Under the pieces are notes generated by a model, which was given only the letters and a program-made list of their open reading frames with translations, made no database searches and was not told where the DNA came from. A program made the translations under genes and the position numbers. 59,962 nucleotides of DNA from Deltaproteobacteria bacterium (lineage in GTDB: Bacteria > Desulfobacterota > Desulfuromonadia > Desulfuromonadales > Geopsychrobacteraceae). Below are positions 1 through 59,962 of this stretch, piece by piece. Within the stretch, counting starts at the first letter, position 1; every line of letters begins with the position of its first letter. The DNA is taken from assembly GCA_024280335.1 (NCBI GenBank), contig JAJRQI010000058.1:1-59962 (forward strand), written 5' to 3'.

Positions 1-74
1 ATGGGTCTTAAAAGCTTAAAAACAAGAGGATAAGCCTCGACAGCTATTACTGATGGCCGAGAATCTACAAAAAA

Positions 75-90
75 ATGCTTTTAAAAGCAT
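75..90. repeat. 16-bp perfect palindrome
   Basis: ATGCTTTTAAAAGCAT reads the same on both strands. It lies in the AT-rich leader before the toxin-antitoxin remnants. It could be an old operator or half of a weak terminator; no T-run follows. I recognise nothing else in bases 1-106. Confidence 0.4.
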
Positions 91-106
91 CAGGGGTTAA
101 TACTAG

Positions 107-259
107 CTGGTCCTGATAGGGTACTTTTCAACACCCTTAAGGCGTGTTGATTTTGAAACGAGAATTCTCGGTGAATATCTTGATACGGCCTATTTGAGAT
201 CCACCCAGCGAACTTATCTTAAGAAACAACTGGCACAGGGAGTATCTTTTGGTCAATAA
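107..259 (+). pseudogene. Remnant of MntA-like nucleotidyltransferase antitoxin (C-terminal end only)
   Basis: An open frame bounded by TAG (104-106) and TAA (257-259) has no start codon of its own and no catalytic GSxxxG...DxD region. Its C-terminal stretch (DFETRILGEYLDTAYLR, then a lysine/arginine-rich tail) resembles the end of MntA-type minimal nucleotidyltransferases, the antitoxins of HepT toxins. The match is supported by the next frame, which overlaps it by 11 bases and looks like the start of HepT, the usual mntA-hepT arrangement. The N-terminal catalytic part is missing or lies outside the window in degraded form. Family assignment is from memory of the motif, without a search. Confidence 0.55.
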
Positions 260-392
260 GGCTGTCCTGGCGGCGCGTCTGGAACGGTTTCGGGAGTATC
301 TTGCTGTGCTTGAAGCGGCCAGGCAGTATGATCTGAATCGTTTCGTCCTGGATCCATATATCCACTGTCGGAGTATAAACCTTGCCTTTTGA
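249..392 (+). pseudogene. Remnant of HepT-like RNase toxin (N-terminal end only)
   Basis: TTG at 249 opens a frame of about 47 codons whose product (AARLERFREYLAVLEAAR, then YDLNRFVLDPYIHC) matches the N-terminal helix pair of HepT/DUF86 RNases. Full HepT is about 130-145 residues and carries a later RxxxxH active-site motif, which is absent. The frame runs 11 bases into pilD and stops at TGA 390-392. It is therefore a truncated gene cut off where pilD begins. Together with the preceding MntA tail it marks a decayed toxin-antitoxin locus. Confidence 0.55.
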
Positions 393-1161
393 ATATTATT
401 CCTTTCCTCTGTTCACCTTTTTCTTTGGAGCGGTCGTCGGTTCATTCTTGAATGTCTGCATCTATCGTGTCCCCGCCGGCTTATCGATTGTTGCGCCGCC
501 GTCATCTTGCCCGTCATGCGGAGATCGGATCCGCTGGTTTCAGAATATCCCCATTTTCAGTTATCTGTTTCTGCTCGGTCGTTGCGCGCGCTGTAAAGTC
601 AGAATATCACTGCGCTATCCAATGGTTGAGGCCTTAAATGGCGCCCTCTTTTTTTTGGTTCTATATCAGTTCGGCTTTTCTCCGGTGACACTCGTCTACT
701 GGGTTTTTGTTGCTGTGCTCGTGGTGATTACCTTTATAGATCTTGACCACCAAATCATCCCTGATGTGATCAGTTTGCCGGGGATAGCCGTCGGTTTTGT
801 CGCCTCATTTTTTGTACCCTGGATCAGTTGGTTCGATTCTTTGTTCGGGATTTTGCTGGGTGGCGGCCTCCTGTTGTCGATCGCCTGGGGCTATCAGCTT
901 ATTGCCAAGCGTGAAGGAATGGGCGGGGGGGATATCAAGCTGTTGGCAATGTTCGGAGCTTTTCTCGGTTGGAAGGCGATTTTACCGATTGTTTTTTTAG
1001 CCTCAGTGTTTGGCTCACTGATCGGTGTGCCGCTGATGCTGTTGCAGAAAAAGGACGGTAAATTAGCGCTTCCCTTTGGACCCTTTCTCTCGTTGGCTGC
1101 TATAATTTACCTTCTCTATGGAACTCAGCTGCTTGAGTGGTATCTAGACTTTTATACATAG
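382..1161 (+). CDS. pilD: Prepilin leader peptidase/N-methyltransferase PilD
   Basis: Inner-membrane aspartic protease (A24 family) that cleaves type IV prepilin and type II pseudopilin leaders and methylates the new N-terminus. The 259-residue length is normal for the bifunctional form. Residues 12-29 carry the conserved membrane entry GAVVGSFLNVCIYR. Two CxxC pairs at C43/C46 and C68/C71 form the cytoplasmic zinc site. The catalytic aspartates are in FIDLDHQIIPD (D120) and GMGGGDIKLL (D184). TTG 382 is chosen because GGAG sits about 8 bases upstream and because the conserved N-terminus follows at once. It precedes the pilMNOPQ block and would process the pseudopilin at 52.1 kb. No pilin gene is in the window. 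Confidence 0.95.
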   Translation: MPFEYYSFPLFTFFFGAVVGSFLNVCIYRVPAGLSIVAPPSSCPSCGDRIRWFQNIPIFSYLFLLGRCARCKVRISLRYPMVEALNGALFFLVLYQFGFSPVTLVYWVFVAVLVVITFIDLDHQIIPDVISLPGIAVGFVASFFVPWISWFDSLFGILLGGGLLLSIAWGYQLIAKREGMGGGDIKLLAMFGAFLGWKAILPIVFLASVFGSLIGVPLMLLQKKDGKLALPFGPFLSLAAIIYLLYGTQLLEWYLDFYT

Positions 1162-1215
1162 CCTGCATGTTCAGAATGTGTTTAAAGTTGGACCATTGGT
1201 TTATTCTTAAATTGC

Positions 1216-1243
1216 TTGACAATAATGCTCATTGACCTATAAT
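1216..1243 (+). promoter_or_regulatory. Sigma-70 promoter for the HTH-pilMNOPQ operon
   Basis: TTGACA (1216-1221) and TATAAT (1238-1243) are both exact consensus hexamers, 16 bp apart. Transcription would begin near 1250. That argues that the HTH gene starts at ATG 1287, which has AGGGG 8 bases upstream, and not at ATG 1245, which would be at or before the transcript start. Confidence 0.8.
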
Positions 1244-1286
1244 TATGCACAATTTGATTATGTTTGCTATTTTAGGGGTCAAGCGC

Positions 1287-1487
1287 ATGTTGCCAAATCA
1301 TGTAAAAGAAATTCGAGAATCATTGCTACTGAGTAAGGCTGAGTTGGCGCGCAAGGCAGATGTTTCTCCGTTAACAATAACCCGTATCGAGCGTGGTTAC
1401 CCCTGCCGGATGGAGACGATGCGCAAGATTATCCTGGCCTTAGGTTTTAAGTTGACCGATAAGGTCGATGTGTTTCCGGAACAGTAG
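1287..1487 (+). CDS. Small XRE-family helix-turn-helix protein
   Basis: A 66-residue, stand-alone HTH of the Cro/CI (XRE) type. The helix-turn-helix is in KAELARKADVSPLTITRIERG, and a second helix pair (ETMRKIILALGFKL) closes the fold. There is no effector or dimerisation domain. ATG 1287 is preferred over ATG 1245 because it has a good ribosome-binding site and lies inside the transcript predicted from the promoter at 1216-1243. It is the first gene of the pilMNOPQ transcription unit, 61 bases before pilM. It may regulate the pil operon or itself; the target is inference. Confidence 0.8.
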   Translation: MLPNHVKEIRESLLLSKAELARKADVSPLTITRIERGYPCRMETMRKIILALGFKLTDKVDVFPEQ

Positions 1488-1548
1488 GTTCTGATTGTTG
1501 GGTGGGCTTGAATTGACTAAGTGTAACTCTCTTCTGACTGGATAAGAA

Positions 1549-2607
1549 ATGTTCGCCTCGAAAAAAGATATTGTCGGTATCGATGTCGGCTCGAGTGCAG
1601 TGAAGTTGGTGCGGTTGCGTGAGTCGCGCGGTAATTATCATCTGGTAAATGTTGGCATCATGCCCTTAGCGCCTGAGACGATTGTCGACAATACCATCAT
1701 GGATTCTACGACGATTGTTGATGTTATCAAGAACTTGATGATTGGAATGAAGGTTAAGGTAAAAAGAGTCTCGACATCAGTTTCCGGCCACTCGGTTATT
1801 ATCCGAAAAATTTTACTTCCGGTTATGACCGATTCTGAATTAGAGGCATCTATTCAGTGGGAGGCCGAACAGTATATTCCTTTCGACATTTCGGAAGTAA
1901 ATATCGACTTCCAGATTCTTGGGCCGGATGAAAAAGATCCATCACAGATGAATGTCATGCTGGTAGCGGCGAAAAAAGATTTTGTCGAAGATTTTGTGAG
2001 TATCTTCGCCGAGTCCGGATTAGAACCGATCGTTATGGACATCGATTGTTTCGCTGTAGAAAACATGTTCGACTATAACTATGGCTTTGTTGACAATGAG
2101 GTTGTTGCACTGATCGATCTAGGTGCCAGTGCAACCAGCGTCAATGTTTTAAAAGGTGAGGTTTCCGTTTTTACTCGGGATATTCAGGCGGGAGGAAACC
2201 TGCTGAGTGAAGAACTGCAAAAACGCCTTGGTGTCAGCAGTGAGGAGGCCGAAAGAGCAAAGCTGGGTGACCGGGATATTGCTGATGTTGATCCCGATTC
2301 AATTGATGAGGTGCTGCGGGATGCGATTGAAAACCTTGTCCAGGAAGTTCAGCGCTCGCTTGATTTCTTTACCGCAACATCGAGTGAAGATCGCGTCACC
2401 AAGGTGTATCTTGCCGGTGGCGTCTCAAGCTCAACTCAAGTTCGGGAGACACTCGAGGCGCGCCTCGCTATCCCGACTGAGCGTGTCGACCCGTTCCGCA
2501 ATCTTACCATTAATGAGAAGGAATTCGACTCTGAATATCTTGAAGCCATCGGGCCGATGTTCTCTGTTGCCGTAGGGCTTGCTATGAGGAAGGTGGGTGA
2601 CAAATGA
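1549..2607 (+). CDS. pilM: Type IV pilus assembly protein PilM (actin-like ATPase)
   Basis: Cytoplasmic FtsA/actin-fold ATPase that binds the N-terminal tail of PilN and couples the inner-membrane alignment complex to the pilus motor. The phosphate-1 motif is at residues 9-20 (VGIDVGSSAVKL). A second nucleotide-binding stretch appears near residue 190 (ALIDLGASATS), and the adenosine loop is near 287 (VYLAGGVSSS). Length 352 is standard. The stop overlaps the pilN start (ATGA), so translation is probably coupled. The Shine-Dalgarno sequence before ATG 1549 is weak. Confidence 0.93.
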   Translation: MFASKKDIVGIDVGSSAVKLVRLRESRGNYHLVNVGIMPLAPETIVDNTIMDSTTIVDVIKNLMIGMKVKVKRVSTSVSGHSVIIRKILLPVMTDSELEASIQWEAEQYIPFDISEVNIDFQILGPDEKDPSQMNVMLVAAKKDFVEDFVSIFAESGLEPIVMDIDCFAVENMFDYNYGFVDNEVVALIDLGASATSVNVLKGEVSVFTRDIQAGGNLLSEELQKRLGVSSEEAERAKLGDRDIADVDPDSIDEVLRDAIENLVQEVQRSLDFFTATSSEDRVTKVYLAGGVSSSTQVRETLEARLAIPTERVDPFRNLTINEKEFDSEYLEAIGPMFSVAVGLAMRKVGDK

Positions 2608-3155
2608 TTCGGATAAACCTTCTCCCGGTTCGCGCAGCCCAGAAGAAAGAGAGGCTACGTTCGCAGGCTTCGGTGCTGTTCCTCTGTTTGTTGCTGGTCT
2701 CTGCGGGCTGCGGCGCTTTATATGTACAGCAGATGTTGGCGAATGATGGCTTGACTGAAGAAATTGCAGCAATAGATAAGCGAAACCGTGATCTCAAAAA
2801 ACAATTGGGCGAGGTCGCTGATTTTGACAAGAAGAACGAAGAATTAGGAAAAAAACTGGACATACTGGACTCATTGATGGCCGGCAAAACGGGTCCGGTA
2901 CGTCTGCTTGATGAACTGATAACCGCACTGCCCAAGAAGGTTTGGTTGACACAGTTTACGGATGCGGGAGGGAAGATCAAACTTGCCGGTTTCGGTGACA
3001 GCGAGAATACCGTTGCCGAATTTATGAGTAATCTGGAAAAGTCACCGAACTATCAAAACGTGGAATTGAGCGTAACCGAACAGTCAGAGGTTGGTGGAAT
3101 CAAGATGCAGAAATTTGCCCTCAGTTGCCAGACTGAGACTCCACCGTCAAAATAG
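2604..3155 (+). CDS. pilN: Type IV pilus inner-membrane protein PilN
   Basis: Bitopic inner-membrane component of the PilMNOP alignment complex. It opens with the PilM-binding motif (MIRINLLPVR, residues 1-10), followed by one hydrophobic segment (about residues 25-44), a coiled-coil stretch (about 50-95) and a small C-terminal ferredoxin-like domain. The 183-residue length fits the family. It overlaps pilM by 4 bases and is followed by pilO after 11 bases. Confidence 0.92.
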   Translation: MIRINLLPVRAAQKKERLRSQASVLFLCLLLVSAGCGALYVQQMLANDGLTEEIAAIDKRNRDLKKQLGEVADFDKKNEELGKKLDILDSLMAGKTGPVRLLDELITALPKKVWLTQFTDAGGKIKLAGFGDSENTVAEFMSNLEKSPNYQNVELSVTEQSEVGGIKMQKFALSCQTETPPSK

Positions 3156-3166
3156 GAATGTAATCA

Positions 3167-3772
3167 ATGGATGCAAGAGTCGAAAAGATATTAAGTCTAC
3201 CGGCGTATCAGCGGATATTGATAGTCGTCATCCTGATGGCGGTAATTGGTGCTGGATTTTTCCTGCTGATTTATCAAGGGCAGCTGGATGAATATGAACG
3301 TTTAACCAGTCGTCGCAATACGGCACAAGCGTCATTGGTGAAAAATCAAAGGATTGCAGATAAGCTGGATTTGTATAAAGCGGAATATGCGAAACTTCAG
3401 GAGCGGCTGAATGAAGCTTTGGGGCAATTACCACTTAAAAAGGAAATCCCCAGTCTTTTGACAAAAATAGGTGCATTGGCAAAAGAGAATGGCTTGGATG
3501 TCATCCGCTTTAAACCGGGAGGAGAAGTTCCAAAGGGGTTTTATGCTGAAGTGCCTGTCGATCTGAAATTATTCGGCTCCTACCATCAGGCCGCAATGTT
3601 TTTTGACGCTGTCAGCAAGATGAAGCGGATTGTGAATATACAAGGGTTGAAACTGGGGAATGCCAAATCTGGCGATGGCCGAACTGACCTTGCTGTTGAT
3701 TGCCGTGCCATAACTTTCCGTTTTATTGAAAAGCCTGCAGCTCAACCAGGGAAAGGTGGGAAGCGGAAATGA
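3167..3772 (+). CDS. pilO: Type IV pilus inner-membrane protein PilO
   Basis: Structural partner of PilN with the same layout: a short cytoplasmic end, one transmembrane helix (about residues 16-36, rich in I/V/L), a coiled coil (about 40-90), and a periplasmic domain containing the typical ENGLDVIRFKPG and VPVDLKLFGSYHQAAMFFDA stretches. Length 201. The stop overlaps pilP (ATGA at 3769). Confidence 0.92.
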   Translation: MDARVEKILSLPAYQRILIVVILMAVIGAGFFLLIYQGQLDEYERLTSRRNTAQASLVKNQRIADKLDLYKAEYAKLQERLNEALGQLPLKKEIPSLLTKIGALAKENGLDVIRFKPGGEVPKGFYAEVPVDLKLFGSYHQAAMFFDAVSKMKRIVNIQGLKLGNAKSGDGRTDLAVDCRAITFRFIEKPAAQPGKGGKRK

Positions 3773-4308
3773 GTGGGAACAATGGTATCCGGTTGCTGTT
3801 TTTCTGTCTTGTGACTGCTGCGCTGGTCACTGTCTCTCCTCCTGTAACTATTGCTGAGTCACCCCCCGAGCCAACGATTGAGAGTGTCTTGGCTGGAAAC
3901 CCTGCGAACCCTGAAACCGATGTCTTTACCTACAGGGCTGCGGGCAGAAGAGATCCATTTGAGCCGTTGGTTACAAAACAGAAGAAAGCCGCAAGGGTTG
4001 TTGTTAAGCCGAGGGGGCCGTTACAGAAGTACGAATTAAGCCAATTTCGACTGATGGCCGTATTGGTTGTTAAGGGGCGACCGATGGCCATGGTCAAAGC
4101 CCCGGACGGAAAAAGTTACCCGGTGAAAATTGGTAATGAAATCGGTCGTTACGAAGGTAAGGTTGTGAACATCGAAACAAAGGTGACGAAAAGGGATAGT
4201 TTTGGTAAGCGGATAGAGCAGAGCCCTGATCGGATTGTCGTAAAAGAGACTGTTCGTGATAATTTTACCGGTAAACATTCAGTTGAATATCGCTATCTCA
4301 CAATGTGA
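3769..4308 (+). CDS. pilP: Type IV pilus assembly protein PilP
   Basis: Periplasmic linker between the PilN/PilO complex and the PilQ secretin. The GRRDPFEPLV motif (about residues 58-67) and the beta-sandwich region beginning FRLMAVLVVKGRPMAMV are characteristic. The N-terminus has a hydrophobic segment (residues 8-25). The only cysteine there (LLFFC) does not fit a lipobox, so unlike many PilP proteins this one may be a signal-anchored or secreted protein and not a lipoprotein. The gene overlaps pilO by 4 bases. Confidence 0.9.
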   Translation: MSGNNGIRLLFFCLVTAALVTVSPPVTIAESPPEPTIESVLAGNPANPETDVFTYRAAGRRDPFEPLVTKQKKAARVVVKPRGPLQKYELSQFRLMAVLVVKGRPMAMVKAPDGKSYPVKIGNEIGRYEGKVVNIETKVTKRDSFGKRIEQSPDRIVVKETVRDNFTGKHSVEYRYLTM

Positions 4309-4359
4309 TTTCGGAAAACTTCTTGAGGTTGTTTGCGTATGTTTTTTAGGGGAATAAAT

Positions 4360-6480
4360 ATGAGAAGAAGCTTTGTGCTCCTCAGTGTGTTTGTCCTGGT
4401 CTCGATATCAGGGCTAGCGATGACTGTTTTCGCTGCCAACTCTGTCTCGTCGGTCAATGTTGCAAATCAAAAGGTACAGTTGACAGCAAGCGCAGGCGTT
4501 GAGCAGATTCGCTATTTCACCCTCGACTCTCCCAAGCGCCTGGTGGTAGATCTTTATGGTGTCCAGCCGGGGAATCATGGCCGTAATTTTTCTCTGAAGA
4601 ATGGTTTTCGCAGCTTGCGGGTTGGGCCATACGAAGATAAAACACGATTTGTCTTTGATGTTTCCGGAGTCGCATTCCCTACCTTCAGTGTTGATACGGA
4701 AAATGACCAGGTTGTTGTCACGTGGCAGGATACGGTTGCGGTTCAACAGCAGACGGCTAGAGAAGTACCTACCGTCGGCAGCGCACAAATCACCGCGATT
4801 GACTTCTCTTCCCGGTCCGGGAAATCCCGATTTGATATACGCTTAAAAGGTTCTGCTGAACTGTCCGGTCCGGAAAAAGAGGGGACCAAAATTCAGTTTT
4901 CGCTGAATAATACAACGATTCCTCGTTCTTTACGCCGCTCGTTTGATACCTTGGCCTTTCCCAGTGCCATACATTCTGTGAACCCTTATCTGGTAAATAT
5001 CGGCGGTGTCCCACAGGTTCGGTTTGCGGTTAACTTGAAAGGTCATGCGAAATATCAAATACAGAAAACCGGTTCTGGCTATGCGTTTATCGTAGACGAT
5101 GGAAACTACGCAAAATCACAACCGGCAATCTCCGGGATATTGCCGGTTACGGTAACCAATGGAACCGTTAATTCCGAAGGTGAAATCTTATCGGGGATGC
5201 CGTCAGTCTCTACCCCGACGCTAGCCGGCACCGGTGCTGCTCTTGTGCCGACGGTAAGTGCGAATTCCAAATATACCGGAGATAAAACCTCACTGGTTTT
5301 TGACAATGCCGAAGTGCGCGACATCTTGCGCTTGATTGCTGAAATGAGCGATCTTAATATCATCGCTTCTGATGAAGTGAAAGGCAACGTCACTTTGCGT
5401 TTGATTGATGTGCCTTGGGATCAAGCGCTTGAACTTGTCCTCGATATAACCGGCCTCGGGATGCTTCAGGAAGGGAATGTTGTTCGGGTCTTGCCGAAAG
5501 ATAAAATCCGTTCCATGCGTGATGCTGAACTGATGACAGCCCGCTCCCAGGAAAAGTTGGAACCGCTGGTGACGGAAGTCATTACGGTCAGCTATGCAGA
5601 TCTGGGGAATGTCGCTGTTCCGACCAAAAAAGTCCTGAGCGGCCGCGGTACCATAACCGAGGACAGTCGCAATAAGCTTCTGATCATAACCGATGTACCT
5701 TCACGGATAGAGAAAGCGAGGGAGTTGATCAAGATTCTCGACACTCCAGAGCGACAGGTTATGATTGAGGCTCGAATTGTCGAGGTGAATTCCAACTACA
5801 GTCGCGACCTTGGAGTCAACTGGGGAATTAATTTCCAAAACCCTGGACATAAGTTAGGCAGCGCGGCAATTGGCCTTGGGGGTGATTTTCTGGTCGGTCT
5901 TCCCGCAGGTGCCGGCAGCGCGGCGGTAGAGGCTGGTCTGGGTTCTGGCCTCACTTTCGGTAGAATCGGTATTGACCAGACTATCCTGGATTTGCGCATC
6001 TCTGCCTTGGAGTCTGCCGGTAGAGGGAAAATCATTTCGACTCCGCGGATAACGACTCTTAACGGTGAAACGGCAACCATCAGTCAAGGTACCTCTATCC
6101 CCTATCAGACATCGGGGGCTGATGGGCCGAAGACTGAGTTTGTCAATGCTGAGTTGAAGCTGAAGGTTACCCCGGTTATCAATCCGGATGACTCCATTAT
6201 CCTGGAAATTCTTGCGACGAATGACTCCCCATCGCTTACGGCTGGTGCTTCTGCACCAAGTATTGACACCAAAAAGGCGCAGACAAAAGTTCTGGTCCGC
6301 GATGGCGACACAACTGTGCTGGGGGGCATATTTATTGAGAATAACTCTGATGCTGATTCAGGCACACCATGGCTTAAAGACATTCCGTTTCTCGGCCATA
6401 TTTTTAAATCGAATAAAAAAACCAACACAAGATCTGAATTGCTGATTTTTATTACCCCCAGAATTGTGCGCCAGGATTAA
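4360..6480 (+). CDS. pilQ: Type IV pilus secretin PilQ
   Basis: Outer-membrane secretin through which the pilus passes. From ATG 4360 it is 706 residues with a clear signal peptide ending near MTVFAA. ATG 4360 has AGGGG 7 bases upstream; an in-frame TTG at 4333 has nothing comparable. Domains in order are an AMIN domain (about 25-115), probably a second AMIN-like region (about 130-245), a secretin/TonB short N-terminal domain (about 310-380, SLVFDNAEVRDILRLIAEM), an N1 domain, and the secretin core ending KSNKKTNTRSELLIFITPRIV. Last gene before a strong terminator. Confidence 0.95.
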   Translation: MRRSFVLLSVFVLVSISGLAMTVFAANSVSSVNVANQKVQLTASAGVEQIRYFTLDSPKRLVVDLYGVQPGNHGRNFSLKNGFRSLRVGPYEDKTRFVFDVSGVAFPTFSVDTENDQVVVTWQDTVAVQQQTAREVPTVGSAQITAIDFSSRSGKSRFDIRLKGSAELSGPEKEGTKIQFSLNNTTIPRSLRRSFDTLAFPSAIHSVNPYLVNIGGVPQVRFAVNLKGHAKYQIQKTGSGYAFIVDDGNYAKSQPAISGILPVTVTNGTVNSEGEILSGMPSVSTPTLAGTGAALVPTVSANSKYTGDKTSLVFDNAEVRDILRLIAEMSDLNIIASDEVKGNVTLRLIDVPWDQALELVLDITGLGMLQEGNVVRVLPKDKIRSMRDAELMTARSQEKLEPLVTEVITVSYADLGNVAVPTKKVLSGRGTITEDSRNKLLIITDVPSRIEKARELIKILDTPERQVMIEARIVEVNSNYSRDLGVNWGINFQNPGHKLGSAAIGLGGDFLVGLPAGAGSAAVEAGLGSGLTFGRIGIDQTILDLRISALESAGRGKIISTPRITTLNGETATISQGTSIPYQTSGADGPKTEFVNAELKLKVTPVINPDDSIILEILATNDSPSLTAGASAPSIDTKKAQTKVLVRDGDTTVLGGIFIENNSDADSGTPWLKDIPFLGHIFKSNKKTNTRSELLIFITPRIVRQD

Positions 6481-6536
6481 GTGTTCTGCTCTGTTCACTG
6501 GTGTGCTAAGGTCGAAACGTTTGTTAGTTGATAGAA

Positions 6537-6562
6537 GGGGCAGGAAAACCTGCCCCTTTTTT
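6537..6562 (+). terminator. Rho-independent terminator after pilQ
   Basis: GGGGCAGG-AAAA-CCTGCCCC followed by six T. A perfect 8-bp GC-rich stem with a tetraloop ends only 19 bases before the aroK start, so the pil operon is probably insulated from aroKB or feeds it only by read-through. Confidence 0.9.
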
Positions 6563-6580
6563 AGTCGTGCGAGTGGAAAT

Positions 6581-7081
6581 TTGAAAAATATTGTTCTGAT
6601 TGGATTTATGGGCTGCGGCAAGTCCAGTGTAGCAACGGCTCTTGGCGCGAAGATGGGCCGCACTGTTTTAGATACAGATCAGTTGATCGTTGCACGGGGC
6701 GACCGGTCCATCCCTGAGATTTTCGCTGCTGAAGGGGAAGTTTTTTTTCGTCGCCTGGAAACAGAGCTATTGACAGATCTGCAATCTGTCGATGCTTCAA
6801 TCATTGCAACAGGGGGTGGAATTGTGCAGAATCAAGAGAATTGGCCCCTGTTACGGCAGTTGGGCAGATTGTACTTCCTGGATGCTCCCTGGTCGGAACT
6901 GAAAAAAAAGATAGCAATGGGTAAAGACCGACCGCTTGCGGGTGATGGTGTCAATTGGCAGCCGGTTCGAACTTTGTGGGAACGACGCCTGCCTCTCTAT
7001 CGCCAGGCGGATGTAACGATCACAACCGCGGGAATGACTATTGATGCTGTGGTCGAAAAAATCTTTCGCGACAAAGAATGA
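6581..7081 (+). CDS. aroK: Shikimate kinase
   Basis: Cytoplasmic P-loop kinase that phosphorylates the 3-hydroxyl of shikimate in aromatic amino acid synthesis. The Walker A motif is at residues 8-15 (GFMGCGKS), the shikimate-binding DTD is at 32-34, and the ATGGG motif follows near residue 76. TTG 6581 gives 166 residues, the family norm. The longer in-frame extension upstream would run back through the terminator and is rejected. It is 7 bases from aroB. The pilQ-aroK-aroB order is conserved in many proteobacteria. Confidence 0.93.
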   Translation: MKNIVLIGFMGCGKSSVATALGAKMGRTVLDTDQLIVARGDRSIPEIFAAEGEVFFRRLETELLTDLQSVDASIIATGGGIVQNQENWPLLRQLGRLYFLDAPWSELKKKIAMGKDRPLAGDGVNWQPVRTLWERRLPLYRQADVTITTAGMTIDAVVEKIFRDKE

Positions 7082-7088
7082 GGCTTGG

Positions 7089-8171
7089 ATGACAGATGAA
7101 ATCAGTGTATCGCTTGGCGATCGGAGCTATCAACTCCTGATCGGGGTAAACACCCTTGGCTGTTTGCCTGCCAAACTCGCTGAGATCAATTTCCCCAAGC
7201 GGATTGCTCTGATTACTAATGAAAAGGTTGATCCCCTCTATGCGGATCAAGTCTGTACTAGTTTGCTGGGGAATGGGTTTTCGCCGATCAAAATTATCAT
7301 TGGCGATGGTGAGGAATATAAAAACCTGACCACGCTGGAGCAGATTTACAATCAGTTGATTGCAAATAATTTCGATCGGGGTTCCGGGCTATTGGCTATT
7401 GGGGGCGGTGTGGTCGGTGATATTGCCGGTTTTGCTGCGGCCACTTTTCTACGCGGTATTCCCTTTGTCCAGGTCCCGACAACCTTGCTTGCGCAAGTTG
7501 ATAGCTCTGTCGGCGGCAAGACGGCCGTGAATCATTCTTTGGGTAAAAATCTGATCGGGGCTTTTTACCAGCCGCGGCTGGTCTTAATAGATGTTGCAAC
7601 TCTGGAGACTCTGGAGCCGCGCGAGGTTTCAGCCGGGTTAGCCGAAGTTGTTAAGTACGGGATCATCAACGATTATGATTTCTTCTGCTGGCTTGAAGGG
7701 AACGTCGATAAGTTGGTCTCAAGAGATATTCCTAGCTTGATTACGGCAGTAAAGAGATCTTGCCAAATAAAAGCGAATATTGTAGAAATTGACGAAAAAG
7801 AGGGCTCAATTCGCGCGTTTTTGAACTACGGTCACACCTTTGGCCATGCAATCGAAGCGTTAACGAAATATGGACAGTGGAAACATGGGGAGGCGGTCTC
7901 TATCGGTATGGTTGTCGCCGCAAAAATCTCGCATTCTCTGGATTTATGTAGTGCCGCGGATGTTTCCCGAATTACTGATTTGTTAGCACGACTTGCGTTA
8001 CCCGTCACTCCGCCAGACTATTCATTGCACGATTACGTGGCTGCCATGCAGCGGGATAAAAAAGTAAAAGAAGGAACCTTAACCCTGATTCTGAATCAGG
8101 GCATCGGCAAGGTCATGTTGAAGCAGGTTCCGGATATCGCATCTGTCTTTTCTACCATTCTGACTGCCTGA
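7089..8171 (+). CDS. aroB: 3-dehydroquinate synthase
   Basis: NAD- and metal-dependent enzyme of the shikimate pathway that cyclises DAHP to 3-dehydroquinate. It contains the nucleotide-binding GGGVVGDIAGFAA, the QVPTTLLAQVDSSVGGKT signature, and metal-ligand histidines in NYGHTFGHAIE and KHGEAV. ATG 7089 has GAGG 5 bases upstream and gives 360 residues, typical of the family; an in-frame ATG at 7041 inside aroK is rejected. Confidence 0.95.
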   Translation: MTDEISVSLGDRSYQLLIGVNTLGCLPAKLAEINFPKRIALITNEKVDPLYADQVCTSLLGNGFSPIKIIIGDGEEYKNLTTLEQIYNQLIANNFDRGSGLLAIGGGVVGDIAGFAAATFLRGIPFVQVPTTLLAQVDSSVGGKTAVNHSLGKNLIGAFYQPRLVLIDVATLETLEPREVSAGLAEVVKYGIINDYDFFCWLEGNVDKLVSRDIPSLITAVKRSCQIKANIVEIDEKEGSIRAFLNYGHTFGHAIEALTKYGQWKHGEAVSIGMVVAAKISHSLDLCSAADVSRITDLLARLALPVTPPDYSLHDYVAAMQRDKKVKEGTLTLILNQGIGKVMLKQVPDIASVFSTILTA

Positions 8172-8181
8172 AGAGGAGATC

Positions 8182-9114
8182 ATGACTGAACAGAATCAGC
8201 AGAGTTCACTTCTTGGGAAAATTGCCGCATATACTGAAATCTGGGCAAAGGATCCTCACTCAACGATCTTTGTCTCCCTCAGCGAAGCCTATCGAAAAAT
8301 GGGCATGCTGATTGATGCCAGGGATGTCGTGGAGAGGGGCTTGCTCAACAGCCCTTCTTTTTCCCCTGCACACGTTGTCCTGGCAAGGATTCTTTGTCAA
8401 CAGGGCGATTATCAAGGGTCTGAGGCCACCTTTCAGCGGGCAATAGAACTGGACAGTGCCAGCCTGGCGGCTCTAGTCGGTTATGCGCGGTTGAACATTC
8501 TGCTTGGTAATGAATCCCGCGCCAGGGACTTATTACTCGTAGCACGCGACCAGAGTCCGGCAAATTCGGTTATCAATAAACTGCTGCTCTCATTGCCCGC
8601 AGCACCTGAACCTGAACTAGAACCTGAACTAGAACCTGAGCCGGAACCTGAGGAGACAGTTGAGGAGCAAGAGCCTGTGCCTGAAGTGTCGGCTCCTCTG
8701 CCTTTAGCATCAGCAACTTTGGCGGAGTTGTATCTGAAGCAGGGGTTGGAAAAAGAAGCCCTCCATATGTATCGTCAGTTGTCGGTTCAAAAGCCGAACG
8801 ACCTGATGCTCAGGCGGCAGATTCGGATTTTGGAAGATCATTTTGCTGCTGTCGAAAATGAGACAGATGACCAACTTAAAGAAGAGCAGGGGTCGCAGCA
8901 GGACTCTGTCGAAGATTCCTCTGTCCCGCCAACTTCTGAACAACCTGTTGGAGACAACCCTGCGATAGTTGGCACCCTGGTCGCTGATGAGGACTCTGAA
9001 CCGAGTTCTGACCCAGCGCTTGTTGCGTCAGTCGATATGCCCGGTCAAGACAGGGTTCTGGAAACCTTGAATCAGTGGCTGGTTAATATCCAGCGAAGGA
9101 GAGGGGATGTTTAG
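8182..9114 (+). CDS. TPR-repeat protein with acidic Glu-Pro linker
   Basis: A 310-residue protein with tetratricopeptide repeats in the N-terminal ~130 residues (SEAYRKMGMLIDARDVVERG, then HVVLARILCQQGDYQGSEAT). A low-complexity linker of alternating Glu/Pro/Leu at about 142-165 comes from a near-perfect 12-bp DNA repeat. Another TPR follows near 175-205 (LAELYLKQGLEKEALHMYR), then an acidic tail. No signal peptide, so it is probably cytoplasmic. It has a good ribosome-binding site (AGAGGAG) and overlaps the roadblock gene by 8 bases, suggesting the two products work together, perhaps as a scaffold for GTPase signalling; that role is inference. Confidence 0.85.
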   Translation: MTEQNQQSSLLGKIAAYTEIWAKDPHSTIFVSLSEAYRKMGMLIDARDVVERGLLNSPSFSPAHVVLARILCQQGDYQGSEATFQRAIELDSASLAALVGYARLNILLGNESRARDLLLVARDQSPANSVINKLLLSLPAAPEPELEPELEPEPEPEETVEEQEPVPEVSAPLPLASATLAELYLKQGLEKEALHMYRQLSVQKPNDLMLRRQIRILEDHFAAVENETDDQLKEEQGSQQDSVEDSSVPPTSEQPVGDNPAIVGTLVADEDSEPSSDPALVASVDMPGQDRVLETLNQWLVNIQRRRGDV

Positions 9115-9466
9115 GAGTATTCTGGAAACAATTGTTACGGCAACTTCCGGTGGCGTCGGCGCGGTGTTGATGGGATACGACGGAATCGCTATCGATCAAT
9201 ATGTCAAGGAGGATGTGAGCCTTGACCTGAACTTGGTGGCAATTGAATATTCCAACGTTACCAAAGAAATCTGCAAGGCTGCGGAGATTCTGGATACTGG
9301 AAAGCTCCAAGAGGTCTCGATAAAAACGGAGTGCTTTTACGTGATCATTCATGCCCTGACGGATGAATATTTTGTCTCCCTGACCCTTTCGCGTGACGGA
9401 AATTACGGCCAAGGGCGTTACCTTTTGCTGCGCGAGGCTGGTGCTTTGCGTCGGGCACTGATTTAA
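9107..9466 (+). CDS. Roadblock/LC7-domain protein
   Basis: A 119-residue single-domain protein of the roadblock/LC7 superfamily, which includes the GTPase-activating protein MglB. The fold is visible in the opening helix, the strand pair around residues 17-28 ([14 protein letters not shown]), a central helix (residues 43-58) and the later strands ([20 protein letters not shown]). It follows the TPR gene with an 8-base overlap and precedes aroQ by 4 bases. A gene of this type at this site is known from Geobacter-like genomes, but its partner GTPase is not in the window. Confidence 0.85.
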
Positions 9467-9470
9467 AACG

Positions 9471-9953
9471 ATGAAAATTCTGGTATTGAACGGACCAAAT
9501 CTGAACCTGTTGGGGACTCGCGAGCCGGAGATTTACGGGCAGCAGACGCTTGCTGAAATCATGCAGGCGTTGACCGAAGAGGCTGTTGCCTGTGGGGTCA
9601 GCATTGAAACACAGCAGTCAAATCATGAAGGCGAATTGATTGATCAGGTACAACGGGCCGGACGTGAATCCTTTAATGGCATTATAATCAACCCCGGTGG
9701 CTACACCCATACCAGTGTGGCGTTGCGTGATGCGATTGCCGCTGTCGGGCTGCCGACGGTCGAGGTACATCTGTCGAATATTCACGCCCGCGAAGAATTT
9801 CGACGGCATTCCTATATTGCTCCGGTTGCCGTGGGGCAGATCTGTGGCTTAGGTCCTGTCGGCTACAGTCTCGCATTGCGGGCCTTGATAAGTAGAGATT
9901 CTAACTGGAGGCTGTCCGAGAATAGGGACCGTAGCGAGAAACCGACTGATTGA
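9471..9953 (+). CDS. aroQ: Type II 3-dehydroquinate dehydratase
   Basis: Dodecameric type II dehydroquinase of the shikimate pathway. The active-site lid holds R17 and Y22 ([13 protein letters not shown]); [25 protein letters not shown] and [14 protein letters not shown] complete the site. At 160 residues it is 10-15 longer than usual. The extra C-terminal residues (from about [16 protein letters not shown]) are encoded by the left arm of the quasi-palindrome at 9902-10073, so the natural end seems to have been replaced by inserted DNA. The core is intact and the enzyme is probably active. Confidence 0.93.
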
Positions 9954-10073
9954 GGTCAGATTTTCGCAGGTTTGAGAGCGAATAGCACCGCTATTTGTCG
10001 AAAACATGCGGAAATATGGACCGATCAGACGGTTTCGCAGCAGGCTCTTCTATTGTCGGACAGCCTCCTAGCA
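9902..10073. repeat. ~170-bp quasi-palindromic element at the aroQ/peptidase junction
   Basis: Arms are symmetrical about base 9988. GGAGGCTGTCCGA (9907-9919) faces TCGGACAGCCTCC (10056-10068). GCGAGAAACCGACTGAT (9934-9950) faces ATCAGACGGTTTCGC (10024-10038). The centre is AATAGC-ACC-GCTATT (9981-9995). As RNA or extruded DNA it would form one long imperfect hairpin. It supplies the last ~17 codons of aroQ and ends just before the ribosome-binding site of the next gene. It may be a MITE or a BIME-like repeat; no other copy was noticed here. Confidence 0.75.
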
Positions 10074-10084
10074 GAGGGGAATGC

Positions 10085-11164
10085 GTGATCGGCAGCAGAG
10101 GTGATTCAATCCGGCAACTGATGCTTGCCGAAGGGGTGGATGCGTTAGTCCTGCTCGGTCTCCCGAATATACGCTACCTGTGCGGTTTTTCCGGCACCGA
10201 TGGCGTTTTGATAGTCGCTGCCGACAAGTCACTTTTCTTGACCGATTCTCGTTATGCCTCTCAGGCAAAAAATCAAGTCTGTGCCGATCAGATTATCTGT
10301 TACAAAAACAAGTTTACCCGGTTGATTGAGGAACTGACGCAGAACCAGATGAAACGGGTCGGTTTTGATGCGGATGTGATGAGTGTTGCAACCTTTAACG
10401 AGTTGCAAACGTTGGCCTCAGACAGTATTGAATGGTATCCGATCAGCGAGAAACTTCGGTCCTTGCGAACCATCAAGTCAACCGAAGAACTGCAACTATT
10501 ACGTCAAGCGGCAAGCTTGAACCTGGACGCTTTCGCGGAAATACTCCCTTTGATCAAACCTGGAGTTTCAGAGCGACAAATTGCCTTGGAGCTTGAGTTT
10601 GCCTTAAAGCGGCGCGGAGGTGAAGTTACTGCTTTTGATTTTATCGTCGCCTCCGGTGAGCGTGGGGCGTTGCCTCACGGTGTTGCCAGTGAGAAACTGC
10701 TGCAAAAAGGGGAGTTGGTGACGATCGATTTTGGCACCCGGGTGGCCGGCTACCATTCTGATGAAACCGTCACCCTGGCGATCGGCAAAATTGACGGAAA
10801 CCTTCGACAAATTTTTGATATCGTGTTAAAAGCTCATGATTTGGCGTTAGAGGCAATTCAGCCGGGGATGTTAATCTGTGAATTGGATGCCGTAGCCCGT
10901 GATTATATCGCAGGCCAGGGGTATGCTGAATATTTCGGGCACGGCTTGGGGCATGGCGTCGGCTTGGAGGTTCACGAATATCCGGCAGTCTCGGCAAAAA
11001 ACCTGGAGCCGTTACAGGAGGGGATGGTTGTTACCATTGAACCGGGTGTTTATATCCCTGGTACCGGCGGGGTCAGAATCGAAGATACCGTCGTGGTCAC
11101 TGCCGATGGATATGCCGCTTTGACTGCGATTCCAAAACAATTCAAGCAACTTGCTGTAAGCTGA
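10085..11164 (+). CDS. M24-family Xaa-Pro peptidase
   Basis: Cytoplasmic creatinase/prolidase-fold dimetal peptidase acting on Xaa-Pro bonds. The C-terminal catalytic half shows the metal ligands in order: TIDFGTRVAGYHSDET (two Asp), GHGLGHGVGLEVHE (His), TIEPGVYIPGTGGVRIED (two Glu). The N-terminal half is the creatinase-N domain (LGLPNIRYLCGFSGTDG). GTG 10085 is chosen because AGGGGA lies just upstream and gives 359 residues, the usual size; the longer frame from 9995 would read through the palindromic element. PepP and PepQ subfamilies cannot be separated by eye. Confidence 0.9.
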   Translation: MIGSRGDSIRQLMLAEGVDALVLLGLPNIRYLCGFSGTDGVLIVAADKSLFLTDSRYASQAKNQVCADQIICYKNKFTRLIEELTQNQMKRVGFDADVMSVATFNELQTLASDSIEWYPISEKLRSLRTIKSTEELQLLRQAASLNLDAFAEILPLIKPGVSERQIALELEFALKRRGGEVTAFDFIVASGERGALPHGVASEKLLQKGELVTIDFGTRVAGYHSDETVTLAIGKIDGNLRQIFDIVLKAHDLALEAIQPGMLICELDAVARDYIAGQGYAEYFGHGLGHGVGLEVHEYPAVSAKNLEPLQEGMVVTIEPGVYIPGTGGVRIEDTVVVTADGYAALTAIPKQFKQLAVS

Positions 11165-11302
11165 TAACTGCACAGAGCGCAATGTGAATCCCAGGATGTC
11201 GGACCGCCTCCTGGCTGCCGGAGTGCGCCTCGTTTTTTTAGTAATGCCTGGATCAGTGGCTGGTAAACCGATTCAGAAAAACTTCCGTAGGAGGAAAATG
11301 TA

Positions 11303-11770
11303 ATGGAAATAAAAGACCTGAAAAGTCTGATCAAGATGGTGACTGATACAGATATCACCGAATTCAAGCTGGAAAGCAAAGAGGAGAAAATTCTCATCAG
11401 GCGTGGCCCGGAAAAAGAGATCGTGCAACTTGCTGCTCCGATAGCCGCTCCGGTTGCTGCGCCCGCCGCGTTGGTCGCTCCGGTTGCAGGTCTGCCCGCC
11501 GCCGCGACTGTTCCGGCTGCAAACGATAAATACGATGCCATTCCATCCCCGATTGTCGGCACTTTCTATCGCAAACCTTCGCCCGATGCGGCGGTCTTTT
11601 GTAAAGTGGGTGATGTCATTGACGCTGGACAGATTCTTTGCCTGGTCGAAGCGATGAAAATGTTCAACGAAATCGAGGCAGAATTTAAGTGCAAAATCGT
11701 CGAAATCGTCAAGGATGACGCCGCACCGGTTGAGTACGGCGAAACCCTGTTTTTTGTCGAGCGGCTCTGA
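11303..11770 (+). CDS. accB: Biotin carboxyl carrier protein of acetyl-CoA carboxylase
   Basis: Carries biotin between the carboxylase and carboxyltransferase of acetyl-CoA carboxylase, the first step of fatty acid synthesis. The N-terminal ~35 residues are the AccC-binding segment. An Ala/Pro linker (about 45-72) follows, then the biotinyl domain with the EAMKM motif; the biotinylated lysine is K119. Length 155 is standard. It has a strong ribosome-binding site (AGGAGG). accC follows 77 bases later, as in most bacteria. Confidence 0.96.
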   Translation: MEIKDLKSLIKMVTDTDITEFKLESKEEKILIRRGPEKEIVQLAAPIAAPVAAPAALVAPVAGLPAAATVPAANDKYDAIPSPIVGTFYRKPSPDAAVFCKVGDVIDAGQILCLVEAMKMFNEIEAEFKCKIVEIVKDDAAPVEYGETLFFVERL

Positions 11771-11847
11771 TCCCGGCGAACGGCTGTTTAAAGTATAAGA
11801 ACCTTGACCGGTCTTTCGTTGATCGGTTTGCCATGGAGTCATAGACG

Positions 11848-13185
11848 ATGTTTCACAAAATACTGATAGCCAATCGCGGGGAGATCGCCCTGCGGATTAT
11901 CCGGGCCTGTAAAGAGCTGGGGATCAAAACTGTGGCGATCCATTCCGATGTTGACAGCGAGGCCTTGCACGTCAGTCTGGCGGATGAAAGCATCTGCATC
12001 GGACCGGCTGCCAGTGCCGACAGTTACCTTAATATGAAAGTCATTATCAGCGCCGCTCAGTTGGCCGACGCTGATGCCATCCATCCCGGTTACGGTTTTC
12101 TCTCGGAAAATGCTGAATTTGCCGAAATCTGTGAGCAGTGCGGGATCACCTTTATCGGCCCGACTGCTGAGAATATGCGCCGGATGGGTGACAAAATCAG
12201 CGCACGGCAAACGGTCACTGAAGCTGGTGTGCCGATTCTGCCCGGAACCAATGAGAGCATTGAGACTGCCGAGGAAGCGCAGAAAATTGCTGACGAGATC
12301 GGCTACCCGGTTATCATCAAAGCCTCTGCCGGTGGCGGCGGCCGCGGGATGAAAATCGTCCATTCTCCCGCATCCTTGGCGAACGCCTTGGCCACTGCGC
12401 GGGCCGAAGCGCAGGCGGGTTTCGGCAAAGCCGATGTTTATATCGAGAAATTCTGCGAACACCCGCGGCATGTTGAAATCCAGATTCTGGGAGATAAACA
12501 TGGCAACGTGATTCATCTCGGCGAACGGGATTGTTCCATCCAACGACGCCATCAAAAATTGATTGAAGAAGCGCCCTGTCCGGTGCTGACCCCGGAGTTG
12601 CGTGAACGGATGGGCGCCTGTGCCGTTGCCGCAGCCAAATCGGTCGGTTACTCCAGCGTCGGAACCGTGGAATATCTGCTCGATACCGACGGCAGTTTCT
12701 ATTTTATGGAGATGAATACCCGAGTTCAGGTTGAGCATCCGGTCACCGAAATGGTCACCGGTGTCGATATCATCAAAGAACAGATCAACTCTGCGGCCGG
12801 GCTCCCTTTGCGCTACAAACAATCCGATATTAAAATTACTGGGCACGCCATCGAGTGTCGCATCAACGCCGAAGACCCGGAAAAATTCACGCCCTTCCCG
12901 GGAACCATCACCGGTTATCATACCCCTGGCGGAATGGGGGTACGGGTCGAAAGTGCCATGTACCACCAGTACACGGTTTTGCCGCACTACGATTCAATGA
13001 TCGGTAAGCTGATCGTGCATGCCGAAAACCGCGAAGAAGCGATCAAGCGGATGGCCAGTGCCCTGGATGAGTACATCATTGAAGGGATTAAAACCACCAT
13101 TCCGTTTCATCAGAAAATGATGGCCAACAAAGAATTCAACGACGGTGATTTTGATACCAATTTCCTTGAGCGGACTAAAATTTAA
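11848..13185 (+). CDS. accC: Biotin carboxylase subunit of acetyl-CoA carboxylase
   Basis: ATP-grasp enzyme that carboxylates biotin on AccB. Residues 1-115 form the biotin carboxylase N-domain ([17 protein letters not shown]). The glycine-rich ATP loop is near 160-168 ([10 protein letters not shown]). Metal and bicarbonate residues lie in [14 protein letters not shown]. The C-domain ends at residue 445, the normal length. Its N-domain is close in sequence to that of the pyruvate carboxylase at 23.8 kb, but it lacks any carboxyltransferase or carrier domain. Confidence 0.96.
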
Positions 13186-13194
13186 TTGGTCATC

Positions 13195-13220
13195 GGCAGG
13201 CGGAGCTTTCTCCGCCTGCC
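13195..13220 (+). terminator. GC-rich hairpin after accC
   Basis: GGCAGGCGGAG-CTTT-CTCCGCCTGCC is a perfect 11-bp stem with a 4-base loop starting 10 bases after the accC stop. No T-run follows, so it may act as a 3' stabiliser or a weak terminator. Its position argues against the longer mqnA reading frame that begins at 13186. Confidence 0.6.
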
Positions 13221-13248
13221 GTCCTCCCGCCGCCAGAGTCCAATAGCT

Positions 13249-14112
13249 ATGAGTGCTGCAACCGGATTGACCTTAGGCCATATTCCCTATTTGAACTGTG
13301 TGCCCTTTTTCTACTATCTGAAAAAAGAGGGTTTTCAGGGTCAGTTGGTGTCAGGGGTTCCCGCAGAACTCAATCAAATGCTGCAAAGCGGTCAACTTGA
13401 CATCAGTCCTTCCTCCTCCTTTGAATATGCCCGCAACTGGCGGGATTATGTCCTGCTTCCCGGCCATTCGATCTCTTCCATCGGCAAGGTTCATAGCGTA
13501 TTACTGTTCAGCCCCGTTGCCTTGGCCGAACTTGAAGGACGGCAGATTGTTATTACCGGGGAGTCCGCAACCTCAATCAATTTGCTGCGCATTATCTTGC
13601 GCGAATTTCAGGGATTAACGGATGTCGTGGACGCAGTTTCAGACCGGTCGGTTGAACAAGAAATCTCGGCAGGGCGACCCGCGTTGCTGATCGGTGATCG
13701 GGCACTACGCTTGGCCGAAGCGCTCCCTGCAGGGATACGAACCTATGACCTTGGGGAGATCTGGCACCAAGAAACCGGACTCCCCTTTGTTTTTGCGCTT
13801 TGGATGATCCGCCGTGATGTGATAACGCAGTTTTCACCACTTTTGTCCCGACTTACAGAACAGCTAACCCGGTCTTGCCGGCAGGTTTTGAATAATTCAG
13901 CAGAATTGGCCGTATCGATAGCATCCTCCGCAGGTCTGACCGCACCGCTGATTGATAACTATTGGCACAGCATGGATTATCGCCTGGAAGATGAGCATAT
14001 TGAAGGGTTGCAACTCTTATTTCAACTCTGCGTGAAACACAAGCTGCTCAGTGAAAACCCACCACTCGATTTCTTCACCGCAAATCCCACAGAAACAGCG
14101 ATTTCAGGTTGA
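13249..14112 (+). CDS. mqnA: Chorismate dehydratase MqnA (futalosine menaquinone pathway)
   Basis: Removes water from chorismate to give 3-enolpyruvoylbenzoate, the first step of the futalosine route to menaquinone. The fold is that of a periplasmic-binding-protein-like enzyme. The family signature opens the protein (LGHIPYLNCVPFFYYL), and SSFEYARNW plus PSLPFVFALWM-like segments (here GLPFVFALWMIR) follow. ATG 13249 gives 287 residues; the frame upstream lies in the accC hairpin. It sits downstream of shikimate genes, which supply its substrate. The stop overlaps the promoter of tRNA-Leu. Confidence 0.9.
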   Translation: MSAATGLTLGHIPYLNCVPFFYYLKKEGFQGQLVSGVPAELNQMLQSGQLDISPSSSFEYARNWRDYVLLPGHSISSIGKVHSVLLFSPVALAELEGRQIVITGESATSINLLRIILREFQGLTDVVDAVSDRSVEQEISAGRPALLIGDRALRLAEALPAGIRTYDLGEIWHQETGLPFVFALWMIRRDVITQFSPLLSRLTEQLTRSCRQVLNNSAELAVSIASSAGLTAPLIDNYWHSMDYRLEDEHIEGLQLLFQLCVKHKLLSENPPLDFFTANPTETAISG

Positions 14113-14136
14113 CAGCCCCCAAAGATTCACTAAGAT
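14109..14136 (+). promoter_or_regulatory. Sigma-70 promoter for tRNA-Leu
   Basis: TTGACA (14109-14114), 16-bp spacer, TAAGAT (14131-14136), ending 10 bases before the tRNA. The -35 box contains the TGA stop of mqnA, so the two genes are packed as tightly as possible. Confidence 0.7.
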
Positions 14137-14146
14137 AGGGCAACTC

Positions 14147-14233
14147 GCCCGGGTGGCGGAACTGGTAGACGCAAGGGACTTAAAATCCCTCGGGAGCAAT
14201 CCTGTACGAGTTCGATTCTCGTCCCGGGTACCA
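14147..14233 (+). tRNA. tRNA-Leu (anticodon UAA)
   Basis: An 87-nt class II tRNA. The acceptor stem GCCCGGG pairs with CCCGGGT, with one G-U at the end. D-arm GGCGGAACTGGTAGACGC. Anticodon stem AGGGA/TCCCT around CTTAAAA, giving UAA at 14181-14183. A long variable arm typical of tRNA-Leu is present. T-arm ACGAG-TTCGATT-CTCGT. The CCA end is encoded. A decayed copy of the same gene lies 2.8 kb downstream on the same strand. Confidence 0.97.
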
Positions 14234-14239
14234 TTTGAA

Positions 14240-14282
14240 AACAGCTACTTAGCCTTTTTGGTTGGGTAGCTGTTTTTGTTTT
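14240..14282 (+). terminator. Terminator after tRNA-Leu
   Basis: ACAGCTAC (14241-14248) pairs with GTAGCTGT (14266-14273) and is followed by TTTTGTTTT. The same layout with similar loop text follows the decayed tRNA copy at 17.0 kb. Confidence 0.85.
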
Positions 14283-14342
14283 CAGGTATACTCTCAGGTA
14301 TACTTTGACTTTTAATGGCCCGTAATTGTCCCTGGAATACTT

Positions 14343-14360
14343 AAGGCCCGCCGGGGCCTT
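14343..14360 (-). terminator. Possible terminator hairpin of hicAB
   Basis: AAGGCCC-GCCG-GGGCCTT is a 7-bp inverted repeat about 26 bases beyond the hicB stop. It lacks a clear U-run on the minus strand, so termination is only possible. Confidence 0.4.
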
Positions 14361-14385
14361 GGGCGGACAATGCAGGTTGCGTAGC

Positions 14386-14721
14386 TCAATTGTGTGCGGC
14401 CTGATCCAGGGTTTCGACGACCCATTGGTTGAGGCTTTTGCCGTTTGCTGCGGCGGCGCTGGCGATGTCGGCATGCAGGCTGGTGGGGACGCGAATGTTG
14501 AATTTGCCGGAATATTCTTTTTTGGGTTCGATGCCTTCTTCTTGGCACATCTCAAGGAATACCTTGAGTGAAATGGCACCCTCTTTTTTGAGGCTTTCGA
14601 TGTCTTTGGCGTAAAAGTCGGCACCGCCGTTGAGTCCGACAAATTCACCGCGAAACATTTCAATGTCGGGATCGTAGGCGATAACGGCTCGATAGTCGTT
14701 GATTTTGATTGTGTTCATCAT
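14386..14721 (-). CDS. hicB: HicB-family antitoxin
   Basis: Antitoxin of the HicAB type II system. It has an N-terminal partial RNase-H-like fold (YRAVIAYDPDIEMFRGEFVGL, shortened here to key residues Y-DPD-GEF) and a C-terminal ribbon-helix-helix DNA-binding domain (SGKFNIRVPTSLHADIASAA, NGKSLNQWVVETL). From ATG 14721, which has GAGGTG about 5 bases upstream, it is 111 residues. It overlaps hicA by 4 bases, in the usual toxin-first order. It should neutralise HicA and repress the operon by binding near the promoter. Confidence 0.92.
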   Translation of the reverse strand: MMNTIKINDYRAVIAYDPDIEMFRGEFVGLNGGADFYAKDIESLKKEGAISLKVFLEMCQEEGIEPKKEYSGKFNIRVPTSLHADIASAAAANGKSLNQWVVETLDQAAHN

Positions 14722-14972
14722 GGTGTCACCTCGTTTTCTTTTAACCATTGACGGATTGCGGCCACTGCGCCTTTGTCGGTGTTGGGCGATGGGTGCGGTC
14801 GGTGAAACACGCGGCGCTCACCAAATAATCGCACACCTACACGGGACCCTTCTCGCTCGCTGATTTCTGCACCTAGCTCAACCAGCAGCGCTTCGATGTC
14901 GCGCCACTTGATGTTTGCGCTTACGGGGCGGGAGAAGATCAGTTCAAGGGTTTTCTGGTGTTTGCGCTTCAC
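14718..14972 (-). CDS. hicA: HicA-family mRNA interferase toxin
   Basis: Small dsRBD-fold toxin that cleaves mRNA in translating cells. It is 84 residues from GTG 14972. The family features are W23-R-D (KWRDIEALLVELGAE), a basic Ser/Arg strand (REGSRVGVRL), and the catalytic histidine segment VFHRPHPSPNTDKGAV. Usual HicA is 60-85 residues, so it is complete. It lies between an intact and a decayed tRNA-Leu, fitting an acquired island. Confidence 0.92.
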   Translation of the reverse strand: MKRKHQKTLELIFSRPVSANIKWRDIEALLVELGAEISEREGSRVGVRLFGERRVFHRPHPSPNTDKGAVAAIRQWLKENEVTP

Positions 14973-14978
14973 AATCTG

Positions 14979-15006
14979 ATGGTACCATATTTTAGTACCG
15001 CGTCAA
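14979..15006 (-). promoter_or_regulatory. Putative hicAB promoter and operator
   Basis: On the minus strand TTGACG (15001-15006) could be the -35 box; the -10 is poor. Immediately downstream is an inverted repeat, GGTAC-N9-GTACC (14981-14999), just before the hicA start. This is a natural place for HicB or HicAB autorepression. Confidence 0.45.
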
Positions 15007-15271
15007 GGTGAAGAGTTCAGTAGGGGCTTGGGTTTCCTCTTCTCGCTCTTTCTTTGATGCGTTACTTGTTGGTTGTTGAGGTCTGACCCTCATTATTCTG
15101 TTTGGGATGGCTATGAAGCCAGAAGTGTCAATATTGACTTGATGAAAAGCAAATATTTGCATTGAGAAAATACTTGAAAGTTTAGGGGGATAGATATTAT
15201 AGTACCGTCTAATATGAATTTACTTTCCTCTTTTGCTCTAGGCAGAGGGAAACAACGGGAGATCTTTAATT

Positions 15272-16873
15272 ATGAGAAAAGTTTTGGTGTGGGGGATTTT
15301 ACTACTTTTTACATTAGGAAGTGTCTCCGGTTGCGGATCACAGGATGGGACCAGTACAACGGCAACGACAACGACAACGACAACGACTTCTTCAGGGAGC
15401 ACACCGAGTAATGTCGCTTTAACCACATCCCTTACGGCGGGGACCGAATTGTCACAGGGTGGACAAACCACGATCACTGCGACCGTTACCGATGCTGATA
15501 GCAATCTTATCGGCGATGGTACCATTGTAACCTTTACCTCCTCGGCTGGTGCAATAACCGGCACGATACCCACCTCATCGGGCACTGCGACCGCAACCTT
15601 TCAGGCAGGAACGGCCGGTGGTGTAGTCACCATCACGGCAACTGCGGGGTCCGTTTCCGGGACTGTGTCAATCACTGTTGCATCCGGTGCTGCGTCATCG
15701 ATTACCCTGAAGAGTATCAGTCCCAGCTTGCTTGGTCTCGCCGGAACCGGTATAGACGAGGTCGGAATTGTCACTTTCACCGTGACGGACGGTGGTGGAA
15801 ACCCTGTCAGCGATGGCCAGGTTGTTAATTTTACCCTTGATTCATCCACCGGCGGTGGAGAGGCTCTCAGTGCATTCACTGCTACAACGACTGGTGGTGA
15901 TGTCACTGTGGCCCTGCAGAGTGGTACCGTTCCCGGTGTGGCAACCATAACCGCTTCCGCGGTCGTTGGCCTCATCACCATCTCAACCGAGGCCCGGGTC
16001 TCCATGGGTTCCGGAAAGCCGGATGCACTACACTTCGGGTTATCTCGTGAAAAACTGAACATTGCTGGAAGGGTGGAATTCGGGCTTGAAAATAAATTAA
16101 CGGCTTTTGTGGCCGATCGTTTTTCCAATCCTGTTCCCGCAAATACACCGGTCTTTTTCGCCAGTGAATGCGGTATTGTCTCCTTGACTGATAGTGGTGG
16201 TAGTCCGACAAATTTCACCAGTGCCTTCGGGGCTGCGACGGCTACGAGTATAACGGCGGCTCCGACACCGGCCGATGGTCGATGCACAGTTATCGCCTGG
16301 ACCGAGGGGGAGGAGGCGTTTGTCGATCTTAACGGTAACGGTATTTTCGATGGTAGCGATACCCATACCGATATCCCGGAGCCGTACATCGATGCGAATG
16401 AAAATGGAACTTTTGATCTTGCCACTGAGACCTATTTTGACTTAGATGGCAATGGTGTCTTTACTGCGGCGGTCTCCAGTCCCTCCTGGGATGCTGATAC
16501 CTTTATCTGGACTGAGCGCGTTATTACTTGGTCTGGTCCTACTGCCTCGCCGATTTTTGCCCCAGCTACCTTTAGTATTGCTGATGGAGGGGATCAGGAG
16601 TTTATCATTACCGTGACGGATGACGCGGGCAATCCTCTGCCCGCAGGTAGCACTGGAAGTGTGTCCGCAACTGGGGGGACCCTGAGTGGAGAGACCTCGT
16701 TTACCGTACAGGATGCACTTGCTGGCGGCTCGGGCATTACGACCTTCAAGGTCCGGTTGGCCGATTCTGCTGCTGGTGATTCGGATCCTGCAGACAGTGT
16801 TCAGATCACGGTCGATGTCACGTCGACACCGAACGGCGATCGAACGGCCACAATTTCAGGGACGATTGATTAA
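15272..16873 (+). CDS. Lipoprotein with bacterial Ig-like (Big) domains and Ca-binding-like loops
   Basis: A 533-residue surface or periplasmic lipoprotein of unknown role. The signal peptide ends in a lipobox (GSVSGC, Cys near residue 21). A Thr/Ser-rich spacer made by ACGACA-type hexamer repeats follows. Two or three Big_1-like domains come next (about 47-135, 140-245 and 265-355; text such as GQTTITATVTDADSN and GTATATFQAGTAGG), as in invasin/intimin repeats. Near 350-395 are three acidic loops (DLNGNGIFDGSDTHTD, DANENGTFDLATETYFD, DLDGNGVF) that resemble calcium-binding loops. Another Ig-like domain closes the protein. It lies between the two tRNA-Leu copies. Ligand unknown; a hybrid or truncated adhesin is possible. 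Confidence 0.8.
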   Translation: MRKVLVWGILLLFTLGSVSGCGSQDGTSTTATTTTTTTTSSGSTPSNVALTTSLTAGTELSQGGQTTITATVTDADSNLIGDGTIVTFTSSAGAITGTIPTSSGTATATFQAGTAGGVVTITATAGSVSGTVSITVASGAASSITLKSISPSLLGLAGTGIDEVGIVTFTVTDGGGNPVSDGQVVNFTLDSSTGGGEALSAFTATTTGGDVTVALQSGTVPGVATITASAVVGLITISTEARVSMGSGKPDALHFGLSREKLNIAGRVEFGLENKLTAFVADRFSNPVPANTPVFFASECGIVSLTDSGGSPTNFTSAFGAATATSITAAPTPADGRCTVIAWTEGEEAFVDLNGNGIFDGSDTHTDIPEPYIDANENGTFDLATETYFDLDGNGVFTAAVSSPSWDADTFIWTERVITWSGPTASPIFAPATFSIADGGDQEFIITVTDDAGNPLPAGSTGSVSATGGTLSGETSFTVQDALAGGSGITTFKVRLADSAAGDSDPADSVQITVDVTSTPNGDRTATISGTID

Positions 16874-16922
16874 ATTGACTGATTGAAGTCCAGGTGCGGA
16901 CCATTTGCATAAGCAGGATTCC

Positions 16923-17010
16923 GCTCAAGTGGCGGAACTGGTAGATGCAAGGGCTTTGAAATGCCTCGGTAGTAGGATCTGTCTGAGCTCGATTCTCGTC
17001 TTGGTGTAAC
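16923..17010 (+). pseudogene. Decayed tRNA-Leu copy
   Basis: Aligns along its whole length with the tRNA at 14147-14233; the D-arm is nearly identical and the text CTCGATTCTCGTC of the T-arm is shared. Changes break the structure: acceptor GCTCAAG against CTTGGTG has two mismatches at the end, anticodon stem AGGGC/TGCCT has G-G and C-U mismatches, the T-stem has a mismatch, and the 3' end is TAAC, not CCA. The anticodon position would read UGA. It is best read as a non-functional duplicate left by insertion at, or duplication of, tRNA-Leu. Confidence 0.8.
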
Positions 17011-17015
17011 AAAGC

Positions 17016-17061
17016 AAAAATAGCGACTTGGCCGATTTGGCCGGAGCGCTATTTTTGTTTT
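17016..17061 (+). terminator. Terminator after the decayed tRNA-Leu
   Basis: AAATAGCG (17018-17025) pairs with CGCTATTT (17047-17054), an inner GGCC/GGCC pair extends it, and TTGTTTT follows. The arrangement mirrors the terminator behind the intact tRNA-Leu, showing that the duplicated unit was tRNA plus terminator. Confidence 0.8.
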
Positions 17062-17080
17062 ATGGGTCCGCTCGATTTTC

Positions 17081-17122
17081 TTGACAGTAACACCGCGCTC
17101 TGATAGTTACTCTATGGTAACT
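17081..17122 (+). promoter_or_regulatory. lexA promoter with palindromic LexA operator
   Basis: TTGACA (17081-17086) is the -35 box, with a weak -10 (TAGTTA, 17104-17109) 17 bp on. A perfect inverted repeat AGTTAC-N6-GTAACT (17105-17122) covers the -10 and ends 14 bases before the lexA start. Its placement is that of an autoregulatory SOS box. An extra half-site GTAAC lies at 17087. Confidence 0.7.
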
Positions 17123-17136
17123 GCTTGGAGTTTGCT

Positions 17137-17745
17137 ATGAAGAGTTTGACTGATCGGCAGCGGCAGGTTTATCGGTTTGTTGCTACCTACATCGAAGAGC
17201 AGGGTTATCCCCCGACATTGCAGGAAATTGCCGCACATCTGGAGGTGCGCGGCAACCTGGGAGTGTTGCGCCATCTGGACGCTCTTGAGAAGAAAGGTTG
17301 TTTGCGGCGCACGCCTGGACGTTCACGGGGAATTGTGCTTGTCGGGCGTTCGGCAGCGGCTTTTTCGCTGCCGCTGGTCGGTAGCGTTGCTGCGGGGGGG
17401 CTGAGTGAGGCGCTGGAGGATGTTGAGGGACAGATCTGTGTCGATCCTTCGCTGGTGCGGGGCGACGGCTCCTTTGCCCTGCGGGTCAGGGGGGACTCGA
17501 TGATCGAGGCGCAGATCGCTTCGGGTGATCTGGCGATCGTTCGGCCACAGGCGACGGCTGAAAATGGCGATATCGTGGTGGCTATGCTGGACGGCAAAGC
17601 GACTCTTAAACGCTTCTTCCGGGAGAGCGGCCATATTCGCTTGCAGCCGGAAAATTCTAAATTGAAGCCGATCATCCTGCACCCCGAGGATGGCGAGCTG
17701 CGGATCCTCGGTAAAGTGACCGGGATCATTCGGGTGCTGGAGTAG
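17137..17745 (+). CDS. lexA: LexA SOS repressor / autoprotease
   Basis: Represses SOS genes and cleaves itself when RecA is activated. From ATG 17137 (GGAG 6 bases upstream) it is 202 residues. The winged-helix domain spans about 1-65. The scissile bond is A86-G87 (GSVAAGGLSE). Catalytic S121 is in RGDSMIEAQI and K158 is in ATLKRF. TTG 17125 in frame is a less likely start. The gene heads a cassette with a DUF6504-like gene and dinB, so damage-inducible translesion synthesis is the evident role. Confidence 0.95.
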   Translation: MKSLTDRQRQVYRFVATYIEEQGYPPTLQEIAAHLEVRGNLGVLRHLDALEKKGCLRRTPGRSRGIVLVGRSAAAFSLPLVGSVAAGGLSEALEDVEGQICVDPSLVRGDGSFALRVRGDSMIEAQIASGDLAIVRPQATAENGDIVVAMLDGKATLKRFFRESGHIRLQPENSKLKPIILHPEDGELRILGKVTGIIRVLE

Positions 17746-17748
17746 CTG

Positions 17749-17994
17749 GTGGGTGTCTGCAGCGAAAATATCCGGGTCGGGGTGATTCACGGTCCGGGCG
17801 GGCGAATTCAGCCGGTCTGGTTTGATCTGAATCGGCGTAAACACAGTATTCGCGAGGTGACCAATTGTTGGCGTGAACGATGCGGTGAGGTAGCGCTGCT
17901 TCATTTTCATGTGGTTGACGAAGGGGCGCTCTACGAATTGATCTACAACCTTGACAGCGGTTGCTGGCAGCTGGAGCAGATCGAGAGCTTATGA
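17749..17994 (+). CDS. Small DUF6504-like protein of the SOS cassette
   Basis: An 81-residue protein from GTG 17749, three bases after lexA, overlapping dinB by 4 bases (ATGA). The pattern PVWFDLNRRKHSIREVTNCW, HFHVVDEG and YELIYNLDSGCWQLEQ resembles DUF6504, a small beta-rich domain often found beside or fused to Y-family polymerase or ImuB genes. Function unknown; its tight packing between lexA and dinB implies SOS control and perhaps a role as a polymerase accessory factor (inference). Confidence 0.75.
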   Translation: MGVCSENIRVGVIHGPGGRIQPVWFDLNRRKHSIREVTNCWRERCGEVALLHFHVVDEGALYELIYNLDSGCWQLEQIESL

Positions 17995-19220
17995 GCCATC
18001 GGCTGATCATGCATGTCGATATGAACGCTTTTTTCGCTGCGGTCGAACAGCAGTCCAACCCGGCCCTGCGCGGCCAGCCGGTGGCGGTGGTCGGCAGCCA
18101 GCAGCGGACCATCATCCTGACTGCTTCCTACGAAGCGCGAAACTTCGGGGTCAAGACCGGCATGACCCTGTTTGAGGCGCGACAAAAGTGTCCGCAATTG
18201 CAGTTGGTGGCGGCCAATAATCGGCTCTACACCCATGTCTCCAGGCAGATCATCCAGATATTTCAGGCTTACACCCCGCTGGTCGAAGTTTTTTCCATCG
18301 ATGAGGCATTTCTTGATGTCAGCGGCTCACTGAAGATCTTCGGCAGTGTGCAGCGGATCGCCTACCTGATCAAATCGCGGATCAAAGCCCGCTTGGGCCT
18401 GACTTGTTCGGTCGGCGTTGCACCGAATAAACTGCTGGCAAAACTGGCCTCCGAGATGCAGAAACCGGATGGCTTGACCTTTATCCAGCCGGATACGATC
18501 GGCGCTGTGCTGGAGAATCTGCCGATCGGGGAGCTGTGCGGCATCGGCCGCAGCACCGAAGGCAAACTGAATGCTTTGGGGGTTTTTACCTGCGGCCAGC
18601 TGGGACGCTTCTCCGCAACGATTCTGAAGGCACGCTTCGGGGTGGTCGGTGCGCGGCTGAAGTTAATGGGGCAGGGGGTCGATGCGTCTGCGGTTATTCC
18701 GCCAGAGCAGGAGGCGGCAGTGAAAACTGTCGGCCACAGCATGACTCTGCAGCGGGATATTTCAGAGCGCTCTGCCATTGCCCGGTTTCTGCTGCAACTT
18801 GCCGAAATGGTCGGCCGCCGCGCGCGCCGCCACGGGGTGCTGGGAAAAACCGTCACCCTGACGTTGCGTTACCCCGACTTCACGACCTTCAGCCGCCAGC
18901 AGGTTCAGGCGGAGGCGATCAGCCGGAGTGAGGATATTTATCGGGCCGGCCTGCGGATTCTCGATGCCCTGATTCTTGAGCAGCCGATCCGTCTGCTCGG
19001 CGTACGTCTGTCCAATCTGCAGCACTGGGACCGCCAATTGCTGTTGTTACCCGAAGAACGGCGCAGGCAGCAGCTGAGTGAATCTCTCGATCAGATCAAC
19101 GACCGGCATGGCGAGTTCAGCGTCATGTCTGCCGGTTTGCTCAATGTCAAAGGGAAGGGCAGTCACGTCATTTCACCCGCTTGGCGTCCACAAGGCATTA
19201 AAAACGTTTCTTTTTCTTGA
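17991..19220 (+). CDS. dinB: DNA polymerase IV (Y-family)
   Basis: Error-prone translesion polymerase. ATG 17991 overlaps the preceding stop and gives 409 residues. Palm-domain carboxylates are visible in HVDMNAFFAAVE (D10) and SIDEAFLD (near residue 105). SVGVAPNKLLAKLASEMQKP is a Y-family signature, and helix-hairpin-helix and little-finger regions follow. The last residues lack an obvious QL.LF-type clamp-binding motif. Third gene of the lexA cassette. Confidence 0.94.
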   Translation: MSHRLIMHVDMNAFFAAVEQQSNPALRGQPVAVVGSQQRTIILTASYEARNFGVKTGMTLFEARQKCPQLQLVAANNRLYTHVSRQIIQIFQAYTPLVEVFSIDEAFLDVSGSLKIFGSVQRIAYLIKSRIKARLGLTCSVGVAPNKLLAKLASEMQKPDGLTFIQPDTIGAVLENLPIGELCGIGRSTEGKLNALGVFTCGQLGRFSATILKARFGVVGARLKLMGQGVDASAVIPPEQEAAVKTVGHSMTLQRDISERSAIARFLLQLAEMVGRRARRHGVLGKTVTLTLRYPDFTTFSRQQVQAEAISRSEDIYRAGLRILDALILEQPIRLLGVRLSNLQHWDRQLLLLPEERRRQQLSESLDQINDRHGEFSVMSAGLLNVKGKGSHVISPAWRPQGIKNVSFS

Positions 19221-19236
19221 ATCTCCCCCTTTTTTC

Positions 19237-19265
19237 TTGGCTGGCAAGTCGCTTTCTGGCATAAT
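19237..19265 (+). promoter_or_regulatory. Probable sigma-70 promoter of typA
   Basis: TTGGCT (19237-19242), 17-bp spacer, CATAAT (19260-19265), ending 45 bases before the typA start. Confidence 0.55.
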
Positions 19266-19310
19266 CCCCCGTCTTTTAAGAAAAATAACGATTTATAGAG
19301 GGTTTAGCTG

Positions 19311-21119
19311 ATGTCAGAAAAGATTCGCAACATAGCCATTATCGCTCACGTTGATCACGGCAAGACCACTCTGGTCGATGCCATGCTGATTCAGTCCGGG
19401 GTCTTCCGTGAGAATCAGGTGATTACCGAGCGGGTGATGGATAGTAATGATCTCGAAAAGGAACGGGGGATCACCATCCTCTCGAAAAACCTTTCCGTTC
19501 AGCATGGCGATCTGAAGATCAATATTGTCGATACTCCCGGCCACGCCGATTTCGGTGGTGAGGTTGAGCGGGTTTTGAAAATGGTTGACTCGGTCCTGCT
19601 GCTGGTTGACGCTTTCGACGGCCCGATGCCGCAAACTCGCTTTGTACTGAAAAAATCCCTTGATCTGGGCCTGAAGCCGATCGTCGTTATCAACAAGATC
19701 GACCGCTCTGGTGCACGACCAGAGGCGGTGGTCGACATGGTTTTCGATCTGTTCTGTGAGCTGAACGCCAACGAAGATCAACTCGATTTCCCGGTTGTTT
19801 ATGCCAGTGCCAAAAATGGTTACGCCATGCATGAGCTGGAGGATGATTCGGAAAATCTGGAGCCGCTGTTTGAGGCAATCCGCGATCGAGTTGATCCACC
19901 CCGGGTTGATATTGATGCCCCATTTCAGCTGCTGGTCACTAATATTGCTTATAATAAGTTCATCGGTCGGATTGCCACCGGCAAGGTTTTCAACGGCCGG
20001 GTCAACTCGGGTGAAACTATCGCCTGGATTGACAAAAACGGCAATATCAAGAAAGGCCGTATCTCCAAATTGCTCGGCTACCAGGGCTTGCAACAGATAG
20101 AGGTTGCGGAGGCGGTTGCCGGGGATATCGTTTCTATTGCCGGCTTTGAAGATTTGGGTATCGGTGAAACTCTGGCTTCTGCTGAAAACCCGATCGCACT
20201 GCCCTATGTAGCGATCGATGAGCCGACCCTGTCGATGAACTTCATGGTCAGCAATTCACCTTTTGCCGGTCGCGAAGGTAAGTTTGTCACCTCACGGAAT
20301 ATCCGTGACCGGTTGACCAATGAGTTACGGACCAATGTTTCGTTGCGGGTTGAGGATACCGATAATACCGATACCTTCAAGGTCTCCGGTCGTGGCGAGC
20401 TGCACCTGTCGATCCTGATCGAGAACATGCGTCGCGAAGGCTTCGAAATGTCGGTCTCCAAGCCGGAAGTGATCTACCGCGAGATTGACGGTCAGCGTTG
20501 CGAACCGATGGAATACCTGACCATCGACGTGCCGGAAGCATACCAGGGGGCAGTAATCGAAAAGCTCGGCTCCCGTAAGGCCGAGATGGTTGCGATGCAG
20601 CCGATGGATGGCACCAACCGGATCGAGTTTATCGTTCCCGCTCGGGGTCTGATCGGTTTCCGTACTGAGTTTATGACTGAAACCCGCGGGACCGGGGTGA
20701 TGAACCACACCTTCCACGAGTACGCGCCCTATAAGGGGCCGATTGTCGGGCGTAAGAACGGTGTCCTGATCTCCATGGATTCCGGTGTGACGATCGATTA
20801 CTCATTGTTCAGCCTGCAGGATCGTGGTTTTCTGTTTGTCGGTTCGGGGGTTGAGGTCTACGAGGGGATGGTCATCGGCCAGAATGCCAAAGAGAACGAT
20901 CTGGTCGTCAATGCCTGTCGGGGTAAAAAGCTGACCAATGTGCGCGCCTCCGGTACCGATGAGGCGATGCGCATGACGCCACCGACCATTCTGTCTCTGG
21001 AACAGGCGCTGGAGTATATCAATACCGATGAACTGGTGGAGGTGACGCCAAAGTCGATCCGGCTGCGCAAGCGGTACCTTTGCGCCATTGAACGCAAGAA
21101 GATGGAAAAGAAGAAATAG
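19311..21119 (+). CDS. typA: Ribosome-associated GTPase TypA/BipA
   Basis: Translational GTPase of the EF-G group acting on 50S assembly, stress and low-temperature growth. G1 is AHVDHGKTT (residues 11-19), G3 is [13 protein letters not shown]4 is NKID, and G5 is YASAKNG. Domains III and V and the BipA-specific C-terminal domain follow ([29 protein letters not shown]). Length 602 is typical. Monocistronic, with its own promoter and terminator. Confidence 0.97.
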
Positions 21120-21158
21120 ATCAAAAGGGCGAATGCAAGGTTATACCCCTGGTAAAAT

Positions 21159-21189
21159 AAAGGCCGGTTCCATTTGGACCGGCCTTTTT
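21159..21189 (+). terminator. Rho-independent terminator after typA
   Basis: AGGCCGGTTC-CATTTG-GACCGGCCT followed by TTTTC. The stem also reads in the opposite direction toward the end of the convergent regulator gene at 21241. Confidence 0.88.
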
Positions 21190-21240
21190 CTATCGATTTT
21201 TTGAGCTGGGCGGTAGGGGCGAACCTTGTGTTCGCCCGCC

Positions 21241-22620
21241 TTATTGCTCCATTCCCAATCGCTTGATTTTTTCTACCAGGGTGGTGCGGTTGAGGTTGAG
21301 CAGGCTTGCAGCGCGGGCCTTGACGCCGTTGCCGATATCCATCGCCTGCAAAATCATCTGCCGTTCGATTTCCGCAACCGTCTGGTTCATATCGACCCCT
21401 TCGCTGGTGACGACAGGTGAAAATGCCGGTTGTTCCAGGTGTGAGGAGCCTATGTCTGGCGGCAGGTCGGCACAGGTGATGACGGTTTCATCCGTCAGGG
21501 CGACGGTTCGTTCGATCACGTTTTCCATTTCACGAACATTACCCGGCCAGTCATAGGCTTCGATTGCCAGCATTGCGGCACTGTCGATCGTCAGCAGGGG
21601 GCGCCGCATCTCCTTGCAAATCTTCTCCAGAAAAAAACGGGATAACAGGGCGATATCACCACGCCGTTCTTTCAGGGGCGGCAGGATGATCGGGATGACA
21701 TTCAGGCGGTAGTAGAGGTCTTCGCGGAATTGACCGGCTTTGACCTGTTCAGCCAAGGCTGCATTGGTCGCTGAAATTAGACGGATATCCAGGAGAATCC
21801 TTTTGCTTGAGCCGACCCGTTCGAATTCGTATTCTTGCAAAACACGCAGCAGTTTCATCTGCAGTTGCAATGGCATATTGCCGATTTCGTCCAGGAAAAT
21901 CGTTCCGCCGTTGGCTGCTTCAAATTTGCCCGGCTTATCGGCGACCGCGCCGGTAAAGGCTCCCTTGACGTGGCCGAACAGTTCCGATTCGAGCAGGTCA
22001 GCCGGGATCGCTCCGCAGTTGATCGCAACAAAGGGCATGTCTTTGCGCGGACTGTTGAAGTGAATCGCCTTGGCAACCAGTTCCTTGCCGGTTCCGGAGG
22101 CACCCAGGATCAGAATGGTTGAGTCGGTGGCTGCGACCTTTTCCATTCGAGTGAAAACCTGTTGCATAGCCTGGCTGCTGCCGATGATGTTGTCAAATTT
22201 GTATTTACCGCGCAATTGCTGGCGCAGATACTGGTTTTCACTGACCAACTGACTCTTTTCCAGAGCCTTGGCAACCTGCAGCTTAAGCTTCTCTAAATTA
22301 AATGGTTTGGTGATGTAGTCGAAGGCGCCTTCTTTCATCGCTTCGACCGCAGTTTCGGCCGAGGCGTTGCCGGTGATCAGGATAAAACAGGTTTGAGGAT
22401 GATCTTCTTTGACCTGTTTGAGAATATCGATCCCGCTGACGCCGGGAAGAAACAGGTCGCTGATGATTAGTTCAAAAGACTGTTTCTTTAACAGTGCCAA
22501 GGCTTTTTCACCGGAATGGCAGGATTCAACACGGTAACCCTCGCGGCTCAGGAGCAGTGAGAGCGCCTTGCAACTTTCCAGTTCGTCATCAATTAACAAG
22601 ATTTTGGCTGCTGCCGACAT
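21241..22620 (-). CDS. NtrC-family sigma-54 response regulator
   Basis: A 459-residue three-domain activator: receiver (about 5-115, phospho-acceptor D55 in LIISDLFLPG), AAA+ sigma-54 interaction domain (about 140-375) with Walker A GASGTGKE, an intact GAFTGA loop, Walker B GTIFLDEIG and the R-finger region, and a C-terminal Fis-type HTH (KARAASLLNLNRTTLVEKIK). The LNRTTLVEK text is typical of FleQ/FlrC-like flagellar or polysaccharide regulators. ATG 22620 is chosen over the upstream extension because the receiver starts at once. No cognate kinase is adjacent, so the signal is unknown. Confidence 0.9.
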   Translation of the reverse strand: MSAAAKILLIDDELESCKALSLLLSREGYRVESCHSGEKALALLKKQSFELIISDLFLPGVSGIDILKQVKEDHPQTCFILITGNASAETAVEAMKEGAFDYITKPFNLEKLKLQVAKALEKSQLVSENQYLRQQLRGKYKFDNIIGSSQAMQQVFTRMEKVAATDSTILILGASGTGKELVAKAIHFNSPRKDMPFVAINCGAIPADLLESELFGHVKGAFTGAVADKPGKFEAANGGTIFLDEIGNMPLQLQMKLLRVLQEYEFERVGSSKRILLDIRLISATNAALAEQVKAGQFREDLYYRLNVIPIILPPLKERRGDIALLSRFFLEKICKEMRRPLLTIDSAAMLAIEAYDWPGNVREMENVIERTVALTDETVITCADLPPDIGSSHLEQPAFSPVVTSEGVDMNQTVAEIERQMILQAMDIGNGVKARAASLLNLNRTTLVEKIKRLGMEQ

Positions 22621-22727
22621 TCTTTGGCCCCCGAAGAAAAGCGTCATTTCATTGACGTAGGCTAGCATGGCAGAATAGTAAACAGCAAGTGAATTTGCTG
22701 AAAGCAAACCGGCTACGGTTAGATTGG

Positions 22728-22756
22728 TTGACATTAATTCGACAGGATGGTAAAAG
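22728..22756 (+). promoter_or_regulatory. Probable promoter of the HExxH protein gene
   Basis: TTGACA (22728-22733), 17-bp spacer, TAAAAG (22751-22756). It lies in the divergent region shared with the response regulator and 41 bases before ATG 22797. Confidence 0.45.
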
Positions 22757-22796
22757 GAAATCAGCAGTTTTGTGCGCTGCGGAGAGGTCACAACCC

Positions 22797-23489
22797 ATGT
22801 TTGGTACCATCGCTCAGGATTCCAATTATTTTACTGCAACCTATACACAGGAATATGCGCAGCGTTCTGTGGTTGCAGGAGCGGAGGAGTTGCAAGAGTC
22901 CAAGCATGAAGAGGCAACTCAAAAGACCAGCACCCTCTCTGGCCAACAAGAAACTCGCCCCGATGGCCGCAAAAAAGACAGTTTAGAACTCAGTCGCGAA
23001 GCACAGGAAATCCGCGAGCTTCAGGTGCGTGATCAGGAAGTTCGTACCCATGAAGCGGCCCACGCCAGTGCCGGGGGAGCCTATGCCGGATCACCGAGCT
23101 ACACGTTTGAAAAGGGTCCTGATGGACAAAGCTATGCGGTTGGCGGAGAGGTCAGTATCAACGTTTCACCGATTTCCGGCGACCCCGCAGCGACAATGCA
23201 AAAGGCTCAGCAGGTACGTGCTGCGGCATTAGCTCCGGCGGAACCGAGTGGGCAGGATATGAAAGTAGCCCAGCGTGCTCAATCGATGGCAGCAAAAGCA
23301 CGTTCGGAACTTGCTCAGCAACAGGCCGAAAGCAGAGAGCCGGTCGCTGCCGGTCTTTTCGATGGCCCTGTTGAAAAATCGGACAGAAGCGAGCAGGGTC
23401 GTGCCGAGAACAATTCTTCCACGCCTGTTTCTGCGACTTCTGAGAATGGAGCAGCCGGTCCGCCGGCACAGTTAAGTTTTTACGCCTAA
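22797..23489 (+). CDS. SprA-related putative metalloprotease
   Basis: A 230-residue protein, polar and probably disordered at both ends, with a conserved core around residues 75-165. VRDQEVRTHEAAHASAGG contains HExxH (HEAAH), followed by YTFEKGPDGQSYAVGGEV and MQKAQQVRAAALAPAEPS. This is the pattern of the SprA-related / CJM1_0395-type putative metalloprotease family. No signal peptide and no experimental function that I know of. AGAGG lies 10 bases before ATG 22797; the longer frame from 22689 has no such site. It is divergent from the sigma-54 regulator. Confidence 0.8.
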   Translation: MFGTIAQDSNYFTATYTQEYAQRSVVAGAEELQESKHEEATQKTSTLSGQQETRPDGRKKDSLELSREAQEIRELQVRDQEVRTHEAAHASAGGAYAGSPSYTFEKGPDGQSYAVGGEVSINVSPISGDPAATMQKAQQVRAAALAPAEPSGQDMKVAQRAQSMAAKARSELAQQQAESREPVAAGLFDGPVEKSDRSEQGRAENNSSTPVSATSENGAAGPPAQLSFYA

Positions 23490-23810
23490 AGGATTCCGAT
23501 CAGAACCGTCGGTTTTTTTTCCCACCCTCACGTTACACTTATGATAATAAGTATTCCTTCTGTAATCGTCCGTATTCACTCATTTTTCGATCCTATAGCT
23601 TTCCACTCAGTCATTTCTCATACCTTTACTGATAAAAATAGAACAGTATTCTAGCTTGACACGGTTTCCCGTTTTCTGTACCTATGGCGGATGGAGATAT
23701 TTGTAAGGTTTTGATTTTACAATGAAAATTTAGTTTCAGTGAATAAATTTAGCGATCTCAAAATATCACAAATATGTGAATCAATTAATTTTTTATGAGA
23801 GGGTAAGGCA
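23490..23810. other. AT-rich intergenic region before pyruvate carboxylase
   Basis: No gene seen. A weak CCGA...TCGG hairpin followed by eight T (23507-23531) may end the upstream transcript. A promoter is likely at 23656-23684. The remaining ~125-base leader is very AT-rich and contains TCACA-AATA-TGTGA (23766-23779), a small palindrome that could bind a regulator. No known riboswitch pattern was recognised. Confidence 0.5.
23656..23684 (+). promoter_or_regulatory. Possible promoter of pyc
   Basis: TTGACA (23656-23661), 17-bp spacer, TACCTA (23679-23684). The -35 box is perfect, the -10 weak. It would give a leader of about 120 bases. Confidence 0.45.
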
Positions 23811-26800
23811 ATGGGTGTAACGAAGTTCAAAAAAATTATGGCGGCCAATCGTGGCGAGATTGCAATCCGGATTTTCCGTGCTTGCACTGAGTTGGGCATC
23901 GCAACTGTGGCGATCTATTCTGAGGAGGATCGTCTCTCCCTGCACCGCTACAAGGCGGACGAGGCTTATCAGATCGGCAAAGGGAAGGGGCCGATCGAGG
24001 TCTATTTGTCGATTGACGAGATCATCGATTTGGCGCGCAAGAAGGATGTTGATGCGATCCATCCCGGTTACGGTTTTCTCTCGGAAAATGCTGATTTTGC
24101 CGAGGCCTGCGAGCGGGCCGGTATCGCTTTTATCGGGCCGACCCCGGAGATTCAACGCCGACTCGGGGATAAAGTATCCGGCCGCCAGGTCGCTCTCGAG
24201 GCTGGTGTGCCGATTGTCCCGGGAACCGAAAATGCGGTGCAGACCGAAGAAGAGGCACTGATTTTTGCCAAGGATTGCGGCTATCCGATCATTGTCAAAG
24301 CCAGTTCCGGCGGTGGCGGCCGCGGGATGCGTGTCGTCAACAGCAAGAAGGAGCTGCTTGAAGGTATTCGCAGTGCCGCTTCGGAAGCCCAGGCGGCCTT
24401 CGGTGATGCGACCGTTTTTCTGGAAAAATACATAGAGAATCCCAAGCACGTTGAAGTGCAGATCCTCGGTGATAGCCACGGCAACCTGGTCCATTTCTAC
24501 GAGCGTGACTGTTCGATTCAGCGTCGCCACCAGAAGGTCATCGAGACCGCTCCTTCCCTCTACCTGACCCAGAAGCAACGTGAGGTGCTGTGCGACTATG
24601 CGCTGAAAATCGCCAAGGTGGTCAACTATCGCAATGCCGGAACCGTCGAATTTTTGATGGACAAGGATGACAATTTCTATTTCATCGAGGTCAATCCGCG
24701 AATTCAGGTTGAACACACGGTAACCGAACTGGTCACCATGCGTAATCTGGTGCAGGCGCAGATCCGGATTGCTGAAGGGTATAAGCTTTCCGATCCGGAG
24801 ATCGGCATCAAGTCGCAAAAGGATATTGAGCTGCGTGGCTTTGCGATTCAATCGCGAATTACCACCGAAGATCCAAGCAATAACTTTGCACCAGATTTCG
24901 GTACGATCAAGGCCTATCGTACCGGCGCCGGTTTCGGTGTGCGCCTTGATGCCGCCGCCGGTTACGCCGGCGCCCACATCACCCCGCACTACGATTCGCT
25001 GTTGGTCAAGGTTTCCTGCTGGGGGCTGCGCTTCGAGGATGCCGCACGCACCATGCACCGCGCTCTGCAGGAATTCAGGATTCGGGGGGTCAAAACCAAT
25101 CTGGGCTTTCTGGAAAAGGTGATTACCCATCCGATTTTTCTCGAAGGCAAGTGTGATACTTCATTTCTGGACAAACACCCGGAAGTTTTCGACCTGCGGA
25201 TCAAGAAAGACCGGGCGAACAAGATTCTGAACTATATCGGCCATACGTCGGTCAACGGCTTTCCGGGGATCGCTCCGGAAAAAGCGCTGCAATATAAGGA
25301 CCTGCGCGAAGCCGAGGTGCCGGAGATCCCCTACGGGCAGGCCCATCCGCGCGGTACTCGCGATATCCTGCGGGAAAAGGGCGCCAAGGGGCTGTCGGAG
25401 TGGGCGCGGAAACAGAAGCACCTGCTGATTACCGACACCACCATGCGTGATGCCCACCAGTCGTTGATGGCGACCCGTTTCCGTACCTACGATCTGGACC
25501 GGATCGCCGAGGCGACCGCGCATCTGGGCGGCGGTCTGTTCTCGCTGGAGATGTGGGGCGGTGCTACCTACGATGTTGCGATGCGTTTTTTGCGTGAAGA
25601 TCCCTGGGAGCGCCTGGAGCGGCTGCGGGAGAAGATCCCGAATATTCTCTTCCAGATGCTGCTGCGCGGTTCCAACGCGGTCGGTTACACCAACTATCCC
25701 GACAATGTGGTGCAGGATTTTGTTGCCAAGTCGGCCGAGTGCGGTATTGACGTTTTTCGTGTCTTCGATTCGCTGAACTGGACCACCGGCATGAAGGTGG
25801 CGATGGAGGCGGTCAAAAAGAGTGGCGCCATCTGTGAGGCCTCGATTTGTTACACCGGCGACATCCTTGATCCGAAGCGGGACAAGTATCCGCTTGAGTA
25901 CTATGTCAATATGGCCAAAGAGCTTGAGAAGATGGGCGCTGATATTTTGGCGATCAAGGATATGGCCGGACTGCTCAAGCCGTTCGCCGCGGAAAAACTG
26001 GTCAAGGCGCTGAAGAGTGAAATCAGTCTGCCGATTCATTTGCATACCCACGATACCTCCAGTAACGGTATCGCTATGTTGATGATGGCCGCTCAGGCCG
26101 GTTGTGATATCGTCGATACCGCGCTCTCTTCGGTTTCCGGCCTGACCGCCCAACCGAATATGAATGCGCTGCTGGCAACCCTGGAGGGGACCATTTGGGA
26201 TCCGAAACTGGATATGCCCGGACTGCAGCAGTTGGCTAACTACTGGGAAACCTGCCGCACCTACTATGCCCCCTTCGAGTCGGAACTACGCAGCGGCACG
26301 GCCCAGGTCTACCATCACGAAATCCCCGGCGGGCAGTACTCCAACTACAAACCGCAGGTTGAGGGTCTGGGACTCGGACATCGCTGGGAAGAGTGTAAAG
26401 AGATGTACCGTAAGGTCAACGACATGTTCGGCGACCTGGTCAAGGTGACCCCCTCTTCGAAGATCGTCGGTGATATGGCGATGTTCATGGTTCAGAATAA
26501 TCTGGAGCCTGAAGATGTCTATGAGCGTGGTCAGGACCTGGCCTTCCCGCAAGGGGTGGTCGACTTCTTCAAAGGGATGATCGGCCAGCCGTATGGCGGT
26601 TTTCCGGAAAAACTGCAGAAGATCATTCTCAAGGGGGAGCAACCGTTGACCTGCCGGCCGGGGGAACTGCTCGAACCGGTCGACTTCGTACTGAAAAAGG
26701 ATGAACTGGAAAAAAAGATCGGCCACCAGGTGCGTGATGAGGATGTCCTCTCGGCGGTTCTCTATCCCGGAGTGTTTGAAGAATTCGACCGTTTCCGCCA

Positions 26801-27263
26801 GGAGTACAGCGATACTTCAGTGCTGCCGACGCCGGTCTTTTTCTACGGTCTGGATGTCGGCGACGAAGTGACCATCGATATTGAAGCGGGCAAGACCCTG
26901 ATTGTTAAACTCAATGCCATCGGCCGGGTCCGTGAGGATGGTACCCGCAATATCTACTTTGAACTTAATGGTGAGCCGCGCTCGGCGACGGTCAAGGATG
27001 ATTCGGCCGAACCCGACGAAAGCAGCCACGTCAAGGCCGATCCTGATAACAGCAAGGAGATCGGCGCGCCGATGCCGGGCAAGATCTTCAAGTTGATGGT
27101 TAATGTCGGTGATCAGGTCAAGGAAGGGGACGTTCTGCTGGTCTCTGAGGCCATGAAGATGGAAACCAACGTCAAGGCCAAGAAGGATGGCGTAATCAAG
27201 GACTTGATCTTCGGCGAAGGGGATCAGATTGATCAGGACGACCTGCTGATCGTCTTCGAATAG
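23811..27263 (+). CDS. pyc: Pyruvate carboxylase (single-chain)
   Basis: Biotin enzyme converting pyruvate, ATP and bicarbonate to oxaloacetate; supplies the citric acid cycle and gluconeogenesis. Domains in order over 1150 residues: biotin carboxylase (about 1-455; ASSGGGGRGMR ATP loop, EVNPRIQVEHTVTE), carboxyltransferase (about 535-800; TDTTMRDAHQSLMATR with the metal-binding Asp, HLHTHDTSSNG metal ligands), allosteric/tetramerisation region, and a C-terminal biotinyl domain with EAMKMET (biotin on K1116). All key motifs are intact. GAGAGGG precedes ATG 23811. Monocistronic. Confidence 0.97.
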   Translation: MGVTKFKKIMAANRGEIAIRIFRACTELGIATVAIYSEEDRLSLHRYKADEAYQIGKGKGPIEVYLSIDEIIDLARKKDVDAIHPGYGFLSENADFAEACERAGIAFIGPTPEIQRRLGDKVSGRQVALEAGVPIVPGTENAVQTEEEALIFAKDCGYPIIVKASSGGGGRGMRVVNSKKELLEGIRSAASEAQAAFGDATVFLEKYIENPKHVEVQILGDSHGNLVHFYERDCSIQRRHQKVIETAPSLYLTQKQREVLCDYALKIAKVVNYRNAGTVEFLMDKDDNFYFIEVNPRIQVEHTVTELVTMRNLVQAQIRIAEGYKLSDPEIGIKSQKDIELRGFAIQSRITTEDPSNNFAPDFGTIKAYRTGAGFGVRLDAAAGYAGAHITPHYDSLLVKVSCWGLRFEDAARTMHRALQEFRIRGVKTNLGFLEKVITHPIFLEGKCDTSFLDKHPEVFDLRIKKDRANKILNYIGHTSVNGFPGIAPEKALQYKDLREAEVPEIPYGQAHPRGTRDILREKGAKGLSEWARKQKHLLITDTTMRDAHQSLMATRFRTYDLDRIAEATAHLGGGLFSLEMWGGATYDVAMRFLREDPWERLERLREKIPNILFQMLLRGSNAVGYTNYPDNVVQDFVAKSAECGIDVFRVFDSLNWTTGMKVAMEAVKKSGAICEASICYTGDILDPKRDKYPLEYYVNMAKELEKMGADILAIKDMAGLLKPFAAEKLVKALKSEISLPIHLHTHDTSSNGIAMLMMAAQAGCDIVDTALSSVSGLTAQPNMNALLATLEGTIWDPKLDMPGLQQLANYWETCRTYYAPFESELRSGTAQVYHHEIPGGQYSNYKPQVEGLGLGHRWEECKEMYRKVNDMFGDLVKVTPSSKIVGDMAMFMVQNNLEPEDVYERGQDLAFPQGVVDFFKGMIGQPYGGFPEKLQKIILKGEQPLTCRPGELLEPVDFVLKKDELEKKIGHQVRDEDVLSAVLYPGVFEEFDRFRQEYSDTSVLPTPVFFYGLDVGDEVTIDIEAGKTLIVKLNAIGRVREDGTRNIYFELNGEPRSATVKDDSAEPDESSHVKADPDNSKEIGAPMPGKIFKLMVNVGDQVKEGDVLLVSEAMKMETNVKAKKDGVIKDLIFGEGDQIDQDDLLIVFE

Positions 27264-27288
27264 AGAAAAATATCTGCAGTGATTATTC

Positions 27289-27316
27289 AGCCGGGCCAGA
27301 AATGGCCCGGCTTTAT
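27289..27316. terminator. Bidirectional terminator between pyc and ptsP
   Basis: AGCCGGGCCA-GAAA-TGGCCCGGCT, a perfect 10-bp stem with a GNRA-like loop, between two convergent genes. A short T-run follows on the plus strand. Confidence 0.85.
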
Positions 27317-27329
27317 CAGTTTCCGGTTA

Positions 27330-29651
27330 CTACAGTGAGGGGACTTTAGCTTCCAGAAGGTTGCGGATAGCGGTGCTGTCAGACAGCTTCAGAGCTTCTG
27401 TCGTAATCTGCTCTGCATCGCTGATTTTGATCCGAGCAATCAACTCTTTCAGCTTGGGGATATAGGGGGCGGATAAGGAAAACTGCCGAATGCCCATACC
27501 GAGCAGCACCAACAGACAGGCCGGATCGGTAGACATCTCACCGCAGATACAGAGATCGATGCCGGTATTTCGCGAGATCTGCGCCAGGGAATCGAGCGAG
27601 AGCAGAATCGCCGGGTGCAACGGATCGTAGTAGCGCTGTACCAGGGGATTGCCACGGTCTGCGGCCAGCATGTATTGAATCAGGTCGTTGGTCCCCAGGG
27701 CAAAAAAATCAACCTCTTTGTAGAGGTGTGGTGCCAGGCGGACCGCGGCCGGAACCTCAATCATCGCGCCGACCGGGATTTTTTCCGCGTAGGGGATGTT
27801 TTGCTCGCGCAGGCTTTTCTTTGCATCCTCAATCACGACTTTGCAGGCGCGTATCTCCTCCATGGTGCAGATCATCGGAAACAGCAGGCGGATCGGACCA
27901 TGCACCGCTGCCATCAGGATTGCTTCGATCTGGGTCTGAAAGATGTCCCGGTTGTCCAGGCTGACCCGTACCGAACGCCAGCCCATAAAGGGGTTATCTT
28001 CCTTGGGATGGGCGAAATAGGGCAGGGCTTTGTCGCCACCGATATCGAGCGTGCGGATGGTGACCGGCTGGCCGTTAAATTCGTCGATTACCCGCTTGTA
28101 GAGCTGAAATTGATCGTCCCGATCGGGGAAACTGCTGCGTGCCATGTAGGGGAATTCGGTACGGTAAAGTCCAACTCCTTCGGCGCCATTGCGTTTGGCG
28201 ATACTGATATCGCTGACCAGGCCGATATTGGCGCGCAGCATGACTCGCTGATTGTCGGCTGAAACTGCCGGGATATCCCGCAACTTATCCAGGCGCTCCC
28301 GTTCCTGCAGACGATCATGCTCCAGACGAAAATACTCGTCCAGGATCGTGTCGTTCGGTGACAGGTAGACGCAGCCGGCGTTTGCATCAAGAATCAGCTG
28401 GGCATCCGGTTCGATCATCGATACCGCGCCCTTTACTCCAATCAGCGCCGGAATGCCGAGGGCTTTGGCCATGATCACCGAGTGCGAGTTGCGCTCATTC
28501 GACTCGATCACCATGCCGCGGATCTTTTCGTGGTCGAGAATCGCCATGTCGGAAGGGAGCAGGCGCTTAACAACCAGAATTCCAGAATGGTGCAGATGGA
28601 GCGATTGTTTCTCTTCCCCGACCAGGTTGGCCAGCAACCGTCGGCCGATATCTTCCATGTCGGCCGCGCGTTCGCGCAGGTAGGCATCTTCCATCCCGGC
28701 AAAAGCCTTCAGGTAGTTGCCGATCACTTTTTTCAGGGCGTAGGGGGCGCTGTGCCCGGCTTCGATCCGATCGTGCAGCTTCTCGATGAAACCACGATCC
28801 TCCAGAATCATCAGATGGGTGTGGAAAATCGCGGCATCTTCCTGAGTCAGTTTATCCGCGACCCGTTTTTCCAGATACAGGGTCTGGATGCGGGTTTTGC
28901 GTAAGGCTTCGTCGAGCCGTTTGAGTTCGGCGGCGGTATCGACATTCTCTTCGTCGTAGATATCTGCAAAACCGAGCTTTTCGTCGATGACATTGGCGGA
29001 GCCGGTCACTACGCCCGGATAGGCTACGTTGCCGCGCAGGACAGCAGTTGCCTGGTCGTCTGCTGGTTCAATCGTCTTTTCTGCGGCATCAGCGGACCGG
29101 GTCGGCAAAAAGTCCTGGTTGTCGATTGTATCGAGCAGGCGGGCATTGACGACGATCGAGGCGACCTGAAAGGCAATTGTCGTTAAGGTTGACAGCTCCT
29201 CTTCGGTGACGTGGTGAGCCTCACGGGTCTGGATGACCAGCACGCCGATGGCCTGGCTGCGATCAAAGAGCGGGATGCCGACAAAAGTGTGAAGTTGCTC
29301 CTCTTTGGTTTCAGCAAAATAGCGATAATGAGGATGGTTCTGTGGCTCCTCGAGGGCGAGAATGCGCCCTTCTTTGGCGACTTGACCCGTCAACCCTTCG
29401 CCGACCTTCAGGCTGACAGTGCCGACTGAGGCAGGATCGAGGCCGTGTGTTGCTCTTAACCTCAGGGTCTGTTTGTCTTCTTCCAACAGGTAGAGCGAGC
29501 AAACGTCTGAATGCGCCCGATCTGCAACCAGCGCAACAATGTTGCGGATGGTATCATCCAGGTCGTGCGATTGAAGAATCAGCGCACTGATATCCTGAAG
29601 GGTGCTTAAGCCGAGGCTGCGATCAGATTTCTTGCGTATTTTCGGAGTCAT
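27330..29651 (-). CDS. ptsP: Phosphoenolpyruvate-protein phosphotransferase with GAF domain (EI-Ntr)
   Basis: First enzyme of the nitrogen-type phosphotransferase relay, moving phosphate from PEP to NPr/HPr. Over 773 residues: N-terminal GAF domain (about 20-170), PEP-utiliser N domain, the swivelling His domain with the active-site histidine in ERNSHSVIMAKALGIPAL, and a TIM-barrel PEP-binding domain (GLYRTEFPYM; RTLDIGGDKALPYF; CGEMSTDPA with the catalytic Cys). The usual GGxTSH before the histidine is ESNERNSH here, a modest change. No ptsN or ptsH is adjacent. Confidence 0.94.
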   Translation of the reverse strand: MTPKIRKKSDRSLGLSTLQDISALILQSHDLDDTIRNIVALVADRAHSDVCSLYLLEEDKQTLRLRATHGLDPASVGTVSLKVGEGLTGQVAKEGRILALEEPQNHPHYRYFAETKEEQLHTFVGIPLFDRSQAIGVLVIQTREAHHVTEEELSTLTTIAFQVASIVVNARLLDTIDNQDFLPTRSADAAEKTIEPADDQATAVLRGNVAYPGVVTGSANVIDEKLGFADIYDEENVDTAAELKRLDEALRKTRIQTLYLEKRVADKLTQEDAAIFHTHLMILEDRGFIEKLHDRIEAGHSAPYALKKVIGNYLKAFAGMEDAYLRERAADMEDIGRRLLANLVGEEKQSLHLHHSGILVVKRLLPSDMAILDHEKIRGMVIESNERNSHSVIMAKALGIPALIGVKGAVSMIEPDAQLILDANAGCVYLSPNDTILDEYFRLEHDRLQERERLDKLRDIPAVSADNQRVMLRANIGLVSDISIAKRNGAEGVGLYRTEFPYMARSSFPDRDDQFQLYKRVIDEFNGQPVTIRTLDIGGDKALPYFAHPKEDNPFMGWRSVRVSLDNRDIFQTQIEAILMAAVHGPIRLLFPMICTMEEIRACKVVIEDAKKSLREQNIPYAEKIPVGAMIEVPAAVRLAPHLYKEVDFFALGTNDLIQYMLAADRGNPLVQRYYDPLHPAILLSLDSLAQISRNTGIDLCICGEMSTDPACLLVLLGMGIRQFSLSAPYIPKLKELIARIKISDAEQITTEALKLSDSTAIRNLLEAKVPSL

Positions 29652-29723
29652 GAACAGGCCGGATTGGAGTCATAAAATAGCATACAGACAAGTTTAGCGT
29701 AAAGCTGGAGGGATTGCGACTGC

Positions 29724-29764
29724 AAAAAAAAACGCCGGCAAAGGGAGAGAGGTCCTTGCCGGCG
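29724..29764 (-). terminator. Rho-independent terminator between the sigma-54 regulator and ptsP
   Basis: On the minus strand CGCCGGCAA (29764-29756) pairs with TTGCCGGCG (29741-29733) and is followed by nine T. It ends transcription coming from the regulator gene that stops at 30057 and sits 73 bases before ptsP. Confidence 0.88.
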
Positions 29765-29921
29765 GAAGAGGGATGTTATTGAACCGTTCGGGCGGGAACG
29801 GGATTGATCCCTATGTATGGCGGTAAATACTGCAACGAGAGTGCCAGTTTTCGAGATGAACTGTGGCGGTCGGTTTATGCGCTGTTTTAGGTGGGTTGTG
29901 AGCCCGACCCGGCAGGCGACA

Positions 29922-29937
29922 GTGCCAGACATGGCAC
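29922..29937. promoter_or_regulatory. Putative operator GTGCCA-GACA-TGGCAC
   Basis: Perfect 6-bp inverted repeat with a 4-base spacer. Same design as the sites at 30000 and 32534, which flank the hydrogenase-like sigma-54 regulator gene. Confidence 0.5.
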
Positions 29938-29999
29938 AACTGGTTTGCAGATTCTATGCGACTGTGTCTTATCGCTACGCAGGTTGGTAAAAAAGCCAC

Positions 30000-30015
30000 G
30001 TGTCAACCGTGGCAC
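30000..30015. promoter_or_regulatory. Putative operator GTGTCA-ACCG-TGGCAC
   Basis: Inverted repeat with one mismatched pair and a 4-base spacer, 42 bases beyond the 3' end of the regulator gene. Confidence 0.45.
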
Positions 30016-30056
30016 ATATTGGTTTGCTTTGTGCGCAGAATGACACAGCTTTGCCG

Positions 30057-32348
30057 CTAGCTGCGAAACTGCTGACAATCAATCTTGCGCCGCTCCAGCA
30101 TGCGATAGAAAGTACGCCTGGGAATATTGGCCAGCCGAGCTGCTGCGGAGACATTGCCGCTCGATTCGCGCAGATAGTGAATGATCAGGTCGGTCTCAAC
30201 CTTTTCGATCTGCTCATCCCTTTGCCGTCGCAGCCCGGAATCGACGACCTGAATTCCAGCGCTCTGCTGCTTGCGTAGTCGTTCGCTGAAAATCACCGGT
30301 AATTGCTCCAGGTGGATGACCTGGTCCGGCGAAAGAACCACCGCACGTTCAATGATGTTCTGCAGTTCGCGAATGTTGCCGGGCCAGTGGTAGCAAGTCA
30401 GGGCCTGCAGTGCCTGCTGGTCAATTTTATGAATGATTTTATTCAGTCGGCGGGCCGAGCGACTGAGGAAATTATCGACCAGCTGCGGAATCGAGTCGAG
30501 GCGATTCCGCAATGGCGGCAGGGTGATGGTGAAAACGTTAATCCGGTAAAACAGGTCTTCGCGGAACCAGCCGTTGCTGATCCCCTCTTCAAGTGGTTTG
30601 TTGGTCGCGGCAATGATCCTGACATCCACATTGCTGGTTTTGTTACTGCCGACCGGCTTGATTTCGCCGCTGTCGAGAACGCGGAGTAGTTCAGCTTGCA
30701 GTTTCGGCGTGATGTCGCCGATTTCATCAAGGAAAATCGTACCGCCGTCGGCCGCTTCAAACAGCCCTTTCTTGTCCGTAACTGCGCCGGTAAAGGCACC
30801 CTTTTTATGGCCGAAAAGTTCGCTTTCCAGCAGGCTGTCGGTCAGAGTGGTGCAGTTGACGGTGACCAAAGGTTGGTCCGCGCGCTGACTGACCTCATGG
30901 ATAGATCGAGCAGTCAGTTCTTTACCGGTGCCGCTTTCGCCGCGGATCAATACCGAGGTGGGCGTCGGACCGACCTGTTGGATCAGGTGCAGTACCCCGG
31001 CGGTGCGCGGATCGTTGCCGATGATTTTGGTCCCTTCGTATTCCTGGTCGAGCGCTCGACGGGCCAGATCGTACTTTTGTTCCAGTCGGGTGCGGTCTTC
31101 TTCGAGCTGCCGCAACGAATAGGGCAGGCACATCCGGTTGTCAGCCAGCCCCTGATAGACGGCAACGGCATGTTCCCGACAGCTTGAATAGCCGCATCCG
31201 GCACAGTTCAGTTCATCCTTTTCGCTGTATTTGTCGGTCTCCTGAAGGATTCTTTTTACCGCATCGCCGCTCGGCTTCTCCAGTTGATATTGTTTGTTGG
31301 AAAAATGTCGATTGAGCTGCAACTGCTGCGGTACGCTCAGGTAGTGGGCTGAGGGTTGATAGGGGAGATTGTCGTGCAGAGAATCGATGATCAGTTTGCG
31401 TTTTGAAAAGGAGGTCAGCCGGTTGGTGCGGCCGGGACCGCCGATGCAGCCGCCTTTACAGAAGCGGACATCAACATAATGGGGGGAGATGCGCCCGGCG
31501 GACAGGTCGCGGATCACCTCCATCGAGGCTTCTTCACCGACCGTGGCGACAAAGTTGGGATCGAGGCCGTTATTGACGATGCCGAAATTGTTGAAAGGGC
31601 CGCCGTAGATCGAGAAACTGCGGCCGCTGCCGGTCGGTAATCCCGCTAACGGGGTTTTGCCGAGTCGATGCAGATCGATCTGGCGGTTGCGCAGCATCCG
31701 GTTGAGTTCCCGATAGGTCAGGACGGTATCTATGGCACCGGCAACCTGTTCAGAAGTAATTTCAAACTTGCCGCCGATGCAGGAACTGATATAGACCACC
31801 TGGGTATCGTCGCCACGTTGTGCCTTGATGAAGCGGCCGATAGCGACCATCGGCGAGACAACCGGAACCAGATTTTTCAGCAGTTGCGGATAGTGTCGTT
31901 CGATCAGGTCGACGACGGTCGGGCAGTGGCTGGAAATCAGCGGCAGATCCGGCTTTTCCGCGATCAAATCACGATACTCCGGGGCGATCAGTTCGACCCC
32001 GGCGGCTCCTTCAAGCACTTCATCGAAGCCGAGGTTCTTCAGCGCAGTAACCATCTGGGCCGGATGAACATCGTAAAAAAAGGCCTGAAAGGAACAGCCC
32101 AGAACCGCTACCACCGGCTTTTTACTGCGCAGTCGCTGTTCGGTCTCCTTGATGGCATCGGCGATCACCTTGGCTTTTTGTGAGCAGGCCTGGATACATT
32201 TACCGCAGCCGATGCAGCGGTGATGGATCACTTCTGCTGAATCCTGAAAGATACCGATCGCTTTGGTCGGACAACTGCGAACGCAGGCGTAGCACTTGCG
32301 GCAGAGTTTACGGATGGTGGTGATTGGGCCGGTCGATTTTTGTTGCAT
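30057..32348 (-). CDS. Hydrogenase-like iron-sulfur sensor fused to sigma-54 activator
   Basis: A 763-residue fusion. Two [4Fe-4S] ferredoxin motifs come first (C16/19/22/26 and C45/48/51/55). An [FeFe]-hydrogenase large-subunit-like domain follows (about 78-345), with H-cluster motif equivalents SSHCP (H141/C142), SSCIGGKFE (C190) and FCKGGCIGGPG (C297/C301). The four ligand-position cysteines are kept, but the proton-transfer cysteine of TSCCP is His. A CAGCGYSSC cluster motif lies near 385. A sigma-54 AAA+ domain (about 455-690) has GESGTGKE and intact GAFTGA, and a Fis-type HTH closes the protein. It looks like a redox- or H2-responsive activator with no separate sensor. AAGGA precedes ATG 32348; a MITE-like element sits just upstream. 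Target genes unknown. Confidence 0.9.
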   Translation of the reverse strand: MQQKSTGPITTIRKLCRKCYACVRSCPTKAIGIFQDSAEVIHHRCIGCGKCIQACSQKAKVIADAIKETEQRLRSKKPVVAVLGCSFQAFFYDVHPAQMVTALKNLGFDEVLEGAAGVELIAPEYRDLIAEKPDLPLISSHCPTVVDLIERHYPQLLKNLVPVVSPMVAIGRFIKAQRGDDTQVVYISSCIGGKFEITSEQVAGAIDTVLTYRELNRMLRNRQIDLHRLGKTPLAGLPTGSGRSFSIYGGPFNNFGIVNNGLDPNFVATVGEEASMEVIRDLSAGRISPHYVDVRFCKGGCIGGPGRTNRLTSFSKRKLIIDSLHDNLPYQPSAHYLSVPQQLQLNRHFSNKQYQLEKPSGDAVKRILQETDKYSEKDELNCAGCGYSSCREHAVAVYQGLADNRMCLPYSLRQLEEDRTRLEQKYDLARRALDQEYEGTKIIGNDPRTAGVLHLIQQVGPTPTSVLIRGESGTGKELTARSIHEVSQRADQPLVTVNCTTLTDSLLESELFGHKKGAFTGAVTDKKGLFEAADGGTIFLDEIGDITPKLQAELLRVLDSGEIKPVGSNKTSNVDVRIIAATNKPLEEGISNGWFREDLFYRINVFTITLPPLRNRLDSIPQLVDNFLSRSARRLNKIIHKIDQQALQALTCYHWPGNIRELQNIIERAVVLSPDQVIHLEQLPVIFSERLRKQQSAGIQVVDSGLRRQRDEQIEKVETDLIIHYLRESSGNVSAAARLANIPRRTFYRMLERRKIDCQQFRS

Positions 32349-32359
32349 GCTGGATTCCT

Positions 32360-32519
32360 TAAAAAAAGTAACTGTTCAGCACCCGGAAGGATGGCCTCGC
32401 GCTGCCCACTCCAAGGGCCGCATGCACCCATCCCTGGGGCTTGACTGTCGCCATCCGGGCGACAGACACCCTTGGAGTGGGCAATCCGAGGCCATCCAGC
32501 TGAATAGTTACCAAAAAAA
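32360..32519. mobile_element. MITE-like element with GTAA termini and 8-bp target duplication
   Basis: The 144-bp body (32368-32511) has terminal inverted repeats GTAACTGTTCAGC and, on the other strand, GTAACTATTCAGC (12 of 13 identical). Long inner arms continue: GGATGGCCTCG and TGCCCACTCCAAGGG on the left face their complements at 32469-32499. A central hairpin is CTGTCGCC-ATCC-GGGCGACAG. Flanks TAAAAAAA (32360-32367) and CAAAAAAA (32512-32519) match at 7 of 8. GTAA ends with 8-bp duplications are typical of IS66-family elements; the family link is inference. No transposase. It lies 12-20 bases before the start codon of the regulator gene, and on that strand its hairpin runs into seven T. 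Confidence 0.7.
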
Positions 32520-32533
32520 TAGAATTCCGCATT

Positions 32534-32549
32534 GTGTCAGCCGTGACAC
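32534..32549. promoter_or_regulatory. Putative operator GTGTCA-GCCG-TGACAC
   Basis: Perfect 6-bp inverted repeat with a 4-base spacer. It lies upstream of the sigma-54 regulator gene and 12 bases beyond the oppF stop; the MITE-like element separates it from the regulator start. Confidence 0.55.
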
Positions 32550-32561
32550 AGGAGTGTCAAG

Positions 32562-33548
32562 TTATCTTCGTCGGATCAGATATTGACCGACCTGTTCACT
32601 GTGATGGCAGGCGACCAGATGCTTATCGCCAGAATCGGTCAGCGGGGGGGAGTGTTCGCGACAGAGTTGGTCGGCATAGGGGCAGCGGGGGTGAAAGTAG
32701 CAACCGCTGGGCGGATTGACAGGAGAGGGGATTTCTCCTGACAGGGGCGCCGGGCGCGGATGGTCCGGATCGGCAACCGGCACCGCATTGAGCAGTGCTT
32801 CGGTGTAGGGATGGCGCGGGTTTTTATACAAGGTTTCAGCGTCAGTCAACTCGACGATATTCCCCAGGTACATGACCGCGATACGGTCGCTGACATGCTC
32901 GATAACGGCCAGGTCGTGGGCGATAAACAAGTAGCTGAGATTGTGCTGCTGCTGCAACTCCTGCAGCAGATTGAGAATCTGCGCCTGCACCGAGAGATCG
33001 AGGGCCGAGACCGGTTCATCGGCGATGATCAGTTGCGGTTCCACCGCCAGCGCTCGGGCGATGCCGATCCGCTGGCGTTGGCCGCCGGAAAACTCATGCG
33101 AATAGCGTTGCTCATGTTCCGCTGTCAAGCCGACCTTCTCCAGCAGTTCAATCACTCGGTCGCGGATCTGGCGGGCCGGGACCAACTTGTGGATAATCAG
33201 CGGCTCACTGAGGATGCTGCTGACGGTCATGCGCGGATTGAGCGAGGAGAAGGGATCCTGAAAGATCATCTGGATCTGTCGCCGGAAAGGGCGCATCTGT
33301 CGGGCTGAAAGGGTCGTCAGGTCAGTGTCGTTGAACAGCACCCGGCCCTGATCGGCTTTTTGCAACTGCATGATCAGCTTGCCGGTGGTCGATTTTCCGC
33401 AACCCGATTCGCCGACCAGACCGAGGGTTTCCCCCTGTTCCAGGGTGAAACTGACGTCATTGACCGCGACCAGTCGTGCGCCCGAACCGCCAAGGGTACT
33501 GCTGGTGCGGAAACTTTTGCGTAGATTTTCTATCTGCAGCAGCGGCAT
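32562..33548 (-). CDS. oppF: Peptide ABC transporter ATP-binding protein (OppF/DppF type)
   Basis: Cytoplasmic ATPase of an oligopeptide/dipeptide importer, 328 residues. Walker [11 protein letters not shown]-loop FQDPFSSLNPR, signature SGGQRQRIGIARAL, Walker B LIIADEPVSALD and the C-terminal oligopeptide/dipeptide extension with the iron-sulfur-type cysteine cluster (CYFHPRCPYADQLC) are all present. It adjoins oppD directly (adjacent stop and start). No permease or substrate-binding gene lies nearby, so the pair is an orphan. Confidence 0.93.
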   Translation of the reverse strand: MPLLQIENLRKSFRTSSTLGGSGARLVAVNDVSFTLEQGETLGLVGESGCGKSTTGKLIMQLQKADQGRVLFNDTDLTTLSARQMRPFRRQIQMIFQDPFSSLNPRMTVSSILSEPLIIHKLVPARQIRDRVIELLEKVGLTAEHEQRYSHEFSGGQRQRIGIARALAVEPQLIIADEPVSALDLSVQAQILNLLQELQQQHNLSYLFIAHDLAVIEHVSDRIAVMYLGNIVELTDAETLYKNPRHPYTEALLNAVPVADPDHPRPAPLSGEIPSPVNPPSGCYFHPRCPYADQLCREHSPPLTDSGDKHLVACHHSEQVGQYLIRRR

Positions 33549-34504
33549 CAGTATCTCCAGCAGCGCACCCAGTGGCCCGGTTTATGCTCTTTGAGTTGCA
33601 TCTGCTCGTGGCCGCAGGGGGGCGAGGGGGCGTCGCAGCGATCGATAAACAGGCAACCGTCGTGATGTTCACGCAGACTGGGAAGTTGGCCGGGAATGGT
33701 CGGCAGCAAGCCTTTATGTCCCGGGCGGGGGATGCAGTTGAGTAACCCCTGGGTGTAGGGATGCAGTGGATTCTCAAACAATTGCACGACACTGCCGGTT
33801 TCAACGATCTGCCCGGCATACATCACCGCCAGGCGGTCAGCATTGCTGGCGACCACACCCAGATCGTGAGTGATCAGCAGGGTGGTCATCTGCCGCTCTT
33901 CCTTGAGCTTTTGCAGCAGATCCATGATCTGTGCCTGGATGGTGACATCGAGAGCGGTGGTCGGTTCGTCGGCGATCAGCAATTTCGGATCGCAGGCCAG
34001 GGCGATGGCGATCATCACCCGTTGCCGCTGGCCACCGGAGAGTTGATGGGGATAGTCGCGCAGTCGCCGGCCCGGATCGGAAATGCCGACCTGGGTGAGA
34101 AGATCAGCGGCCTGTTCCAGCGCTTGAGGCGAGGTTGACCCTTTGTGCAGGCGCAGCACCTCGGCGATCTGTTCACCGATCTGCAAAACCGGGTTGAGCG
34201 AGGTCATCGGCTCCTGGAAAATCATCGAAATCTGGTTGCCGCGAATCCTGCGCATCTCCAGATCAGGCAGATGCAGCAGATCGCGATCATCCAGACGAAT
34301 CTCGCCACCGACCACCCGTCCCGGCTCCGGCAGCAGGCGCAGCAAAGAGAGGGCGGTCATCGATTTGCCGCAACCCGATTCACCGACCAGCGCCAGCGTC
34401 TCGCCGCTGTTGATGGTAAAGGAGACATCGTCAACTGCCTTGACCAGACCGGAGCGGGTAAAGAAATAGCTGCGTAGATTTTCGACGACAAGACGTGGCG
34501 GCAT
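33548..34504 (-). CDS. oppD: Peptide ABC transporter ATP-binding protein (OppD/DppD type)
   Basis: Partner ATPase of the oppF product, 318 residues from ATG 34504. Walker [34 protein letters not shown] and [14 protein letters not shown] are intact. The C-terminal domain has the Cys motif [16 protein letters not shown]. In-frame ATG codons at 34534 and 34555 lack ribosome-binding sites and extend past the usual N-terminus. The pair must use permeases coded elsewhere or be a relic of a larger operon. Confidence 0.92.
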
Positions 34505-34681
34505 GTTTTTTCCCAGGTTCTGAAGAAGCTTCATGTGTACACGCTGGCGCGACAATGGTCAAGCATCCTTCACTTTGCAAAGCCGGGTTCACGTGGTAGT
34601 ATCGCGCGCTTTGAAATGATTTTCAGACAACTAAATATCGATCCGTTGCTCCCGGAAATTTTCTGCTATGCAAGGGCGTAG

Positions 34682-34786
34682 AAATCCCCCTCAATCCCCC
34701 TTTTTCAAAGGGGGAGATCGTATGCTCTTTTTTTCCGGGGGTGAGCTTAGTTCCCCCCTTAGAAAAAGGGGGGCGAGGGGGGATTT
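34682..34786. repeat. C/G-rich palindromic dispersed repeat upstream of tex
   Basis: Left arm AAATCCCCCTCAATCCCCC, right arm the near-complement ending GGGGGGATTT, with inner C5/G5 hairpins. A second copy begins at 59843 with the same AAATCCCCCTCAATCCCCCTTT text. The right end lies against the AGGA ribosome-binding site of tex. Confidence 0.85.
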
Positions 34787-34795
34787 AGGATATAA

Positions 34796-37102
34796 ATGAT
34801 GATGAACAGCAAGCAAGGTTCCGATTTTTCCCGCATTCTGATTGCTGAAACCGGTCTGAAAGATTTTCAGGTGACGCAGACCGTGGCATTGCTGGAAGAG
34901 GGGGCAACGGTCCCGTTTATTGCCCGGTACCGTAAAGAGGTGACCGGGGAGCTGGATGAAGTGCAGATCCGCCTGTTGCAGGAGCGGTTGGCCTATCATC
35001 AGGAGTTGAGCGACCGGCGGCAGACGATCCTCAAGTCGATCGACGAGCAGGGGAAATTGACTGCCGAATTGCGGCAGAGGCTCGAAGCGGTGCAGCAGAA
35101 GACCGAGCTGGAAGATCTCTACCTGCCCTACAAACCGAAGCGGCGGACCAAGGCCTCGATCGCCAGAGAACGGGGACTTGAACCGCTGGCTGGCCAGTTG
35201 CTGGCGGCCCGCGAAACGGCAGTAACGCTGGAATCACTGGCCGTCCCCTATCTGAACCCTGAACTGGAGATTGTCGATGTTGCCGGCGCACTGGCGGGTG
35301 CCGGGCATATTCTGGCGGAGCAGTTTGCCGACCGTGCCGAAGCGCGTGCGCTGGTGCGTGAACTGACCTGGCAACAAGGGCTGTTCCGTTCGCAACCGGC
35401 GCGTGGCAAAGAGGGAACCGTCAGTAAGTTCGAGATGTACTACGATTTCAGCGAGTCGCTGCGGCAGATCCCTTCCCATCGGATGCTGGCGATGCGCCGT
35501 GGCGAAAAGGAAGAGGTGCTGCGGCTGAATGTGGCGGCTCCGGAAGAGGAATTGTTGAACCGTTTGGGGCTACTGCTGCTCCCGGCCGCTCACCCCTATC
35601 GCGATTGGTTGCAGCAGGTGATTATCGACGCCTACCAGCGGTTGCTGGCACCATCGATTGAGGTCGAGCTGCGCTTGCAGGCAAAGCGGGCCGCCGACGA
35701 GGAAGCGATCCGGGTTTTTGCCGAAAACCTGCGCAACCTGTTGCTGGCCGCCCCGGCCGGTAGTCGCCGGGTGCTTGGTGTCGATCCCGGTTTGCGGACC
35801 GGTTCCAAACTGGCGACGGTTGATGCCACCGGTCGTTTCCAGCAACATGTCACCATCTATCCGCATGCCGGCCGCGGCCGGATCGAACCGGCGAAGCAAG
35901 AGCTGCTGCGCTTGATCGAGGCGCAGCAGGTCGAAATGGTCGCCATCGGCAACGGCACTGCCGGGCGTGAGATGGATCAGTTCGTCCGCCAAACTTTGAA
36001 GGAGGCAGGGAGGAAACTGCCGGTGGTGATGGTCAGTGAAGCGGGTGCCAGCATCTATTCGGCATCCGATATTGCCCGCGAAGAGTTTCCCGAGCTCGAT
36101 CTGACCGTGCGCGGCGCCATTTCCATCGCCCGCCGCTTACAGGATCCGCTGGCCGAACTGGTCAAGGTTGAGCCGAAGAGTATCGGTGTCGGTCAGTATC
36201 AACACGATGTCAGCCAGCCGGCGTTGAAAAAGTCCCTCGATGAGGTGGTTGAATCCTGCGTTAATTACGTCGGTGTCGATCTGAATACCGCCAGCTGGGC
36301 GTTGCTCAGTTTTGTCTCCGGAATCAGCGCGACACTGGCCAAGGCGATTGTTCTTCAACGTGACGAACTGGGCGGTTTTACGCAGCGCAAGCAATTGCTC
36401 GATGTGCCCAGATTCGGCAAAAAGGCTTTTGAACAGGCCGCCGGTTTTTTGCGCGTGCGCAATGCCGAGCAGCCGCTGGACAATACCGCCGTGCACCCGG
36501 AACGCTATAAACTGGTGGAGCAGATGGCGGCAGATCAGGGGGTCGCCTTGCCGAAATTGATCGCCGAGTCACGCCTGCTGGAACAGCTTGATCTGCACAG
36601 ATATGTCGGTGAGAATATCGGTCTGCCGACCCTGCGTGATATTATCAGTGAACTGAAAAAACCGGGTCGCGACCCGCGCGAAACCTTTGTCAGCACCATT
36701 TTTCGCGAGGATGTGATGGAGGTCAGGGATCTCAAGGAGGGGATGACCCTCAACGGGGTGGTAACCAATGTCGCGGCCTTCGGCGCCTTTGTCGATATCG
36801 GTGTGCATCAGGATGGCTTGGTGCATATCAGCCAGCTGGCTGACCGTTTTGTCAAGGATCCGAATCAGGTGGTCAAGGTCGGTCAACAGGTACAGGTGAA
36901 GGTGCTGAGTATTGATTTGCAACGGAAACGGATCGGTTTGACTCTGCGCAGCGGTGAACAGCCGAGTGTTGCTGAGCGCCAGCCACCGCAGAAAAAGCAG
37001 TCGATCCGGCAACAGTCGCCGAAAAAGAGCGCTACCGCACCGCAGACCGATCTGGCGGCGGCTTTCGCAAAATCAGGATTTAAGGTTAAACAGGGAAAGT
37101 AG
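34796..37102 (+). CDS. tex: RNA-binding transcription accessory protein Tex
   Basis: Conserved nucleic-acid-binding protein related to eukaryotic Spt6. Over 768 residues: N-terminal Tex helical domain with EEGATVPFIARYRKEVTG (about 32-49), YqgF/RNase-H-like domain (VLGVDPGLRTGSKLA, about 325-450), helix-hairpin-helix domain (SCVNYVGVDLNTAS), a second HhH region (FGKKAFEQAAGFLRV), and the S1 RNA-binding domain near 640-715 (LNGVVTNVAAFGAFVDIGVH). A basic tail follows. Three consecutive ATG codons make the exact start uncertain by one or two residues. Confidence 0.96.
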   Translation: MMMNSKQGSDFSRILIAETGLKDFQVTQTVALLEEGATVPFIARYRKEVTGELDEVQIRLLQERLAYHQELSDRRQTILKSIDEQGKLTAELRQRLEAVQQKTELEDLYLPYKPKRRTKASIARERGLEPLAGQLLAARETAVTLESLAVPYLNPELEIVDVAGALAGAGHILAEQFADRAEARALVRELTWQQGLFRSQPARGKEGTVSKFEMYYDFSESLRQIPSHRMLAMRRGEKEEVLRLNVAAPEEELLNRLGLLLLPAAHPYRDWLQQVIIDAYQRLLAPSIEVELRLQAKRAADEEAIRVFAENLRNLLLAAPAGSRRVLGVDPGLRTGSKLATVDATGRFQQHVTIYPHAGRGRIEPAKQELLRLIEAQQVEMVAIGNGTAGREMDQFVRQTLKEAGRKLPVVMVSEAGASIYSASDIAREEFPELDLTVRGAISIARRLQDPLAELVKVEPKSIGVGQYQHDVSQPALKKSLDEVVESCVNYVGVDLNTASWALLSFVSGISATLAKAIVLQRDELGGFTQRKQLLDVPRFGKKAFEQAAGFLRVRNAEQPLDNTAVHPERYKLVEQMAADQGVALPKLIAESRLLEQLDLHRYVGENIGLPTLRDIISELKKPGRDPRETFVSTIFREDVMEVRDLKEGMTLNGVVTNVAAFGAFVDIGVHQDGLVHISQLADRFVKDPNQVVKVGQQVQVKVLSIDLQRKRIGLTLRSGEQPSVAERQPPQKKQSIRQQSPKKSATAPQTDLAAAFAKSGFKVKQGK

Positions 37103-37109
37103 TTCATAA

Positions 37110-38012
37110 ATGAAAAAACAATTGGTAGATCTGCATATTCACTCGACCTGTTCGGACGGTTTTTATTCGCCGCAAGAGTTGCTGGCAATGGCGGCGGACA
37201 AAGGTCTGACGGCGGTGGCTCTGGCCGATCATGATAATGTCGACGGGATCAGTGCGGCACAACAGGCGGGAAAAGCGCTGGGAGTAGAGGTGCTGTCAGC
37301 GGTTGAATTGTCGACCCTCTGGTACGATTATTACGATATGCATCTGCTCGGCTACGGTTTTAATCAGCAGGATCCCTACCTGATTCGCCAACTGAGTGAA
37401 TTTCAGGAGTATCGGTCCGGTCGCAATCGGCAGATCATCGCGCGGGTCAATGAAAAACTTGCGGGTGAGAATCGTCAACCGATCGATGCCGATACGGTCC
37501 GCAAGCTGGCCGGTGGCACCATCGGTCGTCCGCATATCGCTCAGGCTTTACGTGAGGCAGGCTACGTGACCAACAACGAAGAGGCTTTCGTGCGTTATCT
37601 GATCCCCTGCAATGTTGCGAAACGCTATTTCCCGATGGATGAAGCGATCGGTTTGATCCACCGCAGCGGCGGTATCGCGGTGCTGGCCCATCCGCCCTAT
37701 ATTACCCGCGACCGACAAAAGCTGGAAAAACTGGTTGCCGAACTGATTCCTCTCGGCCTTGACGGGATCGAGGCCTATAACAACGGCTCGAATCTGGAGG
37801 ATACCGACTGGCTGATCAAGCTGGCGCGCAAGCATCAGCTGATTATCACCGGCGGTTCCGATTTCCATGGTGATCCCGGCTCGAATATCGAGATCGGCAG
37901 CGGCTTTCGCGAGATGCGGATACCTTATGCCTGCGTCGAAGAGATCCGACAGGCTCTAAAAAGCAGGAACAAGGTGAAAGAAACAAGGTTTCAGGATAAT
38001 CAGAAATCATAA
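37110..38012 (+). CDS. PHP-domain phosphoesterase
   Basis: A 300-residue metal-dependent phosphoesterase of the PHP superfamily, YciV/TrpH group; members hydrolyse 3',5'-nucleoside bisphosphates or trim RNA 5' ends. Metal ligands are visible in VDLHIHSTCSDG (residues 6-17), LADHDNVDG, the later AVLAHPPY and GGSDFHGD. It starts 8 bases after the tex stop, so the two are probably cotranscribed; a shared role in RNA metabolism is plausible but inferred. Confidence 0.9.
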   Translation: MKKQLVDLHIHSTCSDGFYSPQELLAMAADKGLTAVALADHDNVDGISAAQQAGKALGVEVLSAVELSTLWYDYYDMHLLGYGFNQQDPYLIRQLSEFQEYRSGRNRQIIARVNEKLAGENRQPIDADTVRKLAGGTIGRPHIAQALREAGYVTNNEEAFVRYLIPCNVAKRYFPMDEAIGLIHRSGGIAVLAHPPYITRDRQKLEKLVAELIPLGLDGIEAYNNGSNLEDTDWLIKLARKHQLIITGGSDFHGDPGSNIEIGSGFREMRIPYACVEEIRQALKSRNKVKETRFQDNQKS

Positions 38013-38029
38013 TTCACCTTGCACCTGAA

Positions 38030-38812
38030 TTACCTGTCCTTCCAAACCGCTGGCCGCTTTTCCAGAAAGGCGGCCATTCCTTCTTTCTGGTCATGCGTCG
38101 AAAAACAGAGTGCAAACAGGTCGGCCTCATAGGCAAACGCCTTGTCTATATCCATCTCCATGCCGTTATCGACCGCTTCCTTGATTAATCGAACAGTTAT
38201 CTGTGATTTCGCGGCAATTTTCTCCGCCATGGTTTGTGCAACAGCAAGCAGTTCGGGTTGCGCTACCACCTGATCGACCAGGCCGATCCTTTCCGCTTCC
38301 GTTGCTGCAATCATATCCCCAGTAAACATCAGCTGTTTCGCCTTGCCTTTGCCGACCAAGCGTGGCAACCGTTGGGTCCCTGACCAGCCTGGGATAATCC
38401 CGAGGTTGACTTCCGGTTGGCCGAGTTTGGCATTTTTCGCGGCAATCCGGATATCGCAGGCCATGGCCAATACGCAACCGCCGCCCAGGGCATAACCGTT
38501 GATGGCGGCGATCATCACCTTTGGAGAATATTCAATTGAGTTGAAGAGTTTTTGTGCCTGCCGGGCAACATCGCGCGCTTCCAGCGGACCCAGGGGTTGC
38601 ATGACAGAGATGTCTCCGCCAGCGACAAAGGCTTTTTCGCCAGCGCCGGTGATAATGACCACTTTGACTTGCGGATTGATTTCCACCTCGACAATTGCCT
38701 GCACCAACTCGCTCAAAGTGGCCGGGTTGAGCGTGTTCAGCGCTTGTGGCCGATTGATCGTCAACAGGGCAACATGGTTGCTGATTTCCAATAATAGATT
38801 TTCGTAGGGCAT
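38030..38812 (-). CDS. Crotonase-fold protein (enoyl-CoA hydratase-like), catalytic Glu changed
   Basis: A 260-residue enoyl-CoA hydratase/isomerase family member. The oxyanion-hole segment AGGDISVM and the CoA-binding IIPGWSGTQRLPRLVG are present, as is the second catalytic glutamate (GQPEVNLG). The first catalytic glutamate of hydratases, in GGGCELAM, is valine here (GGGCVLAM; codon GTA on the minus strand). So ordinary crotonyl-CoA hydration is doubtful; another crotonase-family reaction is possible. It stops against no neighbour and starts 2 bases after hrpB ends. Confidence 0.9.
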   Translation of the reverse strand: MPYENLLLEISNHVALLTINRPQALNTLNPATLSELVQAIVEVEINPQVKVVIITGAGEKAFVAGGDISVMQPLGPLEARDVARQAQKLFNSIEYSPKVMIAAINGYALGGGCVLAMACDIRIAAKNAKLGQPEVNLGIIPGWSGTQRLPRLVGKGKAKQLMFTGDMIAATEAERIGLVDQVVAQPELLAVAQTMAEKIAAKSQITVRLIKEAVDNGMEMDIDKAFAYEADLFALCFSTHDQKEGMAAFLEKRPAVWKDR

Positions 38813-38813
38813 A

Positions 38814-41306
38814 TTAACTTCTCCGTTTGGTTTTGGCGGTCGGCAGTGCCGTCAGTGGATCATCCGGCCATGGGTGCTTGGGATAACGTCCCCGCATCTC
38901 CTTTTTAACCTCCAGGTAGTTTTCTGCCCAGAAATTTTTCAGGTCCTGCGTCACCTGCAGCGGCCGCCCGGCCGGGGAGAGCAGCTGGATGACCACCGCC
39001 ACCCGGCCGCCGGCAATCCGAGGCGTCTCGAGTTGGCCGAACATCTCCTGCAGTTTGACCGCCAGAATCGGTGCACCTTCAGATCGATATTGCAGGCGGA
39101 TCTGTGAGCCGCTCGGCACTTGCAGCCGCTCCGGAGCCAACTGTTCCAGCCGTTGCAGCTGTTGCCAGTCAAGTTGACTGCGCAGGGCGGTCAGTAAATC
39201 GATCTTTTTAAGATCGGCACGGTTACGGCTGTTGCCGAGAAACGGTTGCAGCCAGTTTTCCAGATTGTTCAAAAGAGACGTTTCGCTGAGGTCCGGCCAG
39301 TTTTCGGTCGGTTGCTGCCGGTGGAGGAAATTGATCCGGCCGACAAGGTTTTCCGTCACCTTCGACCCGTTCAGCAGTTGCAGACCTTCGCTGCGGATGG
39401 CGGACAGCATCGCTTCTTCCAGCCCCTCCCCGGTGACCTGCTCCGCTCGTTCGGCAACCACGATCTTGCCCAGTTTCTGTTGCGCACAACTGATCACCCG
39501 GCCCTGTTTGCTCTCCCAGCGGCACTGTATCTGCCATGGGAGTTGTGGATAGAGCTGTCGGAGGGTTGCTTCGTCGATCTGACTGGCCAGAGTGATCCTG
39601 TTTGCCGTCGATTGCCCCGAGCGCAGTTCGACGGCGATCAGGTAGGGAGCCTGTTGTACGGCAGAGCATTCATCCAGGGTTGCCCCCTGGCCAGAGCTGA
39701 GCAGATAGTTTCTGGAGTTCGCTTGCCGGGCCTTGGCAATCCGGTCCGGGAAAGCGGCTGCGAGCAGTTGCCCGACCTGTTCGGCACAATAGACATCGGC
39801 TGCCGGTGGGGTAGTGGCAAGTTTGAAATAGCGCCGCCAATAGCTGCCGGCACGATCAATGGCCGCGAACTCTCCACAGTTATTGCGGCGCTGACCTTTC
39901 CAGAGTTCCTCAAGACGATCGAACAGGTCGCAGCGACTATGCTGTGCCGCACTGCGCCGGGTCGCCCAGGGATCACGTTCAGAGAGCAGTGCGGCCAGAT
40001 CGCAGCCGAGGGGGAGCAGTTTCAACCGTTTCGCCTCCAGTAACAGAGTACTGAGACGTGGATGGTTCGGCAGTTCCGCCAGCGCTTTCCCCTGAGCCGT
40101 CAGTTGTCCCTGTGGACTCAGCGCCCCCAGGGTTTTCAGCAGATTGAGAGCGGCATTCCAAGCGGCAGTTGCCGGCGGGTCGAGCCAGCTCAGTGTCTGC
40201 GGATCGTGGACACCCCAGTTGTACAGCTCCAAGGCTACCGGCGCCAGATCGGCGCTCCCGATTTCCGGCGGCGTGAAGGGGAGCAGGCTGCCCTGAACCC
40301 CTTCGCTCCAGAGTCGGTAGCAGACCCCTGGCCCCAGTCTCCCGGCCCGGCCGGCCCGTTGAACGGCACTAGCCTGCGAGATGCGCCCCAGTTGCAGACG
40401 GGTCAGGCCGCTCTCGAAGCGTGGCTGGCGGCAGAAACCGCTGTCGATAACCACCGAAACCCCTTCGATGGTCAGACTGGTTTCCGCGATATTGGTGGCC
40501 AATACGACTTTGCGCCGTTTTCCCGGCTGAATCGCTTTTTGCTGTTCGGCGAAGGAGAGGTTACCGTAAAGCGGGCAGAGCAGATACTGCTCGCGCAAGT
40601 CATCCAGCTGCTGTCGAACCCGGCGAATCTCACCTTCACCGGGAAGGAAGACCAGCAGATCTCCTGCGGTCTCTTTGAGCGCATGGCGGATGGCCGTGGC
40701 CGTTGTGTCGACGAGCTGTTTCTGCGGCGGCTTGTTTAAATAGCGGATGTCGACCGGAAAAGAACGCCCCTCACAGCTCAATATCGGCGCATCCAGGAGT
40801 TTTGCCAGCGGTTCGCTATCCAGGGTTGCCGACATCACCAGCAGTTTCAGGTCAGCGCGTAAACCACGCTGAATATCATGGCAGAGTGCCAGAGCCAGAT
40901 CGGATTGCAGGTGGCGTTCGTGAAACTCATCAAAAATCACCAGGCCCACCCCGGTCAGTTCCGGGTTGTTTTGCAGGCGGCGGATAAGAATCCCCTCGGT
41001 GACAACTTCGATGCGGGTGGCGGATGAAATCCTGCGTTGATAGCGGATGCTGTAGCCGACCGTCTGGCCGGCTTTTTCATCCAGTTGCCGAGCCATAAAA
41101 CCTGCGGCGTTACTGGCTGCCAACCGGCGTGGTTCAAGCATCAGAATCGAATTGCCCCGCAGCCAGGGTTCGTTCAACAGCGCCAGCGGAATCCGGGTGG
41201 TTTTCCCCGCTCCCGGCGGAGCTTGCAGAATAACTGTCTGGGCAGCGGCCAGCCTGCTTCGCAGTTCGGGCAGGACTTTATCAATAGTAAAAGCTTGCTT
41301 GGCCAT
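38814..41306 (-). CDS. hrpB: ATP-dependent RNA helicase HrpB
   Basis: DEAH/DExH-type superfamily 2 helicase of 830 residues. Walker A PPGAGKTT (about 30-37), DEFH box, SAT motif (VMSATLD), motif V/VI (TNIAETSLTIEG; QRAGRAGRLGPG), helicase-associated HA2 region, and the HrpB-specific C-terminal domain ending RYPKHPWPDDPLTA. All helicase motifs are intact. It probably shares a transcript with the crotonase gene. Confidence 0.95.
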   Translation of the reverse strand: MAKQAFTIDKVLPELRSRLAAAQTVILQAPPGAGKTTRIPLALLNEPWLRGNSILMLEPRRLAASNAAGFMARQLDEKAGQTVGYSIRYQRRISSATRIEVVTEGILIRRLQNNPELTGVGLVIFDEFHERHLQSDLALALCHDIQRGLRADLKLLVMSATLDSEPLAKLLDAPILSCEGRSFPVDIRYLNKPPQKQLVDTTATAIRHALKETAGDLLVFLPGEGEIRRVRQQLDDLREQYLLCPLYGNLSFAEQQKAIQPGKRRKVVLATNIAETSLTIEGVSVVIDSGFCRQPRFESGLTRLQLGRISQASAVQRAGRAGRLGPGVCYRLWSEGVQGSLLPFTPPEIGSADLAPVALELYNWGVHDPQTLSWLDPPATAAWNAALNLLKTLGALSPQGQLTAQGKALAELPNHPRLSTLLLEAKRLKLLPLGCDLAALLSERDPWATRRSAAQHSRCDLFDRLEELWKGQRRNNCGEFAAIDRAGSYWRRYFKLATTPPAADVYCAEQVGQLLAAAFPDRIAKARQANSRNYLLSSGQGATLDECSAVQQAPYLIAVELRSGQSTANRITLASQIDEATLRQLYPQLPWQIQCRWESKQGRVISCAQQKLGKIVVAERAEQVTGEGLEEAMLSAIRSEGLQLLNGSKVTENLVGRINFLHRQQPTENWPDLSETSLLNNLENWLQPFLGNSRNRADLKKIDLLTALRSQLDWQQLQRLEQLAPERLQVPSGSQIRLQYRSEGAPILAVKLQEMFGQLETPRIAGGRVAVVIQLLSPAGRPLQVTQDLKNFWAENYLEVKKEMRGRYPKHPWPDDPLTALPTAKTKRRS

Positions 41307-41561
41307 CTTATTCTTTCTGCGAGTGTATCCAGATCGATCTGTAGTATGTCATGCAGCTAGCCGTTCAGCAATATTTTTGCACTGCTGAAATTCAGCAAAA
41401 AATAGAATGATTTCAATGGTTGCCGGTGGTTTTGTTGAGTTTTTTTTGCGGCCCTGAAAATTTAATTAACATTAAAGGTTTGCAAGTGGTCATGATTTTT
41501 ACGATGATGTAAACAGTCCCCTTATCTTGAGCAGTTATAATGATAATAGTTTGGTGTTTCT

Positions 41562-43538
41562 ATGAATGACATTCTGCCGCATGTGTTGCTGGTAAATGAA
41601 AATCCCGAAGATTCTCAACAGCTTCGTCAGGTCCTTGACGCTGTTCCGATCCGTTTGACTCTGGTTTCGAGTGGACTTGAAGCCATTGAGGTGTTGCATT
41701 CTTCATCGGTGGATCTGCTGGTAACAGGTATTGCCATCGGTGAATTTGATTGCTGGAGGCTTACCCGTCTGATCCGCTCCGGTATTTATCAAGATCGCTC
41801 TGATATCCCGATCATTGTCATCACCAGACTTTGGTGTGAACGGATTACCGAGGTGACGGTGCGCGAGTTCGGCATCAACCATCTGCTGACATTCGAAGAT
41901 TACGTTCACTTGCCGGAACTGGTGGAACAATGCCTTGCGGACCCTTGCGCTTCGGTTCGTCGGGCGCGGGTTCTGGTTGTTGAAGATCATCCGGATAATG
42001 CCCGCCTGGTCAGGAAAATTCTGCGCGACCGTTTTGTTGTCGATCTGGCAAAGGATGGTCTCGAGGGGCTGACTGCCTGGAAGCAGAACTCTTACGATCT
42101 GGTTCTGCTCGATGTCATGTTACCGAAAATGTCTGGTGAGGATGTACTCGGGGAGATTTTGCATATTTCGCCGGAACAACCGGTGGTGGTGATGACGGCA
42201 CATGGTTCGACGGAATTGGCGGCAAAGTTGATGCGCAGGGGCGCGGTCGATTTTGTCAGCAAACCGTTTCGTGCCGAACAGTTGCGGCAGGTCTGTGAAC
42301 TTGCTGCGCGACGGGATGACTACCTGATCAGTCATGCACAGTTTGCCCGACGTCTCGATTCAGTTCAGCAGTTACAAAACCTGTTGGGCAATATTATCGA
42401 TTCGATGCCGTCGATATTGATTGCGGTTGACAGCCAACTTCGGGTGACTCAGTGGAACCAGCAGGCAGAGGTCACTTTTGCAATTACCGCCGACACGGCA
42501 CTGGGGCGGCCGCTGGAGGAGCTACGGATCGGTCGGATCGATATTGTAGAAGTCAGGCAGGCGATCAGTGAACAGCAGGTCAAACGGTGCATAAGAATTC
42601 CGCAAAAATCCGCTGAGGCTATCCTCTATTTTGACAAAACGATCTACCCTTTAAATGATGATGGTAAAGGGGGGGCCGTTATCCGTTTTGACGATGTAAC
42701 CGAACGGGTGTTGCTGGAAGAGCGGGTTATTAAGGCAAAAAGGATGGCATCCCTCGGTGAGTTGGTCGCCGGAATTGCTCATGAGATCAATAATCCACTG
42801 GCGGGAATTTTACAGAATACTCAGGTGATCCGGAATCGGCTTGATGCGGCAATCAGCAAGAACCGGACTGCGGCTGAAGAGCTGGGTACAACCATGGAGA
42901 CGCTGGAACGTTACCATCAGAACCGAGGGGTGATGTCGCGGCTTGATGCGATTATGGAATCGGGAGCCAGGGCGGCAAAAATTATCGAGACGATGCTCGG
43001 TTTCAGCCATCAGCACAGCACAATTCTAAACCCGGAAAGGCTTGATCTGCTTCTGGATAAATCACTGGAGCTGGCGGCCAGTCATTACAATCTGCTGAAA
43101 AAGTTTGATTTCAGGGCGCTGGAGATCGTGCGTGAATATCATCCGCAACTACCGCGGGTCTGCTGTAATGCCGGACAGATGCAGCAGGTTATTCTGAACC
43201 TGTTGATGAACGGTGCCCAGGCGATGGAGGAAAAAGCCGGTCGCTTGCCGGCCGATGAGAATGAATGCTATCAGGGCCGCTTTATTTTACGGCTGAAGTT
43301 GCTGGATGGGTTTGTGCAGATCGAGATCGAAGATAACGGTCCTGGAATTACCCCAGAGGCGCAACAGCGGATATTCGATCCGTTTTTCACCACCAAGGAG
43401 GTCGGCAATGGGACTGGATTGGGTCTGTTTATCTCTTATTTGATTGTCACCGAAACGCACAATGGAACGATGGAGGTTGAGTCGTCAGCTGGAGAGGGGG
43501 CCAAGTTTACTATCCGTCTGCCGATAGCGGTCGTTTGA
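41562..43538 (+). CDS. Tandem-receiver hybrid histidine kinase
   Basis: A soluble 658-residue kinase. Receiver 1 (about 7-125) lacks the phospho-acceptor: the position of Asp in the usual LLLLD is Gly (LLVTGIA), so it is a pseudo-receiver. Receiver 2 (about 138-250) is normal (VEDHPDN; LVLLDVMLP; VMTAHG). A PAS domain (about 275-385) follows, then HisKA with ELVAGIAHEINNPL and a HATPase domain (N-box NLLMNGAQAM, GNGTGLGLF). No membrane segment. The acetolactate-synthase-like gene follows after 41 bases. Signal and output partner unknown. Confidence 0.9.
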   Translation: MNDILPHVLLVNENPEDSQQLRQVLDAVPIRLTLVSSGLEAIEVLHSSSVDLLVTGIAIGEFDCWRLTRLIRSGIYQDRSDIPIIVITRLWCERITEVTVREFGINHLLTFEDYVHLPELVEQCLADPCASVRRARVLVVEDHPDNARLVRKILRDRFVVDLAKDGLEGLTAWKQNSYDLVLLDVMLPKMSGEDVLGEILHISPEQPVVVMTAHGSTELAAKLMRRGAVDFVSKPFRAEQLRQVCELAARRDDYLISHAQFARRLDSVQQLQNLLGNIIDSMPSILIAVDSQLRVTQWNQQAEVTFAITADTALGRPLEELRIGRIDIVEVRQAISEQQVKRCIRIPQKSAEAILYFDKTIYPLNDDGKGGAVIRFDDVTERVLLEERVIKAKRMASLGELVAGIAHEINNPLAGILQNTQVIRNRLDAAISKNRTAAEELGTTMETLERYHQNRGVMSRLDAIMESGARAAKIIETMLGFSHQHSTILNPERLDLLLDKSLELAASHYNLLKKFDFRALEIVREYHPQLPRVCCNAGQMQQVILNLLMNGAQAMEEKAGRLPADENECYQGRFILRLKLLDGFVQIEIEDNGPGITPEAQQRIFDPFFTTKEVGNGTGLGLFISYLIVTETHNGTMEVESSAGEGAKFTIRLPIAVV

Positions 43539-43579
43539 GTGAAATAAATGATGAAGTATTTTGTTTTCAGGGAGGCAAT

Positions 43580-45367
43580 ATGACAATGACAATTTTTCCA
43601 CCAGCGGTAGAAAATCGACCTGTTCATCAGAGTGATTTTGCTGACTTGGTCGTTGAATATCTGGAACAGGCCGGTGTCGAATATGTATTCGGTGTGCCGG
43701 GCGGGGCGATAGAGCCGCTCTATAATGCCATGGCGCGTAGCGCCCGGCGCGGCGGCTTGCGACCGATCGTTGCGCGCCATGAGTCCGGTGCCGCTTTTAT
43801 GGCGGATGGTTATGCGCGAGAAACCGGCAAGCTTGGTGTCTGCTGCTCAACGACCGGTCCGGGAGCTACCAACCTGATCACCGGTGTGGCTTCGGCATAC
43901 GTGGAAAATAGCCCGCTGCTGGTGATCACTGCGCAGACCGCACTGCACCTGTTCGGCAAACAGACCTTGCAGGAGTCTTCCTGTACAGCGATCAATACGG
44001 TTGCCATGTTTCAGTCCTGCACCCGATATAACAGCCTGATTTCCCACCGCGGCCAGTTGGAGGGAAAGCTGGCTTCTGCCATTGCTGCAACTCAAGGAGT
44101 CCCCTCCGGCCCGGCACATTTAAGTATCCCGATGGATGTCCTTGCGGCACCGCGGCGGCTGCGTCCGAAATCGGCGGTTCGGTTTAAGTCTCTTTTCAAA
44201 CAGCATACTCTGCTCGATAGTGATGCGCTGACTGAATTACTCGAAGAGCTGCTGCAGGCCAGACGCATTGTGCTGCTGCTTGGCGACGGTTGTGGAAAAG
44301 CGATCAAGCAGATCATTGAATTTGCCGAACTGGTTCAGGCGCCGATCATCAGCGGCCCTTCTGGTAAGCGCTGGGTTAATCACCAACACCCTCTGTATCG
44401 GGGCGTGCTCGGCTATGCCAACCACCGCAGCGCCAGAGAAACCTTAGCGGATGAACGTAATGACCTGGTCCTGGCCGTGGGAACCCGGTTCAGCGAGATG
44501 ATCTTTTCCGGCTGGGAAGATAACGAAGAACTAGGCGCCAAGCTTATTCATATCGATGAGAACCTGGAACATCTGGCTTACTCGCCTTTTGCTCGCCTGC
44601 AGGTGTGCGGCACGATCCGTACAGTTTTTCAAACATTGATCGACAGTTTGCGCGCCAAGATAAATGAGGGCGTTCATTGTTTACCTTTGAAGCCGGTGGC
44701 CGTTCCTGCACGGACAGATGGTGTCTCAGCCGAGTTCCCTTATTCACAGATCGCGTTGAACGATCCTGCGGCCTGCGAGTCAGATGCGTTTCCACTTAAA
44801 CCGCAACGGTTGATGCGTGAGTTGTCTGTCCAGCTGCCGGTCGATGCACGGGTATTTGTCGATGCCGGCAACAGTTGGGCCTGGGCGACCCATTATCTGC
44901 ATATGCGCAGCAGCGGTCTCTATCGGGTCGGGATGGGGTATGGGGCAATGACCTGGGCAATCGGTGCCAGTGTCGGCAGCGCCCTCGGATCGCCTGCAAG
45001 TCCGACGATCTGTATCACCGGTGACGGCAGCTTTTTGATGAGTGGTCAGGAGTTGACAGTTGCTGTTGCCGAAAAGCTGCCGGTGGTTTTTGTCATCCTC
45101 AATGACAGTGTCTTGGGGATGGTGATGCACGGCCAGCGACTGGGAGGAGCGGAGCCGGTCGGCTTTGAATTGCCGCCGGTCGATTTTGCCCAGGTCGCGC
45201 GGGCGATGGGTGCAGCAGCAGAAACCGTTCGCAATGTTGCGGAATTGACAGCGCTCGATTTTACCGACATCTGCCGCCGCGAAGGACCGACATTACTCGA
45301 TGTCTATATCGATCCGGAAGAGGTTCCGCCGATGGGGGCGCGGATGAAAACCTTGGGGCGTGTGTAG
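43580..45367 (+). CDS. Acetolactate-synthase-like thiamine diphosphate enzyme
   Basis: A 595-residue member of the IlvB/pyruvate-oxidase group. The N-terminal PYR domain has the cofactor-activating Glu in RHESGAAFMADGYAR; a central FAD/DHAP-like domain follows, and the PP domain carries the ThDP motif GDGSFLMSGQELTVAV...ND. ATG 43580 has GGAGG just upstream. There is no small regulatory subunit or other ilv gene nearby, so true acetolactate synthesis for branched-chain amino acids is not shown. It follows the tandem-receiver kinase and ends at a bidirectional terminator. Confidence 0.85.
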   Translation: MTMTIFPPAVENRPVHQSDFADLVVEYLEQAGVEYVFGVPGGAIEPLYNAMARSARRGGLRPIVARHESGAAFMADGYARETGKLGVCCSTTGPGATNLITGVASAYVENSPLLVITAQTALHLFGKQTLQESSCTAINTVAMFQSCTRYNSLISHRGQLEGKLASAIAATQGVPSGPAHLSIPMDVLAAPRRLRPKSAVRFKSLFKQHTLLDSDALTELLEELLQARRIVLLLGDGCGKAIKQIIEFAELVQAPIISGPSGKRWVNHQHPLYRGVLGYANHRSARETLADERNDLVLAVGTRFSEMIFSGWEDNEELGAKLIHIDENLEHLAYSPFARLQVCGTIRTVFQTLIDSLRAKINEGVHCLPLKPVAVPARTDGVSAEFPYSQIALNDPAACESDAFPLKPQRLMRELSVQLPVDARVFVDAGNSWAWATHYLHMRSSGLYRVGMGYGAMTWAIGASVGSALGSPASPTICITGDGSFLMSGQELTVAVAEKLPVVFVILNDSVLGMVMHGQRLGGAEPVGFELPPVDFAQVARAMGAAAETVRNVAELTALDFTDICRREGPTLLDVYIDPEEVPPMGARMKTLGRV

Positions 45368-45392
45368 GAGTAGAGAGTTGGAATTATATGTG

Positions 45393-45424
45393 CGGCTGAG
45401 TAGAAATACTCAGCCGTTACTTTT
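45393..45424. terminator. Bidirectional terminator between convergent operons
   Basis: CGGCTGAGTA-GAAA-TACTCAGCCG, a perfect 10-bp stem followed by TTACTTTT. It separates the thiamine enzyme gene from the minus-strand citrate-synthase-like operon. Confidence 0.88.
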
Positions 45425-45429
45425 GATTA

Positions 45430-46278
45430 TCAATCAGGTTCTGGAACGACTCGTGGTGGCGGACCCTGGTAGTCGATGTCGTCACAGCGCAAGGGGAGGA
45501 ACGATTCGGCGGGACGCTCTTTGGTATCAAGGTAGCAGGCGGTTATCCCGCTTGCAGTGAGTAGTGTCGATACGTAGTATGCCTCCTGTGGAGTAAATCC
45601 AAAGTCAGACAAAATCGCAGAACCGTAGCCATTTATATTGATGCCTTCATTATGCTTTTCAAGCATGACTTGGTCAATTTTATTGGCCAGTGCCAAATGA
45701 TCGCCTGTGGCCATGTTGTTTTTTAGGGCATATTTTTTTAATATTTCAACCCTCTCATCTCCTTTAGCTATCGGTCGGGCATACCCCATAATATGGGGTT
45801 TCCCACGGTGCTTATTGCACTCCATTTCAATGATTTCAGAGGCAGTATGGCCCGCTTTATGTTGTTTCAGGGCAGCTTGAATAAAGGTTACACCCTCCAA
45901 CATAGGTTTTTGTCCGTAAAGTTTTGAGTCGCCAGCCATAAGCCCTGCTGCTGTTGCCATGACGATTGATGTATTTATCGTTCCACCTAACGCCCCGATT
46001 TGGTTACACCATATTCGAGGATCCGGCCAACTCATGCATATATAGACAGCTTCCATCCAGTCCGCTGTTGACCTTTCAACCAGCCGCCCCGTCGCATGCA
46101 GAGCCATTACCTGAAAGTATGATTTGCTGCCGACAAAATCTTCCAAGAGATTGTAGCCGTGGCTGAAGACACCCTCACCGATTTTCCAGCCACCTTTTCG
46201 GCTGCGTATTGTTCCTCGACAACGATCCCAAAACATTAACTGCTCTGGTGTTTTATTTTTCAATGATATAATCCTCAT
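45430..46278 (-). CDS. Citrate-synthase/citryl-CoA-lyase-fold protein B, active site altered
   Basis: A 282-residue protein resembling the short citryl-CoA lyase/ATP-citrate-lyase C-terminal branch of the citrate synthase family. Landmarks are GALGGTINTSIVMATAAGLM, a GYARPIAKGDERVEIL stretch where the family has GFGHxVxxxDPR, and GININGYGSAILSDFGF where it has INVDGxxAAILSDLG. By hand alignment all three canonical catalytic residues are changed: the His of GxxHGGA to Gln, the His of GFGH to Arg, and the Asp of VDG to Asn. It overlaps its sister gene by 26 bases if ATG 46278 is the start; later starts are possible. Last gene of the operon. Function unknown. Confidence 0.75.
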   Translation of the reverse strand: MRIISLKNKTPEQLMFWDRCRGTIRSRKGGWKIGEGVFSHGYNLLEDFVGSKSYFQVMALHATGRLVERSTADWMEAVYICMSWPDPRIWCNQIGALGGTINTSIVMATAAGLMAGDSKLYGQKPMLEGVTFIQAALKQHKAGHTASEIIEMECNKHRGKPHIMGYARPIAKGDERVEILKKYALKNNMATGDHLALANKIDQVMLEKHNEGININGYGSAILSDFGFTPQEAYYVSTLLTASGITACYLDTKERPAESFLPLRCDDIDYQGPPPRVVPEPD

Positions 46279-47068
46279 CGTTTAAAAAGGGCATGGCAGT
46301 AATAGGCTTATTGGTTAACTCCAGTCCTTGAGCAAATAATCCTGGTGCGCTTAATAATTGAAATAAACCGGCAGCACTGCGTGAATTGAACCCCAAGTCA
46401 ATGAAGGCTGCAGCCGCTATGCCCGGCATCAGCCAGCCCATTTTGTGCTGATCCAGGAAAGACGCAAACTCGTTGCCCCATTTCAGATATTTCCCTGAAC
46501 CCTCTAACGCTAATAGTGAACAGGCTATTTTCCGAGCCAGTTCATCGATTCCTGAAAAGCGACTGCCAAAGCCTGGCGCGGGGTGCCAATCCCCTTGAGT
46601 TGTTGTGTTTTTATGGGAAAGAAGTAAGTCAGCAACTTCACCTGGATCTTTTCGCACATTTCTTTTTATGAACCGCATGGAAAGTTCTACTTCCGCTGCT
46701 CCTAAATGTGTCCCCGCTAAAATTCCCAGTGAAATTGGCAGGATGTGCGTTTTGTCTGTTTTACCTACCCCCGCATTCATTGCGGCCCTTGTCGCCGGAT
46801 GCCTCGGGCCCGGGTTGATGAGCGAGATCATCAAGGTTTCGAGTAGTTCCTTTTGTGGTTCAGTTGGCAATTCAGTATTGAAAAGTAGGAAGAAAACGTC
46901 AACAAAGGTACGTTTTTTCATCAACTCGAAAAGGTTATAGCCGTGGCAACTGCAATCTGCAGCTATATAGGGGTTGTCCGGGCTTGGTATCTCATGCCAG
47001 ATATTCGTAATCTGACGCTCAGCAAATGAATCATCTCTTCGCTGGACTTGTTTATGGTGTTTTTTCAC
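46253..47068 (-). CDS. Citrate-synthase/citryl-CoA-lyase-fold protein A, active site altered
   Basis: A 271-residue sister of protein B. Family landmarks: NTELPTEPQKELLETLM, PGPRHPATRAAMNAGVG, GTHLGAAEVELSM (catalytic-type His kept), APGFGSRFSGIDELARKI (Ser in place of the His of GFGH) and MPGIAAAAFIDLGF (Pro in place of the Asp). It is a complete fold, not a fragment of B. GTG 47068 begins 1 base after the receptor stop and has AGG upstream; GTG 47092 would overlap the receptor. The genes are packed receptor-A-B, suggesting one transcript and perhaps an A/B heterodimer (inference). Confidence 0.75.
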   Translation of the reverse strand: MKKHHKQVQRRDDSFAERQITNIWHEIPSPDNPYIAADCSCHGYNLFELMKKRTFVDVFFLLFNTELPTEPQKELLETLMISLINPGPRHPATRAAMNAGVGKTDKTHILPISLGILAGTHLGAAEVELSMRFIKRNVRKDPGEVADLLLSHKNTTTQGDWHPAPGFGSRFSGIDELARKIACSLLALEGSGKYLKWGNEFASFLDQHKMGWLMPGIAAAAFIDLGFNSRSAAGLFQLLSAPGLFAQGLELTNKPITAMPFLNDEDYIIEK

Positions 47069-47069
47069 G

Positions 47070-49175
47070 TTAAAACCTGTAGAGAAGTTCACACCACAAA
47101 CTTCTTCCTTCTAAAGGGTAGTCATCGATGATTTTTACGCCGTCACTCGGTTCGCGGGCATCTTCATCGAAAATGTTGCGTACCGCTACGGTTAAGTTAG
47201 TGTGATCCATGATCTCTTGGCGATGCAGGGTCAGGTTTACGAGAGTATAATCATCAACCTCTGCGCGAGGATCTGATACTGCTCTGTGTCGGTTTCCAAC
47301 CCAGTTGACTTGTGAGTACAAAGACCATTTCGGGTAGAATTTCCAATTCATACTCAGAAAGGCTTGCTGACCGGGGGCATCTGGGATTTTGTTTTCTGTG
47401 CCAGGGTCCACCGAATATTGCCAAGCATAATTACCAGTGAGTTGAACTTTATCTGTTGTATCCCATTTTGTTTCAAGTTCAAAACCGTAACCTTTTTGGT
47501 CTCGGGCATTTTGCGCGGTGTTGGTCCCTCCACCGGAAGGCACATACTCAATCAGCCCCTCGGCTCTGTATCCATATAGGTTTAACGTTGTTTGTAGATC
47601 GAATGTCAGGCGATAATTAAACGCTAATTCGACGGTGTCGATGGTTTCGGGATTGAGGTTTGGATTCCCCAGGGTTACTGGGTTCTGGTCTGCGAATTGT
47701 TCTTGAAATGAGGGGGCTCTGAATGCCCGGCCATAGAGTAGTTTGGTTGTGAGGTTGTATCGTGTAGACCAGACAAGTGCCAGCCTTGGGTTCAAGGTAC
47801 TGCCAAAATCAGAATAGTGATCGTACCTGACGCCAGTTGTCATTTCCCAGTCCGGAGCGAGCTGCCACTCATCCTGTACTGACAAGTAGTACAAACTGCG
47901 GGATGTGTCAGGGATAGACACAAACGGAGTATTGCTAACATCTGTCATGACTCCCGGAACAACCCCTGCGCCAAAATTTTTAAATTCGCTTGTATCTTGA
48001 TCCTGATATCTGGTTCCTGATCCGAACCGTAAACGATGCTTCAGAAATCCGCTATAGGTCGCTGAGAGATCTAACCCAACTTGCTGAGTATTCCCACTGG
48101 GATTGCCAATAACGCCGTCAGTGAAGGAAGAAAATCCCGATGGATCGGAGCTGGGATAAATTCCTGGTGGATTGAGAACAAGGTAACTATCGGACTTTTG
48201 GTATATATAGCTCAGGTTGAAATTTACCCCCCACCCGTCAGCGATATTGTCATTCGAATATGTAGCATCAAAAAGATACAGATCCTCATCTTGTGAGCCG
48301 ACCGGGTCCAGTGCCAAGGCTCCGCCTGCCCCTACACCGGCATCAAATAAATGCCAGTTCCAAAACCTGAAAAGTAAATTGTCTTTGCTTGCATTGATCA
48401 TTGTATTGGTGACACCGTAATCAGTACTTAACGATCCCGGTGCAAGCGAGAAATCTGTTCCAAAAGTAGAATCCAGTCTGGTCTGGAAATCGCTATTTAT
48501 CGTTCGATCGTTATCTCCGTTGCTGGACTGCCACTCAAAAGTGAAGCCGACATCCCAGCCTGCAAACGAGCTCTTGGAGAGCAGCCAAGCATCCCTTGAG
48601 TTGAAAGAACCGATTCTGCCACCGATCTCAGGCTCAATTTCAGTGGCATCTTTAGTGATGATATTGATGACCCCGGCATAGGCATCGGCACCATTTACGG
48701 CAGATCCGGGCCCGCGAATTACTTCAATTCTGGAAATTGACAAAACCGGTATGCGGAAAAGAGTCGGGTGACTTCCTGTTAATGGCGGGCCGAAGGGGAT
48801 ACCGTTCATCAGCAATAGCACCTGGGGGTTGAAACCGGTGTGAATACCTCGGATAGAAAAAACCGAATCAAGCCGATTGATGGCTGAAACTCCGACATGC
48901 AAGCCAGGGACTGACTCCAGTACTTCGTTCAGGTTTCTCGCCCCCATCGCCTCAATCTGCTTGGCAGTGATCACACTGGCAACCGCTGGGGCCCGGTAAA
49001 CCGGTTTGCTGCTGCCGGTGGCGATACTGACAAATTCCTCATCGCCGTAGAGGTCTTCCATCCCGTCGTCGTTGAACTCCAGCAGGGTATCCAGGGTTTC
49101 AGCGTGGGCTGTCGGCAACTGACCGCAGAGCGTCAGAGCGAGAATCATAAATGAATAATACATAATTTGCGGCAT
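47070..49175 (-). CDS. TonB-dependent outer-membrane receptor
   Basis: A 701-residue receptor with a signal peptide ending near residue 25 (QLPTAHA), a possible TonB box (EEFVSIAT, about 46-53), a plug domain (about 62-175; APAVASVITAKQIEAMGARN, GIPFGPPL, SRIEVIRGPGSAVNGADAYAGVINI) and a beta-barrel ending in an aromatic residue (LLYRF). The layout is closest to vitamin B12/colicin-type or small-ligand receptors. Ligand unknown. AGGAG precedes the ATG. It sits 17 bases after the kinase gene and abuts the citrate-synthase-like pair. Confidence 0.92.
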   Translation of the reverse strand: MPQIMYYSFMILALTLCGQLPTAHAETLDTLLEFNDDGMEDLYGDEEFVSIATGSSKPVYRAPAVASVITAKQIEAMGARNLNEVLESVPGLHVGVSAINRLDSVFSIRGIHTGFNPQVLLLMNGIPFGPPLTGSHPTLFRIPVLSISRIEVIRGPGSAVNGADAYAGVINIITKDATEIEPEIGGRIGSFNSRDAWLLSKSSFAGWDVGFTFEWQSSNGDNDRTINSDFQTRLDSTFGTDFSLAPGSLSTDYGVTNTMINASKDNLLFRFWNWHLFDAGVGAGGALALDPVGSQDEDLYLFDATYSNDNIADGWGVNFNLSYIYQKSDSYLVLNPPGIYPSSDPSGFSSFTDGVIGNPSGNTQQVGLDLSATYSGFLKHRLRFGSGTRYQDQDTSEFKNFGAGVVPGVMTDVSNTPFVSIPDTSRSLYYLSVQDEWQLAPDWEMTTGVRYDHYSDFGSTLNPRLALVWSTRYNLTTKLLYGRAFRAPSFQEQFADQNPVTLGNPNLNPETIDTVELAFNYRLTFDLQTTLNLYGYRAEGLIEYVPSGGGTNTAQNARDQKGYGFELETKWDTTDKVQLTGNYAWQYSVDPGTENKIPDAPGQQAFLSMNWKFYPKWSLYSQVNWVGNRHRAVSDPRAEVDDYTLVNLTLHRQEIMDHTNLTVAVRNIFDEDAREPSDGVKIIDDYPLEGRSLWCELLYRF

Positions 49176-49192
49176 GACTTAGCTCCTGCCTG

Positions 49193-50812
49193 TTACAGGC
49201 TGGTACCGGTCTTCTCGGTAATCCATCGATCATTCCAATCTTTGTTACCATGCTGGTTGGTTGCTGCAATCGGCAAAGGGATGACTATGGTAAAGCTGGA
49301 GCCTTTGCCCGGTTTGCTGCTGACTTCGATTCTTCCGCCCAGCAAATCGCTGAATCGCTTGGTGATTGCCAGGCCCAGCCCGGTGCCTTCGAAGTCGCGG
49401 GTGGTGCTGCCATCGATTTGCCGAAACTCTTCAAAAATGATCTGTTGTTGCTCATTACTCAGGCCGATACCGGTATCGGTGACTTTTATCGTCAGCAACC
49501 GCGCTGTAATCTGCGGGATTACGTTGATGCTGCCGTTTTCGGTGAACTTGCCCGCATTGCTGAGCAGGTTGAGGATAATCTGCAGTAGCTTTTCTTTGTC
49601 GATCTGTATTTCGACCCGATTCTCCAGTGGTGCAATCGTCAGTTGATTGTTGTTCTGACGTAAAATCGGCAAGACCGTTTCACCAGCCTCTTTGAGTAAA
49701 TCACCGATATCGACCGCCTCCAGCTTCAGGTCCATCTTTCCCGATTCAATTTTTGCCATGTCGAGGATACTGTTGATCAAAGCCAGAAGACGCTCGGCAT
49801 TGTGAATAACCAGACCCAGCTCCTCAGAATTCTCGTCCAGCCCCTCAAGCACCAGATCTTCCCTGACGACGTCGGTGTAGCCGATAATTGCTTGCAGCGG
49901 AGTCCGCAGTTCGTGGCTCATGTTGGCGAGGAATTCTGATTTGTGCCGACTGGCAGTCAGTGCCACATCACGCGCCTCAACCAGCTCATGGGTGCGGATA
50001 GCAACTTCGCTTTCTAGCCGTTCGCCATGTTCACGCAGCCGCCGGTCCCGTTCGTTGAGACTGGTCATCAGGTGATTAAAAACGCTGGCCAGCATGGTGA
50101 TCTCTTTCGGGCCGCTCAGCTCGGCGTAAACCCGAGTCCCTTCCTTTTCGTTCTCTTCCATGACGCTGATCAGTTTGAACAGTGGTTGCAGTAATCGATC
50201 GATACCGATATTGACCAAAACCGCCAGGATAATGGCAAAAGAGAGGGCGATTAAAATATTGTTCAGAAAAATATTGACTTGCAGATCCCGCAAAGTTGCT
50301 TTATCCATCACAACATAGGCGTAGCCGAGCAGTTCCACTGTTGGATCATCAAGTTGAAATTGGAAATCGTCCGACTCCGAGTGTATTCCCGTCAGTACCG
50401 GGGCAATGAAATGCCAGGCCTGATGGGTCTGGTCGATCAGCTTGGCGCCGGTCATGGTCAGATTTTCAGTCTTTGGCAACAGCAGTCGATTTTCACCTTT
50501 GACCGAGAGCGGCCTGCGATCGGTCTGAAAGATGCCCGCTTGAATAATGTCGGGGAAACTCATCACTGTTTCCAGCGGTTTTTCGGCATTCTCCGGGCTT
50601 TCATAGATCAATCCCAAGATGCTTTGTGCTGCCAGGGTGTCAGCAATCCGCAGCCCTTGGGCGACCATCTGCTCTGCTGCACGATTGCTGGTGACCCAGG
50701 CAGTGGTTACCGATGCGATCAGCGCCAGGCTGAGAATGCCGAGCGTAACTATGGCCAGCAATCGTCCGCGGAAACCCGATATTTTCATTTGTAGACTGTC
50801 TATAATTCTCAT
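49193..50812 (-). CDS. Membrane histidine kinase, orphan
   Basis: A 539-residue sensor kinase. Transmembrane helix near 18-40, a periplasmic sensor region (about 41-190), second helix near 190-212, HAMP-like segment, coiled coil, HisKA with [19 protein letters not shown], and HATPase with [15 protein letters not shown] and EGTGLGLAI. There is no receiver domain or adjacent response regulator. It lies between a periplasmic binding protein gene (14 bases upstream) and the TonB receptor gene, an order that suggests it senses the bound ligand. Confidence 0.9.
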
Positions 50813-50826
50813 GACTTACGGTCCAG

Positions 50827-51744
50827 TTACCGTGCAGGAAACGTCAGGTTGAACTTTTGTTGCAGTTTGCTGCTGAAGCTTAAGCCCAGGTGAGCAGCTG
50901 TTCGCATATTGACGGCCAGATGTAATCTTTTTAGCGGGATTACCCCCGTTTTTCCTTGTGTTTTTTGTTGTTGGATTGTTTTTGCCAATTCTTCCCCCAG
51001 CCCGAAATTGTCTGGATACATGGAGAAAAGTGCGCCTCGCTGAACGTGGGTCGGCTTGCTGGAGCAGATGACCAGGTTTTTATTCCAGGCCTCCTGAAGC
51101 AGCATCGGCAGGACGATATCCTCGTTTGCCGTCAATTTGTCCAGCGGCAACCAGATCGCTATGCTGCGGCCACGGGCATTTTTTAACAGCTGGCGATACA
51201 GATGCATGGTTTCGCGCATGTCTTCAGCGGCAAACGCTTCCAGTTGCAGGTTGTTTTTTTGTGCCGCTTTTTCTGCGTAGGGGAGTAGCCAGGCATTGGC
51301 TTTGGGAGAGTAGACAACGAAAACCTGCTTGGCATCCGGGACCAGCAGCTTAAGCTGTGAAAAGAGTTGCTCAGGCTCGGTGGACAGGCTGATACCGGAG
51401 ACACCGTTAGGGATCAAGGGGAGGGCGCCGACGATTGTCGGCAGGGGCAGGTCAAGTTGCTGAACGGTCAGATACCCTCGTTTCCCCAGCGCAATAATCC
51501 CGTTGACCTGCGCGGCTTCCAGGCGTGAGCGCAGTTGTATTAAATCATGTTTTTTTGACAGTGAATAGAGGCGGTATTCGGCGGTTTTTTGTGATTGAAT
51601 ACCTTCAAGTATCGTCTGAAATATTGCTTTGTAAGGGCTGGAAACTTCAGGGTAGATAACCGCAATTCGGTCGATGGCCAAAGCGCCGTTGGTAACAGAC
51701 AGCAGCAGAAAACAGCTGACAAAACAGCGTTGCGCAAGACGCAC
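50827..51744 (-). CDS. Periplasmic ABC_sub_bind-type binding protein, orphan
   Basis: A binding protein of the ABC_sub_bind (PF04392-like) group: hydrophobic export signal ending in TNGALA, then two lobes (RIAVIYPEVSSPYKAIFQTI; NGIIALGKRGYLTVQ; AKQVFVVYSPKANAWLL; LFSMYPDNFGLGEELAKT). The start is uncertain. GTG 51744 puts the signal peptide at the N-terminus; the frame stays open to TTG 51900 but has no better ribosome-binding site. No ABC permease or ATPase is adjacent, so it probably delivers ligand information to the kinase next to it. Confidence 0.75.
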   Translation of the reverse strand: MRLAQRCFVSCFLLLSVTNGALAIDRIAVIYPEVSSPYKAIFQTILEGIQSQKTAEYRLYSLSKKHDLIQLRSRLEAAQVNGIIALGKRGYLTVQQLDLPLPTIVGALPLIPNGVSGISLSTEPEQLFSQLKLLVPDAKQVFVVYSPKANAWLLPYAEKAAQKNNLQLEAFAAEDMRETMHLYRQLLKNARGRSIAIWLPLDKLTANEDIVLPMLLQEAWNKNLVICSSKPTHVQRGALFSMYPDNFGLGEELAKTIQQQKTQGKTGVIPLKRLHLAVNMRTAAHLGLSFSSKLQQKFNLTFPAR

Positions 51745-52083
51745 TGCGAGGTTGTTGAAAGTCGCGAACCTGTGACTCCCCCCCCCTGGATCTACATTGC
51801 TATCGTAGGTTTTTGCGATCAATATCTTCACAACAAATGAATGGTTGGCGACAAGGTGCCTGAGGTTGAATGTTGGCTGATATTCAGTAACTGCAATCAA
51901 TTAATGAGCTGTTAAAATCCCACAGACCACCCGCAAGGTCAACTTTTTTGTCGACTCCTATTCAAGTGTTTTGGTGTAATTCAACGTGTTGCAGATTTGT
52001 GAATATCGAATAAGAATTGATCAATCTGTTGCAGTAGGTTAGGCTTTTGCGGACGGTTTCTCGATTCTTGCCTGGGTTGTTGC

Positions 52084-52611
52084 ATGACGGTTACAAAAAA
52101 TTTGCAGAATCAGCGCGGTGTCGCCTTGATTTTTGTTCTGGTTGCAGTGACTTTGCTCGGCTTGATGGCCGGAATTGCCGGCAGCAGCTGGCAAACCATT
52201 GTCCAACGGGCCAAGGAGCAGGAGCTGCTCTGGCGTGGCGGGCAGATTCGCAAAGCTATCGGCTTCTATTATAAGACCGCCCACGGCGGTGCTAAATCTG
52301 GTTATCCCGCTAGCTTTGAACAATTACTGAAAGATCCGCGCTTTATATCAACCAAGCGCCATCTGCGCCGCCATTATTTAGATCCGATCACCGGGGACGA
52401 TTGGGAACTGATTAAAACGCCGAACGGCCGTATCAAGGGCGTCCGCAGCCACAGTGACAAAGAACCGTTTAAAAAAGATAATTTCAGTAAAGAAAACGAG
52501 AAGTTAGTCGGTAAAATGAAGTATGCCGAATGGGAATTTATTTACCTTCCCAAAAAACAGCAAAAAACCTCAACGCAGCCACCGGGTCCCGTGATCAAAC
52601 CGGTAAATTAA
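52084..52611 (+). CDS. Type II secretion/type IV pilin-like pseudopilin
   Basis: A 175-residue protein with a prepilin leader: QRG followed by VALIFVLVAVTLLGLMAG. Cleavage would be after the Gly at about residue 12. Position +5 of the mature protein is Phe, where most pilins have Glu. The rest resembles GspG-like pseudopilins (GYPASFEQLLKDPR; LDPITGDDWELI). A basic, proline-rich tail follows. No other secretion genes adjoin it; PilD at 0.4 kb could process it. Loss of Glu5 is seen in some minor pseudopilins that cap the filament. Confidence 0.85.
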   Translation: MTVTKNLQNQRGVALIFVLVAVTLLGLMAGIAGSSWQTIVQRAKEQELLWRGGQIRKAIGFYYKTAHGGAKSGYPASFEQLLKDPRFISTKRHLRRHYLDPITGDDWELIKTPNGRIKGVRSHSDKEPFKKDNFSKENEKLVGKMKYAEWEFIYLPKKQQKTSTQPPGPVIKPVN

Positions 52612-52676
52612 AACGGTTTGCCGCTACTCCCGGGAGGGGCATTGTTATCTCCACTTGGTATCTCTACAGCTTGTAC

Positions 52677-52955
52677 CTAAGCCGGAAGCTGAAAGTCGGT
52701 ACCGGCAAACTGAATATTGCTGGAGTCGTTTGCTCGCGGTGGTGAAACCGCGTGAACGCCGCCGCAGTGCGGACAGCAGCCGACGAATGTCGTCAGCATG
52801 AATGCTTCGTTACAGCCCTGACAGTTGGTCTGCAGCGCGTTGGGTAGCGGCTTCTGGCGCAACACCCCGCCGTGGGCCTGATAAACGAATTCAACCAATT
52901 CCCTGCCTTCTGCAAAGGGTCCAGCCCCTGATCCGCAACTTGAACAACCTGCCAT
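52677..52955 (-). CDS. Small cysteine-rich zinc-ribbon-like protein
   Basis: A 92-residue protein with CSSCGSG at its N-terminus (C4, C7) and later CQGC and CCPHCGGVH, three CxxC-type pairs suitable for zinc or iron-sulfur binding. No signal peptide. GGAG lies 6 bases before the ATG on the minus strand. I recognise no named family. The full-length frame, the spacing of the cysteines and the ribosome-binding site support a real gene. Confidence 0.7.
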   Translation of the reverse strand: MAGCSSCGSGAGPFAEGRELVEFVYQAHGGVLRQKPLPNALQTNCQGCNEAFMLTTFVGCCPHCGGVHAVSPPRANDSSNIQFAGTDFQLPA

Positions 52956-53028
52956 ATCTCGCTCCTGTGATTGTGTTGTTGGTGAAGCCGGACTATAGCG
53001 ATTGTTTCTGTTGTTGCCGTTGACCTAA

Positions 53029-53054
53029 ATCAAAACCGGGCCGGAAACTCCGGC
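53029..53054 (-). terminator. Possible terminator of the M20 peptidase gene
   Basis: GCCGGA-AAC-TCCGGC (53040-53054) read on the minus strand is followed by CCGGTTTTGATTT. Short stem and mixed U-run; starts 19 bases beyond the stop codon. Confidence 0.5.
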
Positions 53055-53072
53055 TGCGGAGAAGTGAAAAAG

Positions 53073-54206
53073 TTACGCCCGCCGGATGATTTCGACCAGC
53101 AGTTCACTGACCTTGACCATATCTTCAACGCTGACCTGTTCATTGACCGTATGTACCTTGTCCATGCCGGTCGCTAGAATGACCATTTCGATCCCTTTGC
53201 CGTTGTAGATGTTTGCATCGGAACCGCCGCCTGCCGCGCGAATTTCCTGTGGCCGATCAAGGGCCTCGCCGGCAGCTCGGATGATCTGCAGGATCTCGGC
53301 ATTCTCATCGACCTGCATGATCGGAAAATCCTCGTGCAGTTCCAGGGACATGGCCGCACGCCTGGTTTCACCTTTGATGGTGATGGTTGCACGAGCAACT
53401 TCCTCTTCCAGAGCCCTGACCATCAATTCGGTCTGTCGGCGCAGCTTTTTAACGTCATGGCTGCGGATTTCACCCTTTAGGCTGACCTTGCGGGGCACAA
53501 TGTTGGAGGCCAGACCACCTTCGATTGTGCCGATATTGGCGGTAGTTTCATGATCGATGCGCCCGAGCGGCATCCTGGCGATCGCATTGCAGGCAATCTG
53601 GATCGCCGAAATCCCTTCTTCCGGGCAGACTCCGGCGTGAGCCTCGAGACCGAAGATGTCGACCTTGAAGCGGTTGGCGGCCGGTGCGCGATTGATGACG
53701 ATATCGATGCCGGTGGTGTCGAGAGCCACGCCGCGCTTTGCCGACAGGCGGGAAAAGTCGAGCTGCTTGGCACCGAGCAGACCCTGCTCTTCGCAGACGG
53801 TGACAACAACTTCCAGTGGAACGTGGGGGATCTGCTGCTCTTTAAGTACTTCAAGCGCTTCGAGAATTTCGACGATGCCGGCTTTATCATCGGCACCGAG
53901 AATGGTTTCTCCGGCACTGGTGAAGATCCCATCCTTCAGCACCGGTTGCACATTCTCGGCAGGCGTGACGGTATCCATATGTACTGAGAGGAGCAGCGGA
54001 TCGCCGGCTTTCCGGCCCTTGAGCCGGACAATCATATTGCCGCGCTCGCTGCCGATTTTTGGCCCGGCATCGTCGTATTCAACGCTGGCGCCCAGTTTTT
54101 CAAAGCGCTGTTGCAGATAGTCAGCGATTGCCGCTTCTTTGAAGGATGGGCTGTCAATTTCAGCCTGGCGAATAAATTCAGCGCAGACGCGTTGTCTGTC
54201 GATCAT
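53073..54206 (-). CDS. M20-family aminopeptidase (tripeptidase T-like)
   Basis: Cytoplasmic dizinc peptidase, 377 residues from ATG 54206 (GGAG 6 bases upstream). Zinc and catalytic residues are in LSVHMDTVTPAE, ILGADDKAGI, VTVCEEQGLLGA, ALDTTG and near the C-terminal MDKVHTVNEQ. The dimerisation domain (AHAGVCPEEGISAI) is intact. In-frame codons upstream to 54263 are not needed. Monocistronic; probable peptide recycling. Confidence 0.92.
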   Translation of the reverse strand: MIDRQRVCAEFIRQAEIDSPSFKEAAIADYLQQRFEKLGASVEYDDAGPKIGSERGNMIVRLKGRKAGDPLLLSVHMDTVTPAENVQPVLKDGIFTSAGETILGADDKAGIVEILEALEVLKEQQIPHVPLEVVVTVCEEQGLLGAKQLDFSRLSAKRGVALDTTGIDIVINRAPAANRFKVDIFGLEAHAGVCPEEGISAIQIACNAIARMPLGRIDHETTANIGTIEGGLASNIVPRKVSLKGEIRSHDVKKLRRQTELMVRALEEEVARATITIKGETRRAAMSLELHEDFPIMQVDENAEILQIIRAAGEALDRPQEIRAAGGGSDANIYNGKGIEMVILATGMDKVHTVNEQVSVEDMVKVSELLVEIIRRA

Positions 54207-54391
54207 AGACTGTCTCCTTTTGTTCACGGATTGATCAACATCACATGTTAGCTGGAACAACAAGCAGTAGCAATCTTTTCAGGGTACAGTTTTTTTGGAC
54301 ATGGGCAGTGCTGTAATGTTATGATCCGTTAATTCATAGTTGGCATCCGGCGGTAATTTCAGGGCGTGACGCTCGCATCTAGTTCTCTTTT

Positions 54392-55753
54392 ATGGTTTTT
54401 TTGATGAGTCTAAATCAAGATTTTCAACCACCTCGCTCCTTTCATGGCGCTCCTCCCCGACATCCGAAGCGGCGCTATTTCTCTATTGCTGCCGTACTGT
54501 TGATTGCTGTTGTTGCCATTGCGGTATTGTTGGCCGGCGACCCGTCTCCAGAACTGGAGGCGCGCACCACGCCGGTGGAAATTACCGCTCCGGTACCGGT
54601 CGTGCCACCGGCACCGGTCCGGCGCGAAATACAGAAGGTGGTGCAGTCGGGTGAAACCATCACTGCTCTGCTGGGGGAATATTTCACGCCGAAGGAAATT
54701 CACAATCTCAATATCCAGAGTCGTGAGGTTTTTCCCTTTACAAAAATCTGTGCCGGTCAACCGTATCGGATCTGTACCAGCGATGGTGAATTCGAGAGTT
54801 GCATTTACGAGATTGACGACGAAGAACAACTGATTATCAGTCGTGATCCTGAAGAGACACGGATGGAGCGATTGCCGATTCTTTACGATGTGCAAACGGA
54901 ACTGGTGCAGGGAACCATCAAAACCAGCCTGTTTGATGCGGTAACTGAAATCGGTGAAAATCCCGAACTTGCGATTGCCCTGGCAGATATCTTTGCCTGG
55001 GATATCGATTTTATTCTCGATTTGCGGGTCGGCGATACCTTTCAGGCGTTGGTCGAAAAACGTTTTCGCGAAGGAAAATCGGCTGGTTACGGCAAGGTTC
55101 TAGCTGCTGAATTTATCAACCGGAAAAAGGTTTTTCGGGCGATTCTCTATCAGGATGGCAAACAAAAAGCCTCCTATTATGATGAAGAGGGGCAGAATGT
55201 CCGCAAGGCTTTCCTGCGGGCGCCGCTCTCCTTTTCACGGATCTCATCCGGTTTCAGCATGAAGCGTTTTCACCCGATCACCAAAACCTGGAAATCCCAT
55301 CCCGCCATCGATTATGCCGCTGCCCCGGGGACGCCGATCAAGACAGTCGGTGATGGTTCCATCACCCGGATCGGTTACACCAAAGGCAACGGCAATTTCA
55401 TTGAAGTGCGCCATAGCAACGGTTACAAAACCCTCTACCTGCACATGAAGGGCTTTGCCCGCGGGATGAAGCGAGGGAAGCGCATCTCGCAGGGGAAAGT
55501 CATCGGTTACGTCGGCAGCACCGGTCTGGCGACCGGCCCCCATCTTTGTTTCCGGATGAAGAAAAATGGCCGGCCGGTCAATCCCTATCGGGTCAAGGTG
55601 CCGGCGGCTAAAGCGGTCGCAAAAGCAAATATGACCGCTTTCACAAGCCTTGCGGCACCGCTACTGGCACGTTTTGAAGAAAGCCGCGCTGCTGAAAAGT
55701 TGGCCAAAGCAGAGCAGCAGGAAGGTGTATCGGTTATTGAGTCGGCCCAATGA
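54392..55753 (+). CDS. M23-family (LytM) cell-wall endopeptidase-like protein
   Basis: A 453-residue membrane-anchored murein hydrolase-like protein. One transmembrane helix (about 30-48), proline-rich linker, LysM/OapA-like region (about 80-130), then the M23 domain (about 295-395): HPAIDYAA gives the HxxxD zinc pair, LYLHMKGF the catalytic His, and GPHLCF stands where HxH is usual. The third zinc ligand is therefore Cys (codon TGT); zinc may still bind, but activity is uncertain. It overlaps the AOR gene by 4 bases. A second ATG at 54404 is possible. Confidence 0.88.
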   Translation: MVFLMSLNQDFQPPRSFHGAPPRHPKRRYFSIAAVLLIAVVAIAVLLAGDPSPELEARTTPVEITAPVPVVPPAPVRREIQKVVQSGETITALLGEYFTPKEIHNLNIQSREVFPFTKICAGQPYRICTSDGEFESCIYEIDDEEQLIISRDPEETRMERLPILYDVQTELVQGTIKTSLFDAVTEIGENPELAIALADIFAWDIDFILDLRVGDTFQALVEKRFREGKSAGYGKVLAAEFINRKKVFRAILYQDGKQKASYYDEEGQNVRKAFLRAPLSFSRISSGFSMKRFHPITKTWKSHPAIDYAAAPGTPIKTVGDGSITRIGYTKGNGNFIEVRHSNGYKTLYLHMKGFARGMKRGKRISQGKVIGYVGSTGLATGPHLCFRMKKNGRPVNPYRVKVPAAKAVAKANMTAFTSLAAPLLARFEESRAAEKLAKAEQQEGVSVIESAQ

Positions 55754-57489
55754 ACGGCTGGCACGGTCGACTGCTCAATGTTGACTTAACCCACCGCCGA
55801 ACCTGGCCGGAAACGCTCCCGGCCGAATGGTTGCAAACCTACCTTGGTGGTCGTGGTCTCGGCATCCGCCTGATGCGCGACTATTATCAGCTTGACCCTT
55901 ACTCAGCAGAAATTCCGCTGATCTTTGCTGTCGGCCCGCTCTGTGGTACCCCGGCGCCGACCGCTGCTCGTTTGAGTGTTGTCTCCCGCTCTCCTTTGAC
56001 CGCCACCATCTATGATTGCTCTGCCGGCGGACGCTTCGCCTGGCGTTTGAAGGCCGCTGGTTTTGATGCGGTTAAAATTGTCGGCCAAAGCAGCGCGCCG
56101 GTGGTGCTGAAGATAACCCCGCAAGGGGGTGAGTTGTTGCCGGCAGAGAAACTCTGGGGATCGACCGTCGGCGCAACGGTCGCCCAACTGGATTCGCAGG
56201 GGAGTGTTGCTGCAATCGGCCCCGCCGGTGAAAATCGGGTCCGCTTCGCCAACATCATGATGGGCGAGGGCAACTCGGTCGGCCGCGGTGGGCTCGGCGC
56301 GGTGATGGGCGCGAAGCAGCTTAAGGCACTGCTGGTTGCCGGGAACCTGAAGGTGGAAATCACCGACCGCGAACGGTTTGACGAAGCGCGCCGCGATATC
56401 CTTCGCCTGTTCAAGGCTTCACCGGTGATTTATGGCGATCTGGGGATCGCTGAATATGGTACTCCGGCGTTGGTCGATCTGATGACGCAACGACGGATGG
56501 CACCGACCGAGAATTTCCGTAAAACCATCTTTGCTGCCGCCGATCAGTATTCCGGACCAGCGATTCGCCGGCAATATCAACCGAAAAACCACGGTTGCTA
56601 CGGCTGTCCGATTCAGTGCAAAAAGAGCACCCAGGATGGCACGCCGTTGCCGGAGTATGAAACGGTTAACCATTTCGGCGCCTTAAACGGCATCAGCGAC
56701 CTGCGCTCGATCATCAATTCGAATAACCTCTGTAATCAATTGGGGATGGATACCATTACTGCCGCCGCCAGCCTGTCGGCCTGGGGGGAGATCCGTGGCC
56801 GTTTTCCGCGTGCTGAAGAGGTCGGTCCGCTGCTGGAAAAGATTGCGCTACGCAGCGGCAAAGGGGACCTGCTGGCTGAAGGAGCGCAGCGGCTGAGCCG
56901 ACAGTTGGGAAAGCCGGGATTGAGCATGAGTGTCAAAGGGTTGGAACTGCCGGCCTACGATCCGCGCGGCGCTTACGGCATGGCGTTGGCGTATTGCACC
57001 AGCAATCGCGGCGGCTGTCACCTGCGCGCCTATCCGATCTCCCACGAAATCCTCCGCAAACCGGTGCCGACCGATCGTTTCGACTTTGCCGGCAAAGCGC
57101 GAATTATCAAGATTTCTGAGGATTGCAACGCTGCTATCGATTCGCTGGTTGCCTGTAAATTCTCTTTCTTCGGCGCCAGCCTCGAAGAATATGCGGAACT
57201 GCTTACGGCAACCACCGGCATTGAATATTCGCCGCAGAAGCTCAAAGAGATCGGGGAGAGAATTTATCTGACCGAGCGTTTTTACAATCTGCAAAACGGT
57301 TTCAGCGCAGCGGATGATCAACTTCCATCCCGATTTTTCAACGAGGCCGGCAGTAGCGGCGATGGCATCGAGGTGCCGCCGATCGATCGTTTGCGGTTTG
57401 ACGAAGAATTGCAGAAATACTACCGGATTCGCGGGCTCGACGAGCAAGGTTTCTTTGTTGCTGATAACTGGCTGGAGCAACAGCCATGA
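55750..57489 (+). CDS. Aldehyde:ferredoxin oxidoreductase (tungsten-type)
   Basis: Oxidises aldehydes to carboxylates with ferredoxin, using a tungsto- or molybdo-bispterin and one [4Fe-4S] cluster. Over 579 residues: AOR N-domain (residues 1-205; YLGGRGLGIRLM, GPAGENRVRFANIM) and the C-terminal domains with the cluster cysteines GCYGCPIQC and the later SLVACKF. GMDTITAA and YDPRGAYGMAL are family signatures. It starts inside the M23 stop (ATGA) and its stop overlaps the class II aldolase. Direction of use (oxidation or acid reduction) is not shown. Confidence 0.92.
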   Translation: MNGWHGRLLNVDLTHRRTWPETLPAEWLQTYLGGRGLGIRLMRDYYQLDPYSAEIPLIFAVGPLCGTPAPTAARLSVVSRSPLTATIYDCSAGGRFAWRLKAAGFDAVKIVGQSSAPVVLKITPQGGELLPAEKLWGSTVGATVAQLDSQGSVAAIGPAGENRVRFANIMMGEGNSVGRGGLGAVMGAKQLKALLVAGNLKVEITDRERFDEARRDILRLFKASPVIYGDLGIAEYGTPALVDLMTQRRMAPTENFRKTIFAAADQYSGPAIRRQYQPKNHGCYGCPIQCKKSTQDGTPLPEYETVNHFGALNGISDLRSIINSNNLCNQLGMDTITAAASLSAWGEIRGRFPRAEEVGPLLEKIALRSGKGDLLAEGAQRLSRQLGKPGLSMSVKGLELPAYDPRGAYGMALAYCTSNRGGCHLRAYPISHEILRKPVPTDRFDFAGKARIIKISEDCNAAIDSLVACKFSFFGASLEEYAELLTATTGIEYSPQKLKEIGERIYLTERFYNLQNGFSAADDQLPSRFFNEAGSSGDGIEVPPIDRLRFDEELQKYYRIRGLDEQGFFVADNWLEQQP

Positions 57490-58646
57490 TCCGTCAGCTC
57501 CGCAAATATGCTGACAAACTGCAACTCGACGGCAGCGCGTTGCCGCAACAGACCGCCATTCTCGCCCAAGATGATCGCTTGCTCAGTTTCGGTGCTGAAG
57601 CACTGCTGCCGCTCGGCCAGGCGGTGATTGAGCGGCTTAATGTTGTCTCGCTGGTCGTCGCCGCACCGCCGCTGCCGTTACTGGAGATCTTATTGCGGCG
57701 GCTGGCGGAAGATGCGCAGACCCTGATCCCGCAGGATACGGAAACCAGAACCTTTCTGCATGATATTCCGCTGGTTCGTAAAGAAGAGTTTTCGATTGAA
57801 AATCCGCAACGAATTGTCGAACTGCTCGGGCAGCGCAAAGGGGTTCTGGTCGAAGAGGTCGGGATTCTGGCGACCGGCAGTGTGACCGTTGAGCAGGCCT
57901 ACATTAATTACTCCTCGGTTTATCATGCCCTGTTCGTCAAATTGTTGCTGATGTTGTTGGTCGATGCGCCGCCGACAGCAATAGAACTGGATCTTCTGCA
58001 GCCGCTATTGAAACAACTGCAGCAACCGATTCCGCTTCGACTCGATGACCTGTACCGTGGACCGCTGTTGGGGAAAACCGCGATTCTTGAAGCTATCGAC
58101 CAGGTCGGCAAGCGTACCGTTGAGCTGAAACTGGTCGATTCATTTTTCGGCAACATCTCCTGCCGTCTGGCAGAGCAGGTTTTTATCTCCCAGTCAGCGG
58201 CAAGTCTCGATGCGTTGCCCGGTTGTATCGATCTGGTGCCGAACGATAATTCCAGTACTGCCGGAATTACCGCATCGAGTGAATTGATTGCCCATCGAGC
58301 GATTTTTGCGCAAACCGCGGCCAGCGTGATTCTGCACGGGCATCCGAAATTCACCGTGATCTTCAGCCTGTTATGTGAAGAAACCGCTTGTAAAATTTCC
58401 GATTGTTGGAAAGATTGTGATAAAATTAGATACTTAGGCACTGTCCCGGTGGTGGCGGGTGAAGTCGGAGCAGGCGGCATCGCTAAAAATGTGCCGCCGG
58501 TGATCGGGGATGGTATCGCCGTGGTTTACGGCCACGGGGTCTTCGCTACCGGAAACGACGATTTCCGTCAGCCGCTAGCAACAATGATTACCTTGGAAAA
58601 TTGGTGCCGACGCGAATATCTGCATCGGCTGACAAATCGCAAGTAA
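57486..58646 (+). CDS. Class II aldolase/adducin-domain protein
   Basis: A 386-residue protein. The C-terminal half (about 205-375) is a class II aldolase domain: DSFFGNISCRL, VILHGHPKF with two zinc-type His, and VVYGHGVFATG with the third. The first ~190 residues form an unrecognised helical domain. Overlap with the AOR gene (ATGA) suggests it makes or uses an aldehyde handled by that enzyme; substrate unknown. The TPR gene follows 20 bases later. Confidence 0.85.
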   Translation: MIRQLRKYADKLQLDGSALPQQTAILAQDDRLLSFGAEALLPLGQAVIERLNVVSLVVAAPPLPLLEILLRRLAEDAQTLIPQDTETRTFLHDIPLVRKEEFSIENPQRIVELLGQRKGVLVEEVGILATGSVTVEQAYINYSSVYHALFVKLLLMLLVDAPPTAIELDLLQPLLKQLQQPIPLRLDDLYRGPLLGKTAILEAIDQVGKRTVELKLVDSFFGNISCRLAEQVFISQSAASLDALPGCIDLVPNDNSSTAGITASSELIAHRAIFAQTAASVILHGHPKFTVIFSLLCEETACKISDCWKDCDKIRYLGTVPVVAGEVGAGGIAKNVPPVIGDGIAVVYGHGVFATGNDDFRQPLATMITLENWCRREYLHRLTNRK

Positions 58647-58666
58647 ATGAAATGTCAGGAGAACCT

Positions 58667-59797
58667 GTGAGCTATTCAGAGAATAATTCAACCGGCAGCG
58701 AGAATGACAGCAGACCGCTTTCGATTATCGATATCTCAAAAAAAGGCCGGCAGAAATTCCGCTCGCGGCGCTATGAAGAGGCTTGCGAACTGTTCAGCAG
58801 TGGACTGCAACGAGAACCTGATAATCCCTTTCTACTTTCCGGCATGGGCGATTCCTGCCGCGAAATCGGTAATTATGAGGAAGCGGAACATTGCTACCGC
58901 CGCTTGCTTGCTGTTGATCGGAATAACCTGTTTGCGCTGCGCGGTTTGGGCGATGTCTGTAAAAAACTAGGGCGGCATCAGGAGGCGATTCGTCTTTGGA
59001 AACAGTATCTTGCGCTGCGTCCACGTGATAAGCATGTCATGACCCGGATCGCCGATAGTTGCAAGGCGTTGATGCAGTTTGACCGGGCTGAAGAAGCCTA
59101 TCTGCAGATCATTAAATTCGACCCGCAGGATCGTTTCGCCTTGACCGGTATCGCTGATCTTCAACACCGCCTTGGTAAGGATGCCGAGGCGATCCGCTAT
59201 TATGAAAAGGTGCTTGAATTTGATCAGAATGAACTGCATATCCTGACGATTATCGGCAAGCTCTGCTGGCGGATCAACGATTTTGAAAAAGCCGAAAACT
59301 ATTTTCGCCGGGCGTTAAAAATTGATCCGCAGAACCCCTATGCGCTCTATGGGCTTGGCAACTGTTATCGCTGGCATCGTCAGTACCAAAAGACCATCGA
59401 TATCTGGAATGAAATCCTCAAATTTTCTGAGGGGAATAAAACCCTGCATTCGCGGATGGGTGATTGCTTTGTCCATCTGGGTGACCCGGCGTCAGCAGAA
59501 AAATCATATCAGCGGGCGTTGGCGCAAGGATACGACCGTTTTGCCATGGTCGGTCTGGTGCGACTGTATTGTGAACGCGATGATTGGGACAAGGCTGCCG
59601 ACTGTTTCTGGTCGCTGGTGGCCAAGGAAGAGAATGCCGATCTACAACTCGAAGAGCTGAGCAAGCGCTTTGTGCGTTCGGGGCAGCGTGAACTCATGCT
59701 CCATTTCTTTCGCCAGCTATTGGCTTCAGAACAGAGCGAAACAGTCGTTTGTGAAGAAATCCGCAGCTTGCTGAAAAAGTTACAGAAAAACGATTAA
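58667..59797 (+). CDS. TPR-repeat protein
   Basis: A 376-residue protein made almost entirely of tetratricopeptide repeats (about eight; consensus pieces such as RRYEEACELFSSGLQREPDN, GNYEEAEHCYRRLLAVDRNN and RQYQKTIDIWNEIL). No signal peptide or enzyme domain. GTG 58667 is preferred because AGGAG lies 5 bases upstream; ATG 58652 in frame is weaker. Last gene of the M23-AOR-aldolase operon. Probably a scaffold; partner unknown. Confidence 0.85.
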   Translation: MSYSENNSTGSENDSRPLSIIDISKKGRQKFRSRRYEEACELFSSGLQREPDNPFLLSGMGDSCREIGNYEEAEHCYRRLLAVDRNNLFALRGLGDVCKKLGRHQEAIRLWKQYLALRPRDKHVMTRIADSCKALMQFDRAEEAYLQIIKFDPQDRFALTGIADLQHRLGKDAEAIRYYEKVLEFDQNELHILTIIGKLCWRINDFEKAENYFRRALKIDPQNPYALYGLGNCYRWHRQYQKTIDIWNEILKFSEGNKTLHSRMGDCFVHLGDPASAEKSYQRALAQGYDRFAMVGLVRLYCERDDWDKAADCFWSLVAKEENADLQLEELSKRFVRSGQRELMLHFFRQLLASEQSETVVCEEIRSLLKKLQKND

Positions 59798-59842
59798 GAT
59801 CAGCGGTGTCCGTATGGTTCTTGTTGGTGACTTAGGGCGATC

Positions 59843-59962
59843 AAATCCCCCTCAATCCCCCTTTGCTAAAGGGGGAGGCAAGTCAATCCCCCCCCCTTTG
59901 ACAAAAGGGGGGGGGGGGGGTGCGGGGAATTATCTGGCGCCCCCCTACTTTTCCGGCCCCCA
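59843..59962. repeat. Second copy of the C/G-rich dispersed repeat, at the window end
   Basis: AAATCCCCCTCAATCCCCC followed by CTTTGCTAAAGGGGGAGG matches the left arm of the repeat at 34682. Past about 59886 the sequence turns into runs of C and G up to about 14 bases, then ends. The homopolymers suggest read or assembly error near a contig end. Confidence 0.75.

Follow-up and report, generated by a model that had tools for sequence, protein, structure and literature searches.

What could bring a periplasmic binding protein, a sensor kinase, an outer-membrane receptor and two proteins of the citrate synthase fold together in one operon? This question is raised by a contig of a deltaproteobacterium of the family Geopsychrobacteraceae (JAJRQI010000058.1; the whole stretch of 59,962 nucleotides analysed is called the window), in which a preliminary description had pointed out five closely packed genes on the minus strand. 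The operon is confirmed, with every gene, gap and overlap as first described: a periplasmic binding protein of the ABC_sub_bind family (SBP; 50827-51744, GTG start); a membrane histidine kinase with a HisKA domain containing an intact H-box and an HATPase_c domain (49193-50812); a TonB-dependent outer-membrane receptor with plug and barrel (47070-49175); and two citryl-CoA-lyase-fold proteins, CSa (46253-47068, GTG start) and CSb (45430-46278), both lacking the catalytic Asp and the GxGH His. The first four genes are separated by 14, 17 and 1 bases, and CSa and CSb overlap by 26 bases. The SBP matches Pfam ABC_sub_bind at 9.9e-12 and has, as judged by eye, a signal-peptide-like N-terminus, the kinase shows weak sCache_4 and HAMP matches and no receiver domain in Pfam, and the closest PDB match of the receptor is the colicin I receptor Cir. 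No RNA family reached its gathering threshold between positions 40000 and 54500.

The unit is larger than these five genes, which had been taken as the whole while two adjacent plus-strand genes were overlooked. One encodes a ThDP-dependent enzyme (43535-45367, start provisional) convergent to the operon; the other (41562-43538) overlaps the start of the ThDP ORF and encodes a double-receiver protein with the architecture receiver-receiver-PAS-HisKA-HATPase_c. Both belong to the unit. The description of the kinase as an orphan thus holds inside the operon, which encodes no regulator, but not for its surroundings, where the double-receiver protein lies close by. The first part of this protein is 50% identical over 311 residues to a receiver-receiver-PAS-GGDEF-EAL protein found at the same place in relatives; since the GGDEF-EAL protein is absent from the window locus, a c-di-GMP output is not directly applicable to the window genome. 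Among 59 relatives searched, ten have a full-length CSa, and nine of these share the same five-gene order (in the tenth the contig starts within the receptor gene), which places the arrangement beyond chance.

The tie of CSa and CSb to receptor and sensor genes, proposed from the single locus, is the operon's most conserved feature. A total of 119 distinct loci were compared, five duplicate locus pairs having been merged before the final counts; linkage was counted in loci with at least 6 kb on both sides of the pair, a partner being scored within 7 kb of CSb. CSa was near CSb in 53 of 53 near loci (close relatives) and 22 of 23 distant loci, which had been left outside profile building; the corresponding counts were 51 and 20 for the TonB receptor and 45 and 22 for the ThDP enzyme. 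Homologues rarely beside receptor or kinase genes would have spoken against the proposed tie, and the neighbourhood search returned the opposite. Upstream of CSa, the nearest recognised gene on the same strand encodes the ThDP enzyme in 25 of the 28 distant loci from the class sample, a count that includes one fusion. Within the near set the receptor was not found near two loci (L099 and L113, both Magnetococcales), the ThDP gene near eight, a sensor of the three kinds described below near 12, and a kinase, GGDEF or EAL protein within 7 kb of 16. A looser whole-locus count, superseded by the stricter 7-kb count, had given the receptor in 42, the ThDP enzyme in 40, a sensor in 37 and a kinase, c-di-GMP or receiver protein in 42 of 44 loci with 7 kb of flank on each side. 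One locus carries a CSb-like gene by itself (L149) and another the CSa-CSb pair and a kinase with neither receptor nor ThDP gene (L120), while two show fusions, of the ThDP enzyme to CSa (L141, 886 residues) and of CSb to a short-chain dehydrogenase, or SDR (L086, 529 residues). Gene calls at the loci came from a greedy ORF picker that missed some genes, and many loci are metagenome assemblies, in which fusions and missing genes can be artefacts.

Across the 59 relatives, the ThDP orthologue and the binding protein each co-distribute with CSa. In this comparison one genome with a 46% ThDP match containing one stop (G039) was left out of the ThDP set, a second (G008) was scored ThDP-negative despite a ThDP piece at a contig end, and a third (G005) was scored CSa-positive from a 40-residue piece at a contig end. 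Among the best 80 of 117 relatives, the gene set occurs in Desulfuromonadales, Desulfobulbaceae, Gallionellaceae, Magnetococcales, Cellvibrio, Teredinibacter and others, and in a class sample centred on a Motiliproteus genome 42 of 369 genomes were positive, neighbourhoods being obtained from 41 of these (the remaining one is the genome of L050). No CSa relatives were seen in viral contigs, and CSb had no match in plasmids. That the two halves of the operon are functionally unrelated neighbours is extremely improbable. The operon of one genome can arise by accident, and the operon of the window does not share its strand with the ThDP gene; against this stand the linkage in 119 distinct loci with differing gene orders and flanks, the two fusions and the co-distribution, and the linkage data already contradict such a reading. 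As a control, five loci were taken in which members of the same bacterial family carry an intact citryl-CoA lyase. These keep no such company: they gave no receptor, ThDP, binding-protein, YfiR, PhnD, GGDEF or EAL match and nothing more than weak kinase-core matches in two.

What, then, are CSa and CSb? The two are paralogous and fall within the citryl-CoA-lyase branch of the citrate synthase fold. Pfam alone gives little, with a Citrate_synt match of 0.0016 for CSa, below cut-off, and no family match for CSb. The top NCBIfam models for both are citryl-CoA lyase (CSa 3e-18, CSb 4.7e-17, all far below cut-offs), family profiles searched against the PDB rank the citryl-CoA lyase 6hxp first (CSa 4.2e-28, CSb 1e-16), and AlphaFold models of mean pLDDT 90.9 (CSa) and 90.3 (CSb) have 6hxp as best Foldseek match, with TMq of 0.73 and 0.75. 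These matches bear out the earlier assignment of both proteins to this fold. The catalytic Asp, present in the five intact lyases aligned, occurs in none of 75 CSa and 81 CSb sequences, nor does the GxGH His; both residues are expected of a citryl-CoA lyase or citrate synthase enzyme. In citrate synthase numbering we take these residues to be of the D375 and H320 types, and a further His to be of the H274 type. This last His survives in 50 of 75 CSa sequences (Tyr in 19) and in one of 81 CSb sequences, and loss is therefore claimed for the Asp and the GxGH His only; an early HMMER alignment suggesting that CSa had lost all three residues was overturned by a MAFFT alignment with the intact lyases. 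Other residues are invariant instead: R89 and H90 in all 75 CSa sequences, and nine positions in CSb (C91, D117, Y121, R168, R176, N214, C265, D267 and R276).

The same residues bear on whether CSa and CSb are enzymes at all. As non-enzymatic proteins of the cytoplasm they could have a binding or regulatory role and tune the adjacent signalling genes, for instance by sensing acyl-CoA or the product of the ThDP enzyme, in keeping with the absence of the Asp and GxGH His from every sequence and with signalling genes as their constant company. We consider this improbable: the many invariant polar residues (among them R89 and H90 of CSa and R168, R176, N214 and R276 of CSb) and the fusions to the ThDP enzyme and the SDR fit catalysis better than a regulatory role. 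CSa and CSb share with the Hydrogenobacter citryl-CoA lyase and the CCL module of ATP-citrate lyase their fold and best sequence match, but differ from them as two adjoining, obligate-looking paralogues with other gene company and without the two catalytic residues.

The chemistry of the module is suggested by the ThDP enzyme, which retains the RHE and GDG..N motifs and, among proteins of solved structure, is nearest by sequence to BbmA (292 bits) and CsmA (265 bits), followed by acetolactate synthase I (213 bits). It is thus related, at the level of sequence, to the CybE-type acyloin synthases (CybE, CsmA and BbmA) of furanolide-like pathways. In PMC12395478, CybE couples two keto acids, and one enzyme of the BbmA/CsmA study is spelled BpmA. 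The next furanolide enzyme, CybF, is a 3-oxoacyl-ACP-synthase-type protein according to PMC8777810. A furanolide pathway was considered for the locus: its first step fits the ThDP enzyme, but CybF is a different type of protein from CSa and CSb, which occupy the place where it would be. No CybF-type furanolide synthase is among the recurrent neighbour families identified, where the scan took in part of the single-locus genes, and a furanolide pathway is accordingly not supported.

The sensors interchange between loci, being of the ABC_sub_bind, YfiR-like or PhnD-like kind, and their output is likely to be histidine kinases or GGDEF-EAL proteins. The YfiR-like (DUF4154) domain is fused to a kinase in Cellvibrio mixtus and is a separate gene near a GGDEF-EAL gene in another locus (L061). 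In 124 loci the recurrent neighbour clusters include SDR (18), sulfotransferase (6) and O-methyltransferase (4), while the transporter-type clusters met were limited to an oligopeptide-type ABC ATPase (6) and an ABCF-like protein (4); neither a constant inner-membrane importer near CSa/CSb nor a dedicated exporter was seen. Six of nine recurrent unlabelled clusters were scanned with Pfam; of the others, two (L104:9124-9687 and L140:6873-8807) are opposite-strand overlaps of CSa or ThDP genes and the third is L081:3729-4061.

The preliminary description had offered a ligand-uptake system, with a carboxylate metallophore as its example. Its link between the citrate-synthase-like pair and the receptor and sensors stands, but the example is not supported, and that CSa and CSb build a citrate-like chelator imported by the receptor is very unlikely. 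Metal chelates are common cargo of TonB receptors, and the window receptor resembles siderophore and heme receptor models in NCBIfam, every match below cut-off. Against this, the Asp and GxGH His of citrate synthase are missing, an NIS- or NRPS-type synthetase is found neither among the nine window proteins scanned nor in the recurrent families identified, and no E. coli-type Fur box with up to three mismatches was detected in the window, a weak test.

The main rival, though rather unlikely, is uptake and breakdown: an environmental compound would enter through the receptor, the SBP and kinase would switch on the genes, and the ThDP enzyme and CSa/CSb, working in the lyase direction, would cleave the compound for carbon. 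TonB receptors and binding proteins mostly serve uptake, the best-known members of the citryl-CoA-lyase fold are lyases, and ThDP enzymes can cleave C-C bonds too, all of which favour it. It is opposed by the inconstancy of any inner-membrane transporter family beside CSa/CSb, by the absence of a CoA ligase or CoA-transferase from the recurrent families identified, and by the recurrence of tailoring-type genes in subsets of loci; a true citryl-CoA lyase locus (L034, one of the five control loci) does have a type III CoA-transferase and the carboxylate transporter TctABC.

We give a probability of about 0.5 to the proposal that the seven genes form a small-molecule system, with a compound derived from keto acids being produced by the ThDP enzyme together with CSa and CSb and then detected by the receptor and sensors. 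The ThDP enzyme would join two alpha-keto acids to an alpha-hydroxy-beta-keto acid, and CSa and CSb would probably form a heteromer, its active site rebuilt on the citryl-CoA-lyase fold, and may act on this product in turn, possibly together with an acyl-CoA; in some species tailoring by a dehydrogenase, methyltransferase or sulfotransferase may follow. Once outside the cell, the product would enter the periplasm through the TonB receptor and be recognised by the binding protein, or elsewhere by the YfiR-like or PhnD-like protein. The binding protein would control the kinase and, by presumed phosphotransfer through the double-receiver protein, c-di-GMP in the relatives or the second kinase in the window. 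The proteins examined keep their ThDP, H-box, GGDEF or EAL motifs intact. The position of the ThDP gene in the window, convergent to the operon and outside it, counts against the seven-gene reading, and the same genes would serve uptake and breakdown equally.

Parts of such a system are familiar from others. LuxPQ and TorTS are sensors composed of a binding protein and a kinase, and here, too, the SBP gene adjoins a histidine kinase gene, a likeness of gene order alone; no permease or ATPase was found beside the SBP among the nine window proteins scanned, so that the genes do not make up an ABC importer. Unlike LuxPQ and TorTS, this SBP is of the ABC_sub_bind type and is tied to a TonB receptor and the ThDP/CSa/CSb module. 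YfiR and YfiN provide periplasmic control of c-di-GMP, which the YfiR-like domains of C. mixtus and L061 recall, whereas the window uses an ABC_sub_bind protein; the Yfi system is not known to include a receptor or enzyme module of this kind. Self-sensed siderophore systems unite biosynthesis, a TonB receptor and a regulator, and the notion that cells take their own product back through a TonB receptor for it, and read it with a regulator, is common to both, but in the loci scanned no siderophore synthetase was recognised and two-component and c-di-GMP proteins replace sigma/anti-sigma regulators.

A broader proposal, which we put forward tentatively as possible rather than probable, is that these loci represent an undescribed, widespread form of Gram-negative self-sensing, in which an acyloin synthase and a heteromeric, repurposed CSa/CSb pair produce a signal of a new class, perhaps acyloin- or butenolide-like, that is recaptured through a dedicated TonB receptor and read by exchangeable periplasmic sensors setting c-di-GMP or a phosphorelay. 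No description of the ThDP/CSa/CSb/receptor/sensor set was found in the literature searched, a weak negative as subscription papers mostly fell outside the search; the passages available from papers on citryl-CoA lyase that matched the gene-set search concern other matters. In any case, the loci define a paired branch of the citryl-CoA-lyase fold minus two classical active-site residues, and in distant bacteria the conserved set connects a module of enzymes that would form a metabolite with a receptor in the outer membrane and with signalling inside the cell. Should the product prove to be a signal, the genes offer a direct and testable route to a molecule that serves bacteria of sediments and biofilms for communication or as a cue; were the self-sensing proposal true, the autoinducer class would be new, and so would the reaction on the citrate synthase fold.

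The operon proposed in the preliminary description, five closely packed genes on the minus strand, was confirmed: it runs from a binding protein (ABC_sub_bind, 50827-51744) through a histidine kinase (49193-50812), a TonB receptor (47070-49175) and CSa (46253-47068) to CSb (45430-46278), with gaps of 14, 17 and 1 bases and a 26-base overlap. Two plus-strand genes face it, a double-receiver PAS histidine kinase (41562-43538) and a ThDP-dependent enzyme (43535-45367). The window is one entire contig (59962 bases); the genome to which it belongs comprises 3.59 Mb in 72 contigs. An M20-type peptidase (53073-54263, minus strand) and its neighbor (54392-55753, plus strand) are ordinary flanks of the cluster within the bacterial family, not in the order's other families.

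Full-length CSa was found in the window's own genome and 10 relatives among the 60 genomes searched (own included); one further genome holds a CSa piece at a contig end, and other matches are citryl-CoA-lyase-type proteins at 27-29% identity or CSb paralogs. The five-gene order is identical in nine of the ten relatives, the tenth contig beginning within the receptor gene. Nine also have the convergent ThDP gene, which in one case is truncated by a contig end and separated by two intervening genes. Four of the ten belong to other families of the order, and there the outer flanks differ. Across 59 relatives, 9 have both CSa and a ThDP ortholog (at least 59% identity), 2 only CSa, 2 only the ThDP ortholog and 46 neither (Fisher 2.2e-7, uncorrected for kinship); the corresponding counts for CSa and the binding protein are 9, 2, 3 and 45 (8.6e-7, likewise uncorrected).

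Searching 84,980 species genomes yielded 117 CSb relatives, the best 80 of which were compared as loci; judged by record titles, the cluster-bearing ones include Desulfuromonadaceae, Malonomonas rubra and Desulfuromusa kysingii. A phylum sample, with 4 positives among 297 genomes (the window's own among them), and a class sample centered on the Motiliproteus genome of locus L050 (42 of 369) brought the total to 124 loci; 119 are distinct, split into a near tier of 89 and a distant tier of 30. In the 53 near loci that extend 6 kb or more in both directions, CSa lies within 7 kb of CSb in 53, the receptor in 51, the ThDP enzyme in 45, a periplasmic sensor in 41, a kinase or GGDEF/EAL protein in 37 and a short-chain dehydrogenase (SDR) in 13. 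The distant tier constitutes an out-of-sample test, since the profiles came from near-tier sequences only; its 23 comparable loci gave 22, 20, 22, 15, 17 and 0, respectively. With contig ends ignored, the receptor is present in 83/89 near and 21/30 distant loci and the ThDP enzyme in 67/89 and 27/30. In distant class-sample loci, the first recognized gene upstream of CSa, in the same orientation, is the ThDP gene in 25 of 28 (one fusion counted), and the first recognized gene downstream of CSb is a receptor in 19 of 28. Exceptions are a CSb-like gene standing alone (L149), a CSa-CSb pair with a kinase and neither receptor nor ThDP gene (L120), and two Magnetococcales loci lacking the receptor (L099, L113). 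Five control loci with intact citryl-CoA lyases (CCLs) matched none of receptor, ThDP enzyme, binding protein, YfiR, PhnD, GGDEF and EAL; two of them matched the kinase core weakly. Given such linkage, an accidental gene neighborhood is extremely improbable. Two copies deserve separate mention: L040, on a contig deposited as a Chloroflexi MAG and probably misbinned, has a CSb 81% identical to the Desulfuromonadales CSb beside the same ThDP neighbor, and L132 (genome G390) is probably decaying, as its ThDP, receptor and CSb genes are split over several ORFs.

Two fusions, each in one genome, join the enzymes directly: ThDP enzyme with CSa in an 886-residue ORF (L141) and CSb with SDR in a 529-residue ORF (L086). 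Pfam recognizes only the ThDP and SDR parts; the CSa and CSb parts were recognized by profiles built in this analysis.

CSa matches Pfam Citrate_synt marginally (0.0016), and a Pfam scan of CSb returned no family; the nearest NCBIfam models for both are citryl-CoA lyase, far under cut-offs. Profiles of 75 CSa and 81 CSb sequences matched first the Hydrogenobacter CCL structure 6hxp (4.2e-28 and 1e-16), also the top structural match of the AlphaFold models (pLDDT 90.9 and 90.3; TMq 0.73 and 0.75). Residues were compared in an alignment, a sample of rows, with five intact CCLs of the same bacterial family and with the citrate synthase encoded in the window's genome; residue names follow citrate-synthase numbering (H274 type and so on). 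The catalytic Asp is absent from all 75 CSa (Thr 45, Pro 25, others 5) and all 81 CSb (Asn 46, Ala 15, Gly 9, others 11). No sequence of either has His at the GxGH position (Ser in 47/75 CSa, Ala in 52/81 CSb), and the H274-type His is kept in 50/75 CSa and 1/81 CSb. Invariant are R89 and H90 in CSa (75/75) and C91, D117, Y121, R168, R176, N214, C265, D267 and R276 in CSb (81/81). A more distant clade, represented by 28 CSa and 31 CSb rows, retains R89 in 28/28, R168, R176, N214 and C248 each in 30/31 and R276 in 29/31, while H90, C91, D117, C265 and D267 all fall below 90%. We read this pattern as a changed active site rather than a decayed one; that the pair is instead non-catalytic and regulatory we consider unlikely.

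The window ThDP enzyme has intact ThDP motifs, and its best solved relatives are the CybE-type acyloin synthases BbmA (292 bits) and CsmA (265 bits); acetolactate synthase I scores lower (213 bits). CybE carries out acyloin condensation of two keto acids to a carboxylic-acid intermediate of cyanobacterin (PMC12395478, which cites structural work on two CybE homologs), and the next furanolide enzyme, CybF, is a 3-oxoacyl-ACP-synthase-type protein (PMC8777810; PMC13288894). As no counterpart of CybF was identified among recurrent neighbor families (present in at least 4 of 124 loci), the set does not constitute a furanolide cluster of known type.

Uptake and breakdown of a compound is a possible, if rather unlikely, alternative. 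Two ABC clusters recur near the pair (an oligopeptide-type ATPase in 6/124 loci, an ABCF-like protein in 4/124); these excepted, none of the recurrent neighbor families was identified as an importer, CoA ligase or CoA-transferase. Tailoring-type genes recur in subsets of loci: SDR in 18/124, O-methyltransferase in 4/124 and sulfotransferase in 6/124; a Magnetococcales locus adds an FkbH-like protein. The sulfotransferase-family gene lies at 11469-12587 in L098 and is present in five further loci; in five of the six it is also placed, in several Desulfobulbaceae-type loci, on the opposite strand from the pair, in the interval from CSb to the ThDP gene region. L034 (8138-13904), from the same bacterial family, encodes a CCL homolog with catalytic residues intact next to a type III CoA-transferase, an AbrB-family membrane-type protein and TctCBA. 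With this carboxylate transporter it is, to judge from its gene content, a catabolic citryl-CoA-lyase-like locus, the layout that a breakdown system would be expected to show. Gene lengths in L035-L038 are similar in order to those of L034, the one locus domain-scanned.

The enzymes and receptor are the most constant parts of the cluster. A signal peptide was recognized by eye in the binding protein, which has weak PDB neighbors (3lkv and 3lft, about 2e-4) and no permease or ATPase among the neighboring proteins scanned. In Cellvibrio mixtus the kinase bears a YfiR-like domain instead, several Desulfobulbaceae loci have a PhnD-like protein (labeled by eye), and in a Gallionella locus the binding protein adjoins an sCache-HAMP-PAS-GGDEF-EAL protein. 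A receiver-receiver-PAS-GGDEF-EAL protein, Pfam-confirmed in L039 and L060 and with GGDEF and EAL motifs intact in L039, was matched as a single ORF in 29 of 80 loci; in the window it is replaced by the receiver-receiver-PAS-kinase, whose first part is 50% identical over 311 residues. The swapping of sensors around a more constant core suggests that enzymes plus receptor are what defines the system, and that recognition of its ligand takes place in the periplasm. The Magnetococcales loci L099, L107 and L113 carry ThDP-CSa-CSb without a TonB receptor, the pair adjoining a 1727-1771-residue protein resembling a multidomain kinase (by eye); a receiver-LuxR-type regulator (L107) and an FkbH-like protein also occur in this group, as does what looks by eye like a MaoC-SDR fusion.

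We favor, with a probability of about one half, a model whereby the ThDP enzyme and CSa/CSb would synthesize a keto-acid-derived molecule that would then be sensed by the cluster's own sensory part, because among the recurrent families, ABC clusters aside, none was identified as an importer, CoA ligase or CoA-transferase, tailoring genes recur, and L034 looks catabolic by contrast. A metallophore system seems to us very unlikely. No description of this gene set was found in the literature accessible to our search, which left most subscription papers outside. The arrangement is of a known kind, a metabolite module coupled to a receptor and two-component sensing, and there is a real chance that its chemistry is new.
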